64,000 bases of DNA, taken from the NCBI RefSeq assembly GCF_000018945.1, contig NC_011978.1:900729-964728 (forward strand), given 5' to 3'. The position numbers were made by a program, and so were the translations under genes. Positions 1 through 64,000 of the stretch are shown here, piece after piece. The notes beneath the pieces were generated by a model. It was given only the letters and a program-made list of their open reading frames with translations, did no database searches and was not told where the DNA came from. Position 1 is the first letter of the stretch. Each line of letters opens with the position of its first letter. This DNA comes from Thermotoga neapolitana DSM 4359. Its GTDB lineage: Bacteria > Thermotogota > Thermotogae > Thermotogales > Thermotogaceae.

Positions 1-2222
1 ACTCCATCCACGACCCTGTGGGTGAACACCACGTTGCTTCCCTCTTCCTTTACAAGGATCGTTTTGTTCTGAACCTGAGGGAAGGAGTTTTCCAGATTCG
101 TCAGCTCGATGAAGTGTGTGGCAAAGAGAACCTTGCATCCTCTGGAGATGAGTTCTTCGGAAATCGCCCATGCGATGCTGATGCCATCCTGTGTGCCAGT
201 TCCCCTTCCCACTTCGTCCAGTAGAACCAGACTCTTTTTTGTGGCCTTTAAAAGAATGAGCGCCATTTCGTTCATTTCAACAAGGAACGTGCTCCGGCCA
301 CCAGCAAGATCGTCCCTTGCTCCCATCCTCGTGAATATCCTGTCGAACACGGGAAGAACTGCCTTTTTCGCCGGAACAAAGGAGCCGATCTGTGCCATGA
401 GAGAGATGAGTCCCACCTGTCTTATGAAAGTGGATTTCCCGCTCATGTTTGGGCCGGTTATCACCGTGAACCTCTTTTCATCGTCCATGTAGAGATCGTT
501 TTCCACAAAATCACGTGTGAATCTTTCAACGACCGGATGTCTTCCGCCGATTATCTCCATCCTATCCTCGGAAAAGGTGGGCCTCGTGTAGTTGTAGAGA
601 ATCGCATCGTAGGCCAGGGTGGCGAGCACGTCTATCCTGGCGAGTTCTTCTGAAATCTCAAGGAGAGTCTCCTTGTGTTTTTTCACTTCTTCGCACACAT
701 TCCTGAAGAGTTCCTTTTCGAGTTCTTCTATCCTTTCCTTTGCGGCCATTATCTTTGTTTCGAATTCTTTCAATTCCGGTGTGGTGAATCTCTCGGAGTT
801 CACAAGGGTCTGTTTCCTTTCGTAATCTTCGGGTACCTTGTCCAGGTTTGCCTTCGTCACCTCAATGTAGTAACCAAAGACCTGGTTGTATCCAACTTTG
901 AGTTTCTGTATTCCCGTTTTTTCTCTTTCCCTTTCCTCGAACTCTTTCAATTTCTCTTCGGAGTGCTCGAGAAGATCCCTGTACTCGTCCAGTTCCGGGG
1001 AAAACCCTCTTTTTATCACCTTTCCTTCTCCCGGACTGCCCGCAGGGTCGTCTTCGATGGCTTTACAGAGAAGATCGAAGAGAGAGTCTGGAAAGTTGAG
1101 TTTTTCGAAGAAGTCGAAATTTGATAGCTCCTCGTTCAGTTCCGGCACGACACTCAAGGTCTCCCTCAGTGCCACAAGATCTCTCGGAATAGCCCGGTTG
1201 TACTCCACCCTTGAGACGATCCTTTCAACGTCTCGCACCCTGGAAAGAAGATTTCTGATCTGTTCCAGTTTCAGCCTGTCCTCCTTCAATTTCTCAACGG
1301 CGTTGAGTCTGTCCTCTATCTGCTGTCTATCGGTCAGTGGATGAAGGATCCACTTCTTCAGAAGCCTTGCACCCATGGGTGTTTCTGTGTGGTTCAGAAC
1401 ATCGAAGAGGTTCTTTCCCTTCTCACCAGGAATGAGGGAGAGATTCTCCACCGTGGCAGAGTCGAGTATCATGAAGTTCTTTCTGGAAATGGTGACTGGT
1501 GGTTTCAGGTTCAATTTTTCAGAGATCATCGTGTATTTGATGTACTTTATCAAAGCCGAAAGTGATTTCATGGCAAGCGAAGAGAGTTCGAAGTGGTGTA
1601 TGTCCTCTATTCCATAGATCCTTTTCACTTCCTCTTCGGGCTCGGAGAAGTACCATTCATCGATAACTTCGATGTATACGCCGGGAAGCTTTTCTCTCAC
1701 CTCCGATTCGAGACCTTCCGGACAGACGATTTCAGATACAGAGTAGGCCTTCATCAGGTCCAGGACTTCCTGTTCATCGATGCTTTCATGAATCAACACC
1801 TCTCCGGTAGAAACATCGCAGAACACGGCACAGTATTTCTCTTTTTCCCTGACAAGGACAACCATGTAGTTGTTCGTTTCACTGAGGAACTCGTCTTCCA
1901 CTATAGCTCCAGGAGTTACAACACGTGTGACCTCCCTCCTGATGAGTTTTTTCGATTTTGAAGGCTCTTCCATCTGATCACAGATGGCGACCTTGTAGCC
2001 TGCCTCAACCAGTTTTTTCAGGTAGGTGTTCAGAGCATGGTACGGTATCCCCGCCATGGGAGCATCCTGTCTTTTTGTGAGAACGATGTTCAAAACCTTC
2101 GACACGGTCTTGGCGTCTTCGAAGAACGCCTCGTAAAAATCTCCCAGACGAAACAGAAGGATGGAATCCTTATACTGTTCTTTTATCTTCAGGTACTGTT
2201 CCATGAGAGGTGTCATCTTCAT
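1..2222 (-). CDS. mutS: DNA mismatch repair ATPase MutS (3' end beyond window)
   Basis: Recognises mismatched bases in DNA and starts repair through an ATP-driven clamp. The minus strand is open from the ATG at 2222 to the window edge, giving about 740 codons of an expected ~790. The N-terminal mismatch-reading motif (RLGDFYEAF) has the Phe-x-Glu pair. The C-terminal ATPase shows Walker A GPNMSGKST at about residues 590-598 (+ strand near 430-455), followed by the Walker B/signature stretch LLDEVGRGT near 210-235. Only the last part of the ATPase and dimerisation tail is missing. The start ATG overlaps the stop of the upstream acetyltransferase by 4 bp (ATGA), so the two are translationally coupled. 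The missing end is a window effect, not a truncation. Confidence 0.97.
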   Translation of the reverse strand, partial: MKMTPLMEQYLKIKEQYKDSILLFRLGDFYEAFFEDAKTVSKVLNIVLTKRQDAPMAGIPYHALNTYLKKLVEAGYKVAICDQMEEPSKSKKLIRREVTRVVTPGAIVEDEFLSETNNYMVVLVREKEKYCAVFCDVSTGEVLIHESIDEQEVLDLMKAYSVSEIVCPEGLESEVREKLPGVYIEVIDEWYFSEPEEEVKRIYGIEDIHHFELSSLAMKSLSALIKYIKYTMISEKLNLKPPVTISRKNFMILDSATVENLSLIPGEKGKNLFDVLNHTETPMGARLLKKWILHPLTDRQQIEDRLNAVEKLKEDRLKLEQIRNLLSRVRDVERIVSRVEYNRAIPRDLVALRETLSVVPELNEELSNFDFFEKLNFPDSLFDLLCKAIEDDPAGSPGEGKVIKRGFSPELDEYRDLLEHSEEKLKEFEEREREKTGIQKLKVGYNQVFGYYIEVTKANLDKVPEDYERKQTLVNSERFTTPELKEFETKIMAAKERIEELEKELFRNVCEEVKKHKETLLEISEELARIDVLATLAYDAILYNYTRPTFSEDRMEIIGGRHPVVERFTRDFVENDLYMDDEKRFTVITGPNMSGKSTFIRQVGLISLMAQIGSFVPAKKAVLPVFDRIFTRMGARDDLAGGRSTFLVEMNEMALILLKATKKSLVLLDEVGRGTGTQDGISIAWAISEELISRGCKVLFATHFIELTNLENSFPQVQNKTILVKEEGSNVVFTHRVVDG

Positions 2223-2659
2223 CGTTCCACCACCTTTTCCATTCTCACGTGCGGAATGTTCGCTTCGTAGAATATCTCCCCTTTTACCTCGTATCCAAGC
2301 CTTTCGTAAAATCCTTTCACTTGGATTTGAGCGTTCAGAACGAGTTTTTTCGCCCCTCTCGATACGAGTTCTCTTTCTACCTCTTTCATGAGAAACCTGC
2401 CATAACCCTTTCCGCGTTCTTCCTTTAAAATTGCAACGCGCTCTATCTTGAAAATCCCTTTGCCGATTCTTCTTATCCTGGAGACACCCACGTACTTTCC
2501 GTTCACTTCCAGAAGAGCATGCAGACTTTCTGGATCTTTTCCATCCAGTTCGTCTTCCTCTGATACCTTCTGCTCTTCTATGAACACCTTTCTTCTGATC
2601 TCAAACGCCTTTTCCATGAGATCACTGCCACCTTCGAAAAAGATCACACGCACCCTCAT
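2219..2659 (-). CDS. GNAT-family N-acetyltransferase
   Basis: About 146 residues of a GNAT acetyltransferase that transfers acetyl from acetyl-CoA to an unknown amine. The fold signature is visible: an N-terminal FEIRRKVFIEEQ helix, a central RIERVAILKEERGKGYG segment carrying the acetyl-CoA-binding R/Q-x-x-G-x-G/A loop, and a C-terminal FYERLGYEVKGEIF strand. It resembles the ElaA/YjcF subgroup by the 'F..R..VF..EQ' opening. Start is uncertain among GTG 2662, ATG 2659 and GTG 2653, since the GAGAGG ribosome site lies almost on top of the first two. It is the first gene of a two-gene unit with mutS. Substrate cannot be read from sequence. Confidence 0.85.
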   Translation of the reverse strand: MRVRVIFFEGGSDLMEKAFEIRRKVFIEEQKVSEEDELDGKDPESLHALLEVNGKYVGVSRIRRIGKGIFKIERVAILKEERGKGYGRFLMKEVERELVSRGAKKLVLNAQIQVKGFYERLGYEVKGEIFYEANIPHVRMEKVVER

Positions 2660-2717
2660 CACCTCTCAGGATATTTTAACTCCAGGTGGTAGAATTTCCA
2701 GGAAGGGGGTGAAGGAC

Positions 2718-3890
2718 ATGAGGTCCTTGATAATTTTATCCATCCTGTCGATGACGGTCATGGCATCACCCGTGCTTCTACTTTTCGAAGACAGTGCGAT
2801 ACTCATGGAAGACGTTTCTGTGGACAAAACGATGAACATCACGATACCGGAAAACTGGGATGTTATGGACGTGCTTGGGGCAGAGAGCTGGTATGTTCTA
2901 CCGCAGGAAAAACTCTCCTGGGAAGATGTTATGAAGGGAAAGGTCGTCGAAATAGTGGAGAATCCTCCTGAGAGATCTGAACTTGTGAGTCTGTCGCCTC
3001 TTGTTTTCAGGAAAGGAAAAAAGTACTTCTTATACAGCACCACTCTGGAGAAATGGCTGGCGTTCGACTACGAAGAATCAAAAAGTGAGCGAACACTCGT
3101 TTTGAACGGTCAGGGAGAGGTAACGATACTGCTTCGCTCCAGCGCAGGCTGGAATGTCCAGTACTATCTTTTTGAAAATCTCCTGATCGGGAACGCTTTC
3201 CTTTCTGTCTCTGGCGTGGATCGTGCAGAAGTTTTTCTTGTTTCAAGGCGCCTGAAAGAAACATCGACGAAAGAAGTCTTTGCCATGAGCAGGGTTCTTT
3301 CCGAGAAGACACCCGAAGAATATGAAGCCGAAGAGGTGAAAATCTACCGCCTTGGAGAAGTAGAAAATCTGAACAGATCCCCCGTTGTGGAGTTTTTGCG
3401 AACGAACCTGTCGGATCTGGAGGAATTCTACGAATACGAATTCAGCGTGAGTGATCGAAGTTTCGATTTTCGGAAGACCACGTTTACAAAGAAGTTCAAA
3501 ACCACCGTTGACCTTCCAAAGGGTACGGTGAACATCTTCTCGAAGGTGGCTGGAATGAATTTGTTCGTTGGGAAAACAGATATAGTGGATGCCCCAAAGA
3601 ATACCCCACTGGAGATTCCAGTGACATCCTCGTGGGACGTGCGTGTGAAGGGGGATCTTCTGGAAGAAAAAGAATACAAAGATTTCCATGAGAGACACTG
3701 GAAAGTGACGATCCAGAATCTTGGAGAAAAAGAATCCAGGGTGAGAATCACCGTATATGGAAGCGAGATGACATTGCAGAAGACCGCCGTTGAGCCGTCG
3801 AAAGTGACTTCTGACACGATCGTTTTTGATCTACCCGTCTCCGGCAGTTCAGAAAAAGAGATCGAGTTCACTGTGAGGAGCAGGTGGTGA
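2718..3890 (+). CDS. exported hypothetical protein, beta-rich, DUF4139-like
   Basis: 390 residues starting at ATG 2718, which has a GGGGGTG ribosome site; the open frame extends further upstream but there it runs antisense to the acetyltransferase. Residues 1-17 form a signal peptide (short positive start, hydrophobic LIILSILSMTV core, MASP cleavage region), so the protein is exported or membrane-anchored at the N-terminus. The rest alternates hydrophobic and polar residues as in beta-sandwiches, and the last ~100 residues (VTIQNLGEKESRVRITVYG and onward) look like the C-terminal sandwich of DUF4139 proteins. That family call is by eye and weak. It heads a plus-strand unit with the DMT transporter (4-nt gap). 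Function is unknown. Confidence 0.7.
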   Translation: MRSLIILSILSMTVMASPVLLLFEDSAILMEDVSVDKTMNITIPENWDVMDVLGAESWYVLPQEKLSWEDVMKGKVVEIVENPPERSELVSLSPLVFRKGKKYFLYSTTLEKWLAFDYEESKSERTLVLNGQGEVTILLRSSAGWNVQYYLFENLLIGNAFLSVSGVDRAEVFLVSRRLKETSTKEVFAMSRVLSEKTPEEYEAEEVKIYRLGEVENLNRSPVVEFLRTNLSDLEEFYEYEFSVSDRSFDFRKTTFTKKFKTTVDLPKGTVNIFSKVAGMNLFVGKTDIVDAPKNTPLEIPVTSSWDVRVKGDLLEEKEYKDFHERHWKVTIQNLGEKESRVRITVYGSEMTLQKTAVEPSKVTSDTIVFDLPVSGSSEKEIEFTVRSRW

Positions 3891-3893
3891 GGT

Positions 3894-4760
3894 TTGTTAA
3901 AAGCACTGCTCAGTCTGCTTTTCGTCACGTTCATCTGGGGTTCCACGTTTCCTCTTCAGAAAATAGCGCTGGTGGGGGCCTCTCCCACCTTTTATATCGC
4001 TGTCAGGTTCACTGTAGCAGCTGTTCTTTCTTATCTTTTGTTTGGAAAGGGAAACTTCAGGTACGGAGCGATCCTGGGTGTTGTTCTCGGTGTAGCGTAC
4101 ACCGCACAGACGTGGGGGCTCACACTCACCACTTCCACAAAGAGTGGTTTCATAACGTCGCTTTACATAGTGTTTGTTCCGATCTTCGCCTACTTCATAG
4201 AGAAAGAAGTTCCCACACCTTTTCAGATCGTTTCGTTTCTTGTGGGATCGCTGGGACTCTATATGATCTCTGGAAGAATCGAAGGACTCAACCTGGGGGA
4301 CCTTCTGACGGTTTTCTGTGCGGTGGGCTTTGCTCTTCATGTGGTGCTGATAACACGATTTTCAAAACGGGTTGACGAAAAAGACCTTCTCTTTCCCCAG
4401 TTTCTCGTGGTCACCGTATTCAACCTGATTCTGAGTCTGTTCTTCAAAGACTGGAGATTCAACTTCCTTGCGTTTGGAAGTGCACTCTTCACAGCCGTGT
4501 TCGCTACGATACTCGCCATTTATCTTCAGGCGAAGTATCAGAAGGTGCTTGGAAACAACATATCGGCTCTTGTTTTTCTTGGAGAACCTGTTTTCGCGGC
4601 GAGTCTTTCCTATCTTGTTCTGGGGGAAACTCTCTCTTCAGAACAGATGATCGGATCGTTTCTTCTTCTGGCCTCCATTTTACTTTCCAGTCTCGAACGT
4701 GCTAAAATAGTTCGCAGTACGAACCAAAAGGGGAGGGATGAACATGAAGGTGCTCTTTAA
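3894..4760 (+). CDS. EamA/DMT-superfamily transporter
   Basis: 288-residue polytopic inner-membrane protein of the drug/metabolite transporter superfamily. The opening LLFVTFIWGSTFPLQKIAL is the classic EamA signature (WGSTF), and a second EamA half begins near residue 150 and ends in GEPVFAASLSYLVLGETL, the usual TM9-TM10 motif. About ten membrane segments are expected. Start is TTG 3894 after a GGTGGTGAGG ribosome site, 4 nt after the upstream stop. The end overlaps the start of the amidohydrolase gene by about 20 bp. The substrate (amino acid, nucleobase or metabolite) cannot be told from sequence. Confidence 0.9.
   Translation: MLKALLSLLFVTFIWGSTFPLQKIALVGASPTFYIAVRFTVAAVLSYLLFGKGNFRYGAILGVVLGVAYTAQTWGLTLTTSTKSGFITSLYIVFVPIFAYFIEKEVPTPFQIVSFLVGSLGLYMISGRIEGLNLGDLLTVFCAVGFALHVVLITRFSKRVDEKDLLFPQFLVVTVFNLILSLFFKDWRFNFLAFGSALFTAVFATILAIYLQAKYQKVLGNNISALVFLGEPVFAASLSYLVLGETLSSEQMIGSFLLLASILLSSLERAKIVRSTNQKGRDEHEGAL
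4683..4718 (+). promoter_or_regulatory. possible internal promoter before the amidohydrolase
   Basis: Inside the end of the transporter gene lies TGCTAAAAT (about 4699-4707), an extended -10 box, with TTACTT about 17 nt upstream as a weak -35. Similar TG-N-TAAAAT boxes precede ruvB and efp in this window. It could give the amidohydrolase its own transcript. This is pattern matching only. Confidence 0.3.
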
Positions 4761-5898
4761 AAACGCGATGGTATTTCCCATCTCTTCAAAACCCTTTAAA
4801 GGAGACGTTCTGGTCTCGAACGGAAAGATAGAGAAGGTGGGGGAAAACCTTGAAGATCCAGACGCCGAAATCGTTGATCTGACCGGAAAGTTCCTTTTTC
4901 CTGGCTTCATAGATGCTCACTCGCACATCGGCCTTTTCGAAGAGGGGGTAGGCTACTATTACAGCGATGGAAACGAAGCAACGGATCCTGTCACTCCCCA
5001 TGTGAAGGCACTGGACGGCTTCAACCCGCAGGACCCGGCGATCGAGAGGGCTCTTGCCGGTGGAGTCACAACGGTGATGATCGTTCCTGGAAGCGCCAAT
5101 CCGATAGGCGGGCAGGGAAGCGTTGTGAAATTCAAGTCCATCGTTGTGGAAGAGTGTGTGATGAAAGACCCTGCAGGCCTGAAGATGGCGTTCGGTGAAA
5201 ACCCAAAAAGAGTTTACGGTGAAAGAAAACAGACCCCCTCAACGAGGATGGGAACGGCCGGTGTGATCAGAGATTACTTCATAAAAGTGAAAAACTACAT
5301 GAAGAAAAAGGAACTCGCAGAGAAAGAGGGAAAAGAGTTCACCGAAACGGATCTGAAGATGGAAATCGGAGGGATGGTTTTGAGAAAGAAGATCCCCGCA
5401 CGAATGCACGCCCATCGGGCAGACGACATCCTCACAGCCATCAGGATAGCCGAGGAGTTCGGTTTCAACCTTGTGATAGAGCACGGAACGGAAGCCTACA
5501 AGATCTCCAGGATCCTTGCAGAAAAGAACGTACCTGTCGTTGTAGGGCCACTTCTCACTTTCAGAACGAAACTGGAACTGAAGGATCTCACAATGGAGGC
5601 CATCGCAAAACTCATGAAAGATGGAGTGCTCATTGCATTGATGTGTGATCATCCGGTGATTCCACTCGAATTTGCAACAGTCCAGGCAGCAACCGCCCTG
5701 AGATACGGTGCAAAAGAGGAAGAACTCCTGAAGATCTTGACGGTGAATCCTGCGAAGATCCTTGGGATGGAAGACAGGTTGGGTACCATAGAGCCTGGAA
5801 AGGATGCCGATCTTGTGGTGTGGAGTGGTCATCCGTTCGACATGAAATCCAGGGTAGAGAGGGTTTTCATAGAAGGAACTGAAGTCTTCAGAAGATGA
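4744..5898 (+). CDS. amidohydrolase (imidazolonepropionase/dihydroorotase-like)
   Basis: About 384 residues of a metal-dependent TIM-barrel amidohydrolase. Visible metal-site elements are the FPGFIDAHSHIG motif after strand 1 (H-x-H), MHAHRADD with a second histidine, VIEHGTEA with a third, and ALMCDHP with the catalytic aspartate. The N- and C-terminal strands (KIEKVGENL; TVNPAKILGMEDRLGTIEPG; DLVVWSGHPFD) form the usual composite beta-sandwich. This subgroup is often labelled imidazolonepropionase-like without proof; the substrate is unknown. ATG 4744 has GGGAGGG 6 nt upstream; ATG 4738 is an alternative. Likely cotranscribed with the DMT permease, which suggests but does not show a transport/hydrolysis pair. 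Confidence 0.9.
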   Translation: MKVLFKNAMVFPISSKPFKGDVLVSNGKIEKVGENLEDPDAEIVDLTGKFLFPGFIDAHSHIGLFEEGVGYYYSDGNEATDPVTPHVKALDGFNPQDPAIERALAGGVTTVMIVPGSANPIGGQGSVVKFKSIVVEECVMKDPAGLKMAFGENPKRVYGERKQTPSTRMGTAGVIRDYFIKVKNYMKKKELAEKEGKEFTETDLKMEIGGMVLRKKIPARMHAHRADDILTAIRIAEEFGFNLVIEHGTEAYKISRILAEKNVPVVVGPLLTFRTKLELKDLTMEAIAKLMKDGVLIALMCDHPVIPLEFATVQAATALRYGAKEEELLKILTVNPAKILGMEDRLGTIEPGKDADLVVWSGHPFDMKSRVERVFIEGTEVFRR

Positions 5899-5904
5899 GG
5901 GGCC

Positions 5905-6645
5905 TCAGATCACGAGGCCCCCATCCACTCCTATCACCTGTCCTGTGATGTAACTCGACTCGTCGGATGCAAGAAACAGGTAAACCTGTGCCACCTCTTC
6001 GGGTTTTCCAAACCGGCCGAGAGGTATTCTGGAGAGCGCCGCTTCGCGTGCTTTATCCGGGAGTTTCTCTGTCATCGGTGTCTCTATGAAACCGGGGGCC
6101 ACGGCGTTCACCCTGATGTTTCTCCCGGCGAGTTCTTTTGCCCACGTTTTTGTCATTCCAATGACACCTGCCTTGGAAGCAGCGTAGTTGGTCTGACCGG
6201 GATTTCCATAGACACCCACCACGGAGGATACGTTTATGATCGATCCGCTTCTTTGTTTGATCATGTGCGGAACCACCGCCTGTGTTACGTTGAAAACTCC
6301 CTTCAGGTTCACGTTTATCACCGCATCCCAGTCCTCTTCCTTCATTCTCACAAGAAGAGCATCCCTTGTTATTCCTGCGTTGTTCACCAGAACGTCGATG
6401 CGGCCGTATTTTTGAACAATGCTTTCCACAACCTCTTTTACCTGCTCTCTGTTCGTCACATCGAGTACGTAGGGTTCCACCTTTCCTGGAAGATCCTTCG
6501 CTTCCTCCACAAGGGTGTTGAGACTGGTTTCGGACACGTCACATGCGGCCACGATCGCACCTTCCTGAACAAAAAGAAGAGAAGCAGCCTTTCCTATTCC
6601 ACTTGCGGCTCCTGTGATCATACACACTTTTCCCTCAAGCCTCAT
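5905..6645 (-). CDS. fabG: 3-oxoacyl-[acyl-carrier-protein] reductase FabG
   Basis: 246-residue short-chain dehydrogenase that reduces 3-oxoacyl-ACP with NADPH in fatty-acid elongation. Rossmann motif TGAASGIGKA, then NNAG at the end of beta-4, catalytic Ser in INVSSVVGVYGNPGQ, and YAASK with the Tyr/Lys pair are all present. The C-terminal SYITGQVIGVDGGLVI is typical of FabG. ATG 6645 is chosen because AAGGAGGTG precedes it at the right distance; the open frame extends 14 codons further without support. It stands alone on the minus strand, convergent with the amidohydrolase (6 bp between stops) and divergent from the ATPase operon. Confidence 0.95.
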   Translation of the reverse strand: MRLEGKVCMITGAASGIGKAASLLFVQEGAIVAACDVSETSLNTLVEEAKDLPGKVEPYVLDVTNREQVKEVVESIVQKYGRIDVLVNNAGITRDALLVRMKEEDWDAVINVNLKGVFNVTQAVVPHMIKQRSGSIINVSSVVGVYGNPGQTNYAASKAGVIGMTKTWAKELAGRNIRVNAVAPGFIETPMTEKLPDKAREAALSRIPLGRFGKPEEVAQVYLFLASDESSYITGQVIGVDGGLVI

Positions 6646-6673
6646 GGATACACCTCCTTCAGGTCTTTTTAAA

Positions 6674-6682
6674 ATTGTACCA
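6674..6682 (-). promoter_or_regulatory. extended -10 element for fabG
   Basis: On the minus strand TGGTACAAT sits 29 bp before the fabG start, an extended -10 (TGn-TACAAT) without a good -35 at 17 bp. It is the only credible promoter element in the 139-bp divergent gap on this strand. Confidence 0.4.
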
Positions 6683-6752
6683 TGCACATTGACTTAAAGG
6701 AGTGTTAACAACTGAAAGTCTCAATTGAAACACCGTAGGTCATGCAAAGGAG

Positions 6753-6758
6753 TATAAT
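6753..6758 (+). promoter_or_regulatory. TATAAT -10 box of the ATPase operon
   Basis: A consensus TATAAT lies 27 bp before the first gene of the ATPase operon, followed by the strong ribosome site AAGGAGGGTG at 6771-6780. No good -35 sits at 17 bp; a TTGAAA occurs at 6725 but with a 22-bp spacer. The promoter may be weak or activator-dependent. Confidence 0.45.
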
Positions 6759-6784
6759 CTATTCACATGTAAGGAGGGTGAAAG

Positions 6785-7852
6785 ATGCGATTGTTTCTCA
6801 TAGGCATCGCGTTCACGCTGATTGGTCTTTCGGTTTTGAAGATTCTAGACACTTACATGTTTGTCATCCCTGAAAGGGATCTCATATACAAAAACATCCG
6901 GCGCATAGAAAAAGAGAAACTAACAGACAATTTTACCTTCGTTGTGTTTGGTGATAACAAAAACTCCATCTCCACCTTCTCCAAATTGATAAGTGCGGTG
7001 AACGAAGACCCTGTTGTTTCCTTTGCAATCAACACGGGTGATATGGTTTTTGATGGTTCTGTGTTCAAATGGGGATTGTATTTGAAGCAACTCAAGAGAT
7101 TCAAAGTACCCGTGCTCCACGTTCCAGGAAACCATGATCTAGCGGACGATCCAGGAAATTATCTGAAAATCTTTGGACCCCTCTACTATTCCTTCCATGT
7201 GGGAAATTCCTACTTCATAGTGTTGAACAATGCGAACGAAAAATGTGTTGATTCATATCAATTGGCATGGCTGGAAGGGGAACTTGAAAAATCCAGATCT
7301 TACAAGTACAGGTTTGTCTTCATGCACGTTCCGATATACGACCCCAGGGTAAAAAAGCAACCGGGACACTCCATGAAAGACTTGAAAAATGCTCTCACTC
7401 TCTTGAACATTCTAAAGAAGTACGATATTACTATGGTCTTTGCCGGGCACATCCACGGTTACTTCAGAGGAGAATGGAACGGTGTGCCGTATATCATCAC
7501 AGGGGGAGCGGGTGCAGAGCTCTTCGGCACTAATCCTGAGCACTATTTTTATCACTTCATAAAGGTTCATGTCTCACCAAAGGGTGTAAACTATGAGGTA
7601 ATAAAACTTCCAACCCCCGATTTCAACATCGTTGACAGGATATTTCACACTTTCTGGATTTATACGTACTCCTTCGTGCTTCAAAACTATTGGATAGTAC
7701 TCTTTGGTACAGGCTTTTTCATGCTGAGTGCTGTCGTTATCTCTAGCAAAGAACAGGAGATAGCAAACTTTCTGATGAGAAGAAGAATTATCAGATTCGT
7801 GGTGAAGATCTGGAAATCTCTCGGAAAAATGAGCGGAAGGGGGAAGATATGA
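6785..7852 (+). CDS. membrane-anchored calcineurin-like metallophosphoesterase
   Basis: 355 residues. An N-terminal membrane segment (about residues 3-22) and a C-terminal one (about 300-319) bracket a metallophosphoesterase domain with the ordered motifs FVVFGDNKN, NTGDMVFDG, VPGNHDLADD, FMHVPIYD and AGHIHGYFRG, i.e. the metal ligands of the calcineurin fold. It would act on a phosphoester at a membrane face; the substrate is unknown. It is the first gene of the ATPase operon: its TGA is followed immediately by the GTG of the next gene, so cotranscription is very likely. It is not a known V-ATPase subunit, which makes the linkage notable. The two-anchor topology would place both termini on the same side of the membrane. 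Confidence 0.88.
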   Translation: MRLFLIGIAFTLIGLSVLKILDTYMFVIPERDLIYKNIRRIEKEKLTDNFTFVVFGDNKNSISTFSKLISAVNEDPVVSFAINTGDMVFDGSVFKWGLYLKQLKRFKVPVLHVPGNHDLADDPGNYLKIFGPLYYSFHVGNSYFIVLNNANEKCVDSYQLAWLEGELEKSRSYKYRFVFMHVPIYDPRVKKQPGHSMKDLKNALTLLNILKKYDITMVFAGHIHGYFRGEWNGVPYIITGGAGAELFGTNPEHYFYHFIKVHVSPKGVNYEVIKLPTPDFNIVDRIFHTFWIYTYSFVLQNYWIVLFGTGFFMLSAVVISSKEQEIANFLMRRRIIRFVVKIWKSLGKMSGRGKI

Positions 7853-8176
7853 GTGGAGCGCAGCGTGGAAGAGATCGTGAAAACTCTGGTGGAAAGAGAA
7901 AAGCGCTTCAAGGAACAGTTACGGAAACTGGAGGAAGAGATGGAAAGTGAATACAAAATAGAACTGGAGAAATTGAAAGTGCTCGAGGAGCAGAGGAAAA
8001 AGACGATAAACATGCGGTATGGAGAAGTCATTGAAAACGCAAAGATGGAGATAAAAAGGTTGGAAGCAAAGATAGAAAGGGAGCGTGTGGAGATGAAAGA
8101 ACGCATGGAGAAAATAAGAAATCAGATCGATGAACTCGTCACAGAAATATTGAACACACTGTTACCAGAGGAGTGA
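7853..8176 (+). CDS. V-type ATPase peripheral-stalk subunit G/H-like coiled coil
   Basis: 107 residues, almost entirely a charged coiled coil rich in Glu, Lys and Arg with heptad spacing (for example KRFKEQLRKLEEEMESEYK). This matches the small G/H (NtpF/AhaH) partner of subunit E in the peripheral stalk. There is no catalytic motif, so the call rests on composition, size and being the gene directly before subunit C. GTG 7853 abuts the preceding stop. Subunits of this type diverge too fast for a sure call by eye, but no other gene in the operon fills the role. Confidence 0.75.
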   Translation: MERSVEEIVKTLVEREKRFKEQLRKLEEEMESEYKIELEKLKVLEEQRKKTINMRYGEVIENAKMEIKRLEAKIERERVEMKERMEKIRNQIDELVTEILNTLLPEE

Positions 8177-8180
8177 TAGA

Positions 8181-9224
8181 GTGCGATTTGCCAGCCTTTC
8201 AGCCAAAGTGAAAGCAATGAAGTCGAAGATGTTAACAAGGGACGATTTTGAACAACTAATGAAAACTAAGAGCGTTGTTGAAATAGCCGATTATCTAAAA
8301 CAGAACACACATTACAGGGAGATCTTGAAGGAAGTAGATGTATCCAAGCTTCACCGGAGAGACCTGGAGATTTTACTCAGGGGATCCATTGTACAGGACC
8401 TTTACAAGGTGTACTTCTATCTTCCAAACGATGCGAAAAGAATCTTTCTGTTGTTCGAAAAGAAATTCGAGATCGAGAACATAAAATTCGCCATCCGTGT
8501 GATACACTCGGGCCATCCTGAAAATCTCAGTGAATCCAAATTATATCCAGTCTACCACAAAAGTATTGATGAAGCTCGTCTTCTTTCGGTGAAGAACATG
8601 GAAGAACTGTGGAACGTTTTAAAAGAAAGCGAATACTACGCCGGGTTAGAAAGCGCTTACAGAAATTACCAAAATTCTGGGAAAGTTCACCATTTGCTAA
8701 ATGCCCTGGATCTTTGGTATTTCCTCACAGTGAAAAGAAGACTGAGCAGTACTTCATTGTATGCACAAGGCTTTAAGCACCTCTTTTACACTCACATCGA
8801 CCTCACGAACATTCAGTGGGTATACAGAGCGCGATTGTTGTTCAAACTACAAACACCAGAAGTGTTGAACTTACTTACACCTTTCCAGGGTTACCTGAAA
8901 AAGCAATTTTTCTCAGAACTTTCGACCGTTTCTTCTACAAACGAATTTTTGAAAAAACTCATGCAAACACCGTATGGTAGGTACTTCGAAGACATGGAAG
9001 AATCAAAATTGCCTTTCACCATAGAAAGGATATGCGATCGTGTTCTTCTGGACAGGGCTGAAAGGCTCTCAAACGATGTTCAGAATGGATGCAATGTCGC
9101 AGTTGGATACGTTTACATCAGGGAATACGAGTACAAAGATCTAGTAACCATAATTGAAACGAAGAGATACGGTTTGAGCTCGGAAGAGGCTAAATATTAC
9201 CTTGTGATCTTTGGGGAGTGGTGA
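8181..9224 (+). CDS. ntpC: V-type ATP synthase subunit C (central-stalk funnel, V0 d)
   Basis: 347 residues, mostly helical without membrane segments, the size and helix-rich composition of the C/d subunit that sits on the K ring and links it to the D-F shaft. Features resembling the family are the opening with repeated short helices (RDDFEQLMKTKSVVEIADYL, a family-like pseudo-repeat) and the ending IREYEYKDLVTIIETKRYGLS, which matches the conserved C-terminus where the family reads 'E.KN.R.I..G...G'. GTG 8181. It precedes subunit I, unlike in the Enterococcus and Thermus operons where C comes after E. Overlaps the start of subunit I by a few bases. Confidence 0.88.
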   Translation: MRFASLSAKVKAMKSKMLTRDDFEQLMKTKSVVEIADYLKQNTHYREILKEVDVSKLHRRDLEILLRGSIVQDLYKVYFYLPNDAKRIFLLFEKKFEIENIKFAIRVIHSGHPENLSESKLYPVYHKSIDEARLLSVKNMEELWNVLKESEYYAGLESAYRNYQNSGKVHHLLNALDLWYFLTVKRRLSSTSLYAQGFKHLFYTHIDLTNIQWVYRARLLFKLQTPEVLNLLTPFQGYLKKQFFSELSTVSSTNEFLKKLMQTPYGRYFEDMEESKLPFTIERICDRVLLDRAERLSNDVQNGCNVAVGYVYIREYEYKDLVTIIETKRYGLSSEEAKYYLVIFGEW

Positions 9225-9226
9225 AG

Positions 9227-11080
9227 ATGCAAGAAAAACTCGTTGCATTCAGTGCTATCACCATTAAAGATACCGCTGAAATGCTTGTGAAAAAGTTTTT
9301 GGACACGGAAAACGTGGAAGTAATCCCTTTGGAGCAGGTGATTGAGGAAGAAATACTTGAGTATCTGAAATCGCCCGAGAGTGTCTCTTACAATGATATT
9401 TATGAAAAACTGATGAAACTGTACGAAATAGCAGAGGAAAAACCTTCACCCAATCCAAAGGCTGTAGATATTTCTAGGAAAGTTTCTCTAATGGATATAA
9501 AAAAGTTCATGGAAGAAACGTTTCCTGCCATAGAAACCTTGCGTGAAAGATTGGAGATATTGAGGCAGGAGAGGGATAGGAAACTTAAGGATCTGGAGAT
9601 AGTTCAGAAACTTCACTCAATTGATGTGAAACTGGAAGATATGAGAGAATCAGTCTTATTTAGATATCGATTCGGTACCATAGGAAACGACTATGTTCAG
9701 CGCTTAAAAGACAGTGTGAAGAATGAAGATGCCCTGATTCTTGAAATAGAAGTTGGTGAAGAGAACACTTGGCTCCTCATAGTACACAGATTAGATCTGA
9801 ATATGGAAGGCGTGTTGTCGACAGCCGGTTTTGTAGAGTACACACTCTCTGAAAACTATTCAGGAACACCTCAGGAAATCTGTTCGTACCTTGAGGATGA
9901 GTTGAAGGTTCTGGAGATGGAAATAGCGATACTGCAATCTTCTGTAAAAAAGGAATTCTTCAAAAACAGACGTTTCATAGAGAAATATTTCGATTACATG
10001 TACGTTTTGAAGAATGTACAGGAACTCTTCCAGAAAGCGGGAACTACCGAAAACTTTTTCGTAATATCGGGTTGGACAACAAGATCAACTTTGGAGGAAT
10101 TAGAAAAATTTGCCAGTTTTGATCTTGGTATCATTTTTCTTCGTTGTCAGCCGAAAGAAAAGCCGCCGACTCTGTTGAGAAACAAAGGGTTTTTCAAGCA
10201 TTTCGAGTACATAACACGGATGTTTGGACTTCCTTCCAGTGATGAAATAGATCCCACCCCTCTGACTGCCATAATGTTTTTAATGTTTTTCGGAATGATG
10301 TTCGGTGACATCGGTCATGGTTTGGCCCTAGCACTGTTCGGTTTTGGGTTGTACAGGAGATTCAAGAACGATCTTCTCTACATAATTGGATCGGCGGGGA
10401 TATCCTCCTCCGTATTCGGGATGTTTTACGGAAGCATATTCGGTTATGATGCTCTACCACCACTGTGGAAGCGTCCAATGGAAAACATAGATTACTTCCT
10501 CAGTTTTTCCATATACGTAGGAATCTTTGTAGTTACTCTTGCCATGGTTTTGAACATCATCAACAAATTGAAAAATCGGGAAAGATTCGAGATTTTCCTT
10601 GATTACAACGGAATACTGGGAATACTAATTTACTGGACAGCCGTAGTGTCAATCCTGATCTTCTTCAAAGAAGGAACCTTTCCAAAAGCAGGTTTTGTTT
10701 TGATAGGAGTCCTCGTTGGGATTCTGTACGTTCACAGTTTCCTCTCTACACAGGCGCCTTTATCAGAGAGATTGGTACAAGCATTCTTCGAAGTTTTCGA
10801 AGTTTTAATAAGTTATTTCAGCAACACACTATCTTTTGTGAGATTAGGCGCGTTCGCTCTGAATCACGCTGGATTGTTTCTGGCGTTTTACACCATGGCG
10901 CAGATGACAAAAAGTTCCATTGCAAAATTCACCGTGCTTCTCCTTGGAAATCTGATCATACTTGGCTTGGAGGGACTTGTGGTATTCATTCAGACGATGA
11001 GGCTAGAATTTTATGAATTCTTCACCAGATTTTTCAAGGACAGTGGAAAAGAGTTCAATCCAGAAAGATACAAACTCTGA
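9227..11080 (+). CDS. ntpI: V-type ATP synthase subunit I (V0 a)
   Basis: About 617 residues. The N-terminal ~320 residues are soluble and coiled-coil rich (peripheral-stalk docking). The C-terminal half is membrane-embedded, beginning with DPTPLTAIMFLMFFGMMFGD, the family hallmark at the first membrane helix. The essential ion-channel arginine is in SFVRLGAFALNHAG (Arg near residue 540). Together with the K ring this forms the ion path. ATG 9227 has a GGGGAGTGG ribosome site upstream; GTG 9218 and GTG 9221 are in-frame alternatives overlapping the subunit C stop. The gene ends in TGATG overlapping the open frame of the next gene. Confidence 0.94.
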   Translation: MQEKLVAFSAITIKDTAEMLVKKFLDTENVEVIPLEQVIEEEILEYLKSPESVSYNDIYEKLMKLYEIAEEKPSPNPKAVDISRKVSLMDIKKFMEETFPAIETLRERLEILRQERDRKLKDLEIVQKLHSIDVKLEDMRESVLFRYRFGTIGNDYVQRLKDSVKNEDALILEIEVGEENTWLLIVHRLDLNMEGVLSTAGFVEYTLSENYSGTPQEICSYLEDELKVLEMEIAILQSSVKKEFFKNRRFIEKYFDYMYVLKNVQELFQKAGTTENFFVISGWTTRSTLEELEKFASFDLGIIFLRCQPKEKPPTLLRNKGFFKHFEYITRMFGLPSSDEIDPTPLTAIMFLMFFGMMFGDIGHGLALALFGFGLYRRFKNDLLYIIGSAGISSSVFGMFYGSIFGYDALPPLWKRPMENIDYFLSFSIYVGIFVVTLAMVLNIINKLKNRERFEIFLDYNGILGILIYWTAVVSILIFFKEGTFPKAGFVLIGVLVGILYVHSFLSTQAPLSERLVQAFFEVFEVLISYFSNTLSFVRLGAFALNHAGLFLAFYTMAQMTKSSIAKFTVLLLGNLIILGLEGLVVFIQTMRLEFYEFFTRFFKDSGKEFNPERYKL

Positions 11081-11094
11081 TGGGAGGTGTGAAC

Positions 11095-11526
11095 ATGTTT
11101 CTTCTGGTACTGGCAACTCTTCTGGTAGTGGTGACGCTAGCGAGTGGTATCTACTTCTCCAAAAAAGCCATTAAAAAGAAAACAGCACTGGGTATCTTTT
11201 TCGGTAACATGGTAGCCTTTGCCCTCCTTGTTTCTCTTGTTGTAGTGGGGCTTTCTTCAAGTGCATATGCACAGAATACACCATCAACACAACCACCAGC
11301 TCAACAGACTTCCTCGAACGGTCTTGGCCTTCTTGCGGTAGCCCTTTCCACAGGTTTGGCTGCGGTTGGTGCTGGTGTTGCAGTAGGCATGACGGGAGCA
11401 GCCTCTATTGGCGCAATAAGTGAAAAGCCCGAGATGCTTGGAAGAACTCTCATCTACGTAGGATTGGGTGAAGGAATAGTAATATACGGTCTCATTATAA
11501 GCATTATTATTCTCGGGAGGTTATGA
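11095..11526 (+). CDS. ntpK: V-type ATP synthase subunit K (rotor ring)
   Basis: 143 residues, the ion-carrying ring subunit. Start ATG 11095 is preferred over ATG 11080 because GGGAGG lies 7 nt upstream. Four hydrophobic segments are seen: residues 1-21, 31-59, 77-107 and 117-142. The last two form the canonical ring hairpin joined by the polar loop SEKPEMLG, with the ion-binding glutamate at E126 (GLGEGIVIYG). Segment two ends in SSSAYAQ, which looks like a signal-peptidase site followed by a Pro/Gln/Ser/Thr linker (residues 60-75). So the mature ring unit may be only the second hairpin. The usual helix-1 glutamine and the Ser/Thr after the glutamate, typical of Na+ rings, are absent. Confidence 0.93.
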   Translation: MFLLVLATLLVVVTLASGIYFSKKAIKKKTALGIFFGNMVAFALLVSLVVVGLSSSAYAQNTPSTQPPAQQTSSNGLGLLAVALSTGLAAVGAGVAVGMTGAASIGAISEKPEMLGRTLIYVGLGEGIVIYGLIISIIILGRL

Positions 11527-11843
11527 AGGTGAGGTTCTATTTGATCAGTGACAACATAGATACTGCTATCGGCCTTCGGTTGGCTGGTGTCATGGGAACG
11601 GTTGTTCATGGCAGAGAGGAAACTCTTGAGGCCTTCAACGAAGCACTCCAAGATGAAACCGTGGGGATACTCCTTATTACTGAACTGGCGGCAGGGGAAA
11701 TCCAAGAAGAAATAAATTCTCATAAGATCTCCGGAAAACTACCTTTGGTGTTCGTTATTCCAGACAGACATGGATGGCGTGGTGATAAAAACTTCATCAC
11801 AAGATACGTGGAAGAGGTGGTGGGGGTGAAAATGAATGAGTGA
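11523..11843 (+). CDS. ntpG: V-type ATP synthase subunit F (central shaft)
   Basis: 106 residues with the Rossmann-like layout of subunit F: an opening FYLISDNIDTAIGLRLAGV (family: 'GD.dt..GfrLaGv'), a middle strand VGILLITELAAGEI and a late LPLVFVIPDRHG (family: 'P.i..IPs..g'). It binds subunit D in the rotor shaft. The ATG overlaps the K stop (ATGA). The 3' end overlaps subunit E by 8 bp. Confidence 0.92.
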   Translation: MKVRFYLISDNIDTAIGLRLAGVMGTVVHGREETLEAFNEALQDETVGILLITELAAGEIQEEINSHKISGKLPLVFVIPDRHGWRGDKNFITRYVEEVVGVKMNE

Positions 11844-12420
11844 GAACGATATTGAGGCGAAACTTGAAACCTTTTTTGCCGTGTTCAGAAAACGTCTAGA
11901 AGAGAAAAAAGAAGAACTGAGGAAAAAATACGAACAACTGCTGAACGCTGAAAAAGAACGCATAGAAAAGGAAATCGTGGAGTTCGAGACCTCAACAATG
12001 AAGAAAGCAGAGATGGAAGCAAAACGGATGATCGACAAAGAAATCTCCAAGCTTACTGCCGAGTTGAGAAGGGAAAAGATCATCTACAAAAACAAATTGA
12101 TCACGGAGATTCTCTCCCGATTGAAAGAAAAACTCATGAACTTACCTCCAGAGAGAAAAAAGCTACTCTACAAAAAGTTGTACGAGGAAGCCAGAAGGGT
12201 GGCACCGGATGAAAATTTTACTGTTTACTGTAATCCAAACGATCTTGGTATCGTTTCCGAAATTGTCGGAGGCGAGAAAATTGTTTCGGATCCGAATGTC
12301 AGGGAAGGAATTCTACTGAAAAAAGACAGAATGCTGGTTAGAAGTACCATCGACACATTTCTGGAGGATCGAAAAGAAGCCATATACGACATCATAGTGA
12401 AAAAGGTAGGTGAAATATGA
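11836..12420 (+). CDS. ntpE: V-type ATP synthase subunit E (peripheral stalk)
   Basis: 194 residues. The N-terminal ~110 residues are a long charged coiled coil, and the C-terminal part (ENFTVYCNPNDLGIVSEIVG, then GGEKIVSDPNVREGILLKKD, then STIDTFLEDRKEAI) is the mixed alpha/beta head that caps the A3B3 headpiece. The 'VREGILL...' and 'NTFDTRLE..' type elements fit the family. ATG 11836 overlaps subunit F and the stop overlaps the ATG of subunit A (ATGA). Partner of the coiled-coil protein at 7853-8176. Confidence 0.92.
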   Translation: MSENDIEAKLETFFAVFRKRLEEKKEELRKKYEQLLNAEKERIEKEIVEFETSTMKKAEMEAKRMIDKEISKLTAELRREKIIYKNKLITEILSRLKEKLMNLPPERKKLLYKKLYEEARRVAPDENFTVYCNPNDLGIVSEIVGGEKIVSDPNVREGILLKKDRMLVRSTIDTFLEDRKEAIYDIIVKKVGEI

Positions 12421-14180
12421 TGCGCATTTTGGAAATAAACGGCCCTGTCGTCAAAGTGGACAATACAGGAGACCTCTCCATGCACGAAATGGTGTACGTT
12501 GGAAAGTTAGGATTGATCGGAGAGATCATAGCACTTAGAGGGAAGATCGCCATTGTGCAAGTTTACGAAGAAACATCCATGCTAGAACCTGGTGAGCCTG
12601 TTGAAAGAACTGGAAAAATGTTGTCGGTTGTCCTGGGGCCAGGGCTTCTCGGGAACATTTACGACGGAATTCAAAGACCTTTGAGAACTCTTCTCGAAAA
12701 GGCAGGCCCGTTCATGAAAAGAGGTGTGAGAGCCTTCGGACTGGACACAGACAAATTCTGGTCAGTAAGTGTTCTAAAAAGAGAAGGAGAAAGAGTAAGG
12801 GGAGGAGACGTGATAGCGGAAGTCCAGGAAACAAACAGTATCAGGCACAGAATAATGGTGCCACCTCACATAAAAGAAGGTACTCTTGTGAACGTAAGGC
12901 AGAGTGGTGATTATAGAGTAACAGATACAATAGCGGTAGTGAAGACGGAAGACGGAATGGAAGAAATAAAACTTTATCAAGAGTGGCCCGTTCGAGTTCC
13001 AAGACCTGTGAAAAGATTTTTAGAACCCACCGTTCCACTGATTACAGGACAGAGAGTCATAGACATATTCTTCCCAATCAGTAAAGGTGGAACCGCTGCC
13101 ATACCTGGTGGTTTCGGTACGGGAAAGACCATCACGCAGCACCAACTGGCAAAATGGGCCGATACAGATGTGGTTGTGTATATCGGATGCGGAGAACGAG
13201 GTAACGAGATGACGGAGGTTTTGGAAGAGTTTCCTCAACTCCAGGACCCACGGACAGGGAAACCTTTAATGGATAGAACTATTCTGATCGCCAACACATC
13301 GAACATGCCAGTCTCTGCAAGAGAAGCATCAATATACACCGGAATCACCATTGCTGAGTACTTCAGGGATATGGGCTACAACGTTGCCTTAATGGCAGAT
13401 TCTACCTCCAGATGGGCAGAGGCATTGAGGGAACTCTCTGGTAGACTGGAAGAAATGCCCGTTGAAGAGGGGTATCCCTCGTACCTCGCTACCAGAATCG
13501 CTCAGTTCTATGAGAGAGCAGGGTTGTGTGAAAATCTCAATGGCACTGTAGGTTCTGTAACCATAATAGGTGCTGTCTCCCCTCCGGGTGGTGACTTTTC
13601 GGAACCTGTCACACAGCACACAAAGAGGTTCGTAAGGTGTTTCTGGGCTTTGGACAGGAATCTAGCCTACTCGAGGCATTATCCCTCTATAAATTGGATC
13701 ACAAGTTATAGTGAATACGTTGAAACCCTGGAAGATTGGTTCAAAGATAACGTTGATCCTGAGTGGCCCAGGTATCGCGAGGATGCTCTAAGAATCCTGA
13801 TAGAGGACGACAGGCTTCAGCAAATTATCAAGATTATGGGTGAAGATGTTCTTCCCGATGACCAGAAATTAACGGTGCTTGTAGCACGCATAATAAAAAC
13901 AGGAATCCTCCAACAAAACGCCTTTAGTAAGGTAGATTCATTCTGCCCTCTTGAAAAACAATTCAAAATCTTGAAGTTGATAGTTGATACATATTATAAC
14001 GCTCGAAAAATGCTCGAAAAGGCAATACCTGTTGGAAAGATCCTTCCTCCGGAGATCGTTTCGAAGCTTTCTACTTTGAAAGAAAGTGATCACTTTGATG
14101 AAGAACTGGCGGAGATAGAAAAAACTCTCACAGATCACTTTGAAGAATTAGAAAAACTCTATCCCAACAAGGCGAGGTGA
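12417..14180 (+). CDS. ntpA: V-type ATP synthase catalytic subunit A
   Basis: 587-residue catalytic subunit that hydrolyses or makes ATP in the A3B3 head. The P-loop is GGFGTGKT at about residues 231-238 (Lys237). The A-type-specific non-homologous insertion lies between the N-terminal barrel ([12 protein letters not shown]) and the P-loop, consistent with the length. Other hallmarks are [19 protein letters not shown] with the catalytic Glu, [36 protein letters not shown] and [13 protein letters not shown]. Length matches the family (~580-590). ATGA overlap with subunit E; 4 nt before subunit B. Confidence 0.97.
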
Positions 14181-14184
14181 CACT

Positions 14185-15567
14185 GTGGCGGTAAAAGAAT
14201 ACACAGGTCTATCGGAAATTAGAGGACCCATCGTTGTGGTGGAAAATGTAAGTGGTGTTCGGTACGATGAGGTAGTTGAACTGATCCTGGAAAACGGGGA
14301 AAAGAGGACAGGAAGGGTGATCATAGCAGGGGAAAATGTTGCAATAATACAGGTGTTCGAAGGCACGGAGGAAATGGATATCGAGGGTACACGTGTTAGA
14401 TTCCTCGGAAAACCCCTAGAGGTAAGTCTTTCCCCAGATTTACTTGGAAGAACACTCGATGGTCTGGGAAAGCCAAGAGACAACCTTGGCGAGATTGTTC
14501 CTGAGAAAACCGTGGATATCAATGGATCTCCAATAAATCCTTCTGCCAGAGAGTACCCGCGAAACTTCATTCAGACAGGTATTTCCAGCATAGATGTGTT
14601 GATGACGCTCATAAGAGGTCAGAAACTCCCCATATTTGCTGGAAACGGTCTACCATACAACAGACTCGCTGTTCAAATAGCACGTCAGGCGAAAGTTACC
14701 ACTGAAGAGGAGTTTGCCGTGGTTTTTGCAGCAATAGGTCTGAGAAAAGATGATGCAAATTTTATTGTGAGAAGTCTGGAGGAAAGCGGAGCTATAAAAA
14801 ACATGGTTGTAGTGCTGAATTTGGCAAGCGATTCCGTGGCTGAAAGGATAGCCACCCCAAGGGTGGCTTTAACAATTGCCGAGTACCTCGCCTTCGATTT
14901 GGGGATGCATGTACTGGTTATTCTCAACGATATGACAAATTACTGCGAAGCCTTGAGAGAACTTTCGAATTACAGAGGGGAAGTCCCTGGAAGAAAGGGA
15001 TACCCTGGTTATCTCTATTCCGATCTTGCGTCGATATACGAGAGGGCCGGAATAATAAAGGGAAGAAGCGGGTCTATTACTCAGATACCAATTCTTACCA
15101 TGCCAAACGACGACATCACACATCCAATACCGGATTTGACAGGATACATAACAGAAGGGCAAATTGTGATGTCCAGATCCCTGTTTGGAAAGGGTATATA
15201 CCCTCCAATAGACATCCTTTCATCGCTATCACGTCTCATGAAAGACGGCATAGGTGAAGGATACACTAGAGAAGATCATCCAGATGTGGCTTCACAGCTT
15301 TTCAGTGCCTACTCTAGGGTGATGGAAGTGCGTTCTATCGCTTCCATAGTGGGTGAGGAAGACCTACCGGAAATTGATAAGCTCTATTTGAAGTTCGGCG
15401 AAGAATTCGAGCACCTTTTCATAAATCAAAGCTTCGACGAAGAGAGATCAATCGAACAGTCCTTGGATCTTGCCTGGAAAATTCTCTCTATTCTCCCCGA
15501 AACAGAGTTGACCAGGATCAATAGAGAGTATATCAAGAAATACTATAAAGCGAGTGATGAAACATGA
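14185..15567 (+). CDS. ntpB: V-type ATP synthase regulatory subunit B
   Basis: 460 residues, the non-catalytic partner of subunit A. It has the barrel start [17 protein letters not shown] and, in place of a P-loop, the degenerate [20 protein letters not shown] typical of B subunits. Further hallmarks are [34 protein letters not shown] and [20 protein letters not shown]. Start GTG 14185. The stop overlaps the ATG of subunit D. Confidence 0.97.
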
Positions 15568-16175
15568 GTGTAGCCCCAACACGTGGGAACCTCATAGCTT
15601 TGAAGCAGCAACTGAGACTTGCAATACAGGGGTACGATCTTCTGGAAAGAAAGCGAACTGTTATAATGAGAGAACTCGTAGGATTGATAGAGGAAGCAAA
15701 AAAACTTCAGGAGGAATTATTGAGTACCTTTGAAGAGGCGTACAGATCCCTCCAGAAAGCCAATCTGGATCTGGGGATAGAGAGCGTGGAAGAATACGCC
15801 AGTGGAATACCTGAATTCAAAGCGATGAAGATCATATTCAGTAGCGTGATGGGGGTTGAGGTACCGGAGATTCAAATTGAACGGTTTGAAACGGAGATCC
15901 CTTATGAGATATACAGTACGAACGCCGCTCTCGATCAGGCCTACTTGGTCTTTAGAAAAGCACTGGAATTGGTTGCAAGGGTCGCCGTAATTGAAAATAA
16001 AGTGTATCGGCTGGCCCACGAGGCAAAGAAAACAAAAAAGAGGGTGAACGCCCTGGAAAATTTAATAATACCTCACCTCAAAGAAACGATAAAATATATC
16101 CAGGACACACTCGAAGAACTGGAACGAGAAGAATTGTTCAGGCTTAAGCGTCTGAAAGAGAAAGTAGCGCGCTGA
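15564..16175 (+). CDS. ntpD: V-type ATP synthase subunit D (rotor shaft)
   Basis: 203 residues, helical at both ends. N-terminal [20 protein letters not shown] and the near-C-terminal [19 protein letters not shown] are the two conserved helices that wrap as the coiled-coil shaft inside A3B3 (family: 'PTr..l..lk..L..A..G..LLK.Kr' and 'RvNALE.v.iP'). ATGA overlap with subunit B. Last ATPase gene; the next gene starts 13 nt later with no terminator between. Confidence 0.95.
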
Positions 16176-16188
16176 GGGAGGATCTTTT

Positions 16189-17301
16189 GTGAAAAACATT
16201 AAGATAGAAGAAGTTGTAAAAAACGAAAACCAGGTGATAGCGATTGCAAGAGAGAGTCCCTTCTATCCAGATGGGAAGGGAGGCCAGCTAGGAGACAGAG
16301 GAAAGATCGGTCCTGCAAGAGTATTGAAAGTGAAAGAAAAAAACGGCTACATCCTTCACTATCTGGACACCGAACTTGAACCGGGTGAGTACGACTGCGA
16401 GATAGATCTTTCCAGACGGAAAGACATCGCCTGTCAACACACCGCCCAGCATATACTCTCCGCCGCCTTTCTCAAGACGGCCGATCTTGAAACCGTGAGT
16501 TTTCACATGGGAGAGGAGATATCAACAATAGATCTGAACGCTCCTTTCATCCTGGAAGATGTTCTGGAGGAAGTGGAAGATTTGGCAAACGAAGTGGTGA
16601 GAAAGTGTGAAAGAGTGGAAATATCGGAAGTGGATCTGAAAGAAGCAGAAACCTTGAACCTCAGAAAGATTCCCGAGGTGAAAGAAAAGATAAGGGTGGT
16701 GAAGATAGGAGACTTCGACATCACAGCGTGTGGAGGATTCCACGTGGAGAACACTGGAGAGATAGGACTTATAAAAATCGTCGACACGGAGAAGGTCAAA
16801 AAGATGTTCACAAGAGTGTACTTTGTTGCAGGAGAGCGTGCTCTGAAGGACTACAGAAGCAAAGACAGATTGATCAGGTCCCTGACTACTGTCCTCACCA
16901 CATCTTCACAGGAGCTGGAAAAAAGGGTGAAAAACCTTCTGGAAAGCGTAAAAGAAAAGAGCTCAAAACTCGAAAAACTCGCAGAACTCTGTGCTTCACT
17001 TCTGGCCAAAAGCATGGCTTCGAAGAGGGTCGGCCGCTTTGAGGTGTACGATTTTGATGGTCCGCAGGAGGTCGGAAAGTATCTTCCGAAATTCCTGGCG
17101 GACAGGGAAAACACGATCATCTTGTTGAGATATCCCGACCGGGTTGAGATCGTCTCAAACTGGCTTGATTGCAGAAAGATTTTCGAAAAGCTGAAGGAAG
17201 AACTGAACATCGAAGGTGGGGCCGGTCAGAAAAGAGCGATAGTATCGACGAGTTCTTCAAAAGTCGTGGAGAAGATCGAGGAGATACTGGAATGGTTCTG
17301 A
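16189..17301 (+). CDS. AlaX-like tRNA-editing protein with DHHA1 domain
   Basis: 370 residues related to the editing half of alanyl-tRNA synthetase; it would hydrolyse mischarged Ser-tRNA(Ala). The second-additional-domain metal motifs are QHTAQHILSAAF (HxxxH) and TACGGFHVENTGEIG (CxxxH). The N-terminal barrel begins near FYPDGKGGQLGDRG (family: 'FYP..GGQ..D.G'). The C-terminal ~120 residues (ending in IEGGAGQKRAIVSTSS) resemble DHHA1, with a coiled coil between. There is no aminoacylation domain. GTG 16189 with GAGGGAGGA upstream. It follows the ATPase operon by 13 nt and overlaps the DUF2520 gene by 10 bp. Confidence 0.88.
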   Translation: MKNIKIEEVVKNENQVIAIARESPFYPDGKGGQLGDRGKIGPARVLKVKEKNGYILHYLDTELEPGEYDCEIDLSRRKDIACQHTAQHILSAAFLKTADLETVSFHMGEEISTIDLNAPFILEDVLEEVEDLANEVVRKCERVEISEVDLKEAETLNLRKIPEVKEKIRVVKIGDFDITACGGFHVENTGEIGLIKIVDTEKVKKMFTRVYFVAGERALKDYRSKDRLIRSLTTVLTTSSQELEKRVKNLLESVKEKSSKLEKLAELCASLLAKSMASKRVGRFEVYDFDGPQEVGKYLPKFLADRENTIILLRYPDRVEIVSNWLDCRKIFEKLKEELNIEGGAGQKRAIVSTSSSKVVEKIEEILEWF

Positions 17302-18086
17302 ATTTTGTGGGAACAGGAAATCTCACAAGGTTCTTCCTTGAGTGTCTGAAGGGCCGGTATGAATTCGGATACATTATCTCCCGTAGCATAGAACGAGCCA
17401 CCGGTGTCACCAGACTTTACGGAGGAAAACCTGCCACTCTGGAGGATCACCCTCCATTGAACGGAGTGGTGTTCATCATCGTTCCGGATAGGCACATAGA
17501 AAGTGTGGCAGAAATTCTGAGAGTTGAAGATGGTGTTCTCGTACACTGCTCTGGTTTTCTTCCTTCGGATATTCTAAAAAGAGAAAAAAGAGCGTCACTT
17601 CATCCCAACTTCTCCTTTTCCAGCCTTGAGAAGGCTCTGAAGATGAAAGAGCAAATTGTGTTCGGTATCGAAGGAGATGAAGAAGGAACACAAGTTGCCG
17701 TGGAAATCGCTCAGGCGATATCCGGGAAATACATCGTGATTCCACCGCAGATGAAAAGGGCCTATCATCTTGCCGCCGTTATCGCCTCGAACTTTCCGGT
17801 AGCACTCGCTTACCTTTCAAAGAGGATATACTCTTCCATGGGAGTGGAAGATCCAGATCGTCTCATCTCCACTTTGATGCAGGGAGTTGCGGAAAGCATC
17901 GGAAAGATGGGTGTGGAGAAAGCCCTGACGGGGCCGGTTAGACGGGGAGACTGGGAAGTGGTGAGGGCAGAACGGGAAGAGTTCAAAAAAATCTTTGGGA
18001 ATGCTTCTTTTTACGATGAGATCGTGAATCTTTTGAAGGAGGTGGCAGGGAGTGAACGTGGAAAAACTGAAGAAGATGAAGGGTAA
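17292..18086 (+). CDS. Rossmann-like/DUF2520 oxidoreductase-like protein
   Basis: 264 residues. It opens with a nucleotide-binding LNFVGTGNLTRFF (GxGN fingerprint), then VVFIIVPDRHIESVAEIL and VLVHCSGFLPSDIL, the layout of proteins resembling NADP-dependent F420 or 6-phosphogluconate dehydrogenases. The C-terminal helical DUF2520 domain carries SLHPNFSFSSLEKAL and a helical dimerisation region. Start ATG 17292, overlapping the editing gene by 10 bp; the open frame begins earlier but inside that gene. The end overlaps panB by 35 bp. In many bacteria this family sits with pantothenate genes, and here it is next to panB; a role in that pathway is inference. Confidence 0.82.
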   Translation: MVLNFVGTGNLTRFFLECLKGRYEFGYIISRSIERATGVTRLYGGKPATLEDHPPLNGVVFIIVPDRHIESVAEILRVEDGVLVHCSGFLPSDILKREKRASLHPNFSFSSLEKALKMKEQIVFGIEGDEEGTQVAVEIAQAISGKYIVIPPQMKRAYHLAAVIASNFPVALAYLSKRIYSSMGVEDPDRLISTLMQGVAESIGKMGVEKALTGPVRRGDWEVVRAEREEFKKIFGNASFYDEIVNLLKEVAGSERGKTEEDEG

Positions 18087-18864
18087 AGAAAAGATCGTGA
18101 TGGTCACAGCATACGACGCTCCCAGTGCCAGAATAGCCCAGGATGCGGGGATAGATATCATACTCGTTGGAGATTCCCTGGGAAACAACGTTCTTGGGTA
18201 CGAAAACACCATCCCTGTGACGATGGAAGAGATGCTCATACATGTGGCGGCGGTCAGAAGAGGAGCACCGAAAGCCTTTGTGGTCGCCGATATGCCTTTT
18301 CTTTCCTACCAGCCGTCCCTGGAGAAGGCCATAGAGAACGCCGGAAGGTTCTTGAAGGTGGGAGCAAATGCGGTTAAGATAGAAGGTGGAGAGGAATTCG
18401 GGGAAGTCGTACAGAGGCTTGTTGAATCGGGAATTCCGGTGATGGGACACATCGGACTCACACCGCAGTTCGTGAACCGCTTTGGAGGTTACAGAGTCCA
18501 AGGAAAGACGGAAAAAAGCAGAGAGTACCTCCTGAGAAGTGCCAGAGAACTGGAAAAAAGGGGAGCGTTCGCCATAGTTCTGGAGATGGTCGTTGAAGAA
18601 GTGGCAAAGGAGATCACAGAGGGTATCTCCATTCCGACGATCGGTATTGGATCCGGCCGTTTCTGCGATGGCCAGGTTCTTGTGTGGCACGACCTTTTGG
18701 GACTGAACCCGGATTTTGCGCCACGCTTTTCCAAAAGGTACGCAAACCTGTACGAAACGATTCTGAAGGCTCTTCAGGAGTTCAAAAAGGAAGTAAAAGA
18801 AGGTATTTTCCCGTCCGAAGAACATGTGTTCACAGATAAATCCCAGGGAGGTGTATCTTCATGA
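18052..18864 (+). CDS. panB: 3-methyl-2-oxobutanoate hydroxymethyltransferase PanB
   Basis: 270 residues; makes ketopantoate from 2-oxoisovalerate and methylene-tetrahydrofolate, the first step of pantothenate and CoA synthesis. Motifs: VMVTAYDAPSARIAQDAG, VGDSLGNNVLGYENT (Mg-binding DSLG), ADMPFLSYQ, GGEEFGEVVQRLVESGIPV, GHIGLTPQ and IGIGSGRFCDGQVLV with the catalytic Glu region before it. Length is normal. GTG 18052. The stop overlaps the ATG of the Omp-alpha gene (ATGA). It supplies a link to the folate one-carbon genes at 46.7-49.2 kb. Confidence 0.96.
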   Translation: MNVEKLKKMKGKEKIVMVTAYDAPSARIAQDAGIDIILVGDSLGNNVLGYENTIPVTMEEMLIHVAAVRRGAPKAFVVADMPFLSYQPSLEKAIENAGRFLKVGANAVKIEGGEEFGEVVQRLVESGIPVMGHIGLTPQFVNRFGGYRVQGKTEKSREYLLRSARELEKRGAFAIVLEMVVEEVAKEITEGISIPTIGIGSGRFCDGQVLVWHDLLGLNPDFAPRFSKRYANLYETILKALQEFKKEVKEGIFPSEEHVFTDKSQGGVSS

Positions 18865-20072
18865 GGAAGTTTCTGGCACTCGCTCTGATACTCGGAGCAC
18901 TCATCGGTATCTCACAGCAGTTCAAGGACGTTCCCGTAAACCACTGGGCTTACGAGGCAGTAACGGAGATGGCAAAACTCGGTGTGATCACCGGAATGCC
19001 CGACGGCACGTTCCAGGGCAACTCCTACCTCACAAGGTATCAGGCTGCGGTTGCGTTCTACAGACTCTACAACATCCTCAAGCAACCATCCGTTGAGGTT
19101 TCTGGACTCATCAACAAGGTTTCTACACTCGAGGATCTTGTGAGCACTGCCTTGATGAAGGTTCAGAACCTGTCCGATAACTTCGGGGGAATCACGTCCG
19201 ATCTTGAAAGTCTCAAAAACGACGTGGCCAACCTGAAATCAACTCTCGTGGATCTCAAAAACCTCAGAATGGAAGTCATGAGTCAACTGCAGAGCCAGTC
19301 CGACACGATCCAGAAACTCGACTCCAGAGTAAACGACGCCCTCTCCAGGATCGCTGCCCTTGAATCGAAGGTCTCTGGAGATTTTGTGAGCAAAGATTAC
19401 GTGGATACCAGAATATCTCAGACTGTCTCAAGATTGAGCGATCTTGAAAAGAAACTTTCGACACTTGAGACGAAAACAGCAAACCTTGAGGCTCTTGTGA
19501 AAAACACAGAGACTTCTTTGAAGGATTACGTGGAAAAAACTCTCAAGGCGTACGCCGAAACGTTCGATCAGAAACTCTCTGAAATCTCCGCAAATCTTGA
19601 AAGAAACAACACAGCACTCTCAGGAGAAATAGGAAACCTCAAGGTTCTCGTTTCCAAGCTCCAGAGCGACCTTGAAACACAGCAAAAGACAGCAAGGGCA
19701 CTTGATGCACGCGTGAGCGTCCTTGAAGGGCAGGTCACAACGGTCAACAGCCGCGTGGAAAACCTCGAAAAGAGAGTCTCTCAGGTTGAGTCCTCCGTCG
19801 GTAAGATCAGCACCCTTGAGAGAAATCTGGGAGCAGTCACCGCAAGGATCACCAAGGTTGAGGAAGAGATTCAAAGCCTCAGCCAGAGCAACACAGAACT
19901 CTCTCAGAAAGTTGACGAGATTGTCTCTTCCAAGCCGTGGATGGAAGACGTGAACAGTGTGAGCGCCACCCTCAGCAAGAAGATCTCGGACGTTCAGACC
20001 ATGGCCCTTGCAGGAGTTGCCATTGGAATCGTCGGAGTGATCATCGGATTTGTCATGGGTGGTAGCAAATAA
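18861..20072 (+). CDS. ompA1: Omp-alpha: SLH / coiled-coil outer-sheath anchor protein
   Basis: 403 residues. A signal peptide (residues 1-18, KFLALALILGALIGIS) is followed by an SLH domain (about 22-80: KDVPVNHWAYEAVTEMAKLG and TGMPDGTFQGNSYLTRYQAA), a long coiled coil (about 85-375, regular heptads with many Leu/Val and Ser/Thr/Asn), and a C-terminal membrane segment (about 381-399, MALAGVAIGIVGVIIGFVMG). This is the known plan of Thermotoga Omp-alpha, a rod spanning the periplasm with the SLH end toward the cell wall and the tail in the toga. ATG overlaps the panB stop although GGAGGTG lies upstream. A terminator follows. Confidence 0.96.
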   Translation: MRKFLALALILGALIGISQQFKDVPVNHWAYEAVTEMAKLGVITGMPDGTFQGNSYLTRYQAAVAFYRLYNILKQPSVEVSGLINKVSTLEDLVSTALMKVQNLSDNFGGITSDLESLKNDVANLKSTLVDLKNLRMEVMSQLQSQSDTIQKLDSRVNDALSRIAALESKVSGDFVSKDYVDTRISQTVSRLSDLEKKLSTLETKTANLEALVKNTETSLKDYVEKTLKAYAETFDQKLSEISANLERNNTALSGEIGNLKVLVSKLQSDLETQQKTARALDARVSVLEGQVTTVNSRVENLEKRVSQVESSVGKISTLERNLGAVTARITKVEEEIQSLSQSNTELSQKVDEIVSSKPWMEDVNSVSATLSKKISDVQTMALAGVAIGIVGVIIGFVMGGSK

Positions 20073-20092
20073 CGAAAACCGACACAGAATCA

Positions 20093-20117
20093 GAGGGGGC
20101 GTAAGCCCCCTTTGTTT
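20093..20117 (+). terminator. Rho-independent terminator after Omp-alpha gene
   Basis: AGGGGGC (20094-20100), loop GTAA, GCCCCCT (20105-20111), followed by TTGTTTGT. It closes the run that begins with the ATPase operon and separates it from ruvB. Confidence 0.85.
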
Positions 20118-20183
20118 GTCAAGTTCACCCCTTTCCGCTGTGCTAAAATGAAATTTGAACAGAAAAAGCAAAGAGGTGAAACA

Positions 20184-21188
20184 GTGAGTGATTTTCTCTC
20201 ACCGGAGAGAACCGTTTACGACAGCGGTGTTCAGTTCTTAAGGCCCAAAAGTCTGGACGAGTTCATCGGACAGGAGAAGGTTAAAAGAAAACTTTCCCTC
20301 GCACTGAAAGCCGCAAAGATGAGAGGGGAAATACTCGACCACATACTCCTTGCAGGCCCTCCCGGGCTCGGAAAGACAACACTTGCCCACATAATCGCAA
20401 GCGAGATGCAAACGAACATACACATAACTAGTGGCCCCGTTCTGGCAAAGCAGGGAGACATGGCCGCAATTCTCACGAGTCTGGAAAGAGGTGACGTGCT
20501 GTTCATAGACGAAATTCACAGGCTGAACAAAGCCGTAGAAGAGGTGCTTTATTCTGCAATAGAGGACTTCCAGATAGACATAATGATCGGAAAGGGACCG
20601 AGTGCAAAGTCCATAAGGATAGACATCCAGCCATTCACCCTCGTTGGAGCCACAACAAGAAGTGGCCTTCTGAGCTCTCCCCTCAGGAGCAGGTTCGGTA
20701 TGATCCTGGAACTTGACTTCTACACAACGGAGGAACTGAAGGAGATCGTAAAACGAGCAGCCAGACTGATGGATGTGGAGATAGAAGAAGAAGCAGCAGA
20801 GATGATAGCAAAGCGTTCCAGAGGAACACCCCGAATCGCAATAAGGCTCACAAAAAGAGTGAGAGACATGCTCACAGTTGAAGGTGCAGACAGAATAGAC
20901 ATCAGAATCGTTCAGAAGACCATGGAGATTCTCAACATAGACGAAGAAGGACTGGATGAGTTCGACAGGAAGATTCTGAAGACGATCATAGAGGTGTACA
21001 GGGGAGGCCCGGTGGGTCTGAACGCCCTCGCCGCCTCTCTCGGTGTTGAGGCAGACACCTTAAGCGAGGTGTACGAGCCTTACCTTCTCCAGTCTGGTTT
21101 CATCGCGAGGACCCCACGTGGAAGAATCGCAACAAAAAAGGCCTACGAACACCTCAAATACGAGTTCCCAGAGAACCGCCTCTTCTGA
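20184..21188 (+). CDS. ruvB: Holliday junction branch-migration ATPase RuvB
   Basis: 334 residues, the hexameric motor for RuvAB branch migration. Walker A is AGPPGLGKTTLAH, Walker B LFIDEIHRLNK, sensor 1 VGATTRSGLLSSPLRSRFG with the arginine finger region, and the C-terminal winged helix ends in RTPRGRIATKKAYEHL. GTG 20184 is chosen, since AAGAGGTG precedes it and MSDFLSPERTVYDSG matches known RuvB N-termini; an open-frame extension of 24 codons is spurious. It begins a plus-strand run that continues to 32608. Confidence 0.97.
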   Translation: MSDFLSPERTVYDSGVQFLRPKSLDEFIGQEKVKRKLSLALKAAKMRGEILDHILLAGPPGLGKTTLAHIIASEMQTNIHITSGPVLAKQGDMAAILTSLERGDVLFIDEIHRLNKAVEEVLYSAIEDFQIDIMIGKGPSAKSIRIDIQPFTLVGATTRSGLLSSPLRSRFGMILELDFYTTEELKEIVKRAARLMDVEIEEEAAEMIAKRSRGTPRIAIRLTKRVRDMLTVEGADRIDIRIVQKTMEILNIDEEGLDEFDRKILKTIIEVYRGGPVGLNALAASLGVEADTLSEVYEPYLLQSGFIARTPRGRIATKKAYEHLKYEFPENRLF

Positions 21189-21199
21189 GGTGATTTCGT

Positions 21200-21889
21200 A
21201 TGGGGTTGAAAGAAAACCTGGAGAAAGTCATGGAGCGAATAGAAAACGCTGCCCTTCGTTCGGGTAGAGACCCTTCAGAAGTGAAACTCGTTGTCGCTTC
21301 GAAATACGCCAACGTTCAGGAGATGGAAGAACTTTTTCTCCTTGGGATTCGAGAGTTTGGTGAAAACAGAGCACAGGATCTCATCAAAAAGAGTGAGTAT
21401 TTCAAAGGAAAACCCATCATCTGGCATTTCATCGGGAGAATTCAAACGAACAAGGTGAAATACATCGTGCCAAGGTGTGAACTCATACACTCCGTCTGGA
21501 GAGTGGAAGAACTCGAAGAGATTGAAAAGAGGGCAACAAAGATCAACAAGATTCAAAAGATACTGATCGAGGTGAACGTCTTCGGTGAGGAATCGAAGGC
21601 CGGCCTGTCCGTTGAGAGTGTCGAAGAGTTCCTGAAAATCTGCCAGAGGTTTGATCACGTAGAAGTCCTTGGGTTTATGACCATGGCACCGTACGTTGAA
21701 GATCCCGAAGAGGTGAGATGGGGGTTCAGAGAACTCAGAAAACTGAGAGATGAACTGTCGCAGAGATTCAGTGGAAACATAAAACTGAAGGAGCTTTCCA
21801 TGGGAATGAGCAACGATTTCGAGGTTGCAATAGAAGAAGGTGCAACCATGGTTAGAATAGGAAGCGCCATATTCGAGGGAGGGAAGTGA
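21200..21889 (+). CDS. yggS: YggS/PROSC-type PLP-homeostasis protein
   Basis: 229 residues of a small PLP-binding alanine-racemase-fold protein that keeps free pyridoxal phosphate and amino acid pools balanced. The PLP lysine is in KLVVASKYANVQEM. GIREFGENRAQDLIKK, WHFIGRIQTNKVKYI and LSMGMSNDFEVAIEEGATMVRIG are family hallmarks. The gene stop is immediately followed by the yggT ATG. The yggS-yggT pair is a common conserved arrangement. Confidence 0.95.
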   Translation: MGLKENLEKVMERIENAALRSGRDPSEVKLVVASKYANVQEMEELFLLGIREFGENRAQDLIKKSEYFKGKPIIWHFIGRIQTNKVKYIVPRCELIHSVWRVEELEEIEKRATKINKIQKILIEVNVFGEESKAGLSVESVEEFLKICQRFDHVEVLGFMTMAPYVEDPEEVRWGFRELRKLRDELSQRFSGNIKLKELSMGMSNDFEVAIEEGATMVRIGSAIFEGGK

Positions 21890-22186
21890 ATGTTCGTGAT
21901 AGGAAACCTGTTGAGAGCGATCGCTGTGACTCTGAGGAGTTTCATCTACATAGAGATCGTTTCAATCGTGATTTCGGTGATCTTCAGCTGGGTCATGCCT
22001 TACTATTACCATCCCGTGAGGAGGTTTTTCGATTCTCTTTCTTCTCTTGTTTTGAACCCCATAAGGCGTTTTCTGCCTCCTATAGGATCGATCGACATCT
22101 CACCCATGATAGCCATATTCGCTCTTCTTTTTCTGGACGAGTTTCTCGTTGAAACTCTCTTCGATCTGGCGGTGAGGCTCTCATGA
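21890..22186 (+). CDS. yggT: YggT-family membrane protein
   Basis: 98 residues with two hydrophobic segments (about 3-30 and 60-95) and the family pattern 'W..P.....P.....P.LNPIRR..P' as SWVMPYYYHPVRRFF and LNPIRRFLPPIGSIDISPM. Cell-envelope location is expected; biochemical role is unsettled in the family. It abuts yggS and overlaps NAD kinase (ATGA). Confidence 0.9.
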   Translation: MFVIGNLLRAIAVTLRSFIYIEIVSIVISVIFSWVMPYYYHPVRRFFDSLSSLVLNPIRRFLPPIGSIDISPMIAIFALLFLDEFLVETLFDLAVRLS

Positions 22187-22959
22187 AGATAGCGATTCTG
22201 TACAGAGAGGAGAAAGAAAAGGAAGGAGTGTTGTTGAAAGAAAAGCTCTCAAGAGAGCACGAGGTGGTAAGCTTCCACGAGGCAAGTGCTTCAAATGTCG
22301 TTGATGCCGACCTGATAGTGGTGGTCGGTGGAGATGGCACGATGCTCAGGGCAGCAAGGAAAGCCGCCGACGGAACACCTCTGGTGGGATTCAAAGCAGG
22401 AAGATTGGGATTCCTCACATCTTACACCCTCGAAGAGGTGGATCAATTCCTGGAGGATCTGAGGAAGGGGAACTTTCGGGAGGAGTTGAGATGGTTCATA
22501 CGTGTGGAGAGTGACATCGGTTCGCACCTGGCGCTGAACGACGCCACCCTGGAGAGAGACCTGAGTGGAAAGATGGTGGAAATAGAGGTCAATGTCGAGC
22601 ATCATTCTTCCATGTGGTTCTTCGCCGACGGAGTGGTTGTCGCTTCTCCAACGGGCTCTACAGCGTACTCACTCTCCATCGGTGGACCAATAATATTCCC
22701 TGAATGTGAAGTTCTGGAGATCTCTCCCATTGCACCGCAGTTTTTTCTGACAAGGAGCGTGGTGATACCCTCCAGTTTCAAGGTCACAGTAGAATGTCAG
22801 AGAGAGATCAACCTGTTGATAGACGGAACGATGGTGGGCAAGACCAGGAGAGTGATCGTTCAGAAGGCTGAAAAGTACGTCAAAATTCTCAGACCGATCA
22901 AGTACGACTATGTGGCGGTTATAAGAGAGAAGCTGGGTTACGGGAGGCGCATCGAGTGA
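22183..22959 (+). CDS. nadK: NAD kinase
   Basis: 258 residues; phosphorylates NAD to NADP. The catalytic GGDGT motif lies in LIVVVGGDGTMLRAARK, with LALNDATLER (NE/D motif) and VVASPTGSTAYSLSIGGP as the other nucleotide-site elements. Length is in the normal bacterial range. It overlaps yggT at the start and phoU at the end (GTGA). Confidence 0.96.
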   Translation: MKIAILYREEKEKEGVLLKEKLSREHEVVSFHEASASNVVDADLIVVVGGDGTMLRAARKAADGTPLVGFKAGRLGFLTSYTLEEVDQFLEDLRKGNFREELRWFIRVESDIGSHLALNDATLERDLSGKMVEIEVNVEHHSSMWFFADGVVVASPTGSTAYSLSIGGPIIFPECEVLEISPIAPQFFLTRSVVIPSSFKVTVECQREINLLIDGTMVGKTRRVIVQKAEKYVKILRPIKYDYVAVIREKLGYGRRIE

Positions 22960-23663
22960 ACAGGTTGTTGAGTGACAGGGTCGAGGAGTTCAAAAAGGGT
23001 GTCTTGAAGGCAGGATGGTTCATAGAGAAGATGTTCCGCAACTCGATATCTGCTCTCGTTGAAAGAAACGAATCACTGGCAAAAGAAGTGATCGCTGACG
23101 AAGAGGTCGTTGACCAGATGGAAGTGGAGATCCAGGAAAAAGCCATGGAAATCCTGGGGCTCTTTTCTCCCATCGGGAAACCCCTCCTGACCGTCACAGC
23201 CGGTATAAGAGTTGCAGAACTCATAGAAAACATCGCCGACAAGTGCCACGATATAGCCAAAAACGTCCTCGAACTCATGGAAGAGCCTCCGTTGAAACCA
23301 CTGGAGGACATACCCAATATGGCAAACCAGACCTCAGAGATGCTGAAGTTTGCTCTGAGGATGTTCGCAGATGTGAACGTGGAGAAATCCTTCGAGGTCT
23401 GCAGAATGGATTCCAAGGTGGACGATCTGTACGAGAAGGTCAGGGAAGAACTGCTTCTCTACATGATGGAATCTCCAAAGTACGTGAAAAGGGCTCTACT
23501 CTTACTTGAGATAGCCGGTCATATAGAGATCATCGCGGATTACGCAACGAACATCGTGGGGGTCTCCGTATACATGGTTCAGGGAGAACCGTACAAGTGC
23601 TACCACGATGAGCTCCTTCTCTTCAAGAAAGCCGGAGGGGTGTTGTTTGAAAATATTGACTAA
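22956..23663 (+). CDS. phoU: PhoU-family protein
   Basis: 235 residues, all-helical, two PhoU repeats. The metal-binding E/DxxxD patterns appear as VIADEEVVDQMEVEIQEKA in repeat one and MDSKVDDLYEKVREELL in repeat two, and the IEIIADYATNIVGVSVYM ending is family-typical. PhoU dampens phosphate transport through PstB/PhoR, but no pst or two-component genes are in this window, so the target here is not shown. GTG 22956 overlaps the NAD kinase stop. Confidence 0.9.
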   Translation: MNRLLSDRVEEFKKGVLKAGWFIEKMFRNSISALVERNESLAKEVIADEEVVDQMEVEIQEKAMEILGLFSPIGKPLLTVTAGIRVAELIENIADKCHDIAKNVLELMEEPPLKPLEDIPNMANQTSEMLKFALRMFADVNVEKSFEVCRMDSKVDDLYEKVREELLLYMMESPKYVKRALLLLEIAGHIEIIADYATNIVGVSVYMVQGEPYKCYHDELLLFKKAGGVLFENID

Positions 23664-26600
23664 GTACCTTCTGAAACTTTCTGCAGTGCCTTTCCTGATT
23701 GGACTTGGTGGATTCATCATCTTTGTCAGCATCGAGATCCTCTATCAACTCTCAGACCTGATAGTAAGGCACAGAGTCGGCATTGGAAAACTTTTTCTAC
23801 TTCTCTATTACTATCTGCCCTATTTCGTCGCAATGGGCGTTCCCGTGGGTGTGCTGCTTTCCATCTTCTGGACCTTCTCAAAGCTTTCTGAAGACAGAGA
23901 ACTCATGGCCATCCAGGTTCACGGTATCTCTCAGAAAAACCTGATCGTTCCTTTTCTTTTTCTGAGCGTTCTTCTGTCGGTGATCGTGTTCTTTCTCAAC
24001 GATCAGGTGGTTCCGGTGTACCAGTCCAGGGCAGAGGAAGCCATGTCGAAGTACGTCCTTAAAAAGCCGGAAGTCTTCGTTGTGGAAAACGTGATCTCGA
24101 AAATCGGGGAGGACCAGTACTTCTACGTTGAAAAGTACGATGAAAAGACGAACACCCTATGGAACGTCGTGATCTTCAAGTATGGAAGCGAAGAGAAGAT
24201 CGTTACCGCAAAAAGGGTGCAGAAAAGAGAGGAAAGATGGTATCTCTTCGATGGAAGGTATTACACGGTGGATAAAGATGGTTTTTTGAAACTGGACGTT
24301 CATTTCTCCGAGATGGAACTCGACATAACCGAGGATATAGAAAACCTCCTTCGCGTGGGAAAGACACCGAGGGAAATGACTGGAAAAGAGCTCAAAGAGA
24401 AAATAGAGTTCTTCAGAAAGGTCGGCATAAAGCCCTCTCCATGGATAGTGGAACTTCAGAGCAGATACGCAAATTCTCTCACTCCCATCGTGATAGTTCT
24501 CGTTGGAGTGCCACTCTCTCTGCTCTTTCAACTCAGAAGCAAATCCTGGGGTGTGATATTCACTTTTGTTCTTGTTGTTCTGTACCAGGGAAGCGGAGCC
24601 TGGCTCAGTGCTATGGGGAAAGAAAACCTTCTGGATCCTGGTTTTGCACCGTGGATCCCAAACATCGTGTTTTCTGTTATGGGTGGTCTTCTTTTCGTAC
24701 TCCTTGACACTGCCGTTGCCTACAGGATTCGGGAGTTCCTCACCAGGATTTTTCTCCTCTTGATCTTCATCCTCGGCACTTCCCTTTTCTCCTCTCAGGT
24801 AAACATCGTGTCCGATCAAATGGAAAGACTCACAGACAAGATGCTTTTTCTGGGAAATGTGGAGATCACCTACAAAGACGCGACCATACAGGCCAGCAAG
24901 ACTGTTGTTCATCTCAACAAAGAAGACAGAGTAGAATATCTCGAGGCCATTGGAGAAGTGGTCTACAGAAAGAAAGACACGATTCTGGAAAGCGACCGCT
25001 TGATCTTCTATCCAGAGGGTGAAAGGAACCTTCTTTTCCACGTGAGGGGAAGTACCATCGTTGAGATAGAAGGGGAGAAGAAAAAGATCTACCTGTCAGG
25101 GGAGGAAATCACCGTCGAGGGTTCAAAAACGACTGTGGACTTTGGCTACATCACCACCTGTTCGGAGATTCCCCCTCACTACAAACTGAAGGCCACGTAC
25201 ATGGAGATAAGGGAAAACGACTACCTTCTGGCCAAAAACGTGGTTTTTTATCTTCTAGAGATACCGATATTCTACCAGCCCGTGTTCTTCACCTCTCTCT
25301 CCGACAAACCGCAGCCCTTTTCTGTGGAAATTGGATACGGGCAGAATCCCTATTTGAAGACCTCGTACAACGTTTCCTACGCACAGGGTCTTGTGTTCTT
25401 TTCTGTAAAGAGCGTGCTTGGGGAGGGAAACTGGAAGGAGTTCGAATGGAACCACAAACTGGGAAACTGGACGGTCAACGTCAACTACGAAGAATCACCG
25501 GACTCTCGTGAGGCTCTGGTTAAACTTTTCGACGAGAAAAACGTGATTCTCTTTTCCCAGGATGAGGGTTACAAAAGAACGTATCGGTTCGAGCGGAAAG
25601 AAAAAGTGATGAACGGAAATCTGAACATCGTGCTGGAAAAATCATCGGATGGCACCTACATCATTCCACGCGTAACTCTGAAGAGGGCTTCCTTCAAATT
25701 GAGTCAGGGAACTCTATCTGTGAGCAGTTTCACCCATGAAACCCGTGTGGAAGGTGAAGGCAGCGAAACCTCCGGAACGGTGAACCTTTCATTCCGATCG
25801 GTCCCGTTTTTTCTTCTTCAGACTGTGAACGTCAACACCACCGGAAAGTATCTCTTCGAAAACAGGATCTTCGATGAAGAAGTGAGCTTTCTCAAAGTGG
25901 ACTCTGTCTGGGATTTCCAGAACCTCTCCCTCGGGAAACTTATAACACTGGATGATAAAATATACGCTGGCATCTACAGGTCCGAAGAAAGTGGATACCG
26001 CGTTGGGAATTTCTTCACAACAACACTGAAAGTACCTCTTGACCCTTTTTCCTTTGAGAGTTACTACAAACTCTACGTGGTTCGCGGGGAAAACCTGAGA
26101 AAGTTCTCACAGAATGAATCCAGAAACGAAGTGGACCTGAAGGCGATCTTTTCTTACGGAGGTTTTCACTCCTCGCTTGAGACAACGTACGATTTCATCG
26201 AAGAAGAGTTCTCCGATCCATACCTGAAGACTTCTTTCTCCTTCAAAACGGGAAATCTGACTCATACAATCAACACCACCACCCGTTTCGTTCTGGACGA
26301 TTTGAAAAAGAGTTACACCAGATGGGAATTTCAACAGAGGGCTGGATCGTTGCTGAACAAACTCTACTTCACTTACTTTTACGACAAGGCGAACATCGAA
26401 TACATCGAAGACCAGATGAGGATATACGGAAGGGATTTTCTATTCATGGAGGATCCAAGGATAACGGCGTATTCTAAGGTGAAGGTCGATCCTTTTAAAC
26501 TGGAAAGATTCTGGATACGTGGGAACTTCAAAAGGGAAGAGATCGTACATTCCATAAAACTGGATTTCGATGGCGAGGATCTGGATCTTTCTTACGGGAT

Positions 26601-26832
26601 GAAAAATGGAGATCCCACTTTCGATCTGTCGATCTCTCTTGAAAACTGGAGCGTCAGGTCTTTCAGCGTGTCTGTTGAGAAGGCACTCCACTGTCTCGGG
26701 GCAAGGGTATCTGCCTCTTTCGGTAGGGACTTTTCTCTGGAAAACTTCTCGGTGTTCTTCTACATAAGGGACTTTCCAAACAGTGGTATCGGTTTCGACT
26801 CGGAGGAAGGTCTGGGTGTGAACGTCTTTTGA
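23647..26832 (+). CDS. LptF/G permease fused to LptA/LptD-like outer-membrane assembly region
   Basis: 1061 residues. TTG 23647 is chosen because GGAGGGG ends 6 nt upstream; it overlaps phoU by 17 bp. Residues 1-355 are an LptF/LptG (YjgP/YjgQ) permease: paired N-terminal helices, the LPYFVAMGVPVGVLLSI motif, a periplasmic beta domain (about 125-230), and four-helix second half. Residues 363-384 (FLTRIFLLLIFILGTSLFSS) look like a signal peptide buried in the chain. An OstA/LptA-like jellyroll follows (about 385-480, NIVSDQMERLTDKMLFLGNV), and then a ~570-residue LptD-like beta region. That region has a late HCLGARVSASFGRD resembling the conserved LptD end and a terminal Phe. It would link inner membrane, periplasm and outer membrane. 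The cargo is unknown because Thermotoga lacks classical LPS. Confidence 0.85.
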   Translation: MKILTKYLLKLSAVPFLIGLGGFIIFVSIEILYQLSDLIVRHRVGIGKLFLLLYYYLPYFVAMGVPVGVLLSIFWTFSKLSEDRELMAIQVHGISQKNLIVPFLFLSVLLSVIVFFLNDQVVPVYQSRAEEAMSKYVLKKPEVFVVENVISKIGEDQYFYVEKYDEKTNTLWNVVIFKYGSEEKIVTAKRVQKREERWYLFDGRYYTVDKDGFLKLDVHFSEMELDITEDIENLLRVGKTPREMTGKELKEKIEFFRKVGIKPSPWIVELQSRYANSLTPIVIVLVGVPLSLLFQLRSKSWGVIFTFVLVVLYQGSGAWLSAMGKENLLDPGFAPWIPNIVFSVMGGLLFVLLDTAVAYRIREFLTRIFLLLIFILGTSLFSSQVNIVSDQMERLTDKMLFLGNVEITYKDATIQASKTVVHLNKEDRVEYLEAIGEVVYRKKDTILESDRLIFYPEGERNLLFHVRGSTIVEIEGEKKKIYLSGEEITVEGSKTTVDFGYITTCSEIPPHYKLKATYMEIRENDYLLAKNVVFYLLEIPIFYQPVFFTSLSDKPQPFSVEIGYGQNPYLKTSYNVSYAQGLVFFSVKSVLGEGNWKEFEWNHKLGNWTVNVNYEESPDSREALVKLFDEKNVILFSQDEGYKRTYRFERKEKVMNGNLNIVLEKSSDGTYIIPRVTLKRASFKLSQGTLSVSSFTHETRVEGEGSETSGTVNLSFRSVPFFLLQTVNVNTTGKYLFENRIFDEEVSFLKVDSVWDFQNLSLGKLITLDDKIYAGIYRSEESGYRVGNFFTTTLKVPLDPFSFESYYKLYVVRGENLRKFSQNESRNEVDLKAIFSYGGFHSSLETTYDFIEEEFSDPYLKTSFSFKTGNLTHTINTTTRFVLDDLKKSYTRWEFQQRAGSLLNKLYFTYFYDKANIEYIEDQMRIYGRDFLFMEDPRITAYSKVKVDPFKLERFWIRGNFKREEIVHSIKLDFDGEDLDLSYGMKNGDPTFDLSISLENWSVRSFSVSVEKALHCLGARVSASFGRDFSLENFSVFFYIRDFPNSGIGFDSEEGLGVNVF

Positions 26833-26843
26833 GAGGTGATAGG

Positions 26844-28199
26844 ATGCGAGTACCTCCGCACAACCTGGAAGCAGAGATTGCCGTTCTTGGAAGCATACTG
26901 ATAGATCCATCCGTCATAAACGATGTACTGGAGATACTGAGTCACGAAGACTTCTATCTGAAGAAACACCAGTACATATTCAGGGCGATGGAAGAGCTCT
27001 ACGACGAAGGAAAGCCGGTGGATGTTATTTCTGTGTGTGACAAACTTCAGAGCATGGGAAAACTTGAGGAAATCGGCGGGGACGAGGAAGTTGCCCGTCT
27101 GGCAGAGGCGGTTCCAAGTTCTGCTCACGCCGTTCATTACGCAGAAATCGTCAGAGAAAAGTCCATTCTGAGACAACTCATCGAGGTTTCAAGAAAAATC
27201 TCCGAAAGTGCCTACATGGAAGAAGACGTGGATGTTCTTCTTGACAACGCCGAAAAGATGATATTTGAAATCTCCGAAATGAAAACAACTAAATCATATG
27301 ACCACCTGAGAGGAATCATGCATCGTGTCTTTGAAAACCTGGAAAATTTCAGAGAAAGGGCAAACGTCATAGAACCCGGTGTCCTCGTGACGGGACTTCC
27401 AACGGGCTTCAAAAGTTTGGACAAGCAGACCACGGGTTTTCACAACTCCGACCTGGTGATCATTGCCGCAAGGCCATCCATGGGAAAAACATCCTTTGCG
27501 CTCTCCATAGCCAGGAACATGGCTGTCAGTTTCGAAATACCAGTTGGAATTTTCAGTCTTGAGATGTCCAAGGAACAGCTGGCTCAGCGACTCCTCAGTA
27601 TGGAGTCCGGTGTGGATCTGTACAGTATAAGGACGGGACATCTCGATCAGGAACAGTGGGAAAGACTCACGATAGCCGCCTCCAAACTGTACAAAGCTCC
27701 AATAATAGTCGACGATGAAACCCTTCTGGATCCGAGAACACTGAGAGCGAAGGCAAGAAGAATGAAAAAGGAGTACGATGTAAAGGTCATTTTCGTTGAC
27801 TATCTTCAGCTCATGCATCTCAAGGGAAGAAAAGAAAGCAGACAGCAGGAAATATCGGAGATCTCCAGATCTTTGAAACTCCTTGCAAGAGAGCTGGATA
27901 TCGTTGTAGTGGCTTTATCTCAGCTTTCCAGGGCGGTGGAGCAAAGAGAGGACAAGAGGCCAAGACTCAGTGACCTGAGGGAATCTGGAGCGATCGAACA
28001 GGATGCCGACACGGTCATCTTCATATACAGAGACGAGTACTATAAGAGCAAAAAAGACAAGGAAGGAAGCAAACTCCATGAGCCTCACGAAGCGGAGATC
28101 ATCATAGGAAAGCAGAGAAACGGACCCGTTGGAACGATCACGCTCATCTTCGATCCGAGGACGGTGACGTTCCACGAAGTAGATGTGGTGCATTCGTGA
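26844..28199 (+). CDS. dnaB: replicative DNA helicase DnaB
   Basis: 451 residues. The N-terminal helical domain starts VPPHNLEAEIAVLGSIL, and the RecA-like domain has Walker A ARPSMGKTSFAL (about residue 213 onward) and Walker B VKVIFVDYLQLM. QEISEISRSLKLLARELDI and LRESGAIEQDADTVIFIYR complete the helicase motifs. No intein is seen. ATG 26844 follows GAGAGGTGAT; an upstream TTG overlapping the previous stop is unlikely. It loads at the fork as a hexamer. Confidence 0.97.
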   Translation: MRVPPHNLEAEIAVLGSILIDPSVINDVLEILSHEDFYLKKHQYIFRAMEELYDEGKPVDVISVCDKLQSMGKLEEIGGDEEVARLAEAVPSSAHAVHYAEIVREKSILRQLIEVSRKISESAYMEEDVDVLLDNAEKMIFEISEMKTTKSYDHLRGIMHRVFENLENFRERANVIEPGVLVTGLPTGFKSLDKQTTGFHNSDLVIIAARPSMGKTSFALSIARNMAVSFEIPVGIFSLEMSKEQLAQRLLSMESGVDLYSIRTGHLDQEQWERLTIAASKLYKAPIIVDDETLLDPRTLRAKARRMKKEYDVKVIFVDYLQLMHLKGRKESRQQEISEISRSLKLLARELDIVVVALSQLSRAVEQREDKRPRLSDLRESGAIEQDADTVIFIYRDEYYKSKKDKEGSKLHEPHEAEIIIGKQRNGPVGTITLIFDPRTVTFHEVDVVHS

Positions 28200-28236
28200 T
28201 AGAATTTTCTTGAAAAAGACCGGGGAGGTGTTCGAA

Positions 28237-29073
28237 GTGGACATAAAAGCCTACAAGGAAAGAGTGGAGAAGGCCGTTGAATATCTGAGAGGACAGATCG
28301 ATGAATCGCCTGAGATAGCCATAATACTGGGTTCTGGACTGTCGGTGATAGCGGATGAGGTGGAAAAGGAAGGTGCTTCGAAAAAGATCCCTTACAGTGA
28401 AATACCCGGTTTTCCCATCTCCACAGCACCGGGTCACAAGGGAGAGTTGATCTTCGGAAAACTCTCTGGAAAGAACGTCATGCTGATGAATGGCAGGTTC
28501 CACTACTACGAGGGATACTCGATGAAAGAAGTCACCTTCCCCATCAGGGTGATGCAACTTCTCGGGGTGGAGATTTTGATCGTTACCAACGCCGCTGGTG
28601 GTTTGAACCCCGATTTCGAAGTGGGAAGGCCGATGATAATAACCGATCACATAAACTTCATGGGAGACAATCCGCTGATAGGTCCCAACGTGGACGAGTG
28701 GGGACCCAGGTTTCCAGACATGTCAGAACCCTACGACAAAGAACTGATAAATCTTGCTTACAGCAGTGCAAAAGAGCTGGGAATACCGGTTTATCAGGGA
28801 GTTTACGTGGCGGTGACTGGTCCGTGCTTTGAAACTCCAGCGGAGCTCAGAATGCTCAGAAGGCTCGGTGCGGATGCCGTGGGTATGTCCACCGTTCCCG
28901 AGGTTATCGTTGCAAGGCACGGGCAGATCAGAGTGCTCGGGATCTCTGCCATCACGGACAGGGCAGTTCCCGAGGATCTCAAGCCCTTAACCGCCGAAGA
29001 GGTTCTTGAGGTTGCAGAGAAGACGGGAAGAAAGATCGCCCAGATCATATTCGAGGTTGTCAGAAAACTCTGA
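28237..29073 (+). CDS. purine nucleoside phosphorylase (trimeric type)
   Basis: 278 residues; splits purine nucleosides with phosphate in purine salvage. Motifs: IILGSGLSVIADEV (phosphate Ser), GHKGELIFGKL (His/phosphate), MLMNGRFHYYEGYSM, VTNAAGGLNPDFEVG, ITDHINFMGDNPL and CFETPAELRMLRRLGADAVGMSTVPEVIVA. GTG 28237 has GGGGAGG 8 nt upstream. The family is PNP/MTAP family 2; the substrate could be guanosine/inosine or methylthioadenosine, and the ITDHIN...GDNPL pattern favours PNP. It lies 37 bp after dnaB. Confidence 0.93.
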   Translation: MDIKAYKERVEKAVEYLRGQIDESPEIAIILGSGLSVIADEVEKEGASKKIPYSEIPGFPISTAPGHKGELIFGKLSGKNVMLMNGRFHYYEGYSMKEVTFPIRVMQLLGVEILIVTNAAGGLNPDFEVGRPMIITDHINFMGDNPLIGPNVDEWGPRFPDMSEPYDKELINLAYSSAKELGIPVYQGVYVAVTGPCFETPAELRMLRRLGADAVGMSTVPEVIVARHGQIRVLGISAITDRAVPEDLKPLTAEEVLEVAEKTGRKIAQIIFEVVRKL

Positions 29074-29082
29074 GGTGAAAAA

Positions 29083-29820
29083 ATGATTCTGAAGGGAATA
29101 CTCTACAGTTCTATAGCGGGAATGGCAACCTCTCTTGGTGCGTTGCCATTCCTTTTTTTGAAACCACACCACACGAGTGACAAGACGATCGATTCGTTTC
29201 TGGGTTTCGCTGCGGGTGTCATGATAGCAGCCAGCGCTTTCAGTCTGGTTGCTCCCGCTCTCGAGATGGGAGGAATCATCAGGTTCATAGTGGGCTTTGC
29301 TCTCGGGGGATTGTTCGTCAACCTCGCAGACAAACTCATTCCACACGAGCATCTTTTGAAGGGTCATGAAGGACCAGACGTGAAAAGACTGAAGGGCATC
29401 TGGCTCTTCGTGATCGCCATAACGATACACAACTTTCCCGAGGGAATGGCAGTTGGGGTCTCTGCCTTCACCCCGCAGGCTCTGTCCATAGCCATCGCAA
29501 TCGGTGTGCAAAACATTCCGGAAGGAGCCGCAGTTATGGCATCTCTGATCCCCATGAAGTACAGAAAGGGCAAAGCCTTTCTCATCACCTTCCTTACGGG
29601 TCTTGTGGAGGCAGTCGGTGGACTCCTTGGAGCAGGTATCGTCTCGATTTCACAAAGGTTGCTTCCTTACATGATGGCCTTCGCTGCCGGAGCGATGATA
29701 TACGTCGTGAGCGATGAGGTGATCCCGGAGACACATTCCAAAGGGAACGAACTTCTTTCCACCTGGTGGATCATGGTAGGCTTTATCGTCATGGCGTCCC
29801 TCGATGTGGCGCTGGGGTGA
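29083..29820 (+). CDS. ZIP-family divalent metal transporter
   Basis: 245 residues with about eight membrane helices. The two metal-site motifs are [13 protein letters not shown] (TM4) and [15 protein letters not shown] (TM5), the HNxPEG and QNxPEG signatures of ZIP proteins. A cytoplasmic loop with histidines ([15 protein letters not shown]) precedes TM4. It imports Zn or a similar divalent metal. ATG 29083 is 9 nt after the upstream stop. The 3' end meets the NurA-like gene start (GTG 29825) within 5 bp. Confidence 0.93.
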
Positions 29821-29824
29821 GAGT

Positions 29825-30733
29825 GTGCGTATCGAAAGGGTGGAGAGTGTACAGAACGAGATCGAAGAGCACAGAAGGGATCAGAGTTTTTCGGAGAAAT
29901 CGAACTTTCTTGAAGAAGACAGCCGAGAAGCCGGAACAGTTTTGGAGCGCATCATCTTCGTGGATGGAAAACGAAGAAGTTTCGTATGGATAGAAACCGA
30001 CGAAGGCTTCAGAGGAGTGTTCGCTGAGCTCTGTGTAGGTGCTGTTGTGTGGGAAAAAGATAGGGGAACGTTTCCCCTTTTCTCACCACAATCTCCACCG
30101 GTTGTGGAAAAGGTGCTGGGGTTTTCCCAGAACTTTCCGGAAGAAGGATACGTTGAGGTGGAAGGGAGCGTTTTCAAGATAGTAAAAGGTGGAAGAGAAG
30201 CAATGGAATCGGTGGACTCCCATCTTAGGGAACTGGAAATTCAGGAGGTCAGAAAGCACCTTCAGAGTGGCACTCTCGTTGTAAAGGATGGACCCGCTGT
30301 TCCGGAATTGCCGTTCAGAGAAGGTGCAGGTCCTGTCGGTCTTGTGAAGAACGTGAACACAACGGATCTGAGAAGGGAGGATTTCAAAAAACTTCGCTCC
30401 CTCAGAAGGGGAGAGAGAAGCCAGATGTTCGTTGCAGGAATCGGTACCATGAAGAAGATAGGAGTATACGTGAAACTCGTTGATGGTGAAGGAACGAAAG
30501 GGTTGATCAGACTGGAAGCGTACGTTGAAGATGACGCACAGATTCCTTTCTTGAAAAAGACCTTCGATGACCTTGCAGCCACTCTTCCTCGTCTCACAGC
30601 AGATCTTCCCATTCCAAGACTTCCGGAGAACATTCTTCCGATCCAGTTTTTGGAAGAGAGTCTTTCCCGTTACCTCACAGACAAGCACTACATGAACACA
30701 AAACTGTTTGCGTATCTGAGGGCCGGGAGATGA
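29825..30733 (+). CDS. NurA-domain nuclease-like protein
   Basis: 302 residues, not a named family with certainty. Features that resemble NurA nucleases: an early acidic motif [10 protein letters not shown] (Asp47), later [11 protein letters not shown], then [14 protein letters not shown] followed by GPVGLVKN (Lys), then VYVKLV, and a C-terminal segment rich in Pro and aliphatic residues ([20 protein letters not shown]). In archaea and some bacteria NurA trims 5' ends with the HerA pump, but no HerA is in this window. GTG 29825 follows GGTGAGA. Neighbours are the ZIP transporter and Mini-III. If not NurA, it is a conserved hypothetical. Confidence 0.55.
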
Positions 30734-30737
30734 AAGG

Positions 30738-31205
30738 GTGGAAGGTATATTCCGATTTGATACGAAGGCCGAACGTGTTCCATCTGCTGTCCTTGCCTAC
30801 GTAGGAGATGCTGTGCTTGAGCTTGTGTTTCGTCTGAAATTCGCCGGCAACTACAAAATCTCCACTATACACGAGAGGGTGAAAGAGTGGACCTCAAAGC
30901 ATGGGCAGGCACGGATGTTAGAATCTCTCTGGAACCTTTTGACCGAAGAAGAACGGGAAGTTGTAAAAAGGGCGATGAATTCAAAGGCCGCCAAAAGGTA
31001 TGGAAACGATCCACTTTACAGGAAAAGCACGGGGTTCGAAGCGCTCGTTGGTTATCTTTTCCTGAAGAGAGATTTTCAAAGAATTCAACAACTTCTGGCG
31101 GTGATGAACGTTGAGGGTGTACGGAAGGAAGATACTGGAGGAAGCGCTCAGAAACAACGTTCCGATAAAGAAAGTTTTCTTTCAGAAGATGAAAAATCCA
31201 GGTAG
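30738..31205 (+). CDS. mrnC: Mini-ribonuclease III
   Basis: 155 residues. It is an RNase III catalytic domain without a double-stranded-RNA-binding domain; Mini-III matures 23S rRNA ends. The catalytic stretch is SAVLAYVGDAVLELVFR (Asp), and the second acidic site is in KSTGFEALVGYLFLKRD (Glu). The domain is complete by about residue 130; the remaining residues to 31205 are a charged tail (KEDTGGSAQKQRS) encoded in the 95 bp that overlap rlmB. GTG 30738, 4 nt after the previous stop. Adjacent rlmB also acts on 23S rRNA. Confidence 0.88.
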   Translation: MEGIFRFDTKAERVPSAVLAYVGDAVLELVFRLKFAGNYKISTIHERVKEWTSKHGQARMLESLWNLLTEEEREVVKRAMNSKAAKRYGNDPLYRKSTGFEALVGYLFLKRDFQRIQQLLAVMNVEGVRKEDTGGSAQKQRSDKESFLSEDEKSR

Positions 31206-31839
31206 TTACTTTCTTTCTCTGGTAAAACAGGTCGAAGACAGGGGCATAAGATACTCCTTTGAATCGGAGGAGAATTTAAGGAGACTTTCGGGGACAAAGA
31301 AACATCAGGGAGTGGTTTTCGACATACAGGAATACAGGTACTCCTCTGTAGAGGAGATTCTGGAATCGAAAACGCCTCCCCTGATAGTGATACTCGATCA
31401 GATCCAGGATCCACACAATCTGGGTGCCATCGTGAGGACCTCCGTTGGAGCCGGTGCGAACGGCATCATCATTCCAAAGGACAAATCTGTGAAGGTGACA
31501 GAGACGGTGGTTAAAGTTTCTGCAGGAACAGTCTTCAGAGCAAAGATAGCGATCGTGACGAACCTTGCAAGGACAATAGAGGAACTCAAAGAAAGGGGAG
31601 TCTGGGTCTACGCCTCTGACGTGAACGGCACACCCATTTACGAAGAGGACTTCACACTTCCAACTGCTTTTGTCTTCGGAAACGAAGGAGAGGGCATCAG
31701 AAGACTCGTGAAAGAAAAGTGTGACAGAGTTCTGACCATACCCATGGAGAATGATATAGATTCTCTGAACGTTTCGGTGAGTGTGGGAATCGTCCTTTTC
31801 GAAGCGGTGAGACAGAGGAGGATGAAGCGTGCTGAGTGA
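31111..31839 (+). CDS. rlmB: 23S rRNA 2'-O-ribose methyltransferase (RlmB/TrmH family)
   Basis: 242 residues. An N-terminal substrate-binding domain (VYGRKILEEALRN opening) is followed by a SPOUT methyltransferase with motif 1 LDQIQDPHNLGAIVRTSVG, motif 2 FVFGNEGEGIRRLV and motif 3 IPMENDIDSLNVSVSVGIV. TTG 31111 fits the N-terminus and has GGCGGTGATG upstream; GTG 31117 is an alternative. It overlaps Mini-III by 95 bp and the HAD gene by 11 bp. Confidence 0.92.
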   Translation: MRVYGRKILEEALRNNVPIKKVFFQKMKNPGSYFLSLVKQVEDRGIRYSFESEENLRRLSGTKKHQGVVFDIQEYRYSSVEEILESKTPPLIVILDQIQDPHNLGAIVRTSVGAGANGIIIPKDKSVKVTETVVKVSAGTVFRAKIAIVTNLARTIEELKERGVWVYASDVNGTPIYEEDFTLPTAFVFGNEGEGIRRLVKEKCDRVLTIPMENDIDSLNVSVSVGIVLFEAVRQRRMKRAE

Positions 31840-32608
31840 AATAGATCTTTTCATTCTGGATATGGATGGAACGTTCTATCTCGATGATTCTCTCCTTCCC
31901 GGTGCAGTAGAGTTCTTAGAAACACTTAAAGCAAAAGGGAAAAAAGCGGTGTTTTTCACCAACAACTCCTCCCTCGGCCCTTCCGATTATGTGGAAAAGC
32001 TGAGAAAGATGGGTGTTGACGTATCGGACGACTCTGTGGTCACCTCGGGTGAAGTGACGGCGGAGTACATGTTGAGAAAGTACGGACCAAGCAGAATCTT
32101 TCTTCTGGGAACTCCCCAATTGCAAAGGGTTTTCAAGGAATACGGGCACCTTGTGGTGGACGAAGATCCTGACTTTGTGGTCCTCGGTTTCGACAAGACC
32201 CTCACGTATGAAAAACTCAAGAAAGCCTGTATATTGCTGAGATCGGGAAAAAAATACATAGCCACCCATCCGGATGTGAACTGTCCATCGAAGGAAGGTC
32301 CCATTCCGGATGCCGGTAGCATCATGGCAGCCATAGAAGCCTCGACCGGTAGAAGACCAGACATCATAGTGGGAAAGCCGAACCCACTGGTGGTTGAGGT
32401 GATTTCGAGAAAGTTCAACGTTTCAAAAGAAAAGATGGCAATGGTTGGAGACAGACTCTACACCGATATAAGACTTGGCAAAAACGCTGGAATCGTCTCC
32501 ATACTCGTTCTCACGGGAGAGACCACCCTGGAAGATCTGGAATCTTCCGGTATAAAGCCTGACTTTGTGTTCAAGAGTCTGAAGGAACTATGCGAGGCTA
32601 TCCAGTAG
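31829..32608 (+). CDS. HAD-superfamily phosphatase (NagD/p-nitrophenyl phosphatase type)
   Basis: 259 residues. HAD motif I is LFILDMDGTFYLDD (two Asp), motif II FFTNNSSLGP, motif III/IV GKPNPLVVEVIS (Lys) and GDRLYTDIRLGKNAG. The C2-type cap between them marks the NagD group. A close Thermotoga maritima relative was solved by structural genomics; the natural substrate is not known to me. GTG 31829. Last gene of the plus-strand run; convergent with the aldo-keto reductase, their ends overlapping by 21 bp. Confidence 0.93.
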   Translation: MLSEIDLFILDMDGTFYLDDSLLPGAVEFLETLKAKGKKAVFFTNNSSLGPSDYVEKLRKMGVDVSDDSVVTSGEVTAEYMLRKYGPSRIFLLGTPQLQRVFKEYGHLVVDEDPDFVVLGFDKTLTYEKLKKACILLRSGKKYIATHPDVNCPSKEGPIPDAGSIMAAIEASTGRRPDIIVGKPNPLVVEVISRKFNVSKEKMAMVGDRLYTDIRLGKNAGIVSILVLTGETTLEDLESSGIKPDFVFKSLKELCEAIQ

Positions 32609-33412
32609 TTTCACCTCTTCCTCTGTCAGGTTTATCTTCGTTGCCTCCAGGTTCTCCCTGAGATGTTCCACTCTGCCCGCCTTTGGTATTGCGACAACAC
32701 CTGGCTTTGCAAGAAGCCACGCCAGCATGATCTGAAACACGGTGGCGTTGTGGTTCTTCGCTACATTCTCAAGGGCAGTTTTCACCTTCTCTGAAAGGAG
32801 GGTTCTTCTCAGGGGTGAGTAGGCAACCAGCGTTATGCCGTTTTTCTGACAGAATTCCAGAAGGCCGTCTTTTTCGGGTTCTCTGTCTTCGATGTTGTAC
32901 TTGACCTGATCACAGACGATGGGTTCTTCCGATTTGTTGATCGCCTCTTCCAGAAGCCTTCTGTCGAAGTTGGAAACACCGATGTATCTGATGAGACCCT
33001 GTCTCACTCCTTCCGCCATTGCAGACAGAGTTTCCTCGAGTGGAACTTCAGGATTTGGCCAGTGAATGAGGTAAAGATCCACGTAATCTGTGTCGAGACG
33101 TTTCAGGGTGTTCTCCAGGGATCTCAAAAGGTCGTCTCTTCTCAGATGAGTTGGCCACACTTTCGATACTATGAAGAGATCTTCCCTTTTGAATTCTTTG
33201 ATCGCCCTTCCTATGAGTTCCTCCGTGTGCCCTCCTCCGTAATACTCGGCGGTGTCTATGTGCGTGTATCCCATCTTTATCGCCGTTTTGAGAAGTTCCA
33301 CCATCTCCTCGTCTTTCGAGTAATCTGGTGTTTCAAATCCACCTATTCCCCACGTGCCAAGCCCAAGGGCGGGTATTTTCTCTCCTGTTCTTCCAAGTTC
33401 TTTGTATATCAT
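32588..33412 (-). CDS. aldo-keto reductase
   Basis: 274 residues, NADPH-dependent carbonyl reductase of the (beta/alpha)8 AKR family. The catalytic tetrad elements are HIDTAEYYGGG (Asp, Tyr), DLFIVSKVWP (Lys) and DLYLIHWPNP (His). The cofactor end is GVVAIPKAGRVEHLRENL. ATG 33412 is chosen since the protein opens MIYKELGRTGEKIPALGLG; the longer open frame upstream has no support. Monocistronic, divergent from threonine aldolase across a 93-bp gap that contains TTATAATAATA on its side as a possible -10. Confidence 0.94.
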   Translation of the reverse strand: MIYKELGRTGEKIPALGLGTWGIGGFETPDYSKDEEMVELLKTAIKMGYTHIDTAEYYGGGHTEELIGRAIKEFKREDLFIVSKVWPTHLRRDDLLRSLENTLKRLDTDYVDLYLIHWPNPEVPLEETLSAMAEGVRQGLIRYIGVSNFDRRLLEEAINKSEEPIVCDQVKYNIEDREPEKDGLLEFCQKNGITLVAYSPLRRTLLSEKVKTALENVAKNHNATVFQIMLAWLLAKPGVVAIPKAGRVEHLRENLEATKINLTEEEVKLLDSLA

Positions 33413-33505
33413 TCTTAACACCCCCTGAATTAGTCTGATATTATTATAACTCATTTTCTGGGAAACGGTGATAGAATTCAAACAAAATCGATGGGAGGTG
33501 AGGAA

Positions 33506-34537
33506 ATGATAGATCTTCGTTCTGACACAGTTACAAAACCCACAGAAGAGATGAGAAAAGCGATGGCTCAGGCCGAAGTGGGAGACGATGTGTACGGGGA
33601 AGATCCCACAGTTAACGAACTGGAAAAACTCGCAGCGAAGATCTTCGGAAAAGAAGATGCTCTCTTCGTGCCATCTGGCACCATGGGAAATCAAGTAAGC
33701 ATCATGGCACACACTCAAAGAGGCGATGAGGTGATACTCGAGGCAAACAGTCACATCTTCTGGTACGAAGTTGGAGCCATGGCAGTTCTTTCAGGTGTCA
33801 TGCCCCATCCAGTTGCCGGGAAAAACGGTGTTATGGACCCCGACGATGTGAAAAAGGCCATAAGACCTGACAATGTCCACTTTCCCAGAACCTCTCTCAT
33901 CACCATCGAAAACACACACAACCGCTCCGGTGGCAGGGTGATACCTCTTGAGAACATGAAAGAGATCTACTCGATAGCCAAAGAATTCGGAATAAACGTT
34001 CATGTGGATGGTGCAAGAATCTTCAACGCCTCTGTTGCCACTGGAATTCCTGCGAAGGAGTACGCCAGGTATGCCGATTCTGTCATGTTCTGTCTTTCCA
34101 AAGGGTTGTGTGCACCTGTTGGATCGGTGGTGGTCGGTGATAGCGAGTTCATAAAAAGGGCAAGGAAGGCAAGAAAGATGCTCGGTGGTGGTATGAGACA
34201 GGCGGGTGTTCTTGCCGCTGCCGGAATAATTGCTCTCACGAAGATGGTCGATCGTCTGAAAGAAGATCATGAGAACGCCAGATTCCTCGCCATGAAATTG
34301 AGAGAGATTGGATACCAGGTGAATCCCGAAGATGTAGAAACCAACATGGTGATCCTGAGAACCGACAATCTGAGAGTGAACGCTTCCGTGTTTCTGAAAG
34401 AACTCGAAGAAAACGGTGTTCTGGCATCCTCCTTGTCTGACACGGAGATCAGACTGGTGACACACAAGGACGTCTCAAGATCGCAGATAGAAGACGCTCT
34501 GAACGTTTTTGAAAAACTCTTCAGAAAACTCTCCTGA
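33506..34537 (+). CDS. ltaA: low-specificity L-threonine aldolase
   Basis: 343 residues; PLP enzyme that cleaves L-allo-threonine/threonine to glycine and acetaldehyde. [20 protein letters not shown] opening, [39 protein letters not shown] and the PLP lysine in [13 protein letters not shown] are diagnostic. It closely matches the T. maritima enzyme whose structure is known. ATG 33506 has GGGAGGTGAGG upstream (ATG 33491 is too close to that site). Glycine and acetaldehyde feed one-carbon and fermentation routes. Confidence 0.96.
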
Positions 34538-34614
34538 AACAGAAAAAATTTCACGCTTTTTTCACAGTCGAAGCGATAAGATGAAACCGGAAACTTCGAA
34601 GAGGAGGTGGTAGC

Positions 34615-35214
34615 ATGAAGAAGTTTCTTGTGGTGATGATGGTTCTTGTGGCGGCCATGGGACTCTTCGCGGCGGGCAGAGGTTTTGGTGGATACCCCAT
34701 GGGACCCGGATTCGACAGACACCCCATGGTGTACGGAGAAGAACACTGCTTTGGCTATGGTGCACCAGAGTACCCCATGAGAGCCGAGAGAGGCTTCAAC
34801 TACGGTCTTGGATTGAGGATCAGAGACGAAGAACAGTTAAAACTCGCATTCAAAACAAGAGTGGCAGAAGCGATAAACCAGCTGAACTTAAGTGATGATC
34901 AGTTGAATGAGCTCTACAACGTCGTCAAAGAGGCAAAAGAAAAGATCGATTCCCTGAAAGAGAAACTGACACAACTGCGCGAAGAGTACTACAACGCACT
35001 GGTGAAAAGAGACACAGAAACAGCAAAAGACCTTCAGGATCAGATGTGGGACCTGAAAGATGAGATCAGCGACACCTACAGAGATTTTGTAAGAAAGGTG
35101 GATGACATCATAACAGTCGACCAGTACAGAAGACTGAGAGGACTTGAAAGAATGCTTTTTGTCCTCCTCACAGACGAAGGGTTCGAGGTACTTCAGGATA
35201 TGGTTCAGGAGTGA
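34615..35214 (+). CDS. exported Spy/CpxP-like (LTXXQ) protein
   Basis: 199 residues. Signal peptide residues 1-20 (KKFLVVMMVLVAAMGLFAAG), then a Gly/Tyr/Pro/Arg/His-rich low-complexity stretch (about 20-62, with MGPGF, HPMVYG, EYPMRAERGF). A helical core (about 70-199) has the LNLSDDQLNELYNVV pattern, as in the LTXXQ repeats of Spy/CpxP periplasmic chaperones, and a second copy near IITVDQYRRLRGLE. It probably acts in the periplasm under the toga as a chaperone or metal-binding protein; that is inference. GAGGAGGTGG precedes ATG 34615. A strong terminator follows. Confidence 0.75.
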   Translation: MKKFLVVMMVLVAAMGLFAAGRGFGGYPMGPGFDRHPMVYGEEHCFGYGAPEYPMRAERGFNYGLGLRIRDEEQLKLAFKTRVAEAINQLNLSDDQLNELYNVVKEAKEKIDSLKEKLTQLREEYYNALVKRDTETAKDLQDQMWDLKDEISDTYRDFVRKVDDIITVDQYRRLRGLERMLFVLLTDEGFEVLQDMVQE

Positions 35215-35234
35215 ATCTCTTTCCCCACCGCCCG

Positions 35235-35264
35235 ACGGGCCCTGCAAGGGGCCCGTTTTTCTTT
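35235..35264 (+). terminator. Rho-independent terminator after Spy-like gene
   Basis: ACGGGCCC (35235-35242), loop TGCAAG, GGGCCCGT (35249-35256), then TTTTCTTTTTTT. Strong 8-bp GC-rich stem. Confidence 0.9.
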
Positions 35265-35287
35265 TTTTGGTTCAATGTTGATAAATT

Positions 35288-35316
35288 TTGATCTGAATGT
35301 TTCTATATGGTAATAT
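35288..35316 (+). promoter_or_regulatory. promoter of the acyl kinase / oxidoreductase operon
   Basis: TTGATC (35288-35293), 17-bp spacer, TAATAT (35311-35316). It lies between the terminator and the first butyrate kinase gene, leaving a leader of about 50 nt before the TTG start with GAGGTGG ribosome site. Good spacing and AT-rich setting support it. Confidence 0.6.
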
Positions 35317-35374
35317 TCATATGGAACATCTCTTAAAAATTACTGTAACCTTTAGATAAAAAAGAGGTGGTAGG

Positions 35375-36444
35375 TTGTACAGAATTCTCGTCATAAACCC
35401 TGGATCGAGTTCCACAAAGATCGCCGTGTTCGAGGACGAAAGAAAGGTGTGTGAAGATAGGATCTACCACGATCTGGGGAAGCTGAAAAATTTCAAAAGG
35501 GTGATGGATCAAGAACCATTACGAAGAAATGCCATAGAGAGATTCCTGGAAAATAACAACTACAGAATTGAAGATTTTGACGCCATCGCTGCTCGTGGAG
35601 GGATACTCGAACCGGTGCCCGGTGGCACCTATGTGGTGGACGATCACATGCTGGATTACCTTTTGAATCACTCTCCCGTAGACCACGTTTCAAACCTGGC
35701 TGCCGTCATTGGGTACAGGTTGGGCAGACCTCATGGAATACCCTGCTTCGTTGTTGATCCTGTTTCCGTGGACGAAATGTGCGATGAGGCCAGATTCTCT
35801 GGGATCCCCGAAATCGAAAGAAAAAGTTACTCTCATGCACTGAACATCAAAGCCGTGGCACGAAAGGTAGCAGAGGAGATGGGAAGATCCTTCGAAGAGG
35901 TTAATATGGTGGTTGCCCATCTTGGAAGTGGCATCTCCGTGAGTGCTCTCAAAAACGGCCGGATGATAGATGTCAACAACGCTAACGATGAAGGACCTTT
36001 CAGTGTGGAGCGAACGGGAGAGCTTCCCGTGGGAGACGTGGTGAAAACAGCCTACTCTGGTACATATTCTGCCGAGGATCTGAAGAGGGAATTCACCAGA
36101 AGTGGTGGGTTGATCTCTTATCTTGGAACAGGCGATTTGAAAAAGGCGATGAATATGATGGAAAGTTCAGACAAAGCCAGACTGATCGTTGAAGCCATGG
36201 CCTATCAGATAGCGAAGGAAATAGGTGGAATGTGTGCCGTTCTTGGGAAAAAGCCGGACGCCATAGTGATAACAGGTGGAATGGCTCAAGAGAGAAGGTT
36301 TGTGGACATGATTGTTGATTGTGTTGGAAGATTCGGGAAAGTGAAAGTAATCCCAGGAGATATGGAGATGGAAGCCCTTGCACTTGGAGTTTTGAGAGTT
36401 CTCAGGGGAGAGGAGGAAGCCAGGTATTTTCAAAGGGTGATGCG

Positions 36445-36448
<4 letters not shown>
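35375..36448 (+). CDS. buk1: butyrate kinase 1
   Basis: 357 residues of the ASKHA acetokinase family; makes ATP and a carboxylic acid from an acyl phosphate. The phosphate-1 motif is LVINPGSSSTKIAVFED; adenosine and connect motifs include MVVAHLGSGISVSALKNGRM, DVNNANDEGPFSVERTG, GTGDLKKAMNM and IVITGGMAQERRFVD. TTG 35375. Its stop overlaps the ptb ATG (ATGA). Family members accept butyrate, isobutyrate or isovalerate; the partner oxidoreductase downstream suggests branched chains. Confidence 0.93.
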
Positions 36449-38461
<2,013 letters not shown>

Positions 38462-38479
38462 GAGAGCGGGGGTGAAAGG

Positions 38480-38713
38480 ATGAGAGGACACATAACGATC
38501 GATTCGGAAAGGTGCAAAGGATGCGGTCTGTGCATCAGCGTTTGTCCAGTCAAGGTGATAGGCTTTTCCAAAAAGTACAACTCGAAGGGTTACCATCCAG
38601 CCGAATACAGAGGTGAGGGTTGCATAGCGTGCGGGTTGTGCTACCTCAGCTGTCCCGATGTCTGTATCACAGTCTTCCGTGATGTCAGGAAGAAGGAGAA
38701 GGTGAGGGCTTGA
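38480..38713 (+). CDS. 2[4Fe-4S] ferredoxin subunit of 2-oxoacid:ferredoxin oxidoreductase
   Basis: 77 residues with two cluster motifs, CKGCGLCISVCP and CIACGLCYLSCP (CxxCxxCxxxCP twice), plus the intervening KYNSKGYHPA that is typical of KorD/VorD delta subunits. It carries electrons from the TPP site to ferredoxin. It precedes the alpha, beta and gamma subunit genes in one unit. Confidence 0.93.
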   Translation: MRGHITIDSERCKGCGLCISVCPVKVIGFSKKYNSKGYHPAEYRGEGCIACGLCYLSCPDVCITVFRDVRKKEKVRA

Positions 38714-38724
38714 GGAGTGATAGT

Positions 38725-39780
38725 ATGAAGAAGATCATGATGAAAGGCAACGAAGCGATAGCAGAGTCTGCCATAAAGGCAGGCTGCAGGCTTTACTTTG
38801 CTTATCCCATCACTCCTCAAAGTGAAATAGCCGAATACATGGCAAGAAGACTCCCGGAAGTGGGTGGGGTTTTCCTTCAAACAGAGAGCGAAGTGGCAAC
38901 TGTGAACATGGTGTACGGAGCTGCCTGTACGGGAAAGCGTGTTATGACCTCAACATCCTCTCCTGGTTTCAGTTTGATGCAGGAAGGCATATCGTACATA
39001 GCAGGCGCAGAACTACCGTGTGTTTTCGTCGACGTGATTCGTGGTGGTCCGGGGCTTGGTAACATTCAGCCTTCTCAGGGCGACTACTTTCAGGCGGTGA
39101 AGGGAGGAGGGCACGGAGATTACAGGCTCATCGTTCTGGCTCCTTCAACGGTTCAGGAGGCCGTTGATCTGACACAGCTCGCCTTTGACCTCGCTGATGA
39201 GTACAGAAATCCTGTTCTCGTGCTGGCGGATGGAATGATAGGTCAGATGATGGAACCGGTGGTTCTTCCTGAGATGAGAGACATTTCCACACTGCCGGAT
39301 CATTCAAGCTGGGCGTTAACTGGTGCCAGAAACAGAGAACCACACAGGATCGCCGCTTTCAATATAGATCCAGTTGGACTTGAACAGATGAACATACGCT
39401 ACCAGGAAAAATACAAGCGTGTCGAGGAAAAAGAGCAGCGATGGGAGGAATACAGAACGGACGATGCCGAATATCTGTTGGTAGGGTATGGAACCGTCGG
39501 GAGGATTTTGAAGAGCGTTGTGGACGAACTGAGAGAAGAAAAACTGCCGGTGGGACTTTTCAGGCCGGTAACTCTCTGGCCTTTTCCTAAAAAAAGGTTG
39601 GGTGAAATCGCAGAAAAGGTGAAGTGTATCTTCGTGGTGGAGATGAGTTCTGGACAGATGGTGGAAGATGTCAGGCTTTCGGTGAACGGAAAAGTTCCTG
39701 TCCATTTTTATGGACGGATGGGCGGAGTTGTTCCAACACCGGAAGAGATACGTCTTGCTTTCAAGGAGGTGATACGATGA
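38725..39780 (+). CDS. 2-oxoacid:ferredoxin oxidoreductase alpha subunit (VorB/KorA type)
   Basis: 351 residues. [27 protein letters not shown] (domain-I hallmark YPITPQS), [64 protein letters not shown] and [16 protein letters not shown] are the markers of the pyrimidine-binding half and transketolase C-terminal domain. ATG 38725 follows AGGAG; the TTG 38710 overlap start is less likely. The family splits into 2-oxoglutarate and 2-oxoisovalerate enzymes; neighbours favour branched 2-oxoacids. Confidence 0.93.
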
Positions 39781-40520
39781 AGGTCATATTCGAAAGGCCA
39801 AAATCTCTGAACGACAAAGAGTTCACTTACTGCCCTGGCTGTCACCACGGAATAATTCATCGTCTGATAGCCGAAGTGATAGACGAACTGAACATACAGG
39901 ACAGAACCATAATGGTTGCCCCTGTGGGATGCTCTGTTTTTGCCTACGAGTTCTTCGAGGTGGACGGAACCGTGGCTCCACACGGACGAGCCCTTGCGGT
40001 GGCAACGGGTATTAAGAGAGCGTTGCCAGATCGTATGGTCTTCACCTATCAGGGTGATGGTGATCTTGCATCTATAGGCATAGCAGAAACCATCCATGCG
40101 GCCAACCGGGGAGAGAAGTTGACAACGATTTTCGTGAACAACGCTGTGTACGGTATGACCGGAGGTCAGATGGCTCCAACGACCCTGTTAGGGCAAAAAA
40201 CCACCACGAGCCCACGTGGAAGGAACGCGGAAAACGAAGGATTTCCGCTCCATGTTTCCGAACTCCTGAGCACGATCCCGGGTGTTGCGTACCTTGAACG
40301 CACCACCGTCAGCTCTCCTCGAGACATTCTGAACACAAAAAAAGCCATAAGAAAGGCGTTTCTTGCCCAGTTGAAGGGTCTTGGGTTTGGACTCGTGGAA
40401 GTGCTGAGCACGTGTCCAACCAACTGGAAAATGACACCTGTAGAGGCTCAGGAATGGCTTCTGAGTAACATGGTGAAGGAATTTCCGCCAAAGATCTTCG
40501 TGGACAGAGTGGGGGATTGA
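39777..40520 (+). CDS. 2-oxoacid:ferredoxin oxidoreductase beta subunit (TPP-binding)
   Basis: 247 residues. The cluster/TPP region starts [19 protein letters not shown]; the TPP-Mg motif is [20 protein letters not shown] followed by [31 protein letters not shown] and [13 protein letters not shown] complete the family signature. ATG 39777 overlaps the alpha stop (ATGA); a longer frame upstream is spurious. 1-nt gap to the gamma subunit. Confidence 0.94.
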
Positions 40521-40521
40521 T

Positions 40522-41076
40522 ATGAGTTATCATGCTGTGGTGATAGCAGGGTTCGGTGGACAGGGCGTCATGCTTGCAGGGCAGATCATAGCAATGGCGG
40601 CCGTCATCGAAGGAAAAAACGCCACATGGCTTCCTTCCTATGGTCCGGAGATGAGAGGAGGCACGGCAAACTGCACGGTCATCGTCGATGAAAAGCCCAT
40701 CAACTCGCCCGTTGTAGATCATCCCACAGAAGTGATAGCGATGAACTTTCCATCGATGATGAAGTTCGGTCCAAGACTGAAACATCGTGGAATTCTTTTT
40801 GTGAACTCATCGATAGTTGAACACGTACTGGAGAGAGACGACGTTGAAACAGTCAAAGTTCCTGCAAACGAAATCGCAGAAGAACTGGGGAACACAAAAG
40901 CAGCCAACATGGTGATGCTTGGAGCCTTTCTTGAAGTGACAAAAGCGGTGAGTTTTGAGGCTGTCAGAGAAGCCCTCAGCGAGAAAATAACCAGGAAAGA
41001 TCTTCTGGAAATAGATCTGATGGCACTGGACAGGGGAAGGGAATACATAAAAAAATCACATAGCAGATCCTCTTGA
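40522..41076 (+). CDS. 2-oxoacid:ferredoxin oxidoreductase gamma subunit
   Basis: 184 residues. IAGFGGQGVMLAGQIIAMAA is the GxGGQG motif of gamma subunits; SYGPEMRGGTANCTVIVDE and NMVMLGAFLEVTKAV are further signatures. It closes the four-subunit enzyme. Its stop codon lies within the -35 box of the tRNA-Asp promoter. No terminator separates them. Confidence 0.94.
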   Translation: MSYHAVVIAGFGGQGVMLAGQIIAMAAVIEGKNATWLPSYGPEMRGGTANCTVIVDEKPINSPVVDHPTEVIAMNFPSMMKFGPRLKHRGILFVNSSIVEHVLERDDVETVKVPANEIAEELGNTKAANMVMLGAFLEVTKAVSFEAVREALSEKITRKDLLEIDLMALDRGREYIKKSHSRSS

Positions 41077-41101
41077 CAAGGTATCTCTTTTCTGAGAAAA
41101 T
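41073..41101 (+). promoter_or_regulatory. promoter of tRNA-Asp
   Basis: Consensus TTGACA (41073-41078), 17-bp spacer, GAAAAT (41096-41101), placing the transcript start a few bases before the tRNA at 41115. The -35 overlaps the TGA of the gamma-subunit gene. Confidence 0.65.
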
Positions 41102-41114
41102 AGTATTCGGTCCA

Positions 41115-41192
41115 GGGGACGTGGTGCAGCCCGGTTAGCATGCCGGTCTGTCACACCGGTGGTCGCGGGTTCAAATCCCGTCGTCCCCGCCA
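41115..41192 (+). tRNA. tRNA-Asp (GTC)
   Basis: Acceptor GGGGACG (41115-41121) pairs with CGTCCCC (41182-41188); discriminator G and encoded CCA (41190-41192). Anticodon arm CCGGTCTGTCACACCGG carries anticodon GTC. The T arm is GCGGGTTCAAATCCCGT. A terminator follows at once. Confidence 0.97.
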
Positions 41193-41198
41193 GATAAC

Positions 41199-41226
41199 AA
41201 AAGGGGCTCAACGCCCCTTTTTCTTT
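41199..41226. terminator. bidirectional terminator between tRNA-Asp and uvrB
   Basis: AAAAGGGGC / loop TCAAC / GCCCCTTTTTC stem with A-run on the left and T-run on the right, so it can end both the plus-strand tRNA transcript and the minus-strand uvrB transcript. The uvrB stop codon lies in the loop. Confidence 0.85.
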
Positions 41227-43202
41227 TTCAACGTTTCTTTCACCCTGAAGAGCTCATCGCGCAGTGCCGCTGCATCTTCGTACCTCAACTCACTCGCAGC
41301 CCGGTACATCTCTTCCTCGAGGAGAGCCACGTATTCTTCCAGAGAAAGACTCTCTTTCATGGAAAAGATGTTTTTGATTGTATCACCATACTCGGCAGGT
41401 TCTTCTTTCACCATGAACTGTTCGAACACCTCTATTTCAAGGGGTTTCACTATGGAACGCGGTGTGATACCGTGCTTTTTGTTGTACTCAAGTTGTATTC
41501 TTCTTCTTCTGTTTGTTTCTTCGATCGCTCTTTTCATGGCGTTTGTTATCCTGTCGGCGTACATGATCACCTTTCCATTCACGTTTCTTGCAGTTCTTCC
41601 TATTATCTGAATGAGCGTTGTCTCTGAGCGAAGAAATCCTTCTGTGTCGGCATCCATGATGGCAACAAGGGAAACTTCCGGAAGATCCAGGCCTTCCCTC
41701 AACAGGTTCACACCAACCACCACGTCCACATCGCCGCGCCTCAGCTTTTTCAACACCTCAACCCTTTCTATTGCATCCAGTTCCGAGTGAAGATACAGAG
41801 ACTTTATACCCAGTTCTGTGAGATGCTCGCTCAGAAGTTCCGCCGTTTTTTTGGTGAGAACCGTCACGAGGGCTCTTTCTCCCCTCTGTTTCACCTTCAC
41901 TATTTCGTTTATGAGATCGTCCACCTGTCCTCTGGTCGGACGCACCTCCACCTCCGGGTCAACAAGGCCGGTCGGTCTTATGATCTGTTCAACCACCTGC
42001 TCGGAAACGGAAAGTTCAAAATCTCCAGGTGTGGCTGAAACGAATACGATCTGTCCCACCTTCTTCAGGAACTCCTCGAAGGTGAGAGGTCTGTTGTCGT
42101 AGGCAGAGGGAAGACGAAAACCATACTCCACCAGGTTCTTCTTTCTGGATCGATCACCGTTGTACATCGCCCTGAGCTGGGGCACTGTGATGTGTGACTC
42201 GTCTATGAAGACTACAAAATCATCATCGAAATAATCAAGCAGTGTGTAAGGGGGCTCTCCCGGCTTTCTTCCGTCGAAATGTCTGGAGTAGTTCTCTATG
42301 CCGGGGCAGTATCCCATGGTTTCAAGAAGTTCTATATCGTTCAGGGTTCTCTGTTTCAGTCTTTCGTACTCGAGTACTTTTCCCTGTTTCTTGAGTTCGG
42401 CAAGTCTTTCTCTGAGTTCTTCTTTTATCGATTCTATGGCTCTTCTCAGCTTTTCTTCGGTCGTTACGAACTCCACAGCGGGATAGATGATGACCTTATC
42501 GAGTCTTTCAAGGGTTGTTCGATTGAAGCGATCTATCAGGGAAATCGCGTCTATCTCATCTCCAAAAAATTCAACACGGATACCTTCATCTTGATAAGTG
42601 GGATAGATCTCCAGCGTATCACCTCTTATTCTGAAACATCCGGAGAGAGAGACATCTTCGGTTCTCTGGTATCCTATCTTTGCAAGTTTTTCTGCAAGTT
42701 CAAAAACATCCAGTCTTTCTCCCACAGAGAGTTTTATGTTCATCCTGTCGAAATCGTTTGGATCCCCTGTGGCGTAAATACACGAGACACTCGCAACGAC
42801 AATCACGTCCCTTCTGGTTCTGACCGATTTCAGGGTGGACATGCGCATCCTCACAATCACATCGTTTATATCGGCGTTCTTTTCTATGTAGAGATCCTTT
42901 GTGGGTATGTAAGCCTCCGGCTGGTAGTAGTCGTAGTAACTGATGAAGAACTCCACTCTGTTTTCGGGAAAGAAGGTTTTGAACTCCTGATACAACTGTG
43001 CAGCGAGAGTTTTGTTTGGCGAGATGACGAGGGCAGGTCTGTTCACACGCGCTATCACGTTGGCCATAGTGAAGGTCTTCCCGCTTCCCGTGACACCGAG
43101 AAGCGTCTGAAACCTCATTCCTCTGTTCAATCCTTCCACCAGTTTCTCTATTGCCTGAGGCTGGTCACCGGTGGGCTCAAACTCACTCACCAGCTTGAAC
43201 AC
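41208..43202 (-). CDS. uvrB: excinuclease ABC subunit B
   Basis: 664 residues; damage-verification helicase of nucleotide excision repair. Walker A is [14 protein letters not shown]; the beta-hairpin stretch [49 protein letters not shown], and motifs [26 protein letters not shown] and [19 protein letters not shown] are all present. The UVR domain that binds UvrC ends the protein ([16 protein letters not shown]). GTG 43202 with AAGGAGG upstream. Monocistronic; divergent from transketolase across 116 bp. Confidence 0.98.
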
Positions 43203-43318
43203 AATTTTTTCCTCCTTGAAAACTTTTTAACATCTCAATAATGGTAGAATCTCAGAAGATGGATGAAAACATTTCCACACATTATTATGACTCCGATCAG
43301 AGGAGGTGAAGTTTAACA

Positions 43319-45226
43319 ATGGAAAGATTCCCTTACGAAAAGCTTCCAGAAAGCGAACTCAAAGAACTGAAAGAACTTGGAAGACTCTGCCGCGGAGACA
43401 TCCTGAAGATGACCTACATCGCAAACTCCGGACATCCCGGTGGTTCCATGTCCTCCATCGATCTGTATCTCACCGTTTTCAAATACGCAAAATTGAAACC
43501 TGTCGATGATCCCGCAAGGGATAGAATCGTGATCAGCCATGGTCACACTTCTCCGGGCGTTTACGCTGCAATGGCTCGCCTTGGTTTTGTCGATCTTGAT
43601 GAAGTTCTCACGGGATTCAGACATCCCGCTTCTGTGTTCGAAGGGCACGTGACCCGTGGAGTCGGAATAGTCGACTGGACCACAGGGAACCTCGGTCAGG
43701 GTCTTTCGGCCGGTCTTGGATTTGCACTCGCATCCAGGTTCACGGGAAGAGATTACCACGTTTTTGTTCTGATGAGCGATGCTGAACAGGCAAAGGGACA
43801 GGTGGCAGAGGCAAGAAGAGTGGCGAAGAAGTACGGTGTCACAAACCTCACCGTGATCATCGACTACAACGATGCCCAGATCAGCGGACGAGCCAGAGAC
43901 GTCATGCCCGTGAACATAAAGGAGAATTACCTAGCAGACGGCTGGAGAGTCATCGAAATTGACGGTCACGATTACGAACAGATCTACCTTGCCTTGAAAG
44001 AAGCAGTTGAAGACGAATTGAATCCGGTTGCCATTCTTGCAAAGACGGTCATGGGAAAGGGCGTCTCCTTCATGGAGAACGAAGTCAAATACCACGGAAA
44101 ACCTCTGAACAGAGAAGAACTTGAGAGGGCCCTTTTAGAACTCGGCATCGAAAACGACGTGGATGTTTACATAGAAAAGAGAAAGAAACTTCCTGTGGAA
44201 AAGCACAGAAAAGTCTATAAAACCTACCCTGTGAAGATCGACACGGGAGATCCCATCACCTACACCGAACCTCTCGACAACAGAGGCGCCTTCGGAAAAG
44301 CACTTCTCGATCTGGTGAAAAAGAACGCGGGTAACTCTGATGCCACGCCCATCGTCGCTGTGGACTGCGACCTCAAAGGCTCGGTGAAACTGGACCTTCT
44401 GGACAAAGAATTTCCGGAAAGGGTTCTGGAAGTTGGTGTTCAGGAACACAACGCCGCCGCCATGGCAGGAGCACTTTCTGCAGAGGGTGTGATCACATTC
44501 TTTGCTGACTTCGGTGTCTTTGGAATCTCCGAGACCTACAACCAGCACAGACTGAACGCCATAAACGGAACGAATCTGAAGGTCGTCGTCACGCACTGTG
44601 GTCTCAACGTGGGAGAAGACGGAAAAACTCACCACGGACTCGATTACATTTCCGGCCCCATGAACTGGTACGGTTTCAAGGTGATCGTTCCCGGAGATCC
44701 GAACCAGACAGACAGAGCGGTAAGATACGCTGCAAAAGAGTACGGAAACTTCGTGATCGCCATGGGAAGATCAAAACTCCCCATCATTCTGGATGAAAAC
44801 GGAAAACCCTTCTTCGGAGAGGGTTACGCCTTCGAGTACGGAAAGATCGACGTTGTGAGGGAAGGAAACGACGCTGCGATCGTAACGTACGGATCCACCC
44901 TCCATCTGGCGGTAGAAGCAGCCGACGATCTCAGAAAAGAAGGGATCAAAGTTTCTGTGCTGAACGTATCCTGCCCTGTGGATCTTGACATAGAGACACT
45001 GAAGATGCTCGATGGAAAGCCCGTTCTTGTGGTGGAGGATCACAACGTCTTCACCGGACTTGGAAGTTATCTTGGAACGGTGCTTCTTGAGAATGGAATC
45101 CTGCCGAAAAAATACGTCAGGGTTGGTGTTCCAGAGTTTGCCGTATCCGGAGATTACAAACTGCTCTACAAACTCTACGGTCTGGACAAGGAAGGCATCG
45201 TTTCAAGACTCAAAGAAATGCTCTGA
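43319..45226 (+). CDS. tkt: transketolase
   Basis: 635 residues; non-oxidative pentose phosphate enzyme using TPP. GHPGGSMSSIDLYLTVF, SHGHTSPGVYAAMARLG, GNLGQGLSAGLGFALASR, the TPP site MSDAEQAKGQVAEARRVAKK with IIDYNDAQISG, and GVQEHNAAAMAGALSAEGV are family marks. The central GLNVGEDGKTHHGLDYISG contains the substrate-site histidines. Note MSDAEQAKGQ in place of the usual GDGE.. start of the TPP motif: the Mg-binding Asp is kept (SDAEQAKG). GAGGAGGTGA precedes ATG 43319. A hairpin follows the stop. Confidence 0.96.
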   Translation: MERFPYEKLPESELKELKELGRLCRGDILKMTYIANSGHPGGSMSSIDLYLTVFKYAKLKPVDDPARDRIVISHGHTSPGVYAAMARLGFVDLDEVLTGFRHPASVFEGHVTRGVGIVDWTTGNLGQGLSAGLGFALASRFTGRDYHVFVLMSDAEQAKGQVAEARRVAKKYGVTNLTVIIDYNDAQISGRARDVMPVNIKENYLADGWRVIEIDGHDYEQIYLALKEAVEDELNPVAILAKTVMGKGVSFMENEVKYHGKPLNREELERALLELGIENDVDVYIEKRKKLPVEKHRKVYKTYPVKIDTGDPITYTEPLDNRGAFGKALLDLVKKNAGNSDATPIVAVDCDLKGSVKLDLLDKEFPERVLEVGVQEHNAAAMAGALSAEGVITFFADFGVFGISETYNQHRLNAINGTNLKVVVTHCGLNVGEDGKTHHGLDYISGPMNWYGFKVIVPGDPNQTDRAVRYAAKEYGNFVIAMGRSKLPIILDENGKPFFGEGYAFEYGKIDVVREGNDAAIVTYGSTLHLAVEAADDLRKEGIKVSVLNVSCPVDLDIETLKMLDGKPVLVVEDHNVFTGLGSYLGTVLLENGILPKKYVRVGVPEFAVSGDYKLLYKLYGLDKEGIVSRLKEML

Positions 45227-45240
45227 AAACATCGCTGTTA

Positions 45241-45249
45241 TGGTAAAAT
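45241..45249 (+). promoter_or_regulatory. extended -10 element before efp
   Basis: TGGTAAAAT is an extended -10 box 52 bp before the efp start. No good -35 is seen at 17 bp. Transcription from it would start inside or just before the hairpin at 45251-45285. Confidence 0.4.
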
Positions 45250-45250
45250 T

Positions 45251-45285
45251 CTACGAGGGGAGAGAATCCCCTCGTAGATTTTGTT
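45251..45285 (+). terminator. 11-bp hairpin between tkt and efp
   Basis: CTACGAGGGGA (45251-45261), loop GAGAA, TCCCCTCGTAG (45267-45277), then ATTTTGTT. A perfect 11-bp stem with a broken T-run that ends only 15 bp before the efp ATG. It can serve as the tkt terminator; because a possible efp promoter lies upstream it could also be a leader structure. Confidence 0.65.
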
Positions 45286-45300
45286 ATGGGAGGTGTCTGC

Positions 45301-45858
45301 ATGATCGAAGTAGGTGACCTGAAAAAGGGTATGTTCATCATCTACGACGGTGAGATATACAGGGTACTCGAGGCAAGCAAACACTTCATGGGAAGAGGAA
45401 GTGGACTTGTTAGAACAAAACTCAAGAATGTGAAGACAGGTCTTGTGAGGGAAGTGAACTTCCCGAGTGGTGAAAAGGTACCCGAAGCAGAACTTTCTTT
45501 CAGAAAAGCCCAGTATCTTTACAGAGATGGAGATCACTATTACTTCATGACCCTGGACGATTACGAACAACACGCTCTCAGCGAAGAGGAAATCGGGGAT
45601 GCCAAGTATTATCTGGTTGAAAACATGGAGGTAGACCTTGTTTTCCACGAGGGTGTTCCTATAGGTGTTGAACTTCCCACCACCGTTGAATTGACCGTTG
45701 TGGAAACAGAGCCTTCCTTCAAAGGTGACACTGTCTCCGGTGGTGGAAAACCTGCTGTACTCGAAACGGGACTGAAAATCACCGTTCCTTACTTCATAGA
45801 AACCGGTGATAAAATAAAGGTTGACACAAGAACGGGTGAGTACGTGGGAAGAGCATAA
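45301..45858 (+). CDS. efp: translation elongation factor P
   Basis: 185 residues; rescues ribosomes at polyproline. Three-domain EF-P with [19 protein letters not shown] opening, tip loop [18 protein letters not shown] and C-terminal [12 protein letters not shown]. The loop residue that meets the P-site tRNA is Arg32 (GRGSG) where most bacteria have Lys. ATG 45301 has GGGAGGTG upstream; ATG 45286 is rejected because it lies in the ribosome site region. First gene of efp-asp23-nusB-fhs-folD-xseAB-dxs. Confidence 0.96.
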
Positions 45859-45874
45859 AAAAGGGGGGATTGGC

Positions 45875-46231
45875 ATGGCGGAGGAATACAAGAACATCGA
45901 AATATCCGACGGAGTGATAAAAGAGATCGCGATCAGAAGCATTGGAGAATTTCTTGGGGACGTCGGCTCCAGAGTGATGAAGAAAATCAGAAAGAGTCTG
46001 GATGTCACAAGAAATCCAGATGACAGCCTCGTCATCGAGTTCAAAATCGATGTCCCTTACGGTGAACCCATTCCTGAATACGTTTCCAAACTCACCGAGA
46101 AAGTGAAACACGATATCGAGATGATGACCTCCATGAGGGTAGAGTCCATCAACGTAACCGTGGAGAACGTTTTCGAGAAGGAAGAAGAGATCGAAGAAGA
46201 GCCTGAGGAGGGCGAAGAGAAACAGGAATAA
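45875..46231 (+). CDS. Asp23/Gls24-family protein
   Basis: 118 residues with the Asp23/Gls24 core: NIEISDGVIKEIAIRSIGEF, later VPYGEPIPEYVSKLTEKVKHDIEMMTS-type helix, VESINVTVENV, and a very acidic Glu-rich tail (about 102-118). ATG 45875 with AGGGGGGAT upstream. It sits between efp and nusB, as in many Gram-positive genomes. A second, shorter paralogue is at 52345-52674. Envelope stress or membrane-associated scaffold roles are known for some members; not shown here. Confidence 0.88.
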   Translation: MAEEYKNIEISDGVIKEIAIRSIGEFLGDVGSRVMKKIRKSLDVTRNPDDSLVIEFKIDVPYGEPIPEYVSKLTEKVKHDIEMMTSMRVESINVTVENVFEKEEEIEEEPEEGEEKQE

Positions 46232-46255
46232 ACATTCGGGAAAGGAGATCCAGAC

Positions 46256-46684
46256 ATGAAAACACCGAGGCGAAGAATGAGGCTTGCTGTCTTCAAAGCT
46301 CTTTTTCAACATGAATTCAGGAAAGATGAGGATCTTGAGCAGATACTCGAGGAAATACTGGACAACAGTTACGATGAAAAGGCAAAAAAAGATGCAAGAC
46401 GCTATATTCGGAATATTAAAGAACACCTTCAAACGATAGACGATCTCATCTCCAGGTACCTTGAACGCTGGACGATAGATCGTCTCTCTGCTGTTGACAG
46501 AAACATTCTCAGACTCGGTACCTACGAACTCCTTTACGAGAAGGACATTCCCATAGAGGTTACGATCAACGAAGCCATAGAAATAGCCAAAAGATACGGC
46601 ACTGAAAACAGCGGAAAATTCGTAAATGGCATACTGGATAGAATTGCAAAAGAGAACGCTCCAAAGGAAAAATTCGAGTTGTGA
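46256..46684 (+). CDS. nusB: transcription antitermination factor NusB
   Basis: 142 residues, all-helical. [17 protein letters not shown] opening and the conserved [38 protein letters not shown] and [13 protein letters not shown] motifs. It binds boxA RNA with NusE (S10) for rRNA transcription. GAAAGGAGA before ATG 46256. The stop overlaps the fhs GTG (GTGA). NusA is encoded separately at 58.7-59.7 kb. Confidence 0.96.
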
Positions 46685-48324
46685 AGGTGATGAATTTGAT
46701 TCCGATAAAGAAGATCGCAGAGAGTGTGGGGATAGACGAAAACCATCTTTTTCCGTATGGACGATATATCGCAAAGGTAGACCACAGGCTCCTGAAAGAA
46801 CTCGAGGGCAGGGAAAACGGAAAGTTGATTCTTGTGACGGCGATCACACCAACACCCGCCGGCGAAGGAAAGACCACTACCAGCATTGGACTTTCCATGG
46901 CACTGAACAGGATTGGAAACAAATCTTTTGTGACGCTCCGTGAGCCTTCTCTTGGTCCCACTCTCGGCTTGAAAGGAGGAGCAACTGGAGGCGGAAAGGC
47001 AAAGGTTATCCCTTCCAATGAGATAAATCTGCACTTCACCGGCGACATGCACGCTGTGGCAAGCGCCCACAATCTGCTGTCTGCGGTTCTGGATTCTCAT
47101 ATAAAACACGGGAACGAACTTGGGATAGATCCAACGAGGATCTTCTGGAAACGAACCATGGACATGAACGATCGCTCTCTCAGAAAAATCGTGATAGGTC
47201 TTGGTGGATCGGCAAACGGTATCCCAAGAGAGGATGGTTTCATCATAACCGCAGCCTCCGAGGTAATGGCGATACTCAGTCTGTCTACAGATTTGAAAGA
47301 TCTGAAGGATCGTCTTGGAAGAATCGTCGTTGCACTCGATTCTAGAGGAAGGCCTGTGAGAGCCTCCGATCTCGGTGTTCAGGGTGCGATGGCTGTCCTG
47401 CTGAAAGATGCAATCAATCCAAATCTTGTTCAGACGACAGAAGGAACCCCTGCCTTCGTCCATGGAGGACCCTTTGCCAACATCGCCCACGGAACAAACT
47501 CTGTTCTTGCGACGAAACTTGCCTTGAAACTCAGTGATTACGTGGTGACCGAAGCGGGGTTTGGCGCAGATCTTGGAGCAGAAAAGTTCATCGACTTTGT
47601 TTCACGAGTTGGAGATTTCTATCCTAACGCTGCCGTTCTTGTGGCGACGGTTCGAGCGCTGAAGTACCACGGTGGCTCTGACATTGACGATCTTCATGAA
47701 GAAGATCTGGAAGCGTTGAAGAAGGGATTTAAAAATTTGAAGGTTCACGTGGAGAACCTGAAGAAATTTGGTCTTTCTGTCGTTGTGGCCCTGAACAGGT
47801 TCGAAACCGACACAGAAAAGGAGATCTCTTTTGTGATGAATGAATGCGAAAAACTCGGAGTAAAAGCAGCGGTCAGTGAGGTCTTCACAAAGGGAAGTGA
47901 GGGTGGGGAAGATCTTGCAAAAGCGGTGACCGAAGCCATCAAAGATTCATCTCCTCACTTTCTCTACGAGTGGGAAGACCCTGTTGAAAAGAAAGTGGAG
48001 ATCCTTGCAAGGGAGATCTACAGGGCAAAGGATGTTGAGTACACAGATGAGGCCCGAAAGGCTTTGAAGTTCATTAAAAAGAACGGTTTTGATCATCTCC
48101 CTGTGATCGTGGCCAAAACTCCGAAGTCTCTCTCCCACGATCCAAAACTTCGGGGAGCACCTGAGGGTTACACCTTCGTTGTTCGGGACGCTTACGTCTC
48201 GGCAGGAGCTGGTTTTGTTGTTGTTCTGGCAGGAGACATAAATCTCATGCCGGGTCTTCCAAAAAAACCCAACGCCCTGAACATGGACGTAGATGAAGAT
48301 GGCAACATCACAGGAGTCTCTTGA
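46681..48324 (+). CDS. fhs: formate--tetrahydrofolate ligase
   Basis: 547 residues (544 if ATG 46690 is used). It makes 10-formyl-THF from formate with ATP. The P-loop-like [58 protein letters not shown], the [15 protein letters not shown] segment and [14 protein letters not shown] are diagnostic. Start uncertain: GTG 46681 overlaps the nusB stop; ATG 46690 has AAGGTG directly adjacent. Followed 13 nt later by folD, giving a folate one-carbon pair. Confidence 0.95.
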
Positions 48325-48337
48325 AGGGGGATCGATT

Positions 48338-49153
48338 GTGTGGATAGACTGTAAATCCATAGCGAAGTCCATCGAAGAAGACGTCAGAAAGAGAGTGGAT
48401 CTGCTTTCCTTCACTCCAAAACTCGTCAGCGTGGTGGGAACGGATGATCCTTCCACTGCTTCGTATCTCAGATCTCAGAAAAAAAAGGCAGAAAAACTGG
48501 GAATAGATTTTGAAATAATCAAAACGTCTCCGGGAGATTTTCTTTCCACCCTGGAGAAACTCGCTGAAGACAAAAATGTGAACGGTGTCTTCGTTGCAAG
48601 ACCCCTGCCAGAGGGACTGGATGAAAAACGGGTGTTCTCTGCCGTGCCCGTTGAAAAGGACGTTGAAGGTGTCAATCCTGAAAACCTTGGATTTTTGCTC
48701 TATGGAGAAGAGACCTTCCCACCGTGTACCGCAGAGGCCGTTGTGAAAGTCCTAGAGAGTGTCACTGAGATTTCAGGAAAGAAAGTTACGATCGTTGGAA
48801 GAAGTGTTACCGTGGGAAAACCTCTTGCGATTATGCTTCTGAAGAAGGGAAGAGACGCCACCGTCACCGTTTGCCATTCCAGAACGCAGAATCTTGGGGA
48901 AATCACAAGGGCCAGTGATATCGTCGTCGTTGCCGTCGGAAAGGCCCATTTCCTGAAAAGAGACATGGTGAAGGAAGGAGCCATCGTGATAGATGTTGGG
49001 ATCAACTACGTGGATGGAAAATGGTGTGGAGATGTGGACTCTGCCGTTGAGGAGATAGCACAGGTTACACCCGTTCCCGGTGGTGTGGGTCAGATCACAA
49101 CCGCTCTTTTGTTTGAACACGTGGTGAGAGCGGCGGAGCGTCAGAAAGCATGA
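48338..49153 (+). CDS. folD: methylenetetrahydrofolate dehydrogenase / methenyl-THF cyclohydrolase FolD
   Basis: 271 residues; interconverts methylene-, methenyl- and formyl-THF. Catalytic Tyr/Lys region STASYLRSQKKKAEKLG, VNGVFVARPLPEGLDEK, FPPCTAEAVVKVLE, VTIVGRSVTVGKPLAIMLL (NADP site) and VTPVPGGVGQITTALL. GTG 48338 gives a protein opening with WIDCKSIAKSI as in T. maritima; the frame before it overlaps fhs. The stop overlaps xseA (ATGA). Confidence 0.95.
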   Translation: MWIDCKSIAKSIEEDVRKRVDLLSFTPKLVSVVGTDDPSTASYLRSQKKKAEKLGIDFEIIKTSPGDFLSTLEKLAEDKNVNGVFVARPLPEGLDEKRVFSAVPVEKDVEGVNPENLGFLLYGEETFPPCTAEAVVKVLESVTEISGKKVTIVGRSVTVGKPLAIMLLKKGRDATVTVCHSRTQNLGEITRASDIVVVAVGKAHFLKRDMVKEGAIVIDVGINYVDGKWCGDVDSAVEEIAQVTPVPGGVGQITTALLFEHVVRAAERQKA

Positions 49154-50331
49154 GAGAGATCGTCTACACCGTCACGGAGATAAGCGAGTATATAAAAAAG
49201 CTGCTTGAAGAGGATCCTTATCTCGTCAACGTGAGTGTATACGGTGAAATCACCAATGTGCGCCCTAGAAAGGGCCACATTTTTTTCTCGCTGGTCGATG
49301 AAAACGCAAAACTGGATTGTGTCCTGTTCGGTGGGGACAACATGGGAATCCGTCTTCAAGAAGGAAAGATGGCTCTCGTCGATGGCAGCATAAGTGTTTA
49401 CACACCACACGGAACGTACAGGTTCGTCTGTTCGAACATAAGGTATCTCGACCACATCGGAACTTATCAGATGAAGTTCGAGACGACCCTGAAAAAACTA
49501 CTCGAAGAGGGCCTTCTGTATCGTCCCAAAAGACCCCTTCCCAGATTTCCAAGGAGAATCGGTGTCATCACCTCCAGAAGCTCAGCGGCATTCCACGATG
49601 TGATAAGAACGGCAAAGGAGCGAAAATCCCCCGTTGAGATATACCTCTTCCACACTTCCGTTCAGGGAGATTCTGCGAAGAAAGAGTTGATAGAAGCCTT
49701 GAGGAAAGCAAACGAGTACGATCTGGACCTTGTTCTGATAGTCAGAGGCGGTGGATCCAGGGAAGATCTGTGGGTGTTCAACGAAGAGGAAGTGGTGCGA
49801 GAGATCCTGAAAATGAAACATCCTGTCGTGACGGGAATAGGACACGAGATAGATCGTGTCATAGCGGATTTTGTGGCAGATGTATCCATGCACACACCAA
49901 CAGGAGCAGCCGAATACGTCCTTCCCGATCTCAGAGACGTCCATGAAGAACTGAAAAATCTCTATGAGAGAATGAAAGATGCCGTGCTGGAGAAGATAAC
50001 ACGTGAGGAAGAAAGACTGAACAGACTATTTCATTACATCAAAGCGGCAGCGAAAAGAAAGTATGAAATAAACAAATTGACAGCCATCAGGGTCAAAGAA
50101 ATGGCTGGAAAACTCAGGAGTCTGGTGTTGAATTCTGTGAGAAGAAAACAGGAAAGGGTGGAACATCTCTTCAGAGTCCTTGAGAGTCTGAAACCAACAA
50201 GGTTTCTCGACAAAGGATTTGTTCTGGTGAAAAAGGAAGGCAAAATCGTGAAAGAGGCTGCCTCTTTGAACTCAGGAGACATCGTGTTTCTTATCTTCAG
50301 AGATGGTGAAAAGAAGGCGAGGGTGATCTAG
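49150..50331 (+). CDS. xseA: exodeoxyribonuclease VII large subunit
   Basis: 393 residues. N-terminal OB fold (VNVSVYGEITNVRPRKGHIFFSLVD), catalytic domain with RIGVITSRSSAAFHDV, DLVLIVRGGGSREDLWVFNEEEV, PVVTGIGHEIDRVIADFVADV and HTPTGAAEYVLPD, then a long coiled-coil C-terminus ending KPTRFLDKGFVLVKKEGK. It is a single-strand exonuclease with XseB. ATGA overlap with folD; stop abuts xseB. Confidence 0.96.
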   Translation: MREIVYTVTEISEYIKKLLEEDPYLVNVSVYGEITNVRPRKGHIFFSLVDENAKLDCVLFGGDNMGIRLQEGKMALVDGSISVYTPHGTYRFVCSNIRYLDHIGTYQMKFETTLKKLLEEGLLYRPKRPLPRFPRRIGVITSRSSAAFHDVIRTAKERKSPVEIYLFHTSVQGDSAKKELIEALRKANEYDLDLVLIVRGGGSREDLWVFNEEEVVREILKMKHPVVTGIGHEIDRVIADFVADVSMHTPTGAAEYVLPDLRDVHEELKNLYERMKDAVLEKITREEERLNRLFHYIKAAAKRKYEINKLTAIRVKEMAGKLRSLVLNSVRRKQERVEHLFRVLESLKPTRFLDKGFVLVKKEGKIVKEAASLNSGDIVFLIFRDGEKKARVI

Positions 50332-50556
50332 GTGGACTTCGAAGAAATGATGAAGGAACTGGAAGAGATCGTCAACAGACTCGAAAGCGAAGACCTGTCT
50401 CTTGAAGAGTCCATTGAACTCTTTCAAAGAGGTGTGGAACTCTACAAAAAGTGCAGGGAGATCCTTCAGAAAGAACAGTTGAAAATCATCGATGTTCTGA
50501 AAGAACTGGAAGGTGATGAAGATGATGCTGGACGAAATCAGGAAGATGAGTCATGA
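50332..50556 (+). CDS. xseB: exodeoxyribonuclease VII small subunit
   Basis: 74 residues; FEEMMKELEEIVNRLESEDL and LEESIELFQRGVELYKKCRE are the helical hairpin of XseB, with an acidic tail. GTG 50332 directly follows the xseA stop. The 3' end overlaps dxs by 35 bp. Confidence 0.94.
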   Translation: MDFEEMMKELEEIVNRLESEDLSLEESIELFQRGVELYKKCREILQKEQLKIIDVLKELEGDEDDAGRNQEDES

Positions 50557-52348
50557 AGAACTGAAAAGTCTCGCTGAGGAGATAAGACAGAGGATCGTAG
50601 AGGTGGTTTTGAAGAACGGGGGGCACCTTGCTTCCAATCTGGGGACGGTGGAACTCACACTCGCTCTGTACCGCGTCTTCGATCCCAGAGAAGACGCTGT
50701 GATCTGGGACACGGGGCATCAAACGTACACCCACAAAATACTGACGGGACGAGACGAACAGTTTCACACCATAAGAACTTTCGGTGGCCTGAGCGGTTTC
50801 GTCACAAGAAGAGAGTCACCACTGGACTGGTTCGGTACAGGACATGCTGGTACCTCCATAGCGGCTGCCCTTGGTTTTGAAAAGGCCTTCGAATTTCTCA
50901 AAGAGAAAAGACACGTGGTTGTCGTGATAGGAGACGGTGCTCTCACATCTGGTATGGCGCTCGAGGCGCTGAACCAGCTCAAAAATCTCAACTCGAAAAT
51001 CAAGATAATCCTCAACGACAACGGAATGTCCATCTCACAGAACGTGGGAGGGCTTGCATACCATCTTTCCAGACTCAGGACAAACCCCATATACCTGAAG
51101 GGAAAAAAAGCCCTGAAGAAGGTGCTCGAAAAAACCGAGATAGGCTTCGAGTTGGAAGAAGAGATGAGATACTTGAGAGACGGGTTGAAGGGATTGATAC
51201 AGGGAACCAACTTCTTTGAAGCACTAGGTCTGAAGTACTTCGGGCCCTTCGACGGTCACGACGTAGAACTCCTCGAAAGGGTTCTGAAGAGAGTGAAAGA
51301 ATACGATTATCCGTCGGTCGTTCACGTTGTGACGAGAAAGGGCAGAGGGTTCAAAGCAGCAGAAGAGGATCCCACAACGTACCACAGCGCCTCACCCGTT
51401 GGAAAACCAAAAAGGCTATCCTACAGTGAACTTCTGGGATACACCCTCTCTAAGATTGCAGAATCCGACGAAAAGATCGTTGCCATAACAGCGGCCATGG
51501 CGGATGGTACAGGACTTTCCATTTTTCAGAAGAATCACCCCGAGCGCTTCTTCGATCTGGGAATCACAGAGCAGTCGTGTGTCACTTTTGGTGCGGCGCT
51601 GGGACTTCAGGGGATGAAACCGGTTGTTGCAATCTACTCCACGTTCCTTCAGAGGGCCTTCGATCAGATTGTTCATGATGTGGCCCTTCAGAATGCTCCG
51701 GTTCTCTTCGCGATAGATCGCTCTGGAGTTGTTGGGGAAGATGGGCCCACACACCACGGTCTTTTCGATATCAACTATCTTCTCCCAATTCCGAACATGA
51801 AGATAGTATCTCCATCTTCTCCTCAAGAATTCGTGAACGTTTTATACACCGTTTTGGCCAATCTTGATGGTCCTGTTGCTGTTCGCTATCCTAAGGAATC
51901 CTTCGAGGCAGATCTCAACTCACTCTTTGAGAACATGAGAGAGATAGACCTTGGCTGGAAAGTGGTCAGAGAAGGAAAAGACGCGGCGGTGATCGTCACC
52001 GGAACTCTTCTAAAAGAAGTGCTCAGGATCCCTCTGGATGTCACGGTGATAAACGCTCTCACCGTGAAACCTCTGGATACACATGTTCTGAGAGAGGTTG
52101 CACAGAACCACAGGCTCATATTCACCGTCGAAGAAGCCATGAAGATAGGGGGATTCGGCTCCTACGTTGCTCAAAAGCTCTGGGAGATGGGATGGAAGGG
52201 ACGTGTGGTGAACATCGGGGTGAACGATCACTTCGTAACCCACGGAAGCAGAAAGGAACTCCTGGAAATGCTGGGACTTGATTCAAAAGGGCTTTCAAAA
52301 ACTATGCTAACATATATTAAGGTCAGAAGCGAGGAGGGGAAAGCATGA
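50522..52348 (+). CDS. dxs: 1-deoxy-D-xylulose-5-phosphate synthase
   Basis: 608 residues; TPP enzyme making DXP from pyruvate and glyceraldehyde 3-phosphate, first step of the MEP isoprenoid route. GGHLASNLGTVELTLALYRVF, WDTGHQTYTHKILTGRD, GTGHAGTSIAAALGFEKA, the TPP motif VIGDGALTSGMALEALNQL, LNDNGMSISQNVGGL, FGPFDGHDVELL and DRSGVVGEDGPTHHG are diagnostic. ATG 50522 follows AAGGTG and gives MMLDEIRKM, matching the T. maritima N-terminus and its 608-residue length. Overlaps xseB and the next gene (ATGA). Confidence 0.96.
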   Translation: MMLDEIRKMSHEELKSLAEEIRQRIVEVVLKNGGHLASNLGTVELTLALYRVFDPREDAVIWDTGHQTYTHKILTGRDEQFHTIRTFGGLSGFVTRRESPLDWFGTGHAGTSIAAALGFEKAFEFLKEKRHVVVVIGDGALTSGMALEALNQLKNLNSKIKIILNDNGMSISQNVGGLAYHLSRLRTNPIYLKGKKALKKVLEKTEIGFELEEEMRYLRDGLKGLIQGTNFFEALGLKYFGPFDGHDVELLERVLKRVKEYDYPSVVHVVTRKGRGFKAAEEDPTTYHSASPVGKPKRLSYSELLGYTLSKIAESDEKIVAITAAMADGTGLSIFQKNHPERFFDLGITEQSCVTFGAALGLQGMKPVVAIYSTFLQRAFDQIVHDVALQNAPVLFAIDRSGVVGEDGPTHHGLFDINYLLPIPNMKIVSPSSPQEFVNVLYTVLANLDGPVAVRYPKESFEADLNSLFENMREIDLGWKVVREGKDAAVIVTGTLLKEVLRIPLDVTVINALTVKPLDTHVLREVAQNHRLIFTVEEAMKIGGFGSYVAQKLWEMGWKGRVVNIGVNDHFVTHGSRKELLEMLGLDSKGLSKTMLTYIKVRSEEGKA

Positions 52349-52674
52349 AGATCATGCTTGAACATGGAGAACTCGAAATAACGGTGGAGGCATTGAAGAA
52401 GATCGTGTATCTTGCAACGGTTGAAAGCTACGGGACGGTCGGAATCGGAGAATCGCGTTCATTCTTTGAGAGGATCTTCGGAGGGGACAAAGGCATCAAG
52501 ATTGAAGAACTCGAAGACTCTTCTCTGAACGTCGACGTGTACATAGAAGTTGAGTACGGAGTAAACATAAAAGAAGTTGCCAGAAACATCGCCGATAACG
52601 TGGCACACAAACTCAAGACACTGGCCGGTTGTGAGAATCTGAACATAACCGTTCATGTGGTAGGCATCAAATGA
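52345..52674 (+). CDS. Asp23/Gls24-family protein (YloU-like)
   Basis: 109 residues; GELEITVEALKKIVYLATVE, GVGIGES-type segment, GIKIEELEDSSLNVDVYIEVEYG and INIKEVARNIADNVAHKL fit the Asp23/Gls24 (DUF322) family. It directly precedes the YloV/FakA-like gene, the same order as yloU-yloV in Bacillus. Function unsettled. ATGA overlap with dxs. Confidence 0.88.
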   Translation: MKIMLEHGELEITVEALKKIVYLATVESYGTVGIGESRSFFERIFGGDKGIKIEELEDSSLNVDVYIEVEYGVNIKEVARNIADNVAHKLKTLAGCENLNITVHVVGIK

Positions 52675-52690
52675 AACGGAGGTAGAGATC

Positions 52691-54277
52691 TTGAAAAAGA
52701 TCACCGGAAGGTTTTTGAAAACCATCATAAAGAAAGCAACGGAAAACCTTCTAAAACACAAAGATGAAATCAACGCCCTGAACGTTTTCCCTGTTCCGGA
52801 TGGAGACACGGGCTCCAACATGTGTTCGACGATGCTGGAAGCGTGCAAGTACATAGACAATCTCAAAAGTGATGACCTCTCAGAAGTGTGGAAGGCAATC
52901 AAGGAAGGAGCACTGATGGGGGCGCGTGGGAACTCCGGTGTCATACTCTCTCAAATATTGAGAGGACTGGCAGACGCCTCTCCGGAGAACTACATCACTC
53001 CAGGAGATTTTATCAAGATGATATCGAACGCAAGGAAAGTCGCGTACAGTGCCGTTATGAGACCCGTTGAAGGTACCATGCTGACGGTGGTGAGGGAACT
53101 CGACGAGAAACTGAAGGGTCGTTCCTTTGAAACGTTCGAAGAGTTGTTCGACCAGATCGTGGAGATGATAAAGGATACGGTGAACAGGACTCCCAGCATG
53201 CTCTCCAAACTAAGAGAAGCAGGAGTTGTGGATGCGGGAGCAAAGGGGCTTTACTATCTGTTCGAAGGAATGAGGGATGCGATCAAAGGAGATATAGAAG
53301 TGAACCTCGAGCAGGTGGAACAGGCCTCAGTGGAAGATCTCAAGAGGATGGCCCTGGAAGAGATAACGAACCAGTACTGCACGGAGGTGGCCGTTCGAAG
53401 AAAGCGTGTCTTCGAAAAGTCAGAACTGGAATCCTTCTTGAACGAGATAGGAGATTCCGTTGTTCTTGTAGAGCAGGACGATATCTTCAGACTGCACGTT
53501 CATACTAATCATCCGGGTCAGGTGCTTGAGAAGGTACTGGATTTCGGCGAAATAATTAAAGTAAAAGTGGACAACATGAAACTTCAGCACGAACACATCA
53601 TATCCGCCCAGGTCGAAAAGGAAATAGGTGTGGTTGCTGTCTCTCCCGGGAAGGGAATTTCAGAGATCCTGAAAAGTCTGGGTGTTGACGAAATAGTCCC
53701 TGGTGGCCAGACGATGAATCCCAGCTTTGCCGATCTTAAGGCAGCGGTGGACAAAACACACGCGAAGGTGGTCTTTCTCTTTCCAAACAACGCCAACGTT
53801 CTTCTCACAGCAAAACAGGTGGCGGAATCGGTGGACGACAAAAGGGTTATCGTCGTTCAGACGTCACACGTTCAGGAGTGTGTTGCCGCGATGGTGGAAT
53901 ACGACCCTGACGAGGATCCTGAAGAACTAAAAAGAAGGTTCGAAGAGGCGATCAACCAGTGTGTTCCCATTTCCATCACAAGGGCGGTCAGAGACTCCAG
54001 ATACGGAAAAAGGCGTATAAGGAAAGGTGAGTACCTCGTCTTTGTGAGAAAAGAACTTTTAGCGCACGGATTCAACCTCGTGAAGGCATTGAAGGACGTT
54101 CTGGAAAAGGAGAACGCAAGAGAAAAAGAGATCCTCACCGTTTTTCTTGGTGACAATTATCGAAAGGCAGAACTCGAGAAGATACAGAACCTCATAGGAG
54201 AGGAATTCCCGAACCTCGATCTTGAAATCCACGAGGGTGGACAACCCCATTATCCGTTCTTGATGCTTTTGCAATGA
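52691..54277 (+). CDS. DAK2/DegV-type kinase (YloV / FakA-like)
   Basis: 528 residues. N-terminal DAK2 (DhaL-like) ATP-binding domain: NALNVFPVPDGDTGSNMCST (conserved DGDTG Mg site), GARGNSGVILSQILRG, MRPVEGTMLTVVRE, VDAGAKGLYYLFEGM. The C-terminal half has the FakA middle/C domains (EITNQYCTEVAVRRKR; VVAVSPGKGISEILKSLGVD; PNNANVLLTAKQVAE). FakA phosphorylates fatty acids held by FakB in Firmicutes; no FakB (DegV) is in this window. TTG 52691 after GGAGGTAG. Overlaps the TPR gene by 4 bp. Confidence 0.9.
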   Translation: MKKITGRFLKTIIKKATENLLKHKDEINALNVFPVPDGDTGSNMCSTMLEACKYIDNLKSDDLSEVWKAIKEGALMGARGNSGVILSQILRGLADASPENYITPGDFIKMISNARKVAYSAVMRPVEGTMLTVVRELDEKLKGRSFETFEELFDQIVEMIKDTVNRTPSMLSKLREAGVVDAGAKGLYYLFEGMRDAIKGDIEVNLEQVEQASVEDLKRMALEEITNQYCTEVAVRRKRVFEKSELESFLNEIGDSVVLVEQDDIFRLHVHTNHPGQVLEKVLDFGEIIKVKVDNMKLQHEHIISAQVEKEIGVVAVSPGKGISEILKSLGVDEIVPGGQTMNPSFADLKAAVDKTHAKVVFLFPNNANVLLTAKQVAESVDDKRVIVVQTSHVQECVAAMVEYDPDEDPEELKRRFEEAINQCVPISITRAVRDSRYGKRRIRKGEYLVFVRKELLAHGFNLVKALKDVLEKENAREKEILTVFLGDNYRKAELEKIQNLIGEEFPNLDLEIHEGGQPHYPFLMLLQ

Positions 54278-55890
54278 GGGGTGAAAACATAAAGGCAATT
54301 GTTTATCTTCCGCTCGATCCGGATAAAGCGAAACAGAACAATCTTCCAGTGAAACTTCCCGTTCTTGCAGAAGACCTTCCCAGAATAGTGGAAGAAGATC
54401 GTATCCCTCTCGATGTTGTCCTGAGAGGGCTAGAAGCACAGTACGAAGTATCAAAGGATGAGTATTACAGGTCCTACTACGTCTTCTTCCTCTACGAAAA
54501 GTTCAAGGAGCTTCTTCGCGAGCAAAGGTTCGACGAGGCAGAAAAGATCCTGGAAAAAGCGAGGGAAGTCCAATACGATTATCGCTACCACTTCTACAGA
54601 GGGCTCCTTCTCAAGCACAGGGGAAATCTTGGCGAAGCCGAGGTTGAAATGCGAATAGCAACATCCATGAAGGAAGACTTCGCGCCGGCTTATTTTGAAC
54701 TCGCGAACATACTGAAAGAAAAGGGTGAAATAGAGGACAGTCTTCTCTTCTACGAAAAGGCCCATGAAACCAACAGAGATTTTCTGCTTCCGCTCCTGAA
54801 GAAAGGAGATCTTCTTCTCGAAGAAGGAAGATTCGAAGAAGCCCTTGAAGAGTACAAAAGAATCCTTGAGAAGGATCCAAACTTCACAGAGGTTTATGAA
54901 AGACTCGGGGTCATCTACAATCAACTTCAGCGTTTCAAAGAGGCAGAAAAATTCTTCAGAAAAGCGCTGGAAGCAGAACGAAAGGATCATGTGGAGTTCA
55001 ACCTCTCCTACACCTTGATAAAACTCGGCAGGTTGTTCGAGGCACTGGGCATTCTGAAAAGACTCTACGAGAAGACACCCGACGATCCCATGCTGGCAAA
55101 CGAGTACGGACTTCTTCTCAAAACACTCGGCCTGTACGAAGAGGCCCTCGAGGTGTTTGAAGAAGCTTACAGCCGGCACAGAGACGAAGAAATCGTGAAA
55201 TACAACTACGCTACGATTCTTCTTCACTTCGACAGGGAAAAGGCTATCTCTGTCCTGTCGGAGATCACAGGAGAACTCAAAGAAAGGGCAGAACACATGA
55301 TTGCTCTTGCAGAGAGCAAGGTGAAAATACCAACCTTTGAAGAATTCGAGTGGTTGAGGGATTATTTCGATGAAGAGGGCGTCATCGATGTGGTTTCCCT
55401 GGCGGAGGATCTGGCCTCTTCAAACGAAGAAGTCCAGAAGAGGATCGATGCACTCAGAGAAGGACAGTTTCCGTTTTACGATACGACGATCGACACATCA
55501 GAAATGATCGAAACCATGATGGGCATCATCTTCGAATCGCCTGACATATTCAAAATGGAAGAAAATGTCGTGAAGTTCACTTCGGCTTTCTTTGGCAGTT
55601 CCATCATGATCGCTTCGAGTCTTGTTCTTGTTCGAATCGTGCAGCATCTTCTGGTGTTCAAGGATCTGCTCATGGACGATCTTTTGAGAGAGATTGTGGC
55701 AGAAACTCAGGATATAAACTGGCGATTTGCTCTGAGAATAGCCAGGTTCAGGCACGCGGACAAATTCGATTTCGAGAAGCTCTCCGATCTCGTTGTGGCA
55801 CTTCTGCAATCTCTGGAGCAGGGTGTTCCCGTTGCCGACGATGACAGACTGAAATACGTGATGGAAAAACTACGCATAAAGGAGGGATGA
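54274..55890 (+). CDS. TPR-repeat protein
   Basis: 538 residues. Residues ~60-340 hold about eight TPR-like 34-residue repeats (for example GEIEDSLLFYEKAHETNRDF, GRFEEALEEYKRILEKDPNF, QRFKEAEKFFRKALEAERKD, GLYEEALEVFEEAYSRHRDE). Residues ~400-538 are a separate alpha-helical region of unknown type with a stretch of small hydrophobics (FGSSIMIASSLVLVRIVQHLL). No signal peptide, so probably cytoplasmic scaffold. It lies between yloV and apgM, overlapping both by 4 bp. Confidence 0.85.
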   Translation: MRGENIKAIVYLPLDPDKAKQNNLPVKLPVLAEDLPRIVEEDRIPLDVVLRGLEAQYEVSKDEYYRSYYVFFLYEKFKELLREQRFDEAEKILEKAREVQYDYRYHFYRGLLLKHRGNLGEAEVEMRIATSMKEDFAPAYFELANILKEKGEIEDSLLFYEKAHETNRDFLLPLLKKGDLLLEEGRFEEALEEYKRILEKDPNFTEVYERLGVIYNQLQRFKEAEKFFRKALEAERKDHVEFNLSYTLIKLGRLFEALGILKRLYEKTPDDPMLANEYGLLLKTLGLYEEALEVFEEAYSRHRDEEIVKYNYATILLHFDREKAISVLSEITGELKERAEHMIALAESKVKIPTFEEFEWLRDYFDEEGVIDVVSLAEDLASSNEEVQKRIDALREGQFPFYDTTIDTSEMIETMMGIIFESPDIFKMEENVVKFTSAFFGSSIMIASSLVLVRIVQHLLVFKDLLMDDLLREIVAETQDINWRFALRIARFRHADKFDFEKLSDLVVALLQSLEQGVPVADDDRLKYVMEKLRIKEG

Positions 55891-55892
55891 CG

Positions 55893-57098
55893 ATGCTTGA
55901 TAAACAGAAGTTCGTCTCAAAACTTGTAACAACAAACGATACGAAGATAGTCCTGCTTGTGATGGACGGGCTTGGAGACATTCCGGTGAACGGCAAGACT
56001 CCCCTTCAGGCAGCCAGCACACCGAATCTCGACAGCCTGGCAAAAGAGAGCGACCTTGGCCAGACCGTTCCAGTCCTTCCCGGCATCACTCCAGGAAGCG
56101 GTCCTGGACACCTTTCACTTTTTGGATACGACCCCATAAAGTATCAGATAGGAAGAGGCATCCTTGAGGCGCTGGGTATAGGTGTTGAAGTTGGTGAAAA
56201 AGATGTTGTTGCCAGAGCAAACTTTGCAACCTGGGACGGGAACGTGGTGCTCGACAGAAGGGCAGGAAGGCCTGCCACGGAAGAATCTGCGAAGGTGGTT
56301 CAACTTCTTTCAGAAAAGATCAAGAAGATCGAGGACGTGGAAATCACGTTCTATCCCGGTAAAGAACACAGGTTCGTGGTGAAGTTCACCGGTGAAGGTC
56401 TTGGCGACAGAGTAACGGACGCAGATCCCCAGAAAGAAGGGCATCCGATGGTCTGGGCAGAAGGGCTGGATGAACCTTCGAAGAAGACGGCAAGGATCGC
56501 CAACGAGTTGATCAGGAAAATAGCAGAGGTTCTGAAGGACAACCCGAAGATAAACTTTGCCCTCATCAGAGGATTTTCCAAATATCCTGATCTTCCCAAA
56601 TTCCCGGAGATCTACAAGTTGAGGGCTGGAGCCATCGCAACCTATCCGATGTACAGGGGCCTTGCGAAACTTGTGGGAATGGAGATAATCGAAACGGGAC
56701 AAACCGTCGAAGATGAAATCAACACTCTGAAAGAAAAATGGAACGATTTCGATTTCTTCTACGTTCACGTGAAGAAAACGGACTCTTACGGTGAAGACGG
56801 AAAGTTCGATGAAAAGGTGAAGGTGATAGAGGAAGTTGACAGAGTGATACCGGAGATCCTCGCATTGAAACCGGACGTTCTTGTGATCACAGGAGATCAT
56901 TCCACGCCCGTTCCACTGAAGGCCCACAGCTGGCATCCCGTTCCTCTTCTCATCTGGTCCAGGTACACGAGAAGAGGTTTGTCTCAGGCCTTCAACGAAT
57001 TCGAGTGCGCAAGAGGTACCCTTGGAACGATACACGCCAGCGACGTCATGACGCTTGCTCTTGCGTACGCTGGAAGGCTGGAAAAGTTCGGAGCATGA
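55893..57098 (+). CDS. apgM: 2,3-bisphosphoglycerate-independent phosphoglycerate mutase, archaeal type (ApgM)
   Basis: 401 residues; interconverts 3- and 2-phosphoglycerate. Metal and Ser site: VLLVMDGLGDIPVNGKTPLQAA, PGITPGSGPGHLSLFGYDP, GVEVGEKDVVARANFAT, FFYVHVKKTDSYGEDGKFD, and VLVITGDHSTPVPLKAHSWH. This belongs to the alkaline-phosphatase-superfamily aPGM group common in archaea and some bacteria. ATG 55893 has AAGGAGGG; ATG 55887 overlaps the previous stop. The stop overlaps the comEC ATG. Confidence 0.94.
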   Translation: MLDKQKFVSKLVTTNDTKIVLLVMDGLGDIPVNGKTPLQAASTPNLDSLAKESDLGQTVPVLPGITPGSGPGHLSLFGYDPIKYQIGRGILEALGIGVEVGEKDVVARANFATWDGNVVLDRRAGRPATEESAKVVQLLSEKIKKIEDVEITFYPGKEHRFVVKFTGEGLGDRVTDADPQKEGHPMVWAEGLDEPSKKTARIANELIRKIAEVLKDNPKINFALIRGFSKYPDLPKFPEIYKLRAGAIATYPMYRGLAKLVGMEIIETGQTVEDEINTLKEKWNDFDFFYVHVKKTDSYGEDGKFDEKVKVIEEVDRVIPEILALKPDVLVITGDHSTPVPLKAHSWHPVPLLIWSRYTRRGLSQAFNEFECARGTLGTIHASDVMTLALAYAGRLEKFGA

Positions 57099-58267
57099 TA
57101 TTGATCTTCTTTTCTCTGTGTCTGGGGGCGCTTCTGGGCGCCCTCTTTCGTTTTCCCTGGTATGTGTTCTTTCCCGCTGCAATTCCACTCTGGAGAAAAA
57201 ACAAAGAAATTTCAATTGCTGTGCTCTTCATCCTTTCTGGTGCCTTCTTGTACTCACTTGGAACACTTCCACCTGGAAACTACGAACTTGTAGGACTTGT
57301 GGAAGGATCCCGTGTGACACGTGTGAAGGTATTTCAGGGAGAGTGGAAAAAGGTCCGCCCTATCAGGATAAGAACCTCAAAAGATGGGTTCATCTACGCG
57401 GTAGGGTACTACGACGGCAGCATCTTTCATCCATCCTACTTGAAAGAACTGGAGAAACCTTCTCTGAGAAGACTGAGAGAAGAGTTTTCAAAAGAAGTGC
57501 GGGGAACAGCCTTTTCTCTTCTCTTTGGAGAGAAAGATAACGCCGTGTACAGAAGTGGACTTGGTCACTTTTTTGCCGTTTCAGGTCTTCATGTGGGAAT
57601 TGCCTTTTCTCTTTACACAACGCTCATTTCTTTTTTCACATGGAGGCGGATGTATCAAGAGCTTGTGGCTCTCCTTCTTCTAATTCCCTACGTGCTTTCC
57701 GTGAACACCCCCTCTGTTTTGAGGGCCTATCTGACCATACTGCTCTGGAAAGTTCTCAGGACACTTGGTTTCAAAACAACTCCCTCTTATATAACGGCAA
57801 CGGTGGGGTCTTTGATGATCGTTCTTGACCCCACCGTTCTTTTCACTCCCTCTTTTCTTCTGTCCTTTTTCGTGACACTGAGTATCCTGAACTCGAAGAA
57901 CATTTTTGAACTCGTCGTGAAAGCCTACCTTGCTTCCCTTCCATTCCTCTGTCTTTTCTTCGGTGAAACGAACGTTTCGGCACTCCTTTTTTCTATTCCG
58001 ATGTCTTTTGCCGTGATACCTGTTACGTGGGTTTCTCATCTTTCCTTCCTTCTTTTTCTGCTGGGCCTGAAGACTCCATCGATGGTAGCAGCAGACGTAG
58101 CAAACATCGTATCGTTTCCTGTGGATGTACTCGTAAGACTTTCGAACATGATGCCCATCATCCCTCTTCCGAAATTTCTGTTCTTTGTCCTGATTCCGGT
58201 GCCTTTGATTCTTCTTTTTGACATTCGGGGCATAATCCGTAGAACTTCAGGTCGTGCCATTTTATGA
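57095..58267 (+). CDS. comEC: minimal ComEC/Rec2-family DNA-uptake channel protein
   Basis: 390 residues. N-terminal two membrane helices, a short external domain (about 60-130), then the competence domain. The hallmark GLGHFFAVSGLHVGIAF lies near residue 165, followed by TPSVLRAYLTILLW and further membrane helices up to the C-terminus. The usual C-terminal metallo-beta-lactamase domain of full-length ComEC (700-800 residues) is absent. It is predicted to let single-stranded DNA through the inner membrane; natural transformation is reported for Thermotoga sp. RQ7. ATG 57095 overlaps apgM. The last 110 bp overlap fur on the other strand. Confidence 0.88.
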   Translation: MILIFFSLCLGALLGALFRFPWYVFFPAAIPLWRKNKEISIAVLFILSGAFLYSLGTLPPGNYELVGLVEGSRVTRVKVFQGEWKKVRPIRIRTSKDGFIYAVGYYDGSIFHPSYLKELEKPSLRRLREEFSKEVRGTAFSLLFGEKDNAVYRSGLGHFFAVSGLHVGIAFSLYTTLISFFTWRRMYQELVALLLLIPYVLSVNTPSVLRAYLTILLWKVLRTLGFKTTPSYITATVGSLMIVLDPTVLFTPSFLLSFFVTLSILNSKNIFELVVKAYLASLPFLCLFFGETNVSALLFSIPMSFAVIPVTWVSHLSFLLFLLGLKTPSMVAADVANIVSFPVDVLVRLSNMMPIIPLPKFLFFVLIPVPLILLFDIRGIIRRTSGRAIL

Positions 58268-58640
58268 CGTACCCCGTCTTTTCTGAAATGTCCGACACGA
58301 TCTTTTTGACCTGTTCTGAGTTGATCTCGACTATTTTTCCGCATTTCTGACAAATCACATGCTGATGCGATTCGCGTGTGCTTCGATCTATCAGCTCGTA
58401 TCTGTACAGTCCTTCTCCGAAGTTTAACTTTCTCAAGAACCCAAGTTCGACCAGAAGTTCCACCGCTCTGTAAACTGTGGCTTTGCTTACTCTGACGTTT
58501 CTGTTCAAAAGTTCCCGATAGACTTCATCCACACCCAGATGCCTTCCTTTGGATTCAAGAAAGATCTTGAGGATCATTTCCCTCTGAGCGGTGATTCTGT
58601 ATTTCCTTTTTTTCAATTCATTTCTCAGTTCTTCGTACAT
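58158..58640 (-). CDS. fur: Fur-family transcription regulator
   Basis: 160 residues. Winged helix with YRITAQREMILKIFLESKGRH and VSKATVYRAVELLVELGFL, dimer domain with the metal-site ESHQHVICQKCGKIVEIN (HxH and CxxC) and late CPECQKEE (CxxC). So the structural Zn(Cys)4 site is complete. It may be Fur, Zur or PerR; metal not decidable from this. Last gene of rimP-nusA-fur. The 3' end overlaps comEC antisense; the last ~20 residues (SKAPESGQRTEISEEG) are an extension. Confidence 0.92.
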   Translation of the reverse strand: MYEELRNELKKRKYRITAQREMILKIFLESKGRHLGVDEVYRELLNRNVRVSKATVYRAVELLVELGFLRKLNFGEGLYRYELIDRSTRESHQHVICQKCGKIVEINSEQVKKIVSDISEKTGYVIKWHDLKFYGLCPECQKEESKAPESGQRTEISEEG

Positions 58641-58661
58641 CGAGGCACCTCCTTTTCTGCT

Positions 58662-59696
58662 TCATAGGTTCATAATGGGTTTGATATCTATCTTCCATCC
58701 TGTGAGTTTTGCTGCGAGCCTGGCGTTCTGGCCACCTTTTCCTATGGCAAGAGAGAGCTGCGTTGGCGGTACAAGTACACGCGCCGCTCTGTTTTCTTTG
58801 TCGAGTATCTCCACTTCTATGACGGTGGCAGGGGCCAGGGCGTTCGCTATGAGCTGTTTTGGATCGTCTGACCATTTCAAAACGTCCAGTTTTTCACCTT
58901 TGAGTTCTCTGAGTATGGCTGCGATCCTGGAGCCACCCTCACCTATGCACGCACCTATCGGATCGACATTTGGATTGTTGGATGTCACAGCCACTTTCGT
59001 TCTCACACCAGGTTCTCTGGCGATGGCTTTTATTTCCACGATGCCATTTTCTATCTCCGGAATTTCCAGTTTCATGAGTCCGATGACGAACTCAGGCACC
59101 CTTCTGCTTACAAGAATCTTTGGGCCTTTTGTCGTTTTCACTACGTCGATGATATAGACCTTCACCAGGTCTCCCGGCTTTATTTCCTCACCGGGGATCC
59201 ATTCTTTCTTTGGAAGCCTGGTTTCTAGTTTTCCAATTCGGATGTCTGCCCAATCGCTCGTAACTCTTATCACCTCAGCGGTTGTAACCGTTCCTTTGAG
59301 TTCTGAGTACTTTTCGAACTGTTTTTCCTTCTCCAGTTCTCTAATCCTCTGAATGAGCACCTGTTTTGCGGTTTGGGCTGCGATTCTTCCGAAGTTTTTA
59401 ACATCAAGTTCTTTTTTGATGATCGAACCTATCTCTGCTGTTGGGTCGAGTTTCTTTGCCTCTTCCAGAGAGATCTGAGTGGTGGAATCCTCCACATTTT
59501 CCACCACTTCGAGCAACTGATACACCTTTATGTTTCCGGTGTTTCGGTCTATCACCACTTCGACATTTTTTGAACTTCCAAAATTCTTCCTGTAGGCGCT
59601 CACCAGAGCCTTTTCCAGAATGGGAATAACCTCTTCTTTGGATATTCCTTTCTCCTCCTCAAGCTGATCCAGAGCCTCGAGCAAGCCTATGTTCAT
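58662..59696 (-). CDS. nusA: transcription termination/antitermination factor NusA
   Basis: 344 residues. N-terminal polymerase-binding domain (EALDQLEEEKGISKEEVIPILEKAL; ALVSAYRKNFG), S1 domain (about 133-200), KH1 and KH2 (AIAREPGVRTKVAVTSNNPNVDPIGAC, LSLAIGKGGQNARLAAKLTGW). Length is that of the short NusA without C-terminal acidic repeats. AAGGAGGTG before ATG 59696. Twelve bp after rimP. Confidence 0.96.
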   Translation of the reverse strand: MNIGLLEALDQLEEEKGISKEEVIPILEKALVSAYRKNFGSSKNVEVVIDRNTGNIKVYQLLEVVENVEDSTTQISLEEAKKLDPTAEIGSIIKKELDVKNFGRIAAQTAKQVLIQRIRELEKEKQFEKYSELKGTVTTAEVIRVTSDWADIRIGKLETRLPKKEWIPGEEIKPGDLVKVYIIDVVKTTKGPKILVSRRVPEFVIGLMKLEIPEIENGIVEIKAIAREPGVRTKVAVTSNNPNVDPIGACIGEGGSRIAAILRELKGEKLDVLKWSDDPKQLIANALAPATVIEVEILDKENRAARVLVPPTQLSLAIGKGGQNARLAAKLTGWKIDIKPIMNL

Positions 59697-59708
59697 GGGA
59701 ACACCTCC

Positions 59709-60161
59709 TTAAAATTCTATTTCCAGATTTGCCTTCCTCACATCTTCGATGTCTATCTCGTGTTTTCCTTTCTCATCGGAGATGGTTACTATTCCATCGA
59801 CGAAGGATTCGATTCTTCCTATGAACGTTTTTCCATCTTTTGTGATGATTTTCGCAAGTTTCCCGGTGAATCTTTGATAATCCTTCGGACCCCTCAAGGG
59901 TCTGTCGAGTCCAGGAGACGACACTTCGAGAGTGTACGAATGCTCTATGAGATCTTCTCTATCCAGAAACCTCTCCAGTTCTCTGGAAAAGAGTTCGCAG
60001 TCTCTCACACTCACGTATCCCACCGGGTTGTCTATAACGACCCTGAGGACCCAGCCTCTGCTTTCTCTTCTGTACTGTATGTCGAAGATTTCCAGGCCTT
60101 GCTTTTCAGCAATTCTTTCCGCTTCTTTTCTAACCTTTTCTACAATCATCTCTTCGAACAT
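59709..60161 (-). CDS. rimP: ribosome maturation factor RimP
   Basis: 150 residues. EAERIAEKQGLEIFDIQYRRES, VLRVVIDNPVGYVSVRDCELFSRELER, SYTLEVSSPGLDRPLRGPKDY and GIVTISDEKGKHEIDIEDVRKANLE are the RimP N-terminal alpha/beta and C-terminal SH3 domains; it helps 30S assembly. ATG 60161 with GGGGGTGG upstream; GTG 60173 is an alternative. Start of rimP-nusA-fur, reading out of the tRNA-Ser/terminator region. Confidence 0.94.
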   Translation of the reverse strand: MFEEMIVEKVRKEAERIAEKQGLEIFDIQYRRESRGWVLRVVIDNPVGYVSVRDCELFSRELERFLDREDLIEHSYTLEVSSPGLDRPLRGPKDYQRFTGKLAKIITKDGKTFIGRIESFVDGIVTISDEKGKHEIDIEDVRKANLEIEF

Positions 60162-60184
60162 ACTATCAACCACCCCCTAGTGAA

Positions 60185-60210
60185 CGAAAAACCGGGACAC
60201 GAAGTCCCGG
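60185..60210 (-). terminator. terminator after tRNA-Ser
   Basis: On the minus strand CCGGGAC, loop TTCGT, GTCCCGG, then TTTTTCG. It ends the tRNA-Ser transcript 24 bp before the rimP start; rimP must then use read-through or its own start. Confidence 0.8.
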
Positions 60211-60218
60211 CCTTTCTC

Positions 60219-60309
60219 TGGCGGAGAGGGTGGGATTTGAACCCACGGGTGGCTTTTGGCCACCACACGCTCTCCAGGCGTGCGCCTTAGACCCCTCGGC
60301 CACCTCTCC
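60219..60309 (-). tRNA. tRNA-Ser (GGA)
   Basis: Minus strand: acceptor GGAGAGG (60303-60309) pairs with the complement at 60223-60229; discriminator G, encoded CCA (60219-60221). Anticodon loop CTGGAGAG carries GGA. A long variable arm (TGGTGGCCAAAAGCCACC) marks a class II serine tRNA. T arm GTGGGTTCAAATCCCAC. Confidence 0.97.
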
Positions 60310-60327
60310 TCTCCGTACCAAGAAAGT

Positions 60328-60356
60328 ATTATACACTTGTTTTTTCAATAATTCAA
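60328..60356 (-). promoter_or_regulatory. promoter of tRNA-Ser
   Basis: Minus strand TTGAAT (60351-60356), 17-bp spacer, TATAAT (60328-60333). Start would fall about 12 bp before the tRNA. It points away from the CRISPR array. Confidence 0.7.
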
Positions 60357-60434
60357 GAGGAGCGTGTTTGTTTTTTTAATTTCATGCATTTGAAAGGAGA
60401 ACCGAACAGAAAGATTGAAAAATTTCTATACTTT
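60357..60434 (+). other. AT-rich spacer flanking the CRISPR array, possible leader
   Basis: 78 bp between the tRNA-Ser promoter and the first repeat, with T-runs (GTTTGTTTTTTTAA) and a TATACT just before repeat 1 but no clear -35. It could be a short leader, because the degenerate repeat lies at the other end. No gene. Confidence 0.35.
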
Positions 60435-60664
60435 GTTTCCATACCTCTAAGGAAGTATTGAAACCTTTATCAGATGATCAAAAGGCTTGAAAAGGAGGAT
60501 GGTTTCCATACCTCTAAGGAAGTATTGAAACAGTCCAGAGCCAGAGCCATCCACGTTCTGGAGTTTTGGTTTCCATACCTCTAAGGAAGTATTGAAACCC
60601 GCATAGTCCAGGTCAGAAAACGGCCCTCCGATGGGTTTCCATACCTCAAAGGAAGTATTGAAAC
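60435..60664 (+). CRISPR. small CRISPR array: 4 repeats, 3 spacers
   Basis: Repeats of 30 bp at 60435-60464, 60502-60531, 60569-60598 and 60635-60664, beginning GTTTCCATACCT and ending AGTATTGAAAC. Spacers are 37, 37 and 36 bp and unlike one another. The first three repeats are identical; the fourth has one change (CTCTAAGG to CTCAAAGG), so the right end is the likely trailer and the left end the leader side. The ATTGAAAC end is the usual crRNA 5' handle, which also favours left-to-right transcription. No cas genes are in the window. This is the Thermotoga repeat family. Confidence 0.97.
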
Positions 60665-60682
60665 CCGTTGGATTTCAAAGAA

Positions 60683-60711
60683 ATTATACCACAAAGCATA
60701 TCAAAAAGCAA
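60683..60711 (-). promoter_or_regulatory. promoter-like signal facing the CRISPR array
   Basis: Minus strand TTGCTT (60706-60711), 17-bp spacer, consensus TATAAT (60683-60688). Start would be about 12 bp outside the last repeat, so RNA would run antisense through the array or remain from a lost gene. Confidence 0.45.
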
Positions 60712-60989
60712 GAGTATATGAGGACATACAGAAGGTGTTTCATCACAGGTGATTCTAACACACAGAAAGACCCAGTCAAGTACTGTTTGGAAAAATGGAA
60801 TAAGGGAGCCTAGGTCAGGCTATTTCGGTGTGTTTTATGGGAAAATCAACTAGTTCCTGTTTTCACAAGTTTGTTTAAAAAGGTACTCCTTAAAAGGTTA
60901 GAGGCTAAGTATGTGGTTTCTTTATTTGTGCCAGATACATGAACACAGATGAAGACATATTCTCATATCCTATTTCATATTCTCGCTCA

Positions 60990-61121
60990 CTATTCCATTT
61001 TCCATGCATACATCACCTCTCTCAAACCCGCATGAATTTTTTCGTTACCGGTAATTGCATACTCCACATCCTTCTTCTCATGCCCGTTACAATCACCACC
61101 CGCTTTGTGAATAAATGGAAC
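60990..61121 (-). pseudogene. possible protein-gene remnant
   Basis: A 43-codon stretch between stops with no start signal, reading for example HKAGGDCNGHEKKDVEYAI and then GNEKIHAGLREVMYAWKME. The mix of charged and hydrophobic residues is more protein-like than the flanking frames. No family recognised, so this is a tentative call. Confidence 0.2.
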
Positions 61122-61212
61122 TTACCGTGGTTTAGTGAATAAAAAATAGTTGCTAGCATCTTATATATTTCCTTCTAAGTTTCCATAGAGTTCAATGTTA
61201 ACCTTCTCTTAA

Positions 61213-61241
61213 TTGTTCCCGTTTCAAAACACTGGTACAAT
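61213..61241 (+). promoter_or_regulatory. promoter of the lysine riboswitch-asd transcript
   Basis: TTGTTC (61213-61218), 17-bp spacer, TACAAT (61236-61241) with TGG just before it (extended -10). Transcript start near 61248, about 10 nt before the aptamer. Confidence 0.6.
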
Positions 61242-61257
61242 AGATCTAAAATGAATA

Positions 61258-61436
61258 AGACCCGACGGAGGAGCGCCCGAGATGAGTAGGCTGTCCCTTC
61301 AGGGGAGGAATCGGGGGCAGCTGAAAGGCGAGGGCGCCGAAGGGTATAGGGTTCCTCCCGCCCTATACGCCTGGGGGTATGGGGAACACCCATGCCACTG
61401 TCACGGAGGTCTCTCCGTGGAGAGCCGATCGGGTCT
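61258..61436 (+). ncRNA. lysine riboswitch aptamer
   Basis: P1 is closed by AGACCCGA (61258-61265) and TCGGGTCT (61429-61436). Between them are the conserved core GGAG..GCGC, GATGAGTAG, GGAGGAATCGGGGGCAGCTG, AAAGGCGAGGGCGCCGAAG, a long P4 arm (GGGTATAGGGTTCCTCCCGC), and CACTGTCACGGAGGTCTCTC at the 3' side. This follows the crystallised T. maritima asd lysine riboswitch almost base by base, with compensating arm changes. It should lower expression of asd-dapF-dapA when lysine is high. Confidence 0.97.
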
Positions 61437-61468
61437 GGAATCGAAAGAATGATTTCAGACCTGATTTG

Positions 61469-61502
61469 GCGTCTCTTCGGGGAGCGAAGAGACGCTTTTT
61501 TT
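61469..61502 (+). terminator. expression-platform terminator of the lysine riboswitch
   Basis: GCGTCTCTTCG (61469-61479), loop GGGAG, CGAAGAGACGC (61485-61495), then seven T. Between it and the aptamer, GGTCTGGAATC (61432-61442) can pair with GATTTCAGACC (61451-61461). This hairpin uses the 3' strand of P1, so it is the alternative structure expected without lysine. Confidence 0.9.
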
Positions 61503-61525
61503 ATTAAGACCAGGGAGGGAAGAAG

Positions 61526-62503
61526 ATGAAAGTAGGAGTGGTAGGTGCTACAGGAGAAGTTGGACGAGCGATGGTAAAGGTTCTTGAGGAGTTCAACGTT
61601 CCGGTTACAGAACTCAGGCTGTTTGCCTCCGAAAGATCCGTGGGAAAAGAGATTGAGTTCAGAGGAGAAAAGGTAAAAGTGGAACTCCTCACAGAGGAAG
61701 CGATGAAGTGGGATTGCGATTACTTCCTGTTTTCGGCGGGTGCAAGTGTTTCACGGAAATTTGCACCCATAGCCGCTGAAAACGGAGTCACGGTGATCGA
61801 CAACTCTTCTGCTTTCAGAATGGAAAAGGACATACCCCTCGTTGTTCCCGAGGTGAACGCTCATCTGCTCAAGGGGTACACAGGCATAATAGCAAATCCC
61901 AACTGTTCCACGATACAGATGATCCTGTCCATATACAAGTTGCACGAAGTTTATGGAATAGAAGAGATCTTTGTGGCAACATACCAGTCCGTTTCAGGAG
62001 CAGGTCACAAGGGTATCGAAGAACTTCTATCCCAGGAAAGAGGAGAGAATGTTGTCAGAGTGTTTCCAAAGCCAATTCACAGAAATGTCATTCCCCTCAT
62101 AGGGGATGTTCAGGACAATCTCTTTACACAGGAAGAGATGAAGATGATAAACGAAACAAGGAAGATCCTCAACGATTACTCGATAAGGGTTTATCCAACA
62201 ACCGTGAGGGTTCCTGTTCTTTACGGCCACTCCGAAGCAGTTATGGTGAGATTGAAGAGGCCGTTTGAGTCACTGGAGAAGGTGAAAGAGATCATAGCAT
62301 CGGGAGAAGATGTTGTTGTGACGGATGATCTGGTGACAGCCGTTGACGTTGCCGGAAAGAACGAAACGTACGTCTGCAGGCTGAGAAAGGGGGACGAGCG
62401 TTCCATCCTGTTCTGGAACGTGGCGGACAACATCCGTGTGGGTGCCGTAACCAATGCGGTGAGAATCTTGCTGAAGCACGCAAAGATGAACGGAAGGATG
62501 TGA
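61526..62503 (+). CDS. asd: aspartate-semialdehyde dehydrogenase
   Basis: 325 residues; reduces aspartyl phosphate for lysine, threonine and methionine. NADP fold VGVVGATGEVGRAMVKVLEE, substrate site ENGVTVIDNSSAFRM, catalytic Cys in IANPNCSTIQM, YQSVSGAGHKGIEEL and late VRVPVLYGHSEAV with the catalytic His. ATG 61526 lies 23 nt after the riboswitch terminator with GGGAGGGAAGA upstream. First gene of asd-dapF-dapA. Confidence 0.97.
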   Translation: MKVGVVGATGEVGRAMVKVLEEFNVPVTELRLFASERSVGKEIEFRGEKVKVELLTEEAMKWDCDYFLFSAGASVSRKFAPIAAENGVTVIDNSSAFRMEKDIPLVVPEVNAHLLKGYTGIIANPNCSTIQMILSIYKLHEVYGIEEIFVATYQSVSGAGHKGIEELLSQERGENVVRVFPKPIHRNVIPLIGDVQDNLFTQEEMKMINETRKILNDYSIRVYPTTVRVPVLYGHSEAVMVRLKRPFESLEKVKEIIASGEDVVVTDDLVTAVDVAGKNETYVCRLRKGDERSILFWNVADNIRVGAVTNAVRILLKHAKMNGRM

Positions 62504-62507
62504 AAAA

Positions 62508-63221
62508 GTGGTCTGCTATTCTGCGAACGGAAACACTTTCCTGATGGTAGACAATACCGAAAAAAAGATCTCCGAGAACGAAAAGCCCGATTTTGTGCGA
62601 AATCATGTTGGTGATCTGGATGGTGTGATATTCGTAGAAAAAGTGGGCGAGAAGTTCTTCATGGATTATTACAATCGTGATGGAAGCATGGCAACCTTCT
62701 GTGGAAACGGTGCCCGTGCTTTTTCGCAGTATCTGATAGACAGAGGATGGGTGAAACAGAGAAAATTCACCTTTCTTTCAAGAGCGGGGGAAATAAAGGT
62801 TTTCCTGGACGATGGAATCTGGGTGAGGATGCCTGCTGTTTCAGAAGTGAAAGAACTCGAAGTGGACGGTTACAGGGGACATTTTGTGGTGGTGGGGGTT
62901 CCCCATTTCATTCTTGAAGTGAAGAACGTGGATGAAGTGGATGTGGAGAAACTCGGAAGGCTCTTGAGACACAAAACCAATGCCAACGTCGACTTTTATG
63001 AGGTTGCCCAGGGCTTTCTGAAGGTAAGAACGTACGAACGTGGTGTGGAGAGGGAAACGAAAGCCTGTGGAACTGGTGTAACTGCTGTTTTCTTCGTGCA
63101 CCACAGCAGAACAGGTTCTAAGGAGATGAAAGTTCTGGTACCCGGGGGAACGCTTTTCCTCAGAGAAGAGAATGGGGAAATCTATTTGAAGGGGGATGTG
63201 AGAAGATGTTCAGAGGAGTAG
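62508..63221 (+). CDS. dapF: diaminopimelate epimerase
   Basis: 237 residues, on the short side for DapF. The two catalytic cysteines are seen in MATFCGNGARAFSQYL and TKACGTGVTAVFF; the opening YSANGNTFLMVDN has the N-terminal substrate motif. It turns LL- into meso-diaminopimelate. GTG 62508, 4 nt after asd; overlaps dapA by 16 bp. Confidence 0.94.
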   Translation: MVCYSANGNTFLMVDNTEKKISENEKPDFVRNHVGDLDGVIFVEKVGEKFFMDYYNRDGSMATFCGNGARAFSQYLIDRGWVKQRKFTFLSRAGEIKVFLDDGIWVRMPAVSEVKELEVDGYRGHFVVVGVPHFILEVKNVDEVDVEKLGRLLRHKTNANVDFYEVAQGFLKVRTYERGVERETKACGTGVTAVFFVHHSRTGSKEMKVLVPGGTLFLREENGEIYLKGDVRRCSEE

Positions 63222-64000
63222 GAACTGCGATCGTCACACCTTTCAAAAACGGAGAACTCGATCTGGAGGCTTACGAGAGACTGGTCAGGTATCAACTTGA
63301 TGGTGGCGTGAGTGCGCTGATCGTTCTTGGAACGACAGGAGAAGCTCCCACGGTGAACGATGACGAGAGGGAAAGACTTGTCTCAAAAACTCTCGAAATC
63401 GTTGATGGAAAGATTCCCGTGATTGTGGGTGCCGGGACGAACTCCACGGAAAAAACCCTGAAACTTGTCAAACAGGCAGAAAAACTTGGAGCCGACGGTG
63501 TGCTCATAGTCACTCCCTACTACAACAAACCCACTCAGGAAGGGCTCTACCAGCACTACAAATACATTTCAGAAAGAACAGACCTGAAGATCATCGTCTA
63601 CAACGTTCCGGGAAGAACAGGGGTGAACGTTCTTCCGGAAACCGCTGCAAGGATAGCATCCGATCTCAAGAACGTTGTCGGAATAAAAGAGGCCAATGGA
63701 GATATCGACCAGATAGACAGAACAGTCACCCTTACCAAGAGCGCAAGAAGTGATTTCATGGTCTGGTCTGGAAACGACGACAGAACGTTCTATTTGCTGT
63801 GTGCAGGTGGAGACGGTGTGATCTCTGTGGTGTCCAACGTGGCACCGAAACAGATGTCTGACCTTTGTGCCGAGTTCTTCAGCGGAAATATCGAAAAAGC
63901 AAGGGAGATCCACAGAAAACTCAGACCACTCATGAAGGCCCTCTTTGTGGAGACGAACCCAATACCTGTAAAGGCTGCTCTTTCTCTCATGGGTTATGTG
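63206..64000 (+). CDS. dapA: 4-hydroxy-tetrahydrodipicolinate synthase (3' end beyond window)
   Basis: First 265 codons of an expected ~294. It condenses pyruvate with aspartate semialdehyde in lysine synthesis. TAIVTPFKNGELDLEAYERL, LGTTGEAPTVNDDER, VIVGAGTNSTEKTL, VTPYYNKPTQEGLYQHY (Tyr), YNVPGRTGVNV and the Schiff-base lysine in VGIKEANGDID are present. ATG 63206. The cut is the window edge. Confidence 0.97.
   Translation, partial: MFRGVGTAIVTPFKNGELDLEAYERLVRYQLDGGVSALIVLGTTGEAPTVNDDERERLVSKTLEIVDGKIPVIVGAGTNSTEKTLKLVKQAEKLGADGVLIVTPYYNKPTQEGLYQHYKYISERTDLKIIVYNVPGRTGVNVLPETAARIASDLKNVVGIKEANGDIDQIDRTVTLTKSARSDFMVWSGNDDRTFYLLCAGGDGVISVVSNVAPKQMSDLCAEFFSGNIEKAREIHRKLRPLMKALFVETNPIPVKAALSLMGYV

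Follow-up and report, generated by a model that had tools for sequence, protein, structure and literature searches.

Two questions are raised by the rotor subunit K of the V/A-type ATPase of Thermotoga neapolitana DSM 4359, whose gene product carries an additional hydrophobic hairpin in front of the ring hairpin: does that additional hairpin belong to the finished ring, and does the ring carry H+ or Na+? The answer that we consider likely is that K is made as a precursor, that its leader is cleaved after Ala59, and that the resulting single-hairpin ring carries H+, beside a Na+-linked F-type enzyme. The window, that is, the whole stretch of 64,000 nucleotides that was analysed, corresponds to positions 900,729–964,728 of a single-contig genome of 1,884,562 bases. 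The operon and the K gene are located in the window as follows.

7853..16175, + strand: V/A-type ATPase operon, a 107-aa protein followed by C, I, K, F, E, A, B and D
Gene starts of the operon, first part: 7853 (107-aa protein), 8181 (C), 9218 (I), 11095 (K), 11523 (F)
Gene starts of the operon, remainder: 11836 (E), 12417 (A), 14185 (B), 15564 (D)
11083..11089, + strand: Shine-Dalgarno-like GGAGGTG of K, right behind the stop of the I gene (sequence)
11095..11526, + strand: gene of the K (c-type) rotor subunit of the V/A-type ATPase, a 143-aa precursor plus stop (Pfam)

The 143-codon frame reported by the first-pass annotation is open, contains both GAGVAVGMTG and GLGEGIVIYG, and has its glutamate at residue 126. 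An alternative in-frame ATG at 11080 would give 148 residues; the ATG at 11095 is preferred because GGAGGTG lies 5 nt upstream of it. The product is identified as subunit K by its hairpin and by its context. Pfam ATP-synt_C covers residues 80–139 with 56.2 bits against a cut-off of 24, the hairpin has one helix-2 glutamate (Glu126), and the gene is flanked by those of I and F within a V/A operon. C, I, K, B, D, F and E each score above the Pfam cut-off, and A was recognized with NCBIfam (868 against 470 bits). K itself falls below the cut-off of the NCBIfam subunit K models (best NF004888, 74.5 against 101), and no model of that library covers its sub-family. For the first protein of the operon (107 aa, 7853–8176), neither Pfam nor NCBIfam gave a match at E 0.001; judged by its position, it is probably the small peripheral-stalk subunit.

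The precursor can be divided into four parts.

11095..11271, + strand: leader, residues 1–59, two hydrophobic helices joined by a positive loop (AF2 helices 2–24 and 28–54)
11263..11271, + strand: signal-peptidase-I-like Ala-Tyr-Ala, residues 57–59, predicted cut after residue 59
11272..11319, + strand: Gln/Thr/Pro/Ser-rich linker, residues 60–75, predicted to be flexible
11320..11523, + strand: ring hairpin, residues 76–143 (AF2 helices 76–110 and 112–142; Foldseek)

Conservation of these parts was followed in 109 Glu-bearing K homologues (107 of them different). A whole-protein search of 103 Thermotogota genomes supplied 28, which are free of pattern bias, and the other 81 are named records obtained with two peptide search patterns, one containing Glu-Gly. 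L012 (start not found) and L001, L032 and L050 (other ring types) were excluded; the N-termini of L075 and L131, and probably those of L106 and L112, are shortened by the choice of start, and L115 was trimmed. Two hydrophobic segments precede the ring hairpin in 96 homologues, one in 11 and none in 2, where the two cases with none reflect start choice and, among those with one, L106 and L112 probably do likewise. A one-helix start resembling a signal peptide is found in some homologues (e.g. L025, L092, L104, L113 and L124).

The earlier description of residues 1–59 as two hydrophobic segments ending in SSSAYAQ holds, with SSSAYA before and Q behind the 59/60 junction. In K, a hydrophobic helix is followed by small-x-Ala (AYA) at a conserved place, as in substrates of signal peptidase I. 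Across the alignment of the 96 two-segment homologues, Ala precedes the expected cut (position −1) in 93 and Ser in the other 3. Position −3 is occupied by a small or aliphatic residue (Ala, Val, Ser, Ile, Thr, Leu or Gly) in 81; a strict Ala-x-Ala follows the second segment in 54, and a permissive motif in 95. Ala59 is the sole invariant leader residue in a 21-sequence alignment (A2). The loop between the leader segments has a net charge of at least +1 in 95/96, and the net charge ahead of helix 1 is 0 in 76/96. An AF2 model from 21 sequences (mean pLDDT 78.4, pTM 0.47) predicted helices at 2–24, 28–54, 76–110 and 112–142, with block pLDDT values of 67, 53 and 66 for residues 51–80, which places the cut site in a region of low confidence between two confident hairpins. 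Leader and ring hairpin show no profile similarity (hhalign probability 0.7%); a decayed ring hairpin was rejected as the origin of the leader on this value, and the two homologous ring hairpins of an Enterococcus-type four-helix K are likewise not seen.

The extra N-terminal hairpin claimed by the first-pass annotation is present in the gene product and is best read as a cleaved leader, one that is conserved far beyond Thermotoga. The N-terminus of the leader would lie outside, the positive loop inside, and the second helix would end outside. After insertion of the leader into the membrane, signal peptidase I would cut behind Ala59, and the released K, for which we infer about 84 residues, a tail at the N-terminus that points outward and a single helical hairpin, would assemble into the ring. 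Among the few titles listed in literature searches, none dealt with signal peptides of K or c subunits.

The K subunit of Thermus thermophilus (6qum, 5gar) is the nearest solved prokaryotic V/A relative by sequence and also the best fold match; Foldseek aligned the ring part with 6qum over 68–70 columns at an E-value of 0.13, and no match reached 0.001. It is also a single ring hairpin made with an N-terminal leader, and the two lengths of its chains in the PDB, 99–102 and 73–74 residues, are in line with leader removal there. The Thermus leader consists of one helix and is much shorter, about 25 residues by chain lengths, whereas that of T. neapolitana has two helices. Hairpin K subunits of Clostridia, Atribacterota, Spirochaetota, Synergistota and other bacteria have the same Val/Glu-Gly/Tyr site as K, and the same two-helix leader in 69 of the 81 named records, with differences in linker details.

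Whether such a leader does more than direct K to the membrane is a close call. There is nearly an even chance that it is a mere targeting signal without a function of its own, the extra helix being incidental; its lower conservation (mean top-residue frequency 0.41, against 0.82 in the ring part) and the existence of members with a one-helix start agree with this. Individual leader positions argue against it. Gly18 is kept in 94, Thr14 in 86 and Asn38 in 76 of the 96 homologues, and Phe42 is among the conserved positions as well; position 32 is Lys in 80/96 (Leu in T. neapolitana) and position 54 is Pro in 81/96 (Ser in T. neapolitana). Even among 36 leaders with pairwise identities below 45%, 35 have Gly18 and 31 have Thr14. 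The dN/dS of the leader was 0.01–0.22 in 18 usable of 20 close comparisons (one of the others was saturated and one had no leader replacement), values that also speak against an incidental helix and indicate that the leader is under purifying selection. For the mature part, dN/dS was 0.02–0.18 in 20 comparisons, and it was below that of the leader in 14/18. A further point against mere targeting is the AF2 confidence, which in the leader helices (84–89) equals or exceeds that in the ring helices (76–85).

From Gly18, Thr14 and Asn38 we infer a conservation beyond what plain targeting would need. Thr14 sits on one helix and Asn38 on the other, each at a distance of five or six residues from the loop, and the two could therefore touch. 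A more speculative proposal, which we hold to be rather unlikely as it stands, is that the leader is a folded two-helix pro-domain with a contact between Thr14/Gly18 and Asn38, which would serve each protomer as a disposable, built-in assembly factor in the manner of AtpI and then be cut off. AtpI/UncI and Vma21 are small membrane proteins that act on ring assembly. For UncI, such a role is mentioned in PMC9806626. The likeness to these proteins is drawn from the description of their role and not from sequence, and five leaders compared with Pfam gave no match above the cut-off. The conserved leader residues offer a testable case for a built-in aid to ring assembly.

The second question, the ion, is decided at the following positions of the ring hairpin.

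11383..11385, + strand: Val97, at the Gln position of Na+ rings
11470..11472, + strand: Glu126, the ion-carrying carboxylate, followed by Gly127 and Ile128, with Tyr131 further on

In comparison with solved rings, Val97 aligns with the Gln of Ilyobacter and the Glu of Fusobacterium, and Gly127 and Ile128 align with the Ser and Thr positions. GxGQG or GxGEG is the helix-1 motif of the Na+ rings of Ilyobacter (1yce) and Fusobacterium (3zk1), whose helix 2 contains AESTGIYS; Enterococcus NtpK (2bl2) has LPGTQG, AQGK and VETYA. At the K site (GAGVAVG and GLGEGIVIYG), the ligands are replaced by Val97, Gly127 and Ile128, while Glu126 and Tyr131 are kept. None of the three ligand positions of K therefore carries a polar side chain, in agreement with the earlier claim that Na+-type ligands are absent, and K lacks the Na+-type combination of Gln or Glu in helix 1, Ser or Thr after the helix-2 Glu, and a polar residue next. 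Val97, Gly127 and Tyr131 are present in all 28 Thermotogota homologues from the whole-protein search. Val97 and Tyr131 recur in the further 81/81 named homologues, giving 109/109 altogether; Gly127 is likewise found in 109/109, although for the named set this is partly built into the search and is no independent result, because the pattern containing Glu-Gly is present in 80/81.

The V/A-ATPase of Thermus is an H+ enzyme. Its K differs from that of T. neapolitana at the ligand positions, with Gln and Thr retained and Leu next, and has Phe in place of Tyr131. The ring in 2wie, proton-dependent by its title, also retains Gln. Because of these two cases, sequence-based ion rules are imperfect, and the rule applied in the first-pass annotation, that missing Na+ ligands point to H+, is too weak when used alone. 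According to PMC2359735, rings predicted to use H+ carry an aliphatic residue in place of the Thr67 of Na+ rings, and Ile128 fits this rule. The carboxylate is kept and at least one Na+ ligand is missing, which is the sequence pattern of H+-type rings in the accessible parts of PMC2359735 and PMC11738941. Glu126 would then carry H+ rather than Na+, close to Tyr131 and in a pocket formed by Val97, Gly127 and Ile128. The uniform site in the 28 Thermotogota homologues supports this coupling, and H+ is a reasonable best reading that had already been published as a prediction for T. neapolitana. A ring that uses Na+ held by Glu126, Tyr131 and backbone carbonyls is improbable. The tyrosine, kept in every homologue, is also a feature of Na+ rings, and the respiratory chain of T. 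maritima runs on Na+ according to a passage of PMC7414866, but the remaining side-chain ligands are Val, Gly and Ile in K, and a Na+-type F ring is already present in the genome.

Enterococcus hirae NtpK and the four-helix K of E. callanderi are likewise V/A rotor subunits with one carboxylate per gene product, but they lack a leader and contain two true ring hairpins, with the Na+ ligand motifs Thr-Gln, Gln and Glu-Thr. Retention of the N-terminal hairpin in T. neapolitana, which would give a mature four-helix, one-carboxylate K like that of Enterococcus with half as many ion sites per helix, agrees with the count of four predicted helices and one site Glu and with a strict Ala-x-Ala in only 54/96 homologues, but is very unlikely in view of the −1 Ala at the end of helix 2 in 93/96, the missing profile similarity between leader and ring hairpin, the higher dN/dS of the leader in 14/18 usable pairs, its replacement by a one-helix start in some homologues, the separate coexistence of a genuine four-helix K in the same genomes (e.g. 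E. callanderi), and the need to accommodate a ring's worth of extra hairpins outside or inside the rotor. A widespread sub-family of bacterial K whose precursor bears a conserved two-helix leader, probably removed by cleavage, seems to have been less noticed than the ion question. Automatic helix counts on such leader-bearing genes would yield a four-helix subunit with halved ions per helix, and the halved prediction distorts estimates of ATP yield.

A Thermotogota family of the same order (L032, L050 and L234; G059 and G058) carries a four-helix Enterococcus-type K with Na+ ligand motifs, so that both V/A types occur in one order. The Na+-dependent A1AO of E. limosum/callanderi was considered as a hairpin K that would contradict H+ coupling, and was rejected. 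E. callanderi FD has a second K with four helices and the full Na+ motif. This separate gene matches the 'V-type c subunit' with Na+ motif described for the A1AO in available parts of PMC9503626 and PMC7793690, and the enzyme is therefore no contradiction.

H+ at Glu126 of K would mean that the cell has a Na+-coupled F-type and an H+-coupled V/A-type enzyme. Only one other ATP-synt_C gene is present in the genome, an F-type c with GPGIGEG and VAETTGIYS, which is the two-carboxylate pattern of Fusobacterium. Such F-type Na+ rings (3zk1 and the c subunit of this genome) have the same hairpin fold as K but, unlike K, a helix-1 Glu and a helix-2 Glu-Ser/Thr. ATP hydrolysis by the F1FO of T. maritima is stated to be strictly Na+ dependent, with a Km of 1.2 mM (a passage of PMC7414866), and T. 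maritima is included in a c-subunit alignment figure (legend in PMC3692424). The proposed Na+ linkage of the Thermotoga F-type enzyme is thus backed by the motif in this genome and by the Na+ coupling of the T. maritima enzyme (PMC7414866). For T. neapolitana, the accessible text of PMC9570489 gives the F-ATPase as predicted Na+ and the V-ATPase as 'supposed to be H+-dependent', and reports up-regulation of the V-ATPase and down-regulation of the F-ATPase under CO2. Of the 1,388 genera with several rotary ATPases in ProAD, 1,137 are given as combining H+ and Na+ enzymes (PMC11738941). The suggested coexistence of two rotary enzymes with different ions is supported and, because of these statements in PMC9570489 and ProAD, the ion part of the finding is already known.

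The pairing was also followed in the genomes of 56 of 80 named K loci. In 48 of them, K is accompanied by a second ring that bears a Na+ signature; in the other eight, G107 has an N-type-like ring and seven, all MAGs, show K only. At least 3 of these 48 genomes carry, in addition, an F-type ring that lacks the Na+ pattern. The Clostridia, the class of E. callanderi, were sampled evenly with 148 genomes, 53 with K and 95 without. Among the matches listed, a Na+-type ring occurs in 48/53 K genomes against at least 62/95 without K (Fisher p=0.0007). When the comparison is restricted to genomes that have a further ring, the figures are 48/49 and at least 62/80 (p=0.0015). Both p values treat genomes as independent and ignore kinship, and Na+ rings may be undercounted in genomes without K, with four-helix rings identified by the place of the hit and the length of the frame. 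In some genomes K is not the sole H+ candidate, because 9/53 of the Clostridia K genomes contain an F-type a-subunit gene but no c gene with the Na+ pattern. In the F-type operons L157 (G123), L161 (G153) and L171 (G110), fused c proteins with 2, 3 or 4 hairpins were observed, and some of these hairpins have Gln instead of Glu, as in Acetobacterium c1. Two Glu-bearing hairpin K genes per genome were seen in tandem in a Poribacteria MAG and on separate contigs in an Oscillospiraceae MAG (L107 and L225/L226, G155).

A different duplication of K is found in one Thermotogota family (f8, genomes G008–G017), where the normal K of five genomes is immediately preceded by one or two additional K genes in tandem. 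The operon order is C-I-K_N1-(K_N2)-K-F-A-B-D; in the stretch before A, the expected place of E, no gene was detected.

L033 (G017), 6946–7895: two extra K copies
L034 (G015), 6847–7800: two extra K copies
L037 (G014), 6910–7845: two extra K copies
L035 (G013), 6902–7402: one extra K copy
L036 (G012), 6931–7431: one extra K copy

All eight intact extra copies have Asn for Glu (GLANGVATYG) and Thr at the Gln position. Seven of them form one clade (100/100, with a long-branch warning), and the second copy of G014 stands outside the tree. Leader and cleavage-like site are kept in the seven tabulated copies, and dN/dS values of 0.02–0.09 for the mature part (five comparisons) indicate that the Asn copies are under purifying selection. 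In G016, the extra K is broken by stops and frame changes (L045, about 6500–7150) and the normal K is intact; in G008 and G010, I adjoins a single K, and G009 and G011 gave one match each. Because the Asn copies are neighbours of a normal K, the simplest interpretation is a mixed ring in which the number of carboxylates is reduced. We lean towards the view that the Asn copies enter the ring, and the arrangement suggests hetero-oligomeric rings with fewer ion sites in this family. The copies may thus offer a natural system in which to ask whether the ion-to-ATP ratio is changed by mixing carboxylate-free and normal subunits. When the Asn-type pattern was applied to 398 genomes of the phylum of E. 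callanderi, 8 genomes matched, none with a K; six of the matches lie in one protease-like frame, presumably LonB, and two are unrelated. Carboxylate-free K subunits have been seen before in general, because ProAD mentions 41 A-ATPases with such subunits (PMC11738941); in the available sections of that paper, no tandem arrangement with an intact K was found. Among the titles listed in literature searches, none concerned rings with carboxylate-free paralogues.

Some observations concern the surroundings and distribution of the operon. Upstream, it adjoins the gene of a calcineurin-like phosphoesterase (6785–7852), whose C-terminal part looks membrane-spanning by eye; the same neighbour is present in G093. 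In that genome, the C subunit gene (L040, 7986–9054) is split across two frames, by a sequencing error or a frameshift. In the survey of the Thermotogota phylum, K was present in only two (G000 and G093) of seven genomes of its own genus. The A and B subunits of the operon are closer to those of family f10 (A 68–72%, B 73%) than to those of other genera of their own family (A 64–65%, B 69–71%). The V/A operon may have been gained by transfer or repeatedly lost.

Follow-up and report, generated by a model that had tools for sequence, protein, structure and literature searches.

In Borrelia burgdorferi, a diderm bacterium lacking LPS, a full Lpt-like set has been described in which all proteins are separate and two permeases, LptF and LptG, are present (PMC10353723). 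Diderm Firmicutes make LPS and possess a single LptF/G permease, LptB and two OstA-type proteins; no LptD was found in these organisms and a fusion was not described (PMC5007114). Thermotogae have been recorded as lacking both LPS synthesis (PMC5007114) and Mla (PMC10665443). We analyzed a window of 64,000 nucleotides from Thermotoga neapolitana DSM 4359 that contains a gene combining an LptF/G-type permease with an LptD-like protein in one frame. No description of such a fusion was found in the open literature searched; its parts are of a known kind, and the fused arrangement is new to that literature.

The fused gene and its two halves

The gene is a single open reading frame of 1061 codons on the forward strand, which extends from a TTG at position 23647 to the stop at 26832. 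The unbroken frame reported in the initial annotation was confirmed, as it has no internal stop, and the TTG is the start kept in relatives. Its features and neighbours are listed in Table 1. In families other than f7, the genes for NAD kinase, PhoU and often DnaB are kept around the fused gene, with DnaB adjoining it in several families.

Table 1. Features of the fused gene and of neighbouring genes, in window positions.
Feature	Position	Strand	Basis or remark
Ribosome-binding-site-like GGAGGGG	23634..23640	+	7 nt 5' of TTG; sequence
LptF/G-type permease, residues 1-358 (Pfam match 6-350)	23647..24720	+	Pfam, AlphaFold2, Foldseek
Internal signal-peptide-like segment, residues 359-382, YRIREFLTR / IFLLLIFILGTSLFS	24721..24792	+	Comparison of relatives
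LptD N-terminal beta-taco (OstA/LptA-like), residues 385-550	24799..25296	+	Profiles, AlphaFold2
Cys505 codon	25159..25161	+	Paired with Cys173 of E. coli LptD
LptD-like beta-barrel region, residues 558-1061, terminal Phe	25318..26829	+	AlphaFold2, Foldseek
Cys1016 codon	26692..26694	+	Probably equivalent to Cys724/725 of E. coli LptD
PhoU-domain gene, overlaps fused-gene start	22956..23663	+	Upstream neighbour
Replicative helicase DnaB gene, overlaps fused-gene stop	26829..28199	+	Downstream neighbour
Omp-alpha-type envelope spacer (SLH domain + ~282-residue coiled coil)	18861..20072	+	Used as periplasm ruler

The Pfam family LptF_LptG matched residues 6-350 over profile positions 1-351 of 353 (E 5.8e-86), which bears out the earlier claim of a complete YjgP/YjgQ-type permease. 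This half has six transmembrane helices, of which the third and fourth are separated by a periplasmic beta domain, and its Foldseek matches were 6mjp_G, 6mit_G and 8ufg_G. With 143 and 139 bits it remained below the respective cut-offs of 230 and 240 of the NCBIfam equivalogs LptF and LptG, so the permease belongs to the LptF/G family and is neither LptF nor LptG proper. Since a genome-wide family search revealed the fused gene as the only LptF/LptG-family gene of the genome, a homodimer is implied, and the permease probably works in this form with two LptB ATPases encoded elsewhere.

Within the C-terminal 680 residues, the Pfam model LptD_N/LptA matched residues 391-455 (E 3e-5, passing the Pfam cut-off); no Pfam or NCBIfam model of the LptD barrel fired on the 1061-residue protein, and the C-terminal remainder was therefore assessed by its fold. 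AlphaFold2, run with 35 relatives, gave a mean pLDDT of 81.6 for the whole chain and of 89.1 for residues 383-1061 alone. When the whole chain was compared with the PDB by Foldseek, ranks 1-15 were LptD (E 9e-21 to 2e-15), followed by LptF/LptG, and with the C-terminal half alone LptD again occupied ranks 1-15 (E 1e-20 to 1e-13 over both queries). With TM-scores of only 0.3-0.5 (below 0.5 for the LptD matches), membership in the LptD family is clear and a closed barrel remains putative; about 34 strands are predicted by AlphaFold2 beyond residue 557, compared with 26 strands and a lateral gate in a closed LptD barrel. A search of a viral fold library with this protein gave nothing meaningful.

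With hhalign, the C-terminal half could be aligned as a profile to E. coli LptD (probability 90.8, E 1.2e-6), and a profile search of PDB sequences returned LptA and LptD as the only meaningful matches. The alignment paired Cys505 (YITTC) with Cys173 (FTSC) of E. coli LptD and the motif PIFYQP with PIFYSP. The protein contains only two cysteines, Cys505 and Cys1016, the latter 45 residues before the C-terminus; the first was kept in 37/37 relatives compared and the second in 33/37. In E. coli LptD, Cys173 is disulfide-bonded to Cys725 near the C-terminus. Thus, of the two disulfides of LptD, one appears to have been kept, with Cys505-Cys1016 at the site of the 173-725 bond. The HCLGARVSASFGRD segment lies at residues 1015-1028, and the last residue of the protein is Phe, as in most relatives.

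Judged by profiles and predicted fold, the C-terminal part is a genuine LptD consisting of a beta-taco and a predicted beta-rich barrel region, in line with the LptD-like, beta-rich part with a late HCLGARVSASFGRD segment and terminal Phe proposed in the initial annotation. The OstA/LptA-like jellyroll proposed there was recovered as the match at residues 391-455; rather than a separate LptA, it is LptD's own N-terminal beta-taco. As read from sequence and model, a single gene specifies the two ends of an Lpt lipid-export machine, the engine in the inner membrane and the exit in the outer membrane.

Distribution of the fusion and of partner genes

Homologues of the fused gene were present in 101 of the 103 Thermotogota genomes. 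The junction was covered in 99 genomes and the frame was open in 97 of these, a count obtained by reading the homologue table in combination with individual locus checks. The fusion is therefore phylum-wide and not Thermotoga-specific, as had initially been proposed. A sequencing or assembly error as its origin is refuted by the recurrence of the open junction in these genomes, single-contig ones included, and is practically inconceivable. Nothing was found in its favour, although indels are present elsewhere in the gene in single assemblies (G041, G093).

Two genomes have the halves as separate genes. In G054 (record L175), a stop closes the permease gene, and 4 nt further on an ATG opens an LptD that carries a signal peptide of its own, MHLRYKSFSPVLFIISLFFIILSGTKVFS. 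In G005, two permeases lie side by side, and LptD is encoded elsewhere in the genome with its own N-terminal signal peptide. Both are draft genomes and the branches of G005 are long; in the tree, G005 groups with family f7 at a support of 98/98 and G054 falls inside family f10 at 100/100. This nesting of split genomes among fused relatives implies that the fusion came first and has been reversed at least twice, and the splits indicate that the two halves need not be linked. The two adjacent permeases of G005 (L037:6410-8743) are strongly diverged, as if a heterodimer had evolved after the permease was freed from LptD. The same genome encodes a 603-residue protein with three LptA-like repeats (L065:6294-8105), perhaps a ready-made periplasmic bridge.

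A scan of GTDB contigs for fusions returned Thermotogota loci and one further bacterium (L179) with the same fused frame, as well as one Sphingomonadaceae genome with a weak match to the permease alone; the patterns used favour close relatives, so the scan is not proof of absence of fusions outside Thermotogota.

The genome search for partners of the fused protein was positive for LptB, an LptA/C-like protein, BamA and, within the fusion, LptD. LptB scored above the cut-off in 98/103 genomes. In T. neapolitana it was identified by TIGR04406, likewise above cut-off (G000:C1:1479114-1479812), and its gene adjoins one for an OmpH/Skp-like chaperone (L035:7115-8313; PF03938 E 5e-23). BamA was found in 88/103 genomes; in those of family f8, LptB lies about 4 kb from it. 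A separate two-repeat LptA/LptC-like protein was also present in 98/103 genomes, and the T. neapolitana copy (G000:C1:1828869-1829486) exceeded the Pfam LptD_N cut-off. The gene for the latter is located just downstream of two patatin-like phospholipase ORFs (PF01734 E 3.9e-33 for one, the other weak), and an Omp-alpha-like coiled-coil gene also lies upstream of it (L137:3870-5984; G000:C1 ~1828869-1830983). The same order of phospholipase, coiled-coil and LptA/C-like genes occurs in the relatives G094 and G091, and the patatin-like neighbours could connect the Lpt system with the turnover of lipids.

Profiles for LpxC, LptE (PF04390) and TamB had matches in 0/103 Thermotogota genomes with positive controls, although a distant LptE could be missed. 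AsmA was likewise at 0/103; its profile matched in only two control genomes, which makes this the least sensitive of the absence searches. For MCE, with positive controls, a single sub-threshold match was obtained among the 103 genomes. Among the lipid-carrier profiles searched in these genomes, Lpt was the sole type with above-threshold matches.

With neither LptE nor LPS, the usual function of LptD is missing, which would fit an LptD-like half that never reaches the outer membrane and is retained at the inner membrane, where it would be a relic or a regulator. We consider this very unlikely, because the LptD fold and cysteines are kept, most relatives retain the terminal Phe, and BamA is widespread.

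The junction as a candidate internal signal peptide

In every relative examined, the junction consists of a basic stretch followed by about 16 uncharged residues and then the beta-taco. When 33 junction sequences were anchored on the first beta-strand of the beta-taco, A, G or S occupied a single position, three residues before this strand, in 27/33, compared to 6-45% at neighbouring positions. None of 20,000 trials in which the last nine residues of each sequence were shuffled reached the observed count (p 5e-5); when the set was reduced to roughly one sequence for each genus, p was 3e-4. The same position holds S or A in 20/24 of the N-terminal signal peptides with which the phylum's separate LptA-like proteins begin. 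Phe before the cut position is common in both sets (14/24 in the LptA-like signal peptides), and the distance from the last charged residue to the cut has a median of 16 at the junction versus 13-17 in the LptA-like signal peptides. The features of a signal peptidase I substrate, namely a basic n-region, a short h-region and a small residue at -1, are all present. AlphaFold2 confidence fell below 50 at residues 378-382, right at the predicted cut after Ser382.

A generic best-site score for signal peptidase was dropped, as the junction mean was 2.70 versus 2.79 for shuffles and helix 5 scored higher; since this score was unable to discriminate, the position-anchored test was used instead. In the T. 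neapolitana protein the predicted site reads LFS/SQ, and with Leu at -3 it is a weaker site for signal peptidase I than the AxA-like sites of many relatives. G006 and G007 (L039, L040) carry a linker of about 50 residues rich in Pro, Thr and Ser between the signal-peptide-like segment and the beta-taco.

The junction is probably an internal signal peptide, with the product being cut in two by signal peptidase I. A counterpoint is that most of the phylum has retained the fused form, and there would be no need to retain a fusion of no use. An alternative source of two proteins would be a second, internal start of translation at the junction. A real start codon is present at this point in G054, and the T. 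neapolitana gene has an in-frame TTG within the hydrophobic run; a start at this TTG would drop the basic n-region, and the fused relatives share no conserved internal start residue, which makes initiation instead of proteolysis highly improbable.

The initial annotation had proposed a covalent bridge. The chain would then remain whole, with the segment after the permease as its seventh transmembrane anchor, and would reach from the inner to the outer membrane as one polypeptide. This would agree with the uninterrupted frame in nearly all informative genomes and with a helix predicted by AlphaFold2 at residues 356-379. From the end of this helix to the barrel, however, there are only about five residues and one beta-taco: the part from residue 385 to the barrel has about 12 beta-strands and measures at most ~6 nm (12 x 0.48 nm, an upper bound based on AlphaFold2). 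In comparison, the Omp-alpha-type protein encoded in the window has a proline-free coiled coil of 282 residues, corresponding to ~42 nm, and the toga balloons off the cell at the poles (PMC3387000). We infer from these dimensions that an uncut chain, which would need a gap of about 6 nm, could not sit in both membranes across ~42 nm. The fixed A/G/S position, the natural splits in G005 and G054 and the separate LptA/C-like linker protein in 98/103 genomes also speak against the bridge, which thus appears improbable; signal-peptide-like junction, splits and geometry together favour a cleaved polyprotein. The spacer gene, which is of the type of T. maritima OmpA1/OmpA2, is located 3.5 kb upstream of the fused gene.

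Proposed function and comparison with known systems

We consider it likely that the gene product is a polyprotein comprising two proteins of an Lpt lipid exporter. Residues 1-358 would fold in the inner membrane as the LptF/G permease, whose six helices would leave the chain on the cytoplasmic side. YRIREFLTR and the following hydrophobic run would then act as an internal signal peptide and send the remainder through Sec, and signal peptidase I would cut, most likely after Ser382, to release LptD for insertion into the outer membrane by BamA. The permease dimer with LptB2 would extract lipid, the separate two-repeat LptA/C-like beta-taco protein would connect the permease with the LptD beta-taco and carry the lipid, and LptD would insert it. 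The cargo would be non-LPS, perhaps the glycolipids reported for Thermotoga. The lipids of T. maritima include phosphoglycerol, diglucosyl, decanoyl-diglucosyl and membrane-spanning diabolic-acid lipids (PMC8788747), and the glycolipids are a guess, as the most LPS-like of these. Of the distinct transport system envisaged initially, the Lpt machine for non-LPS cargo was retained, in agreement with LpxC at 0/103 and the toga lineage, and the covalent bridge was given up.

The lack of LpxC, LptE, TamB and AsmA matches, the single weak MCE match and the near universality of the Lpt parts lead to a more tentative proposal, which we regard as possible and rather doubtful: Lpt might be the general, perhaps the only, supply of outer-membrane lipid in Thermotogota, with its two ends made at a fixed 1:1 ratio as one polyprotein. 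If so, Lpt would be a bulk lipid exporter and not an LPS specialist. The fused Lpt system gains its weight from the fact that Thermotogota lack LPS and that no other recognised carrier of lipid between the membranes is apparent in them. Nearly all their genomes carry the Lpt set including LptD, which was probably overlooked because LptD is hidden behind the permease. The data of the present analysis are at variance with Leonard et al. The finding bears on whether two membranes were present in the bacterial ancestor, on the lipid supply of the toga and on whether Lpt predates LPS and has a wider role. In addition, it is a clean example of a membrane polyprotein in bacteria in which natural fissions fall exactly at the predicted cut.

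A comparable gene architecture is that of Bradyrhizobium fbcH (cytochrome b / c1), in which a membrane protein with several helices and an exported protein share one frame, with an internal signal peptide separating them; the proteins are unrelated to those of the Thermotogota fusion, fbcH belonging to a respiratory complex. With LptB2FG of Proteobacteria, the Thermotogota system shares the LptF/G fold and family and the presence of LptB in the same genomes, whereas it has one permease gene instead of two, which runs on in-frame into LptD. Compared to the LptD LPS translocon, it agrees in the beta-taco, the TTC motif, the P..Y.P.Y motif, the cysteine pair and the LptD fold; in contrast, the Thermotogota form occurs without detectable LptE or LPS and is produced as a C-terminal continuation of a permease. 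Diderm Firmicutes resemble Thermotogota in having one permease and two OstA-type proteins, and differ in their LPS, in the LptD not found there and in the fusion not described (PMC5007114). Borrelia burgdorferi and Thermotogota both have full Lpt-like sets in an LPS-less diderm, which in the former consist of entirely separate proteins with two permeases (PMC10353723) and in the latter unite a single permease with LptD in one gene.
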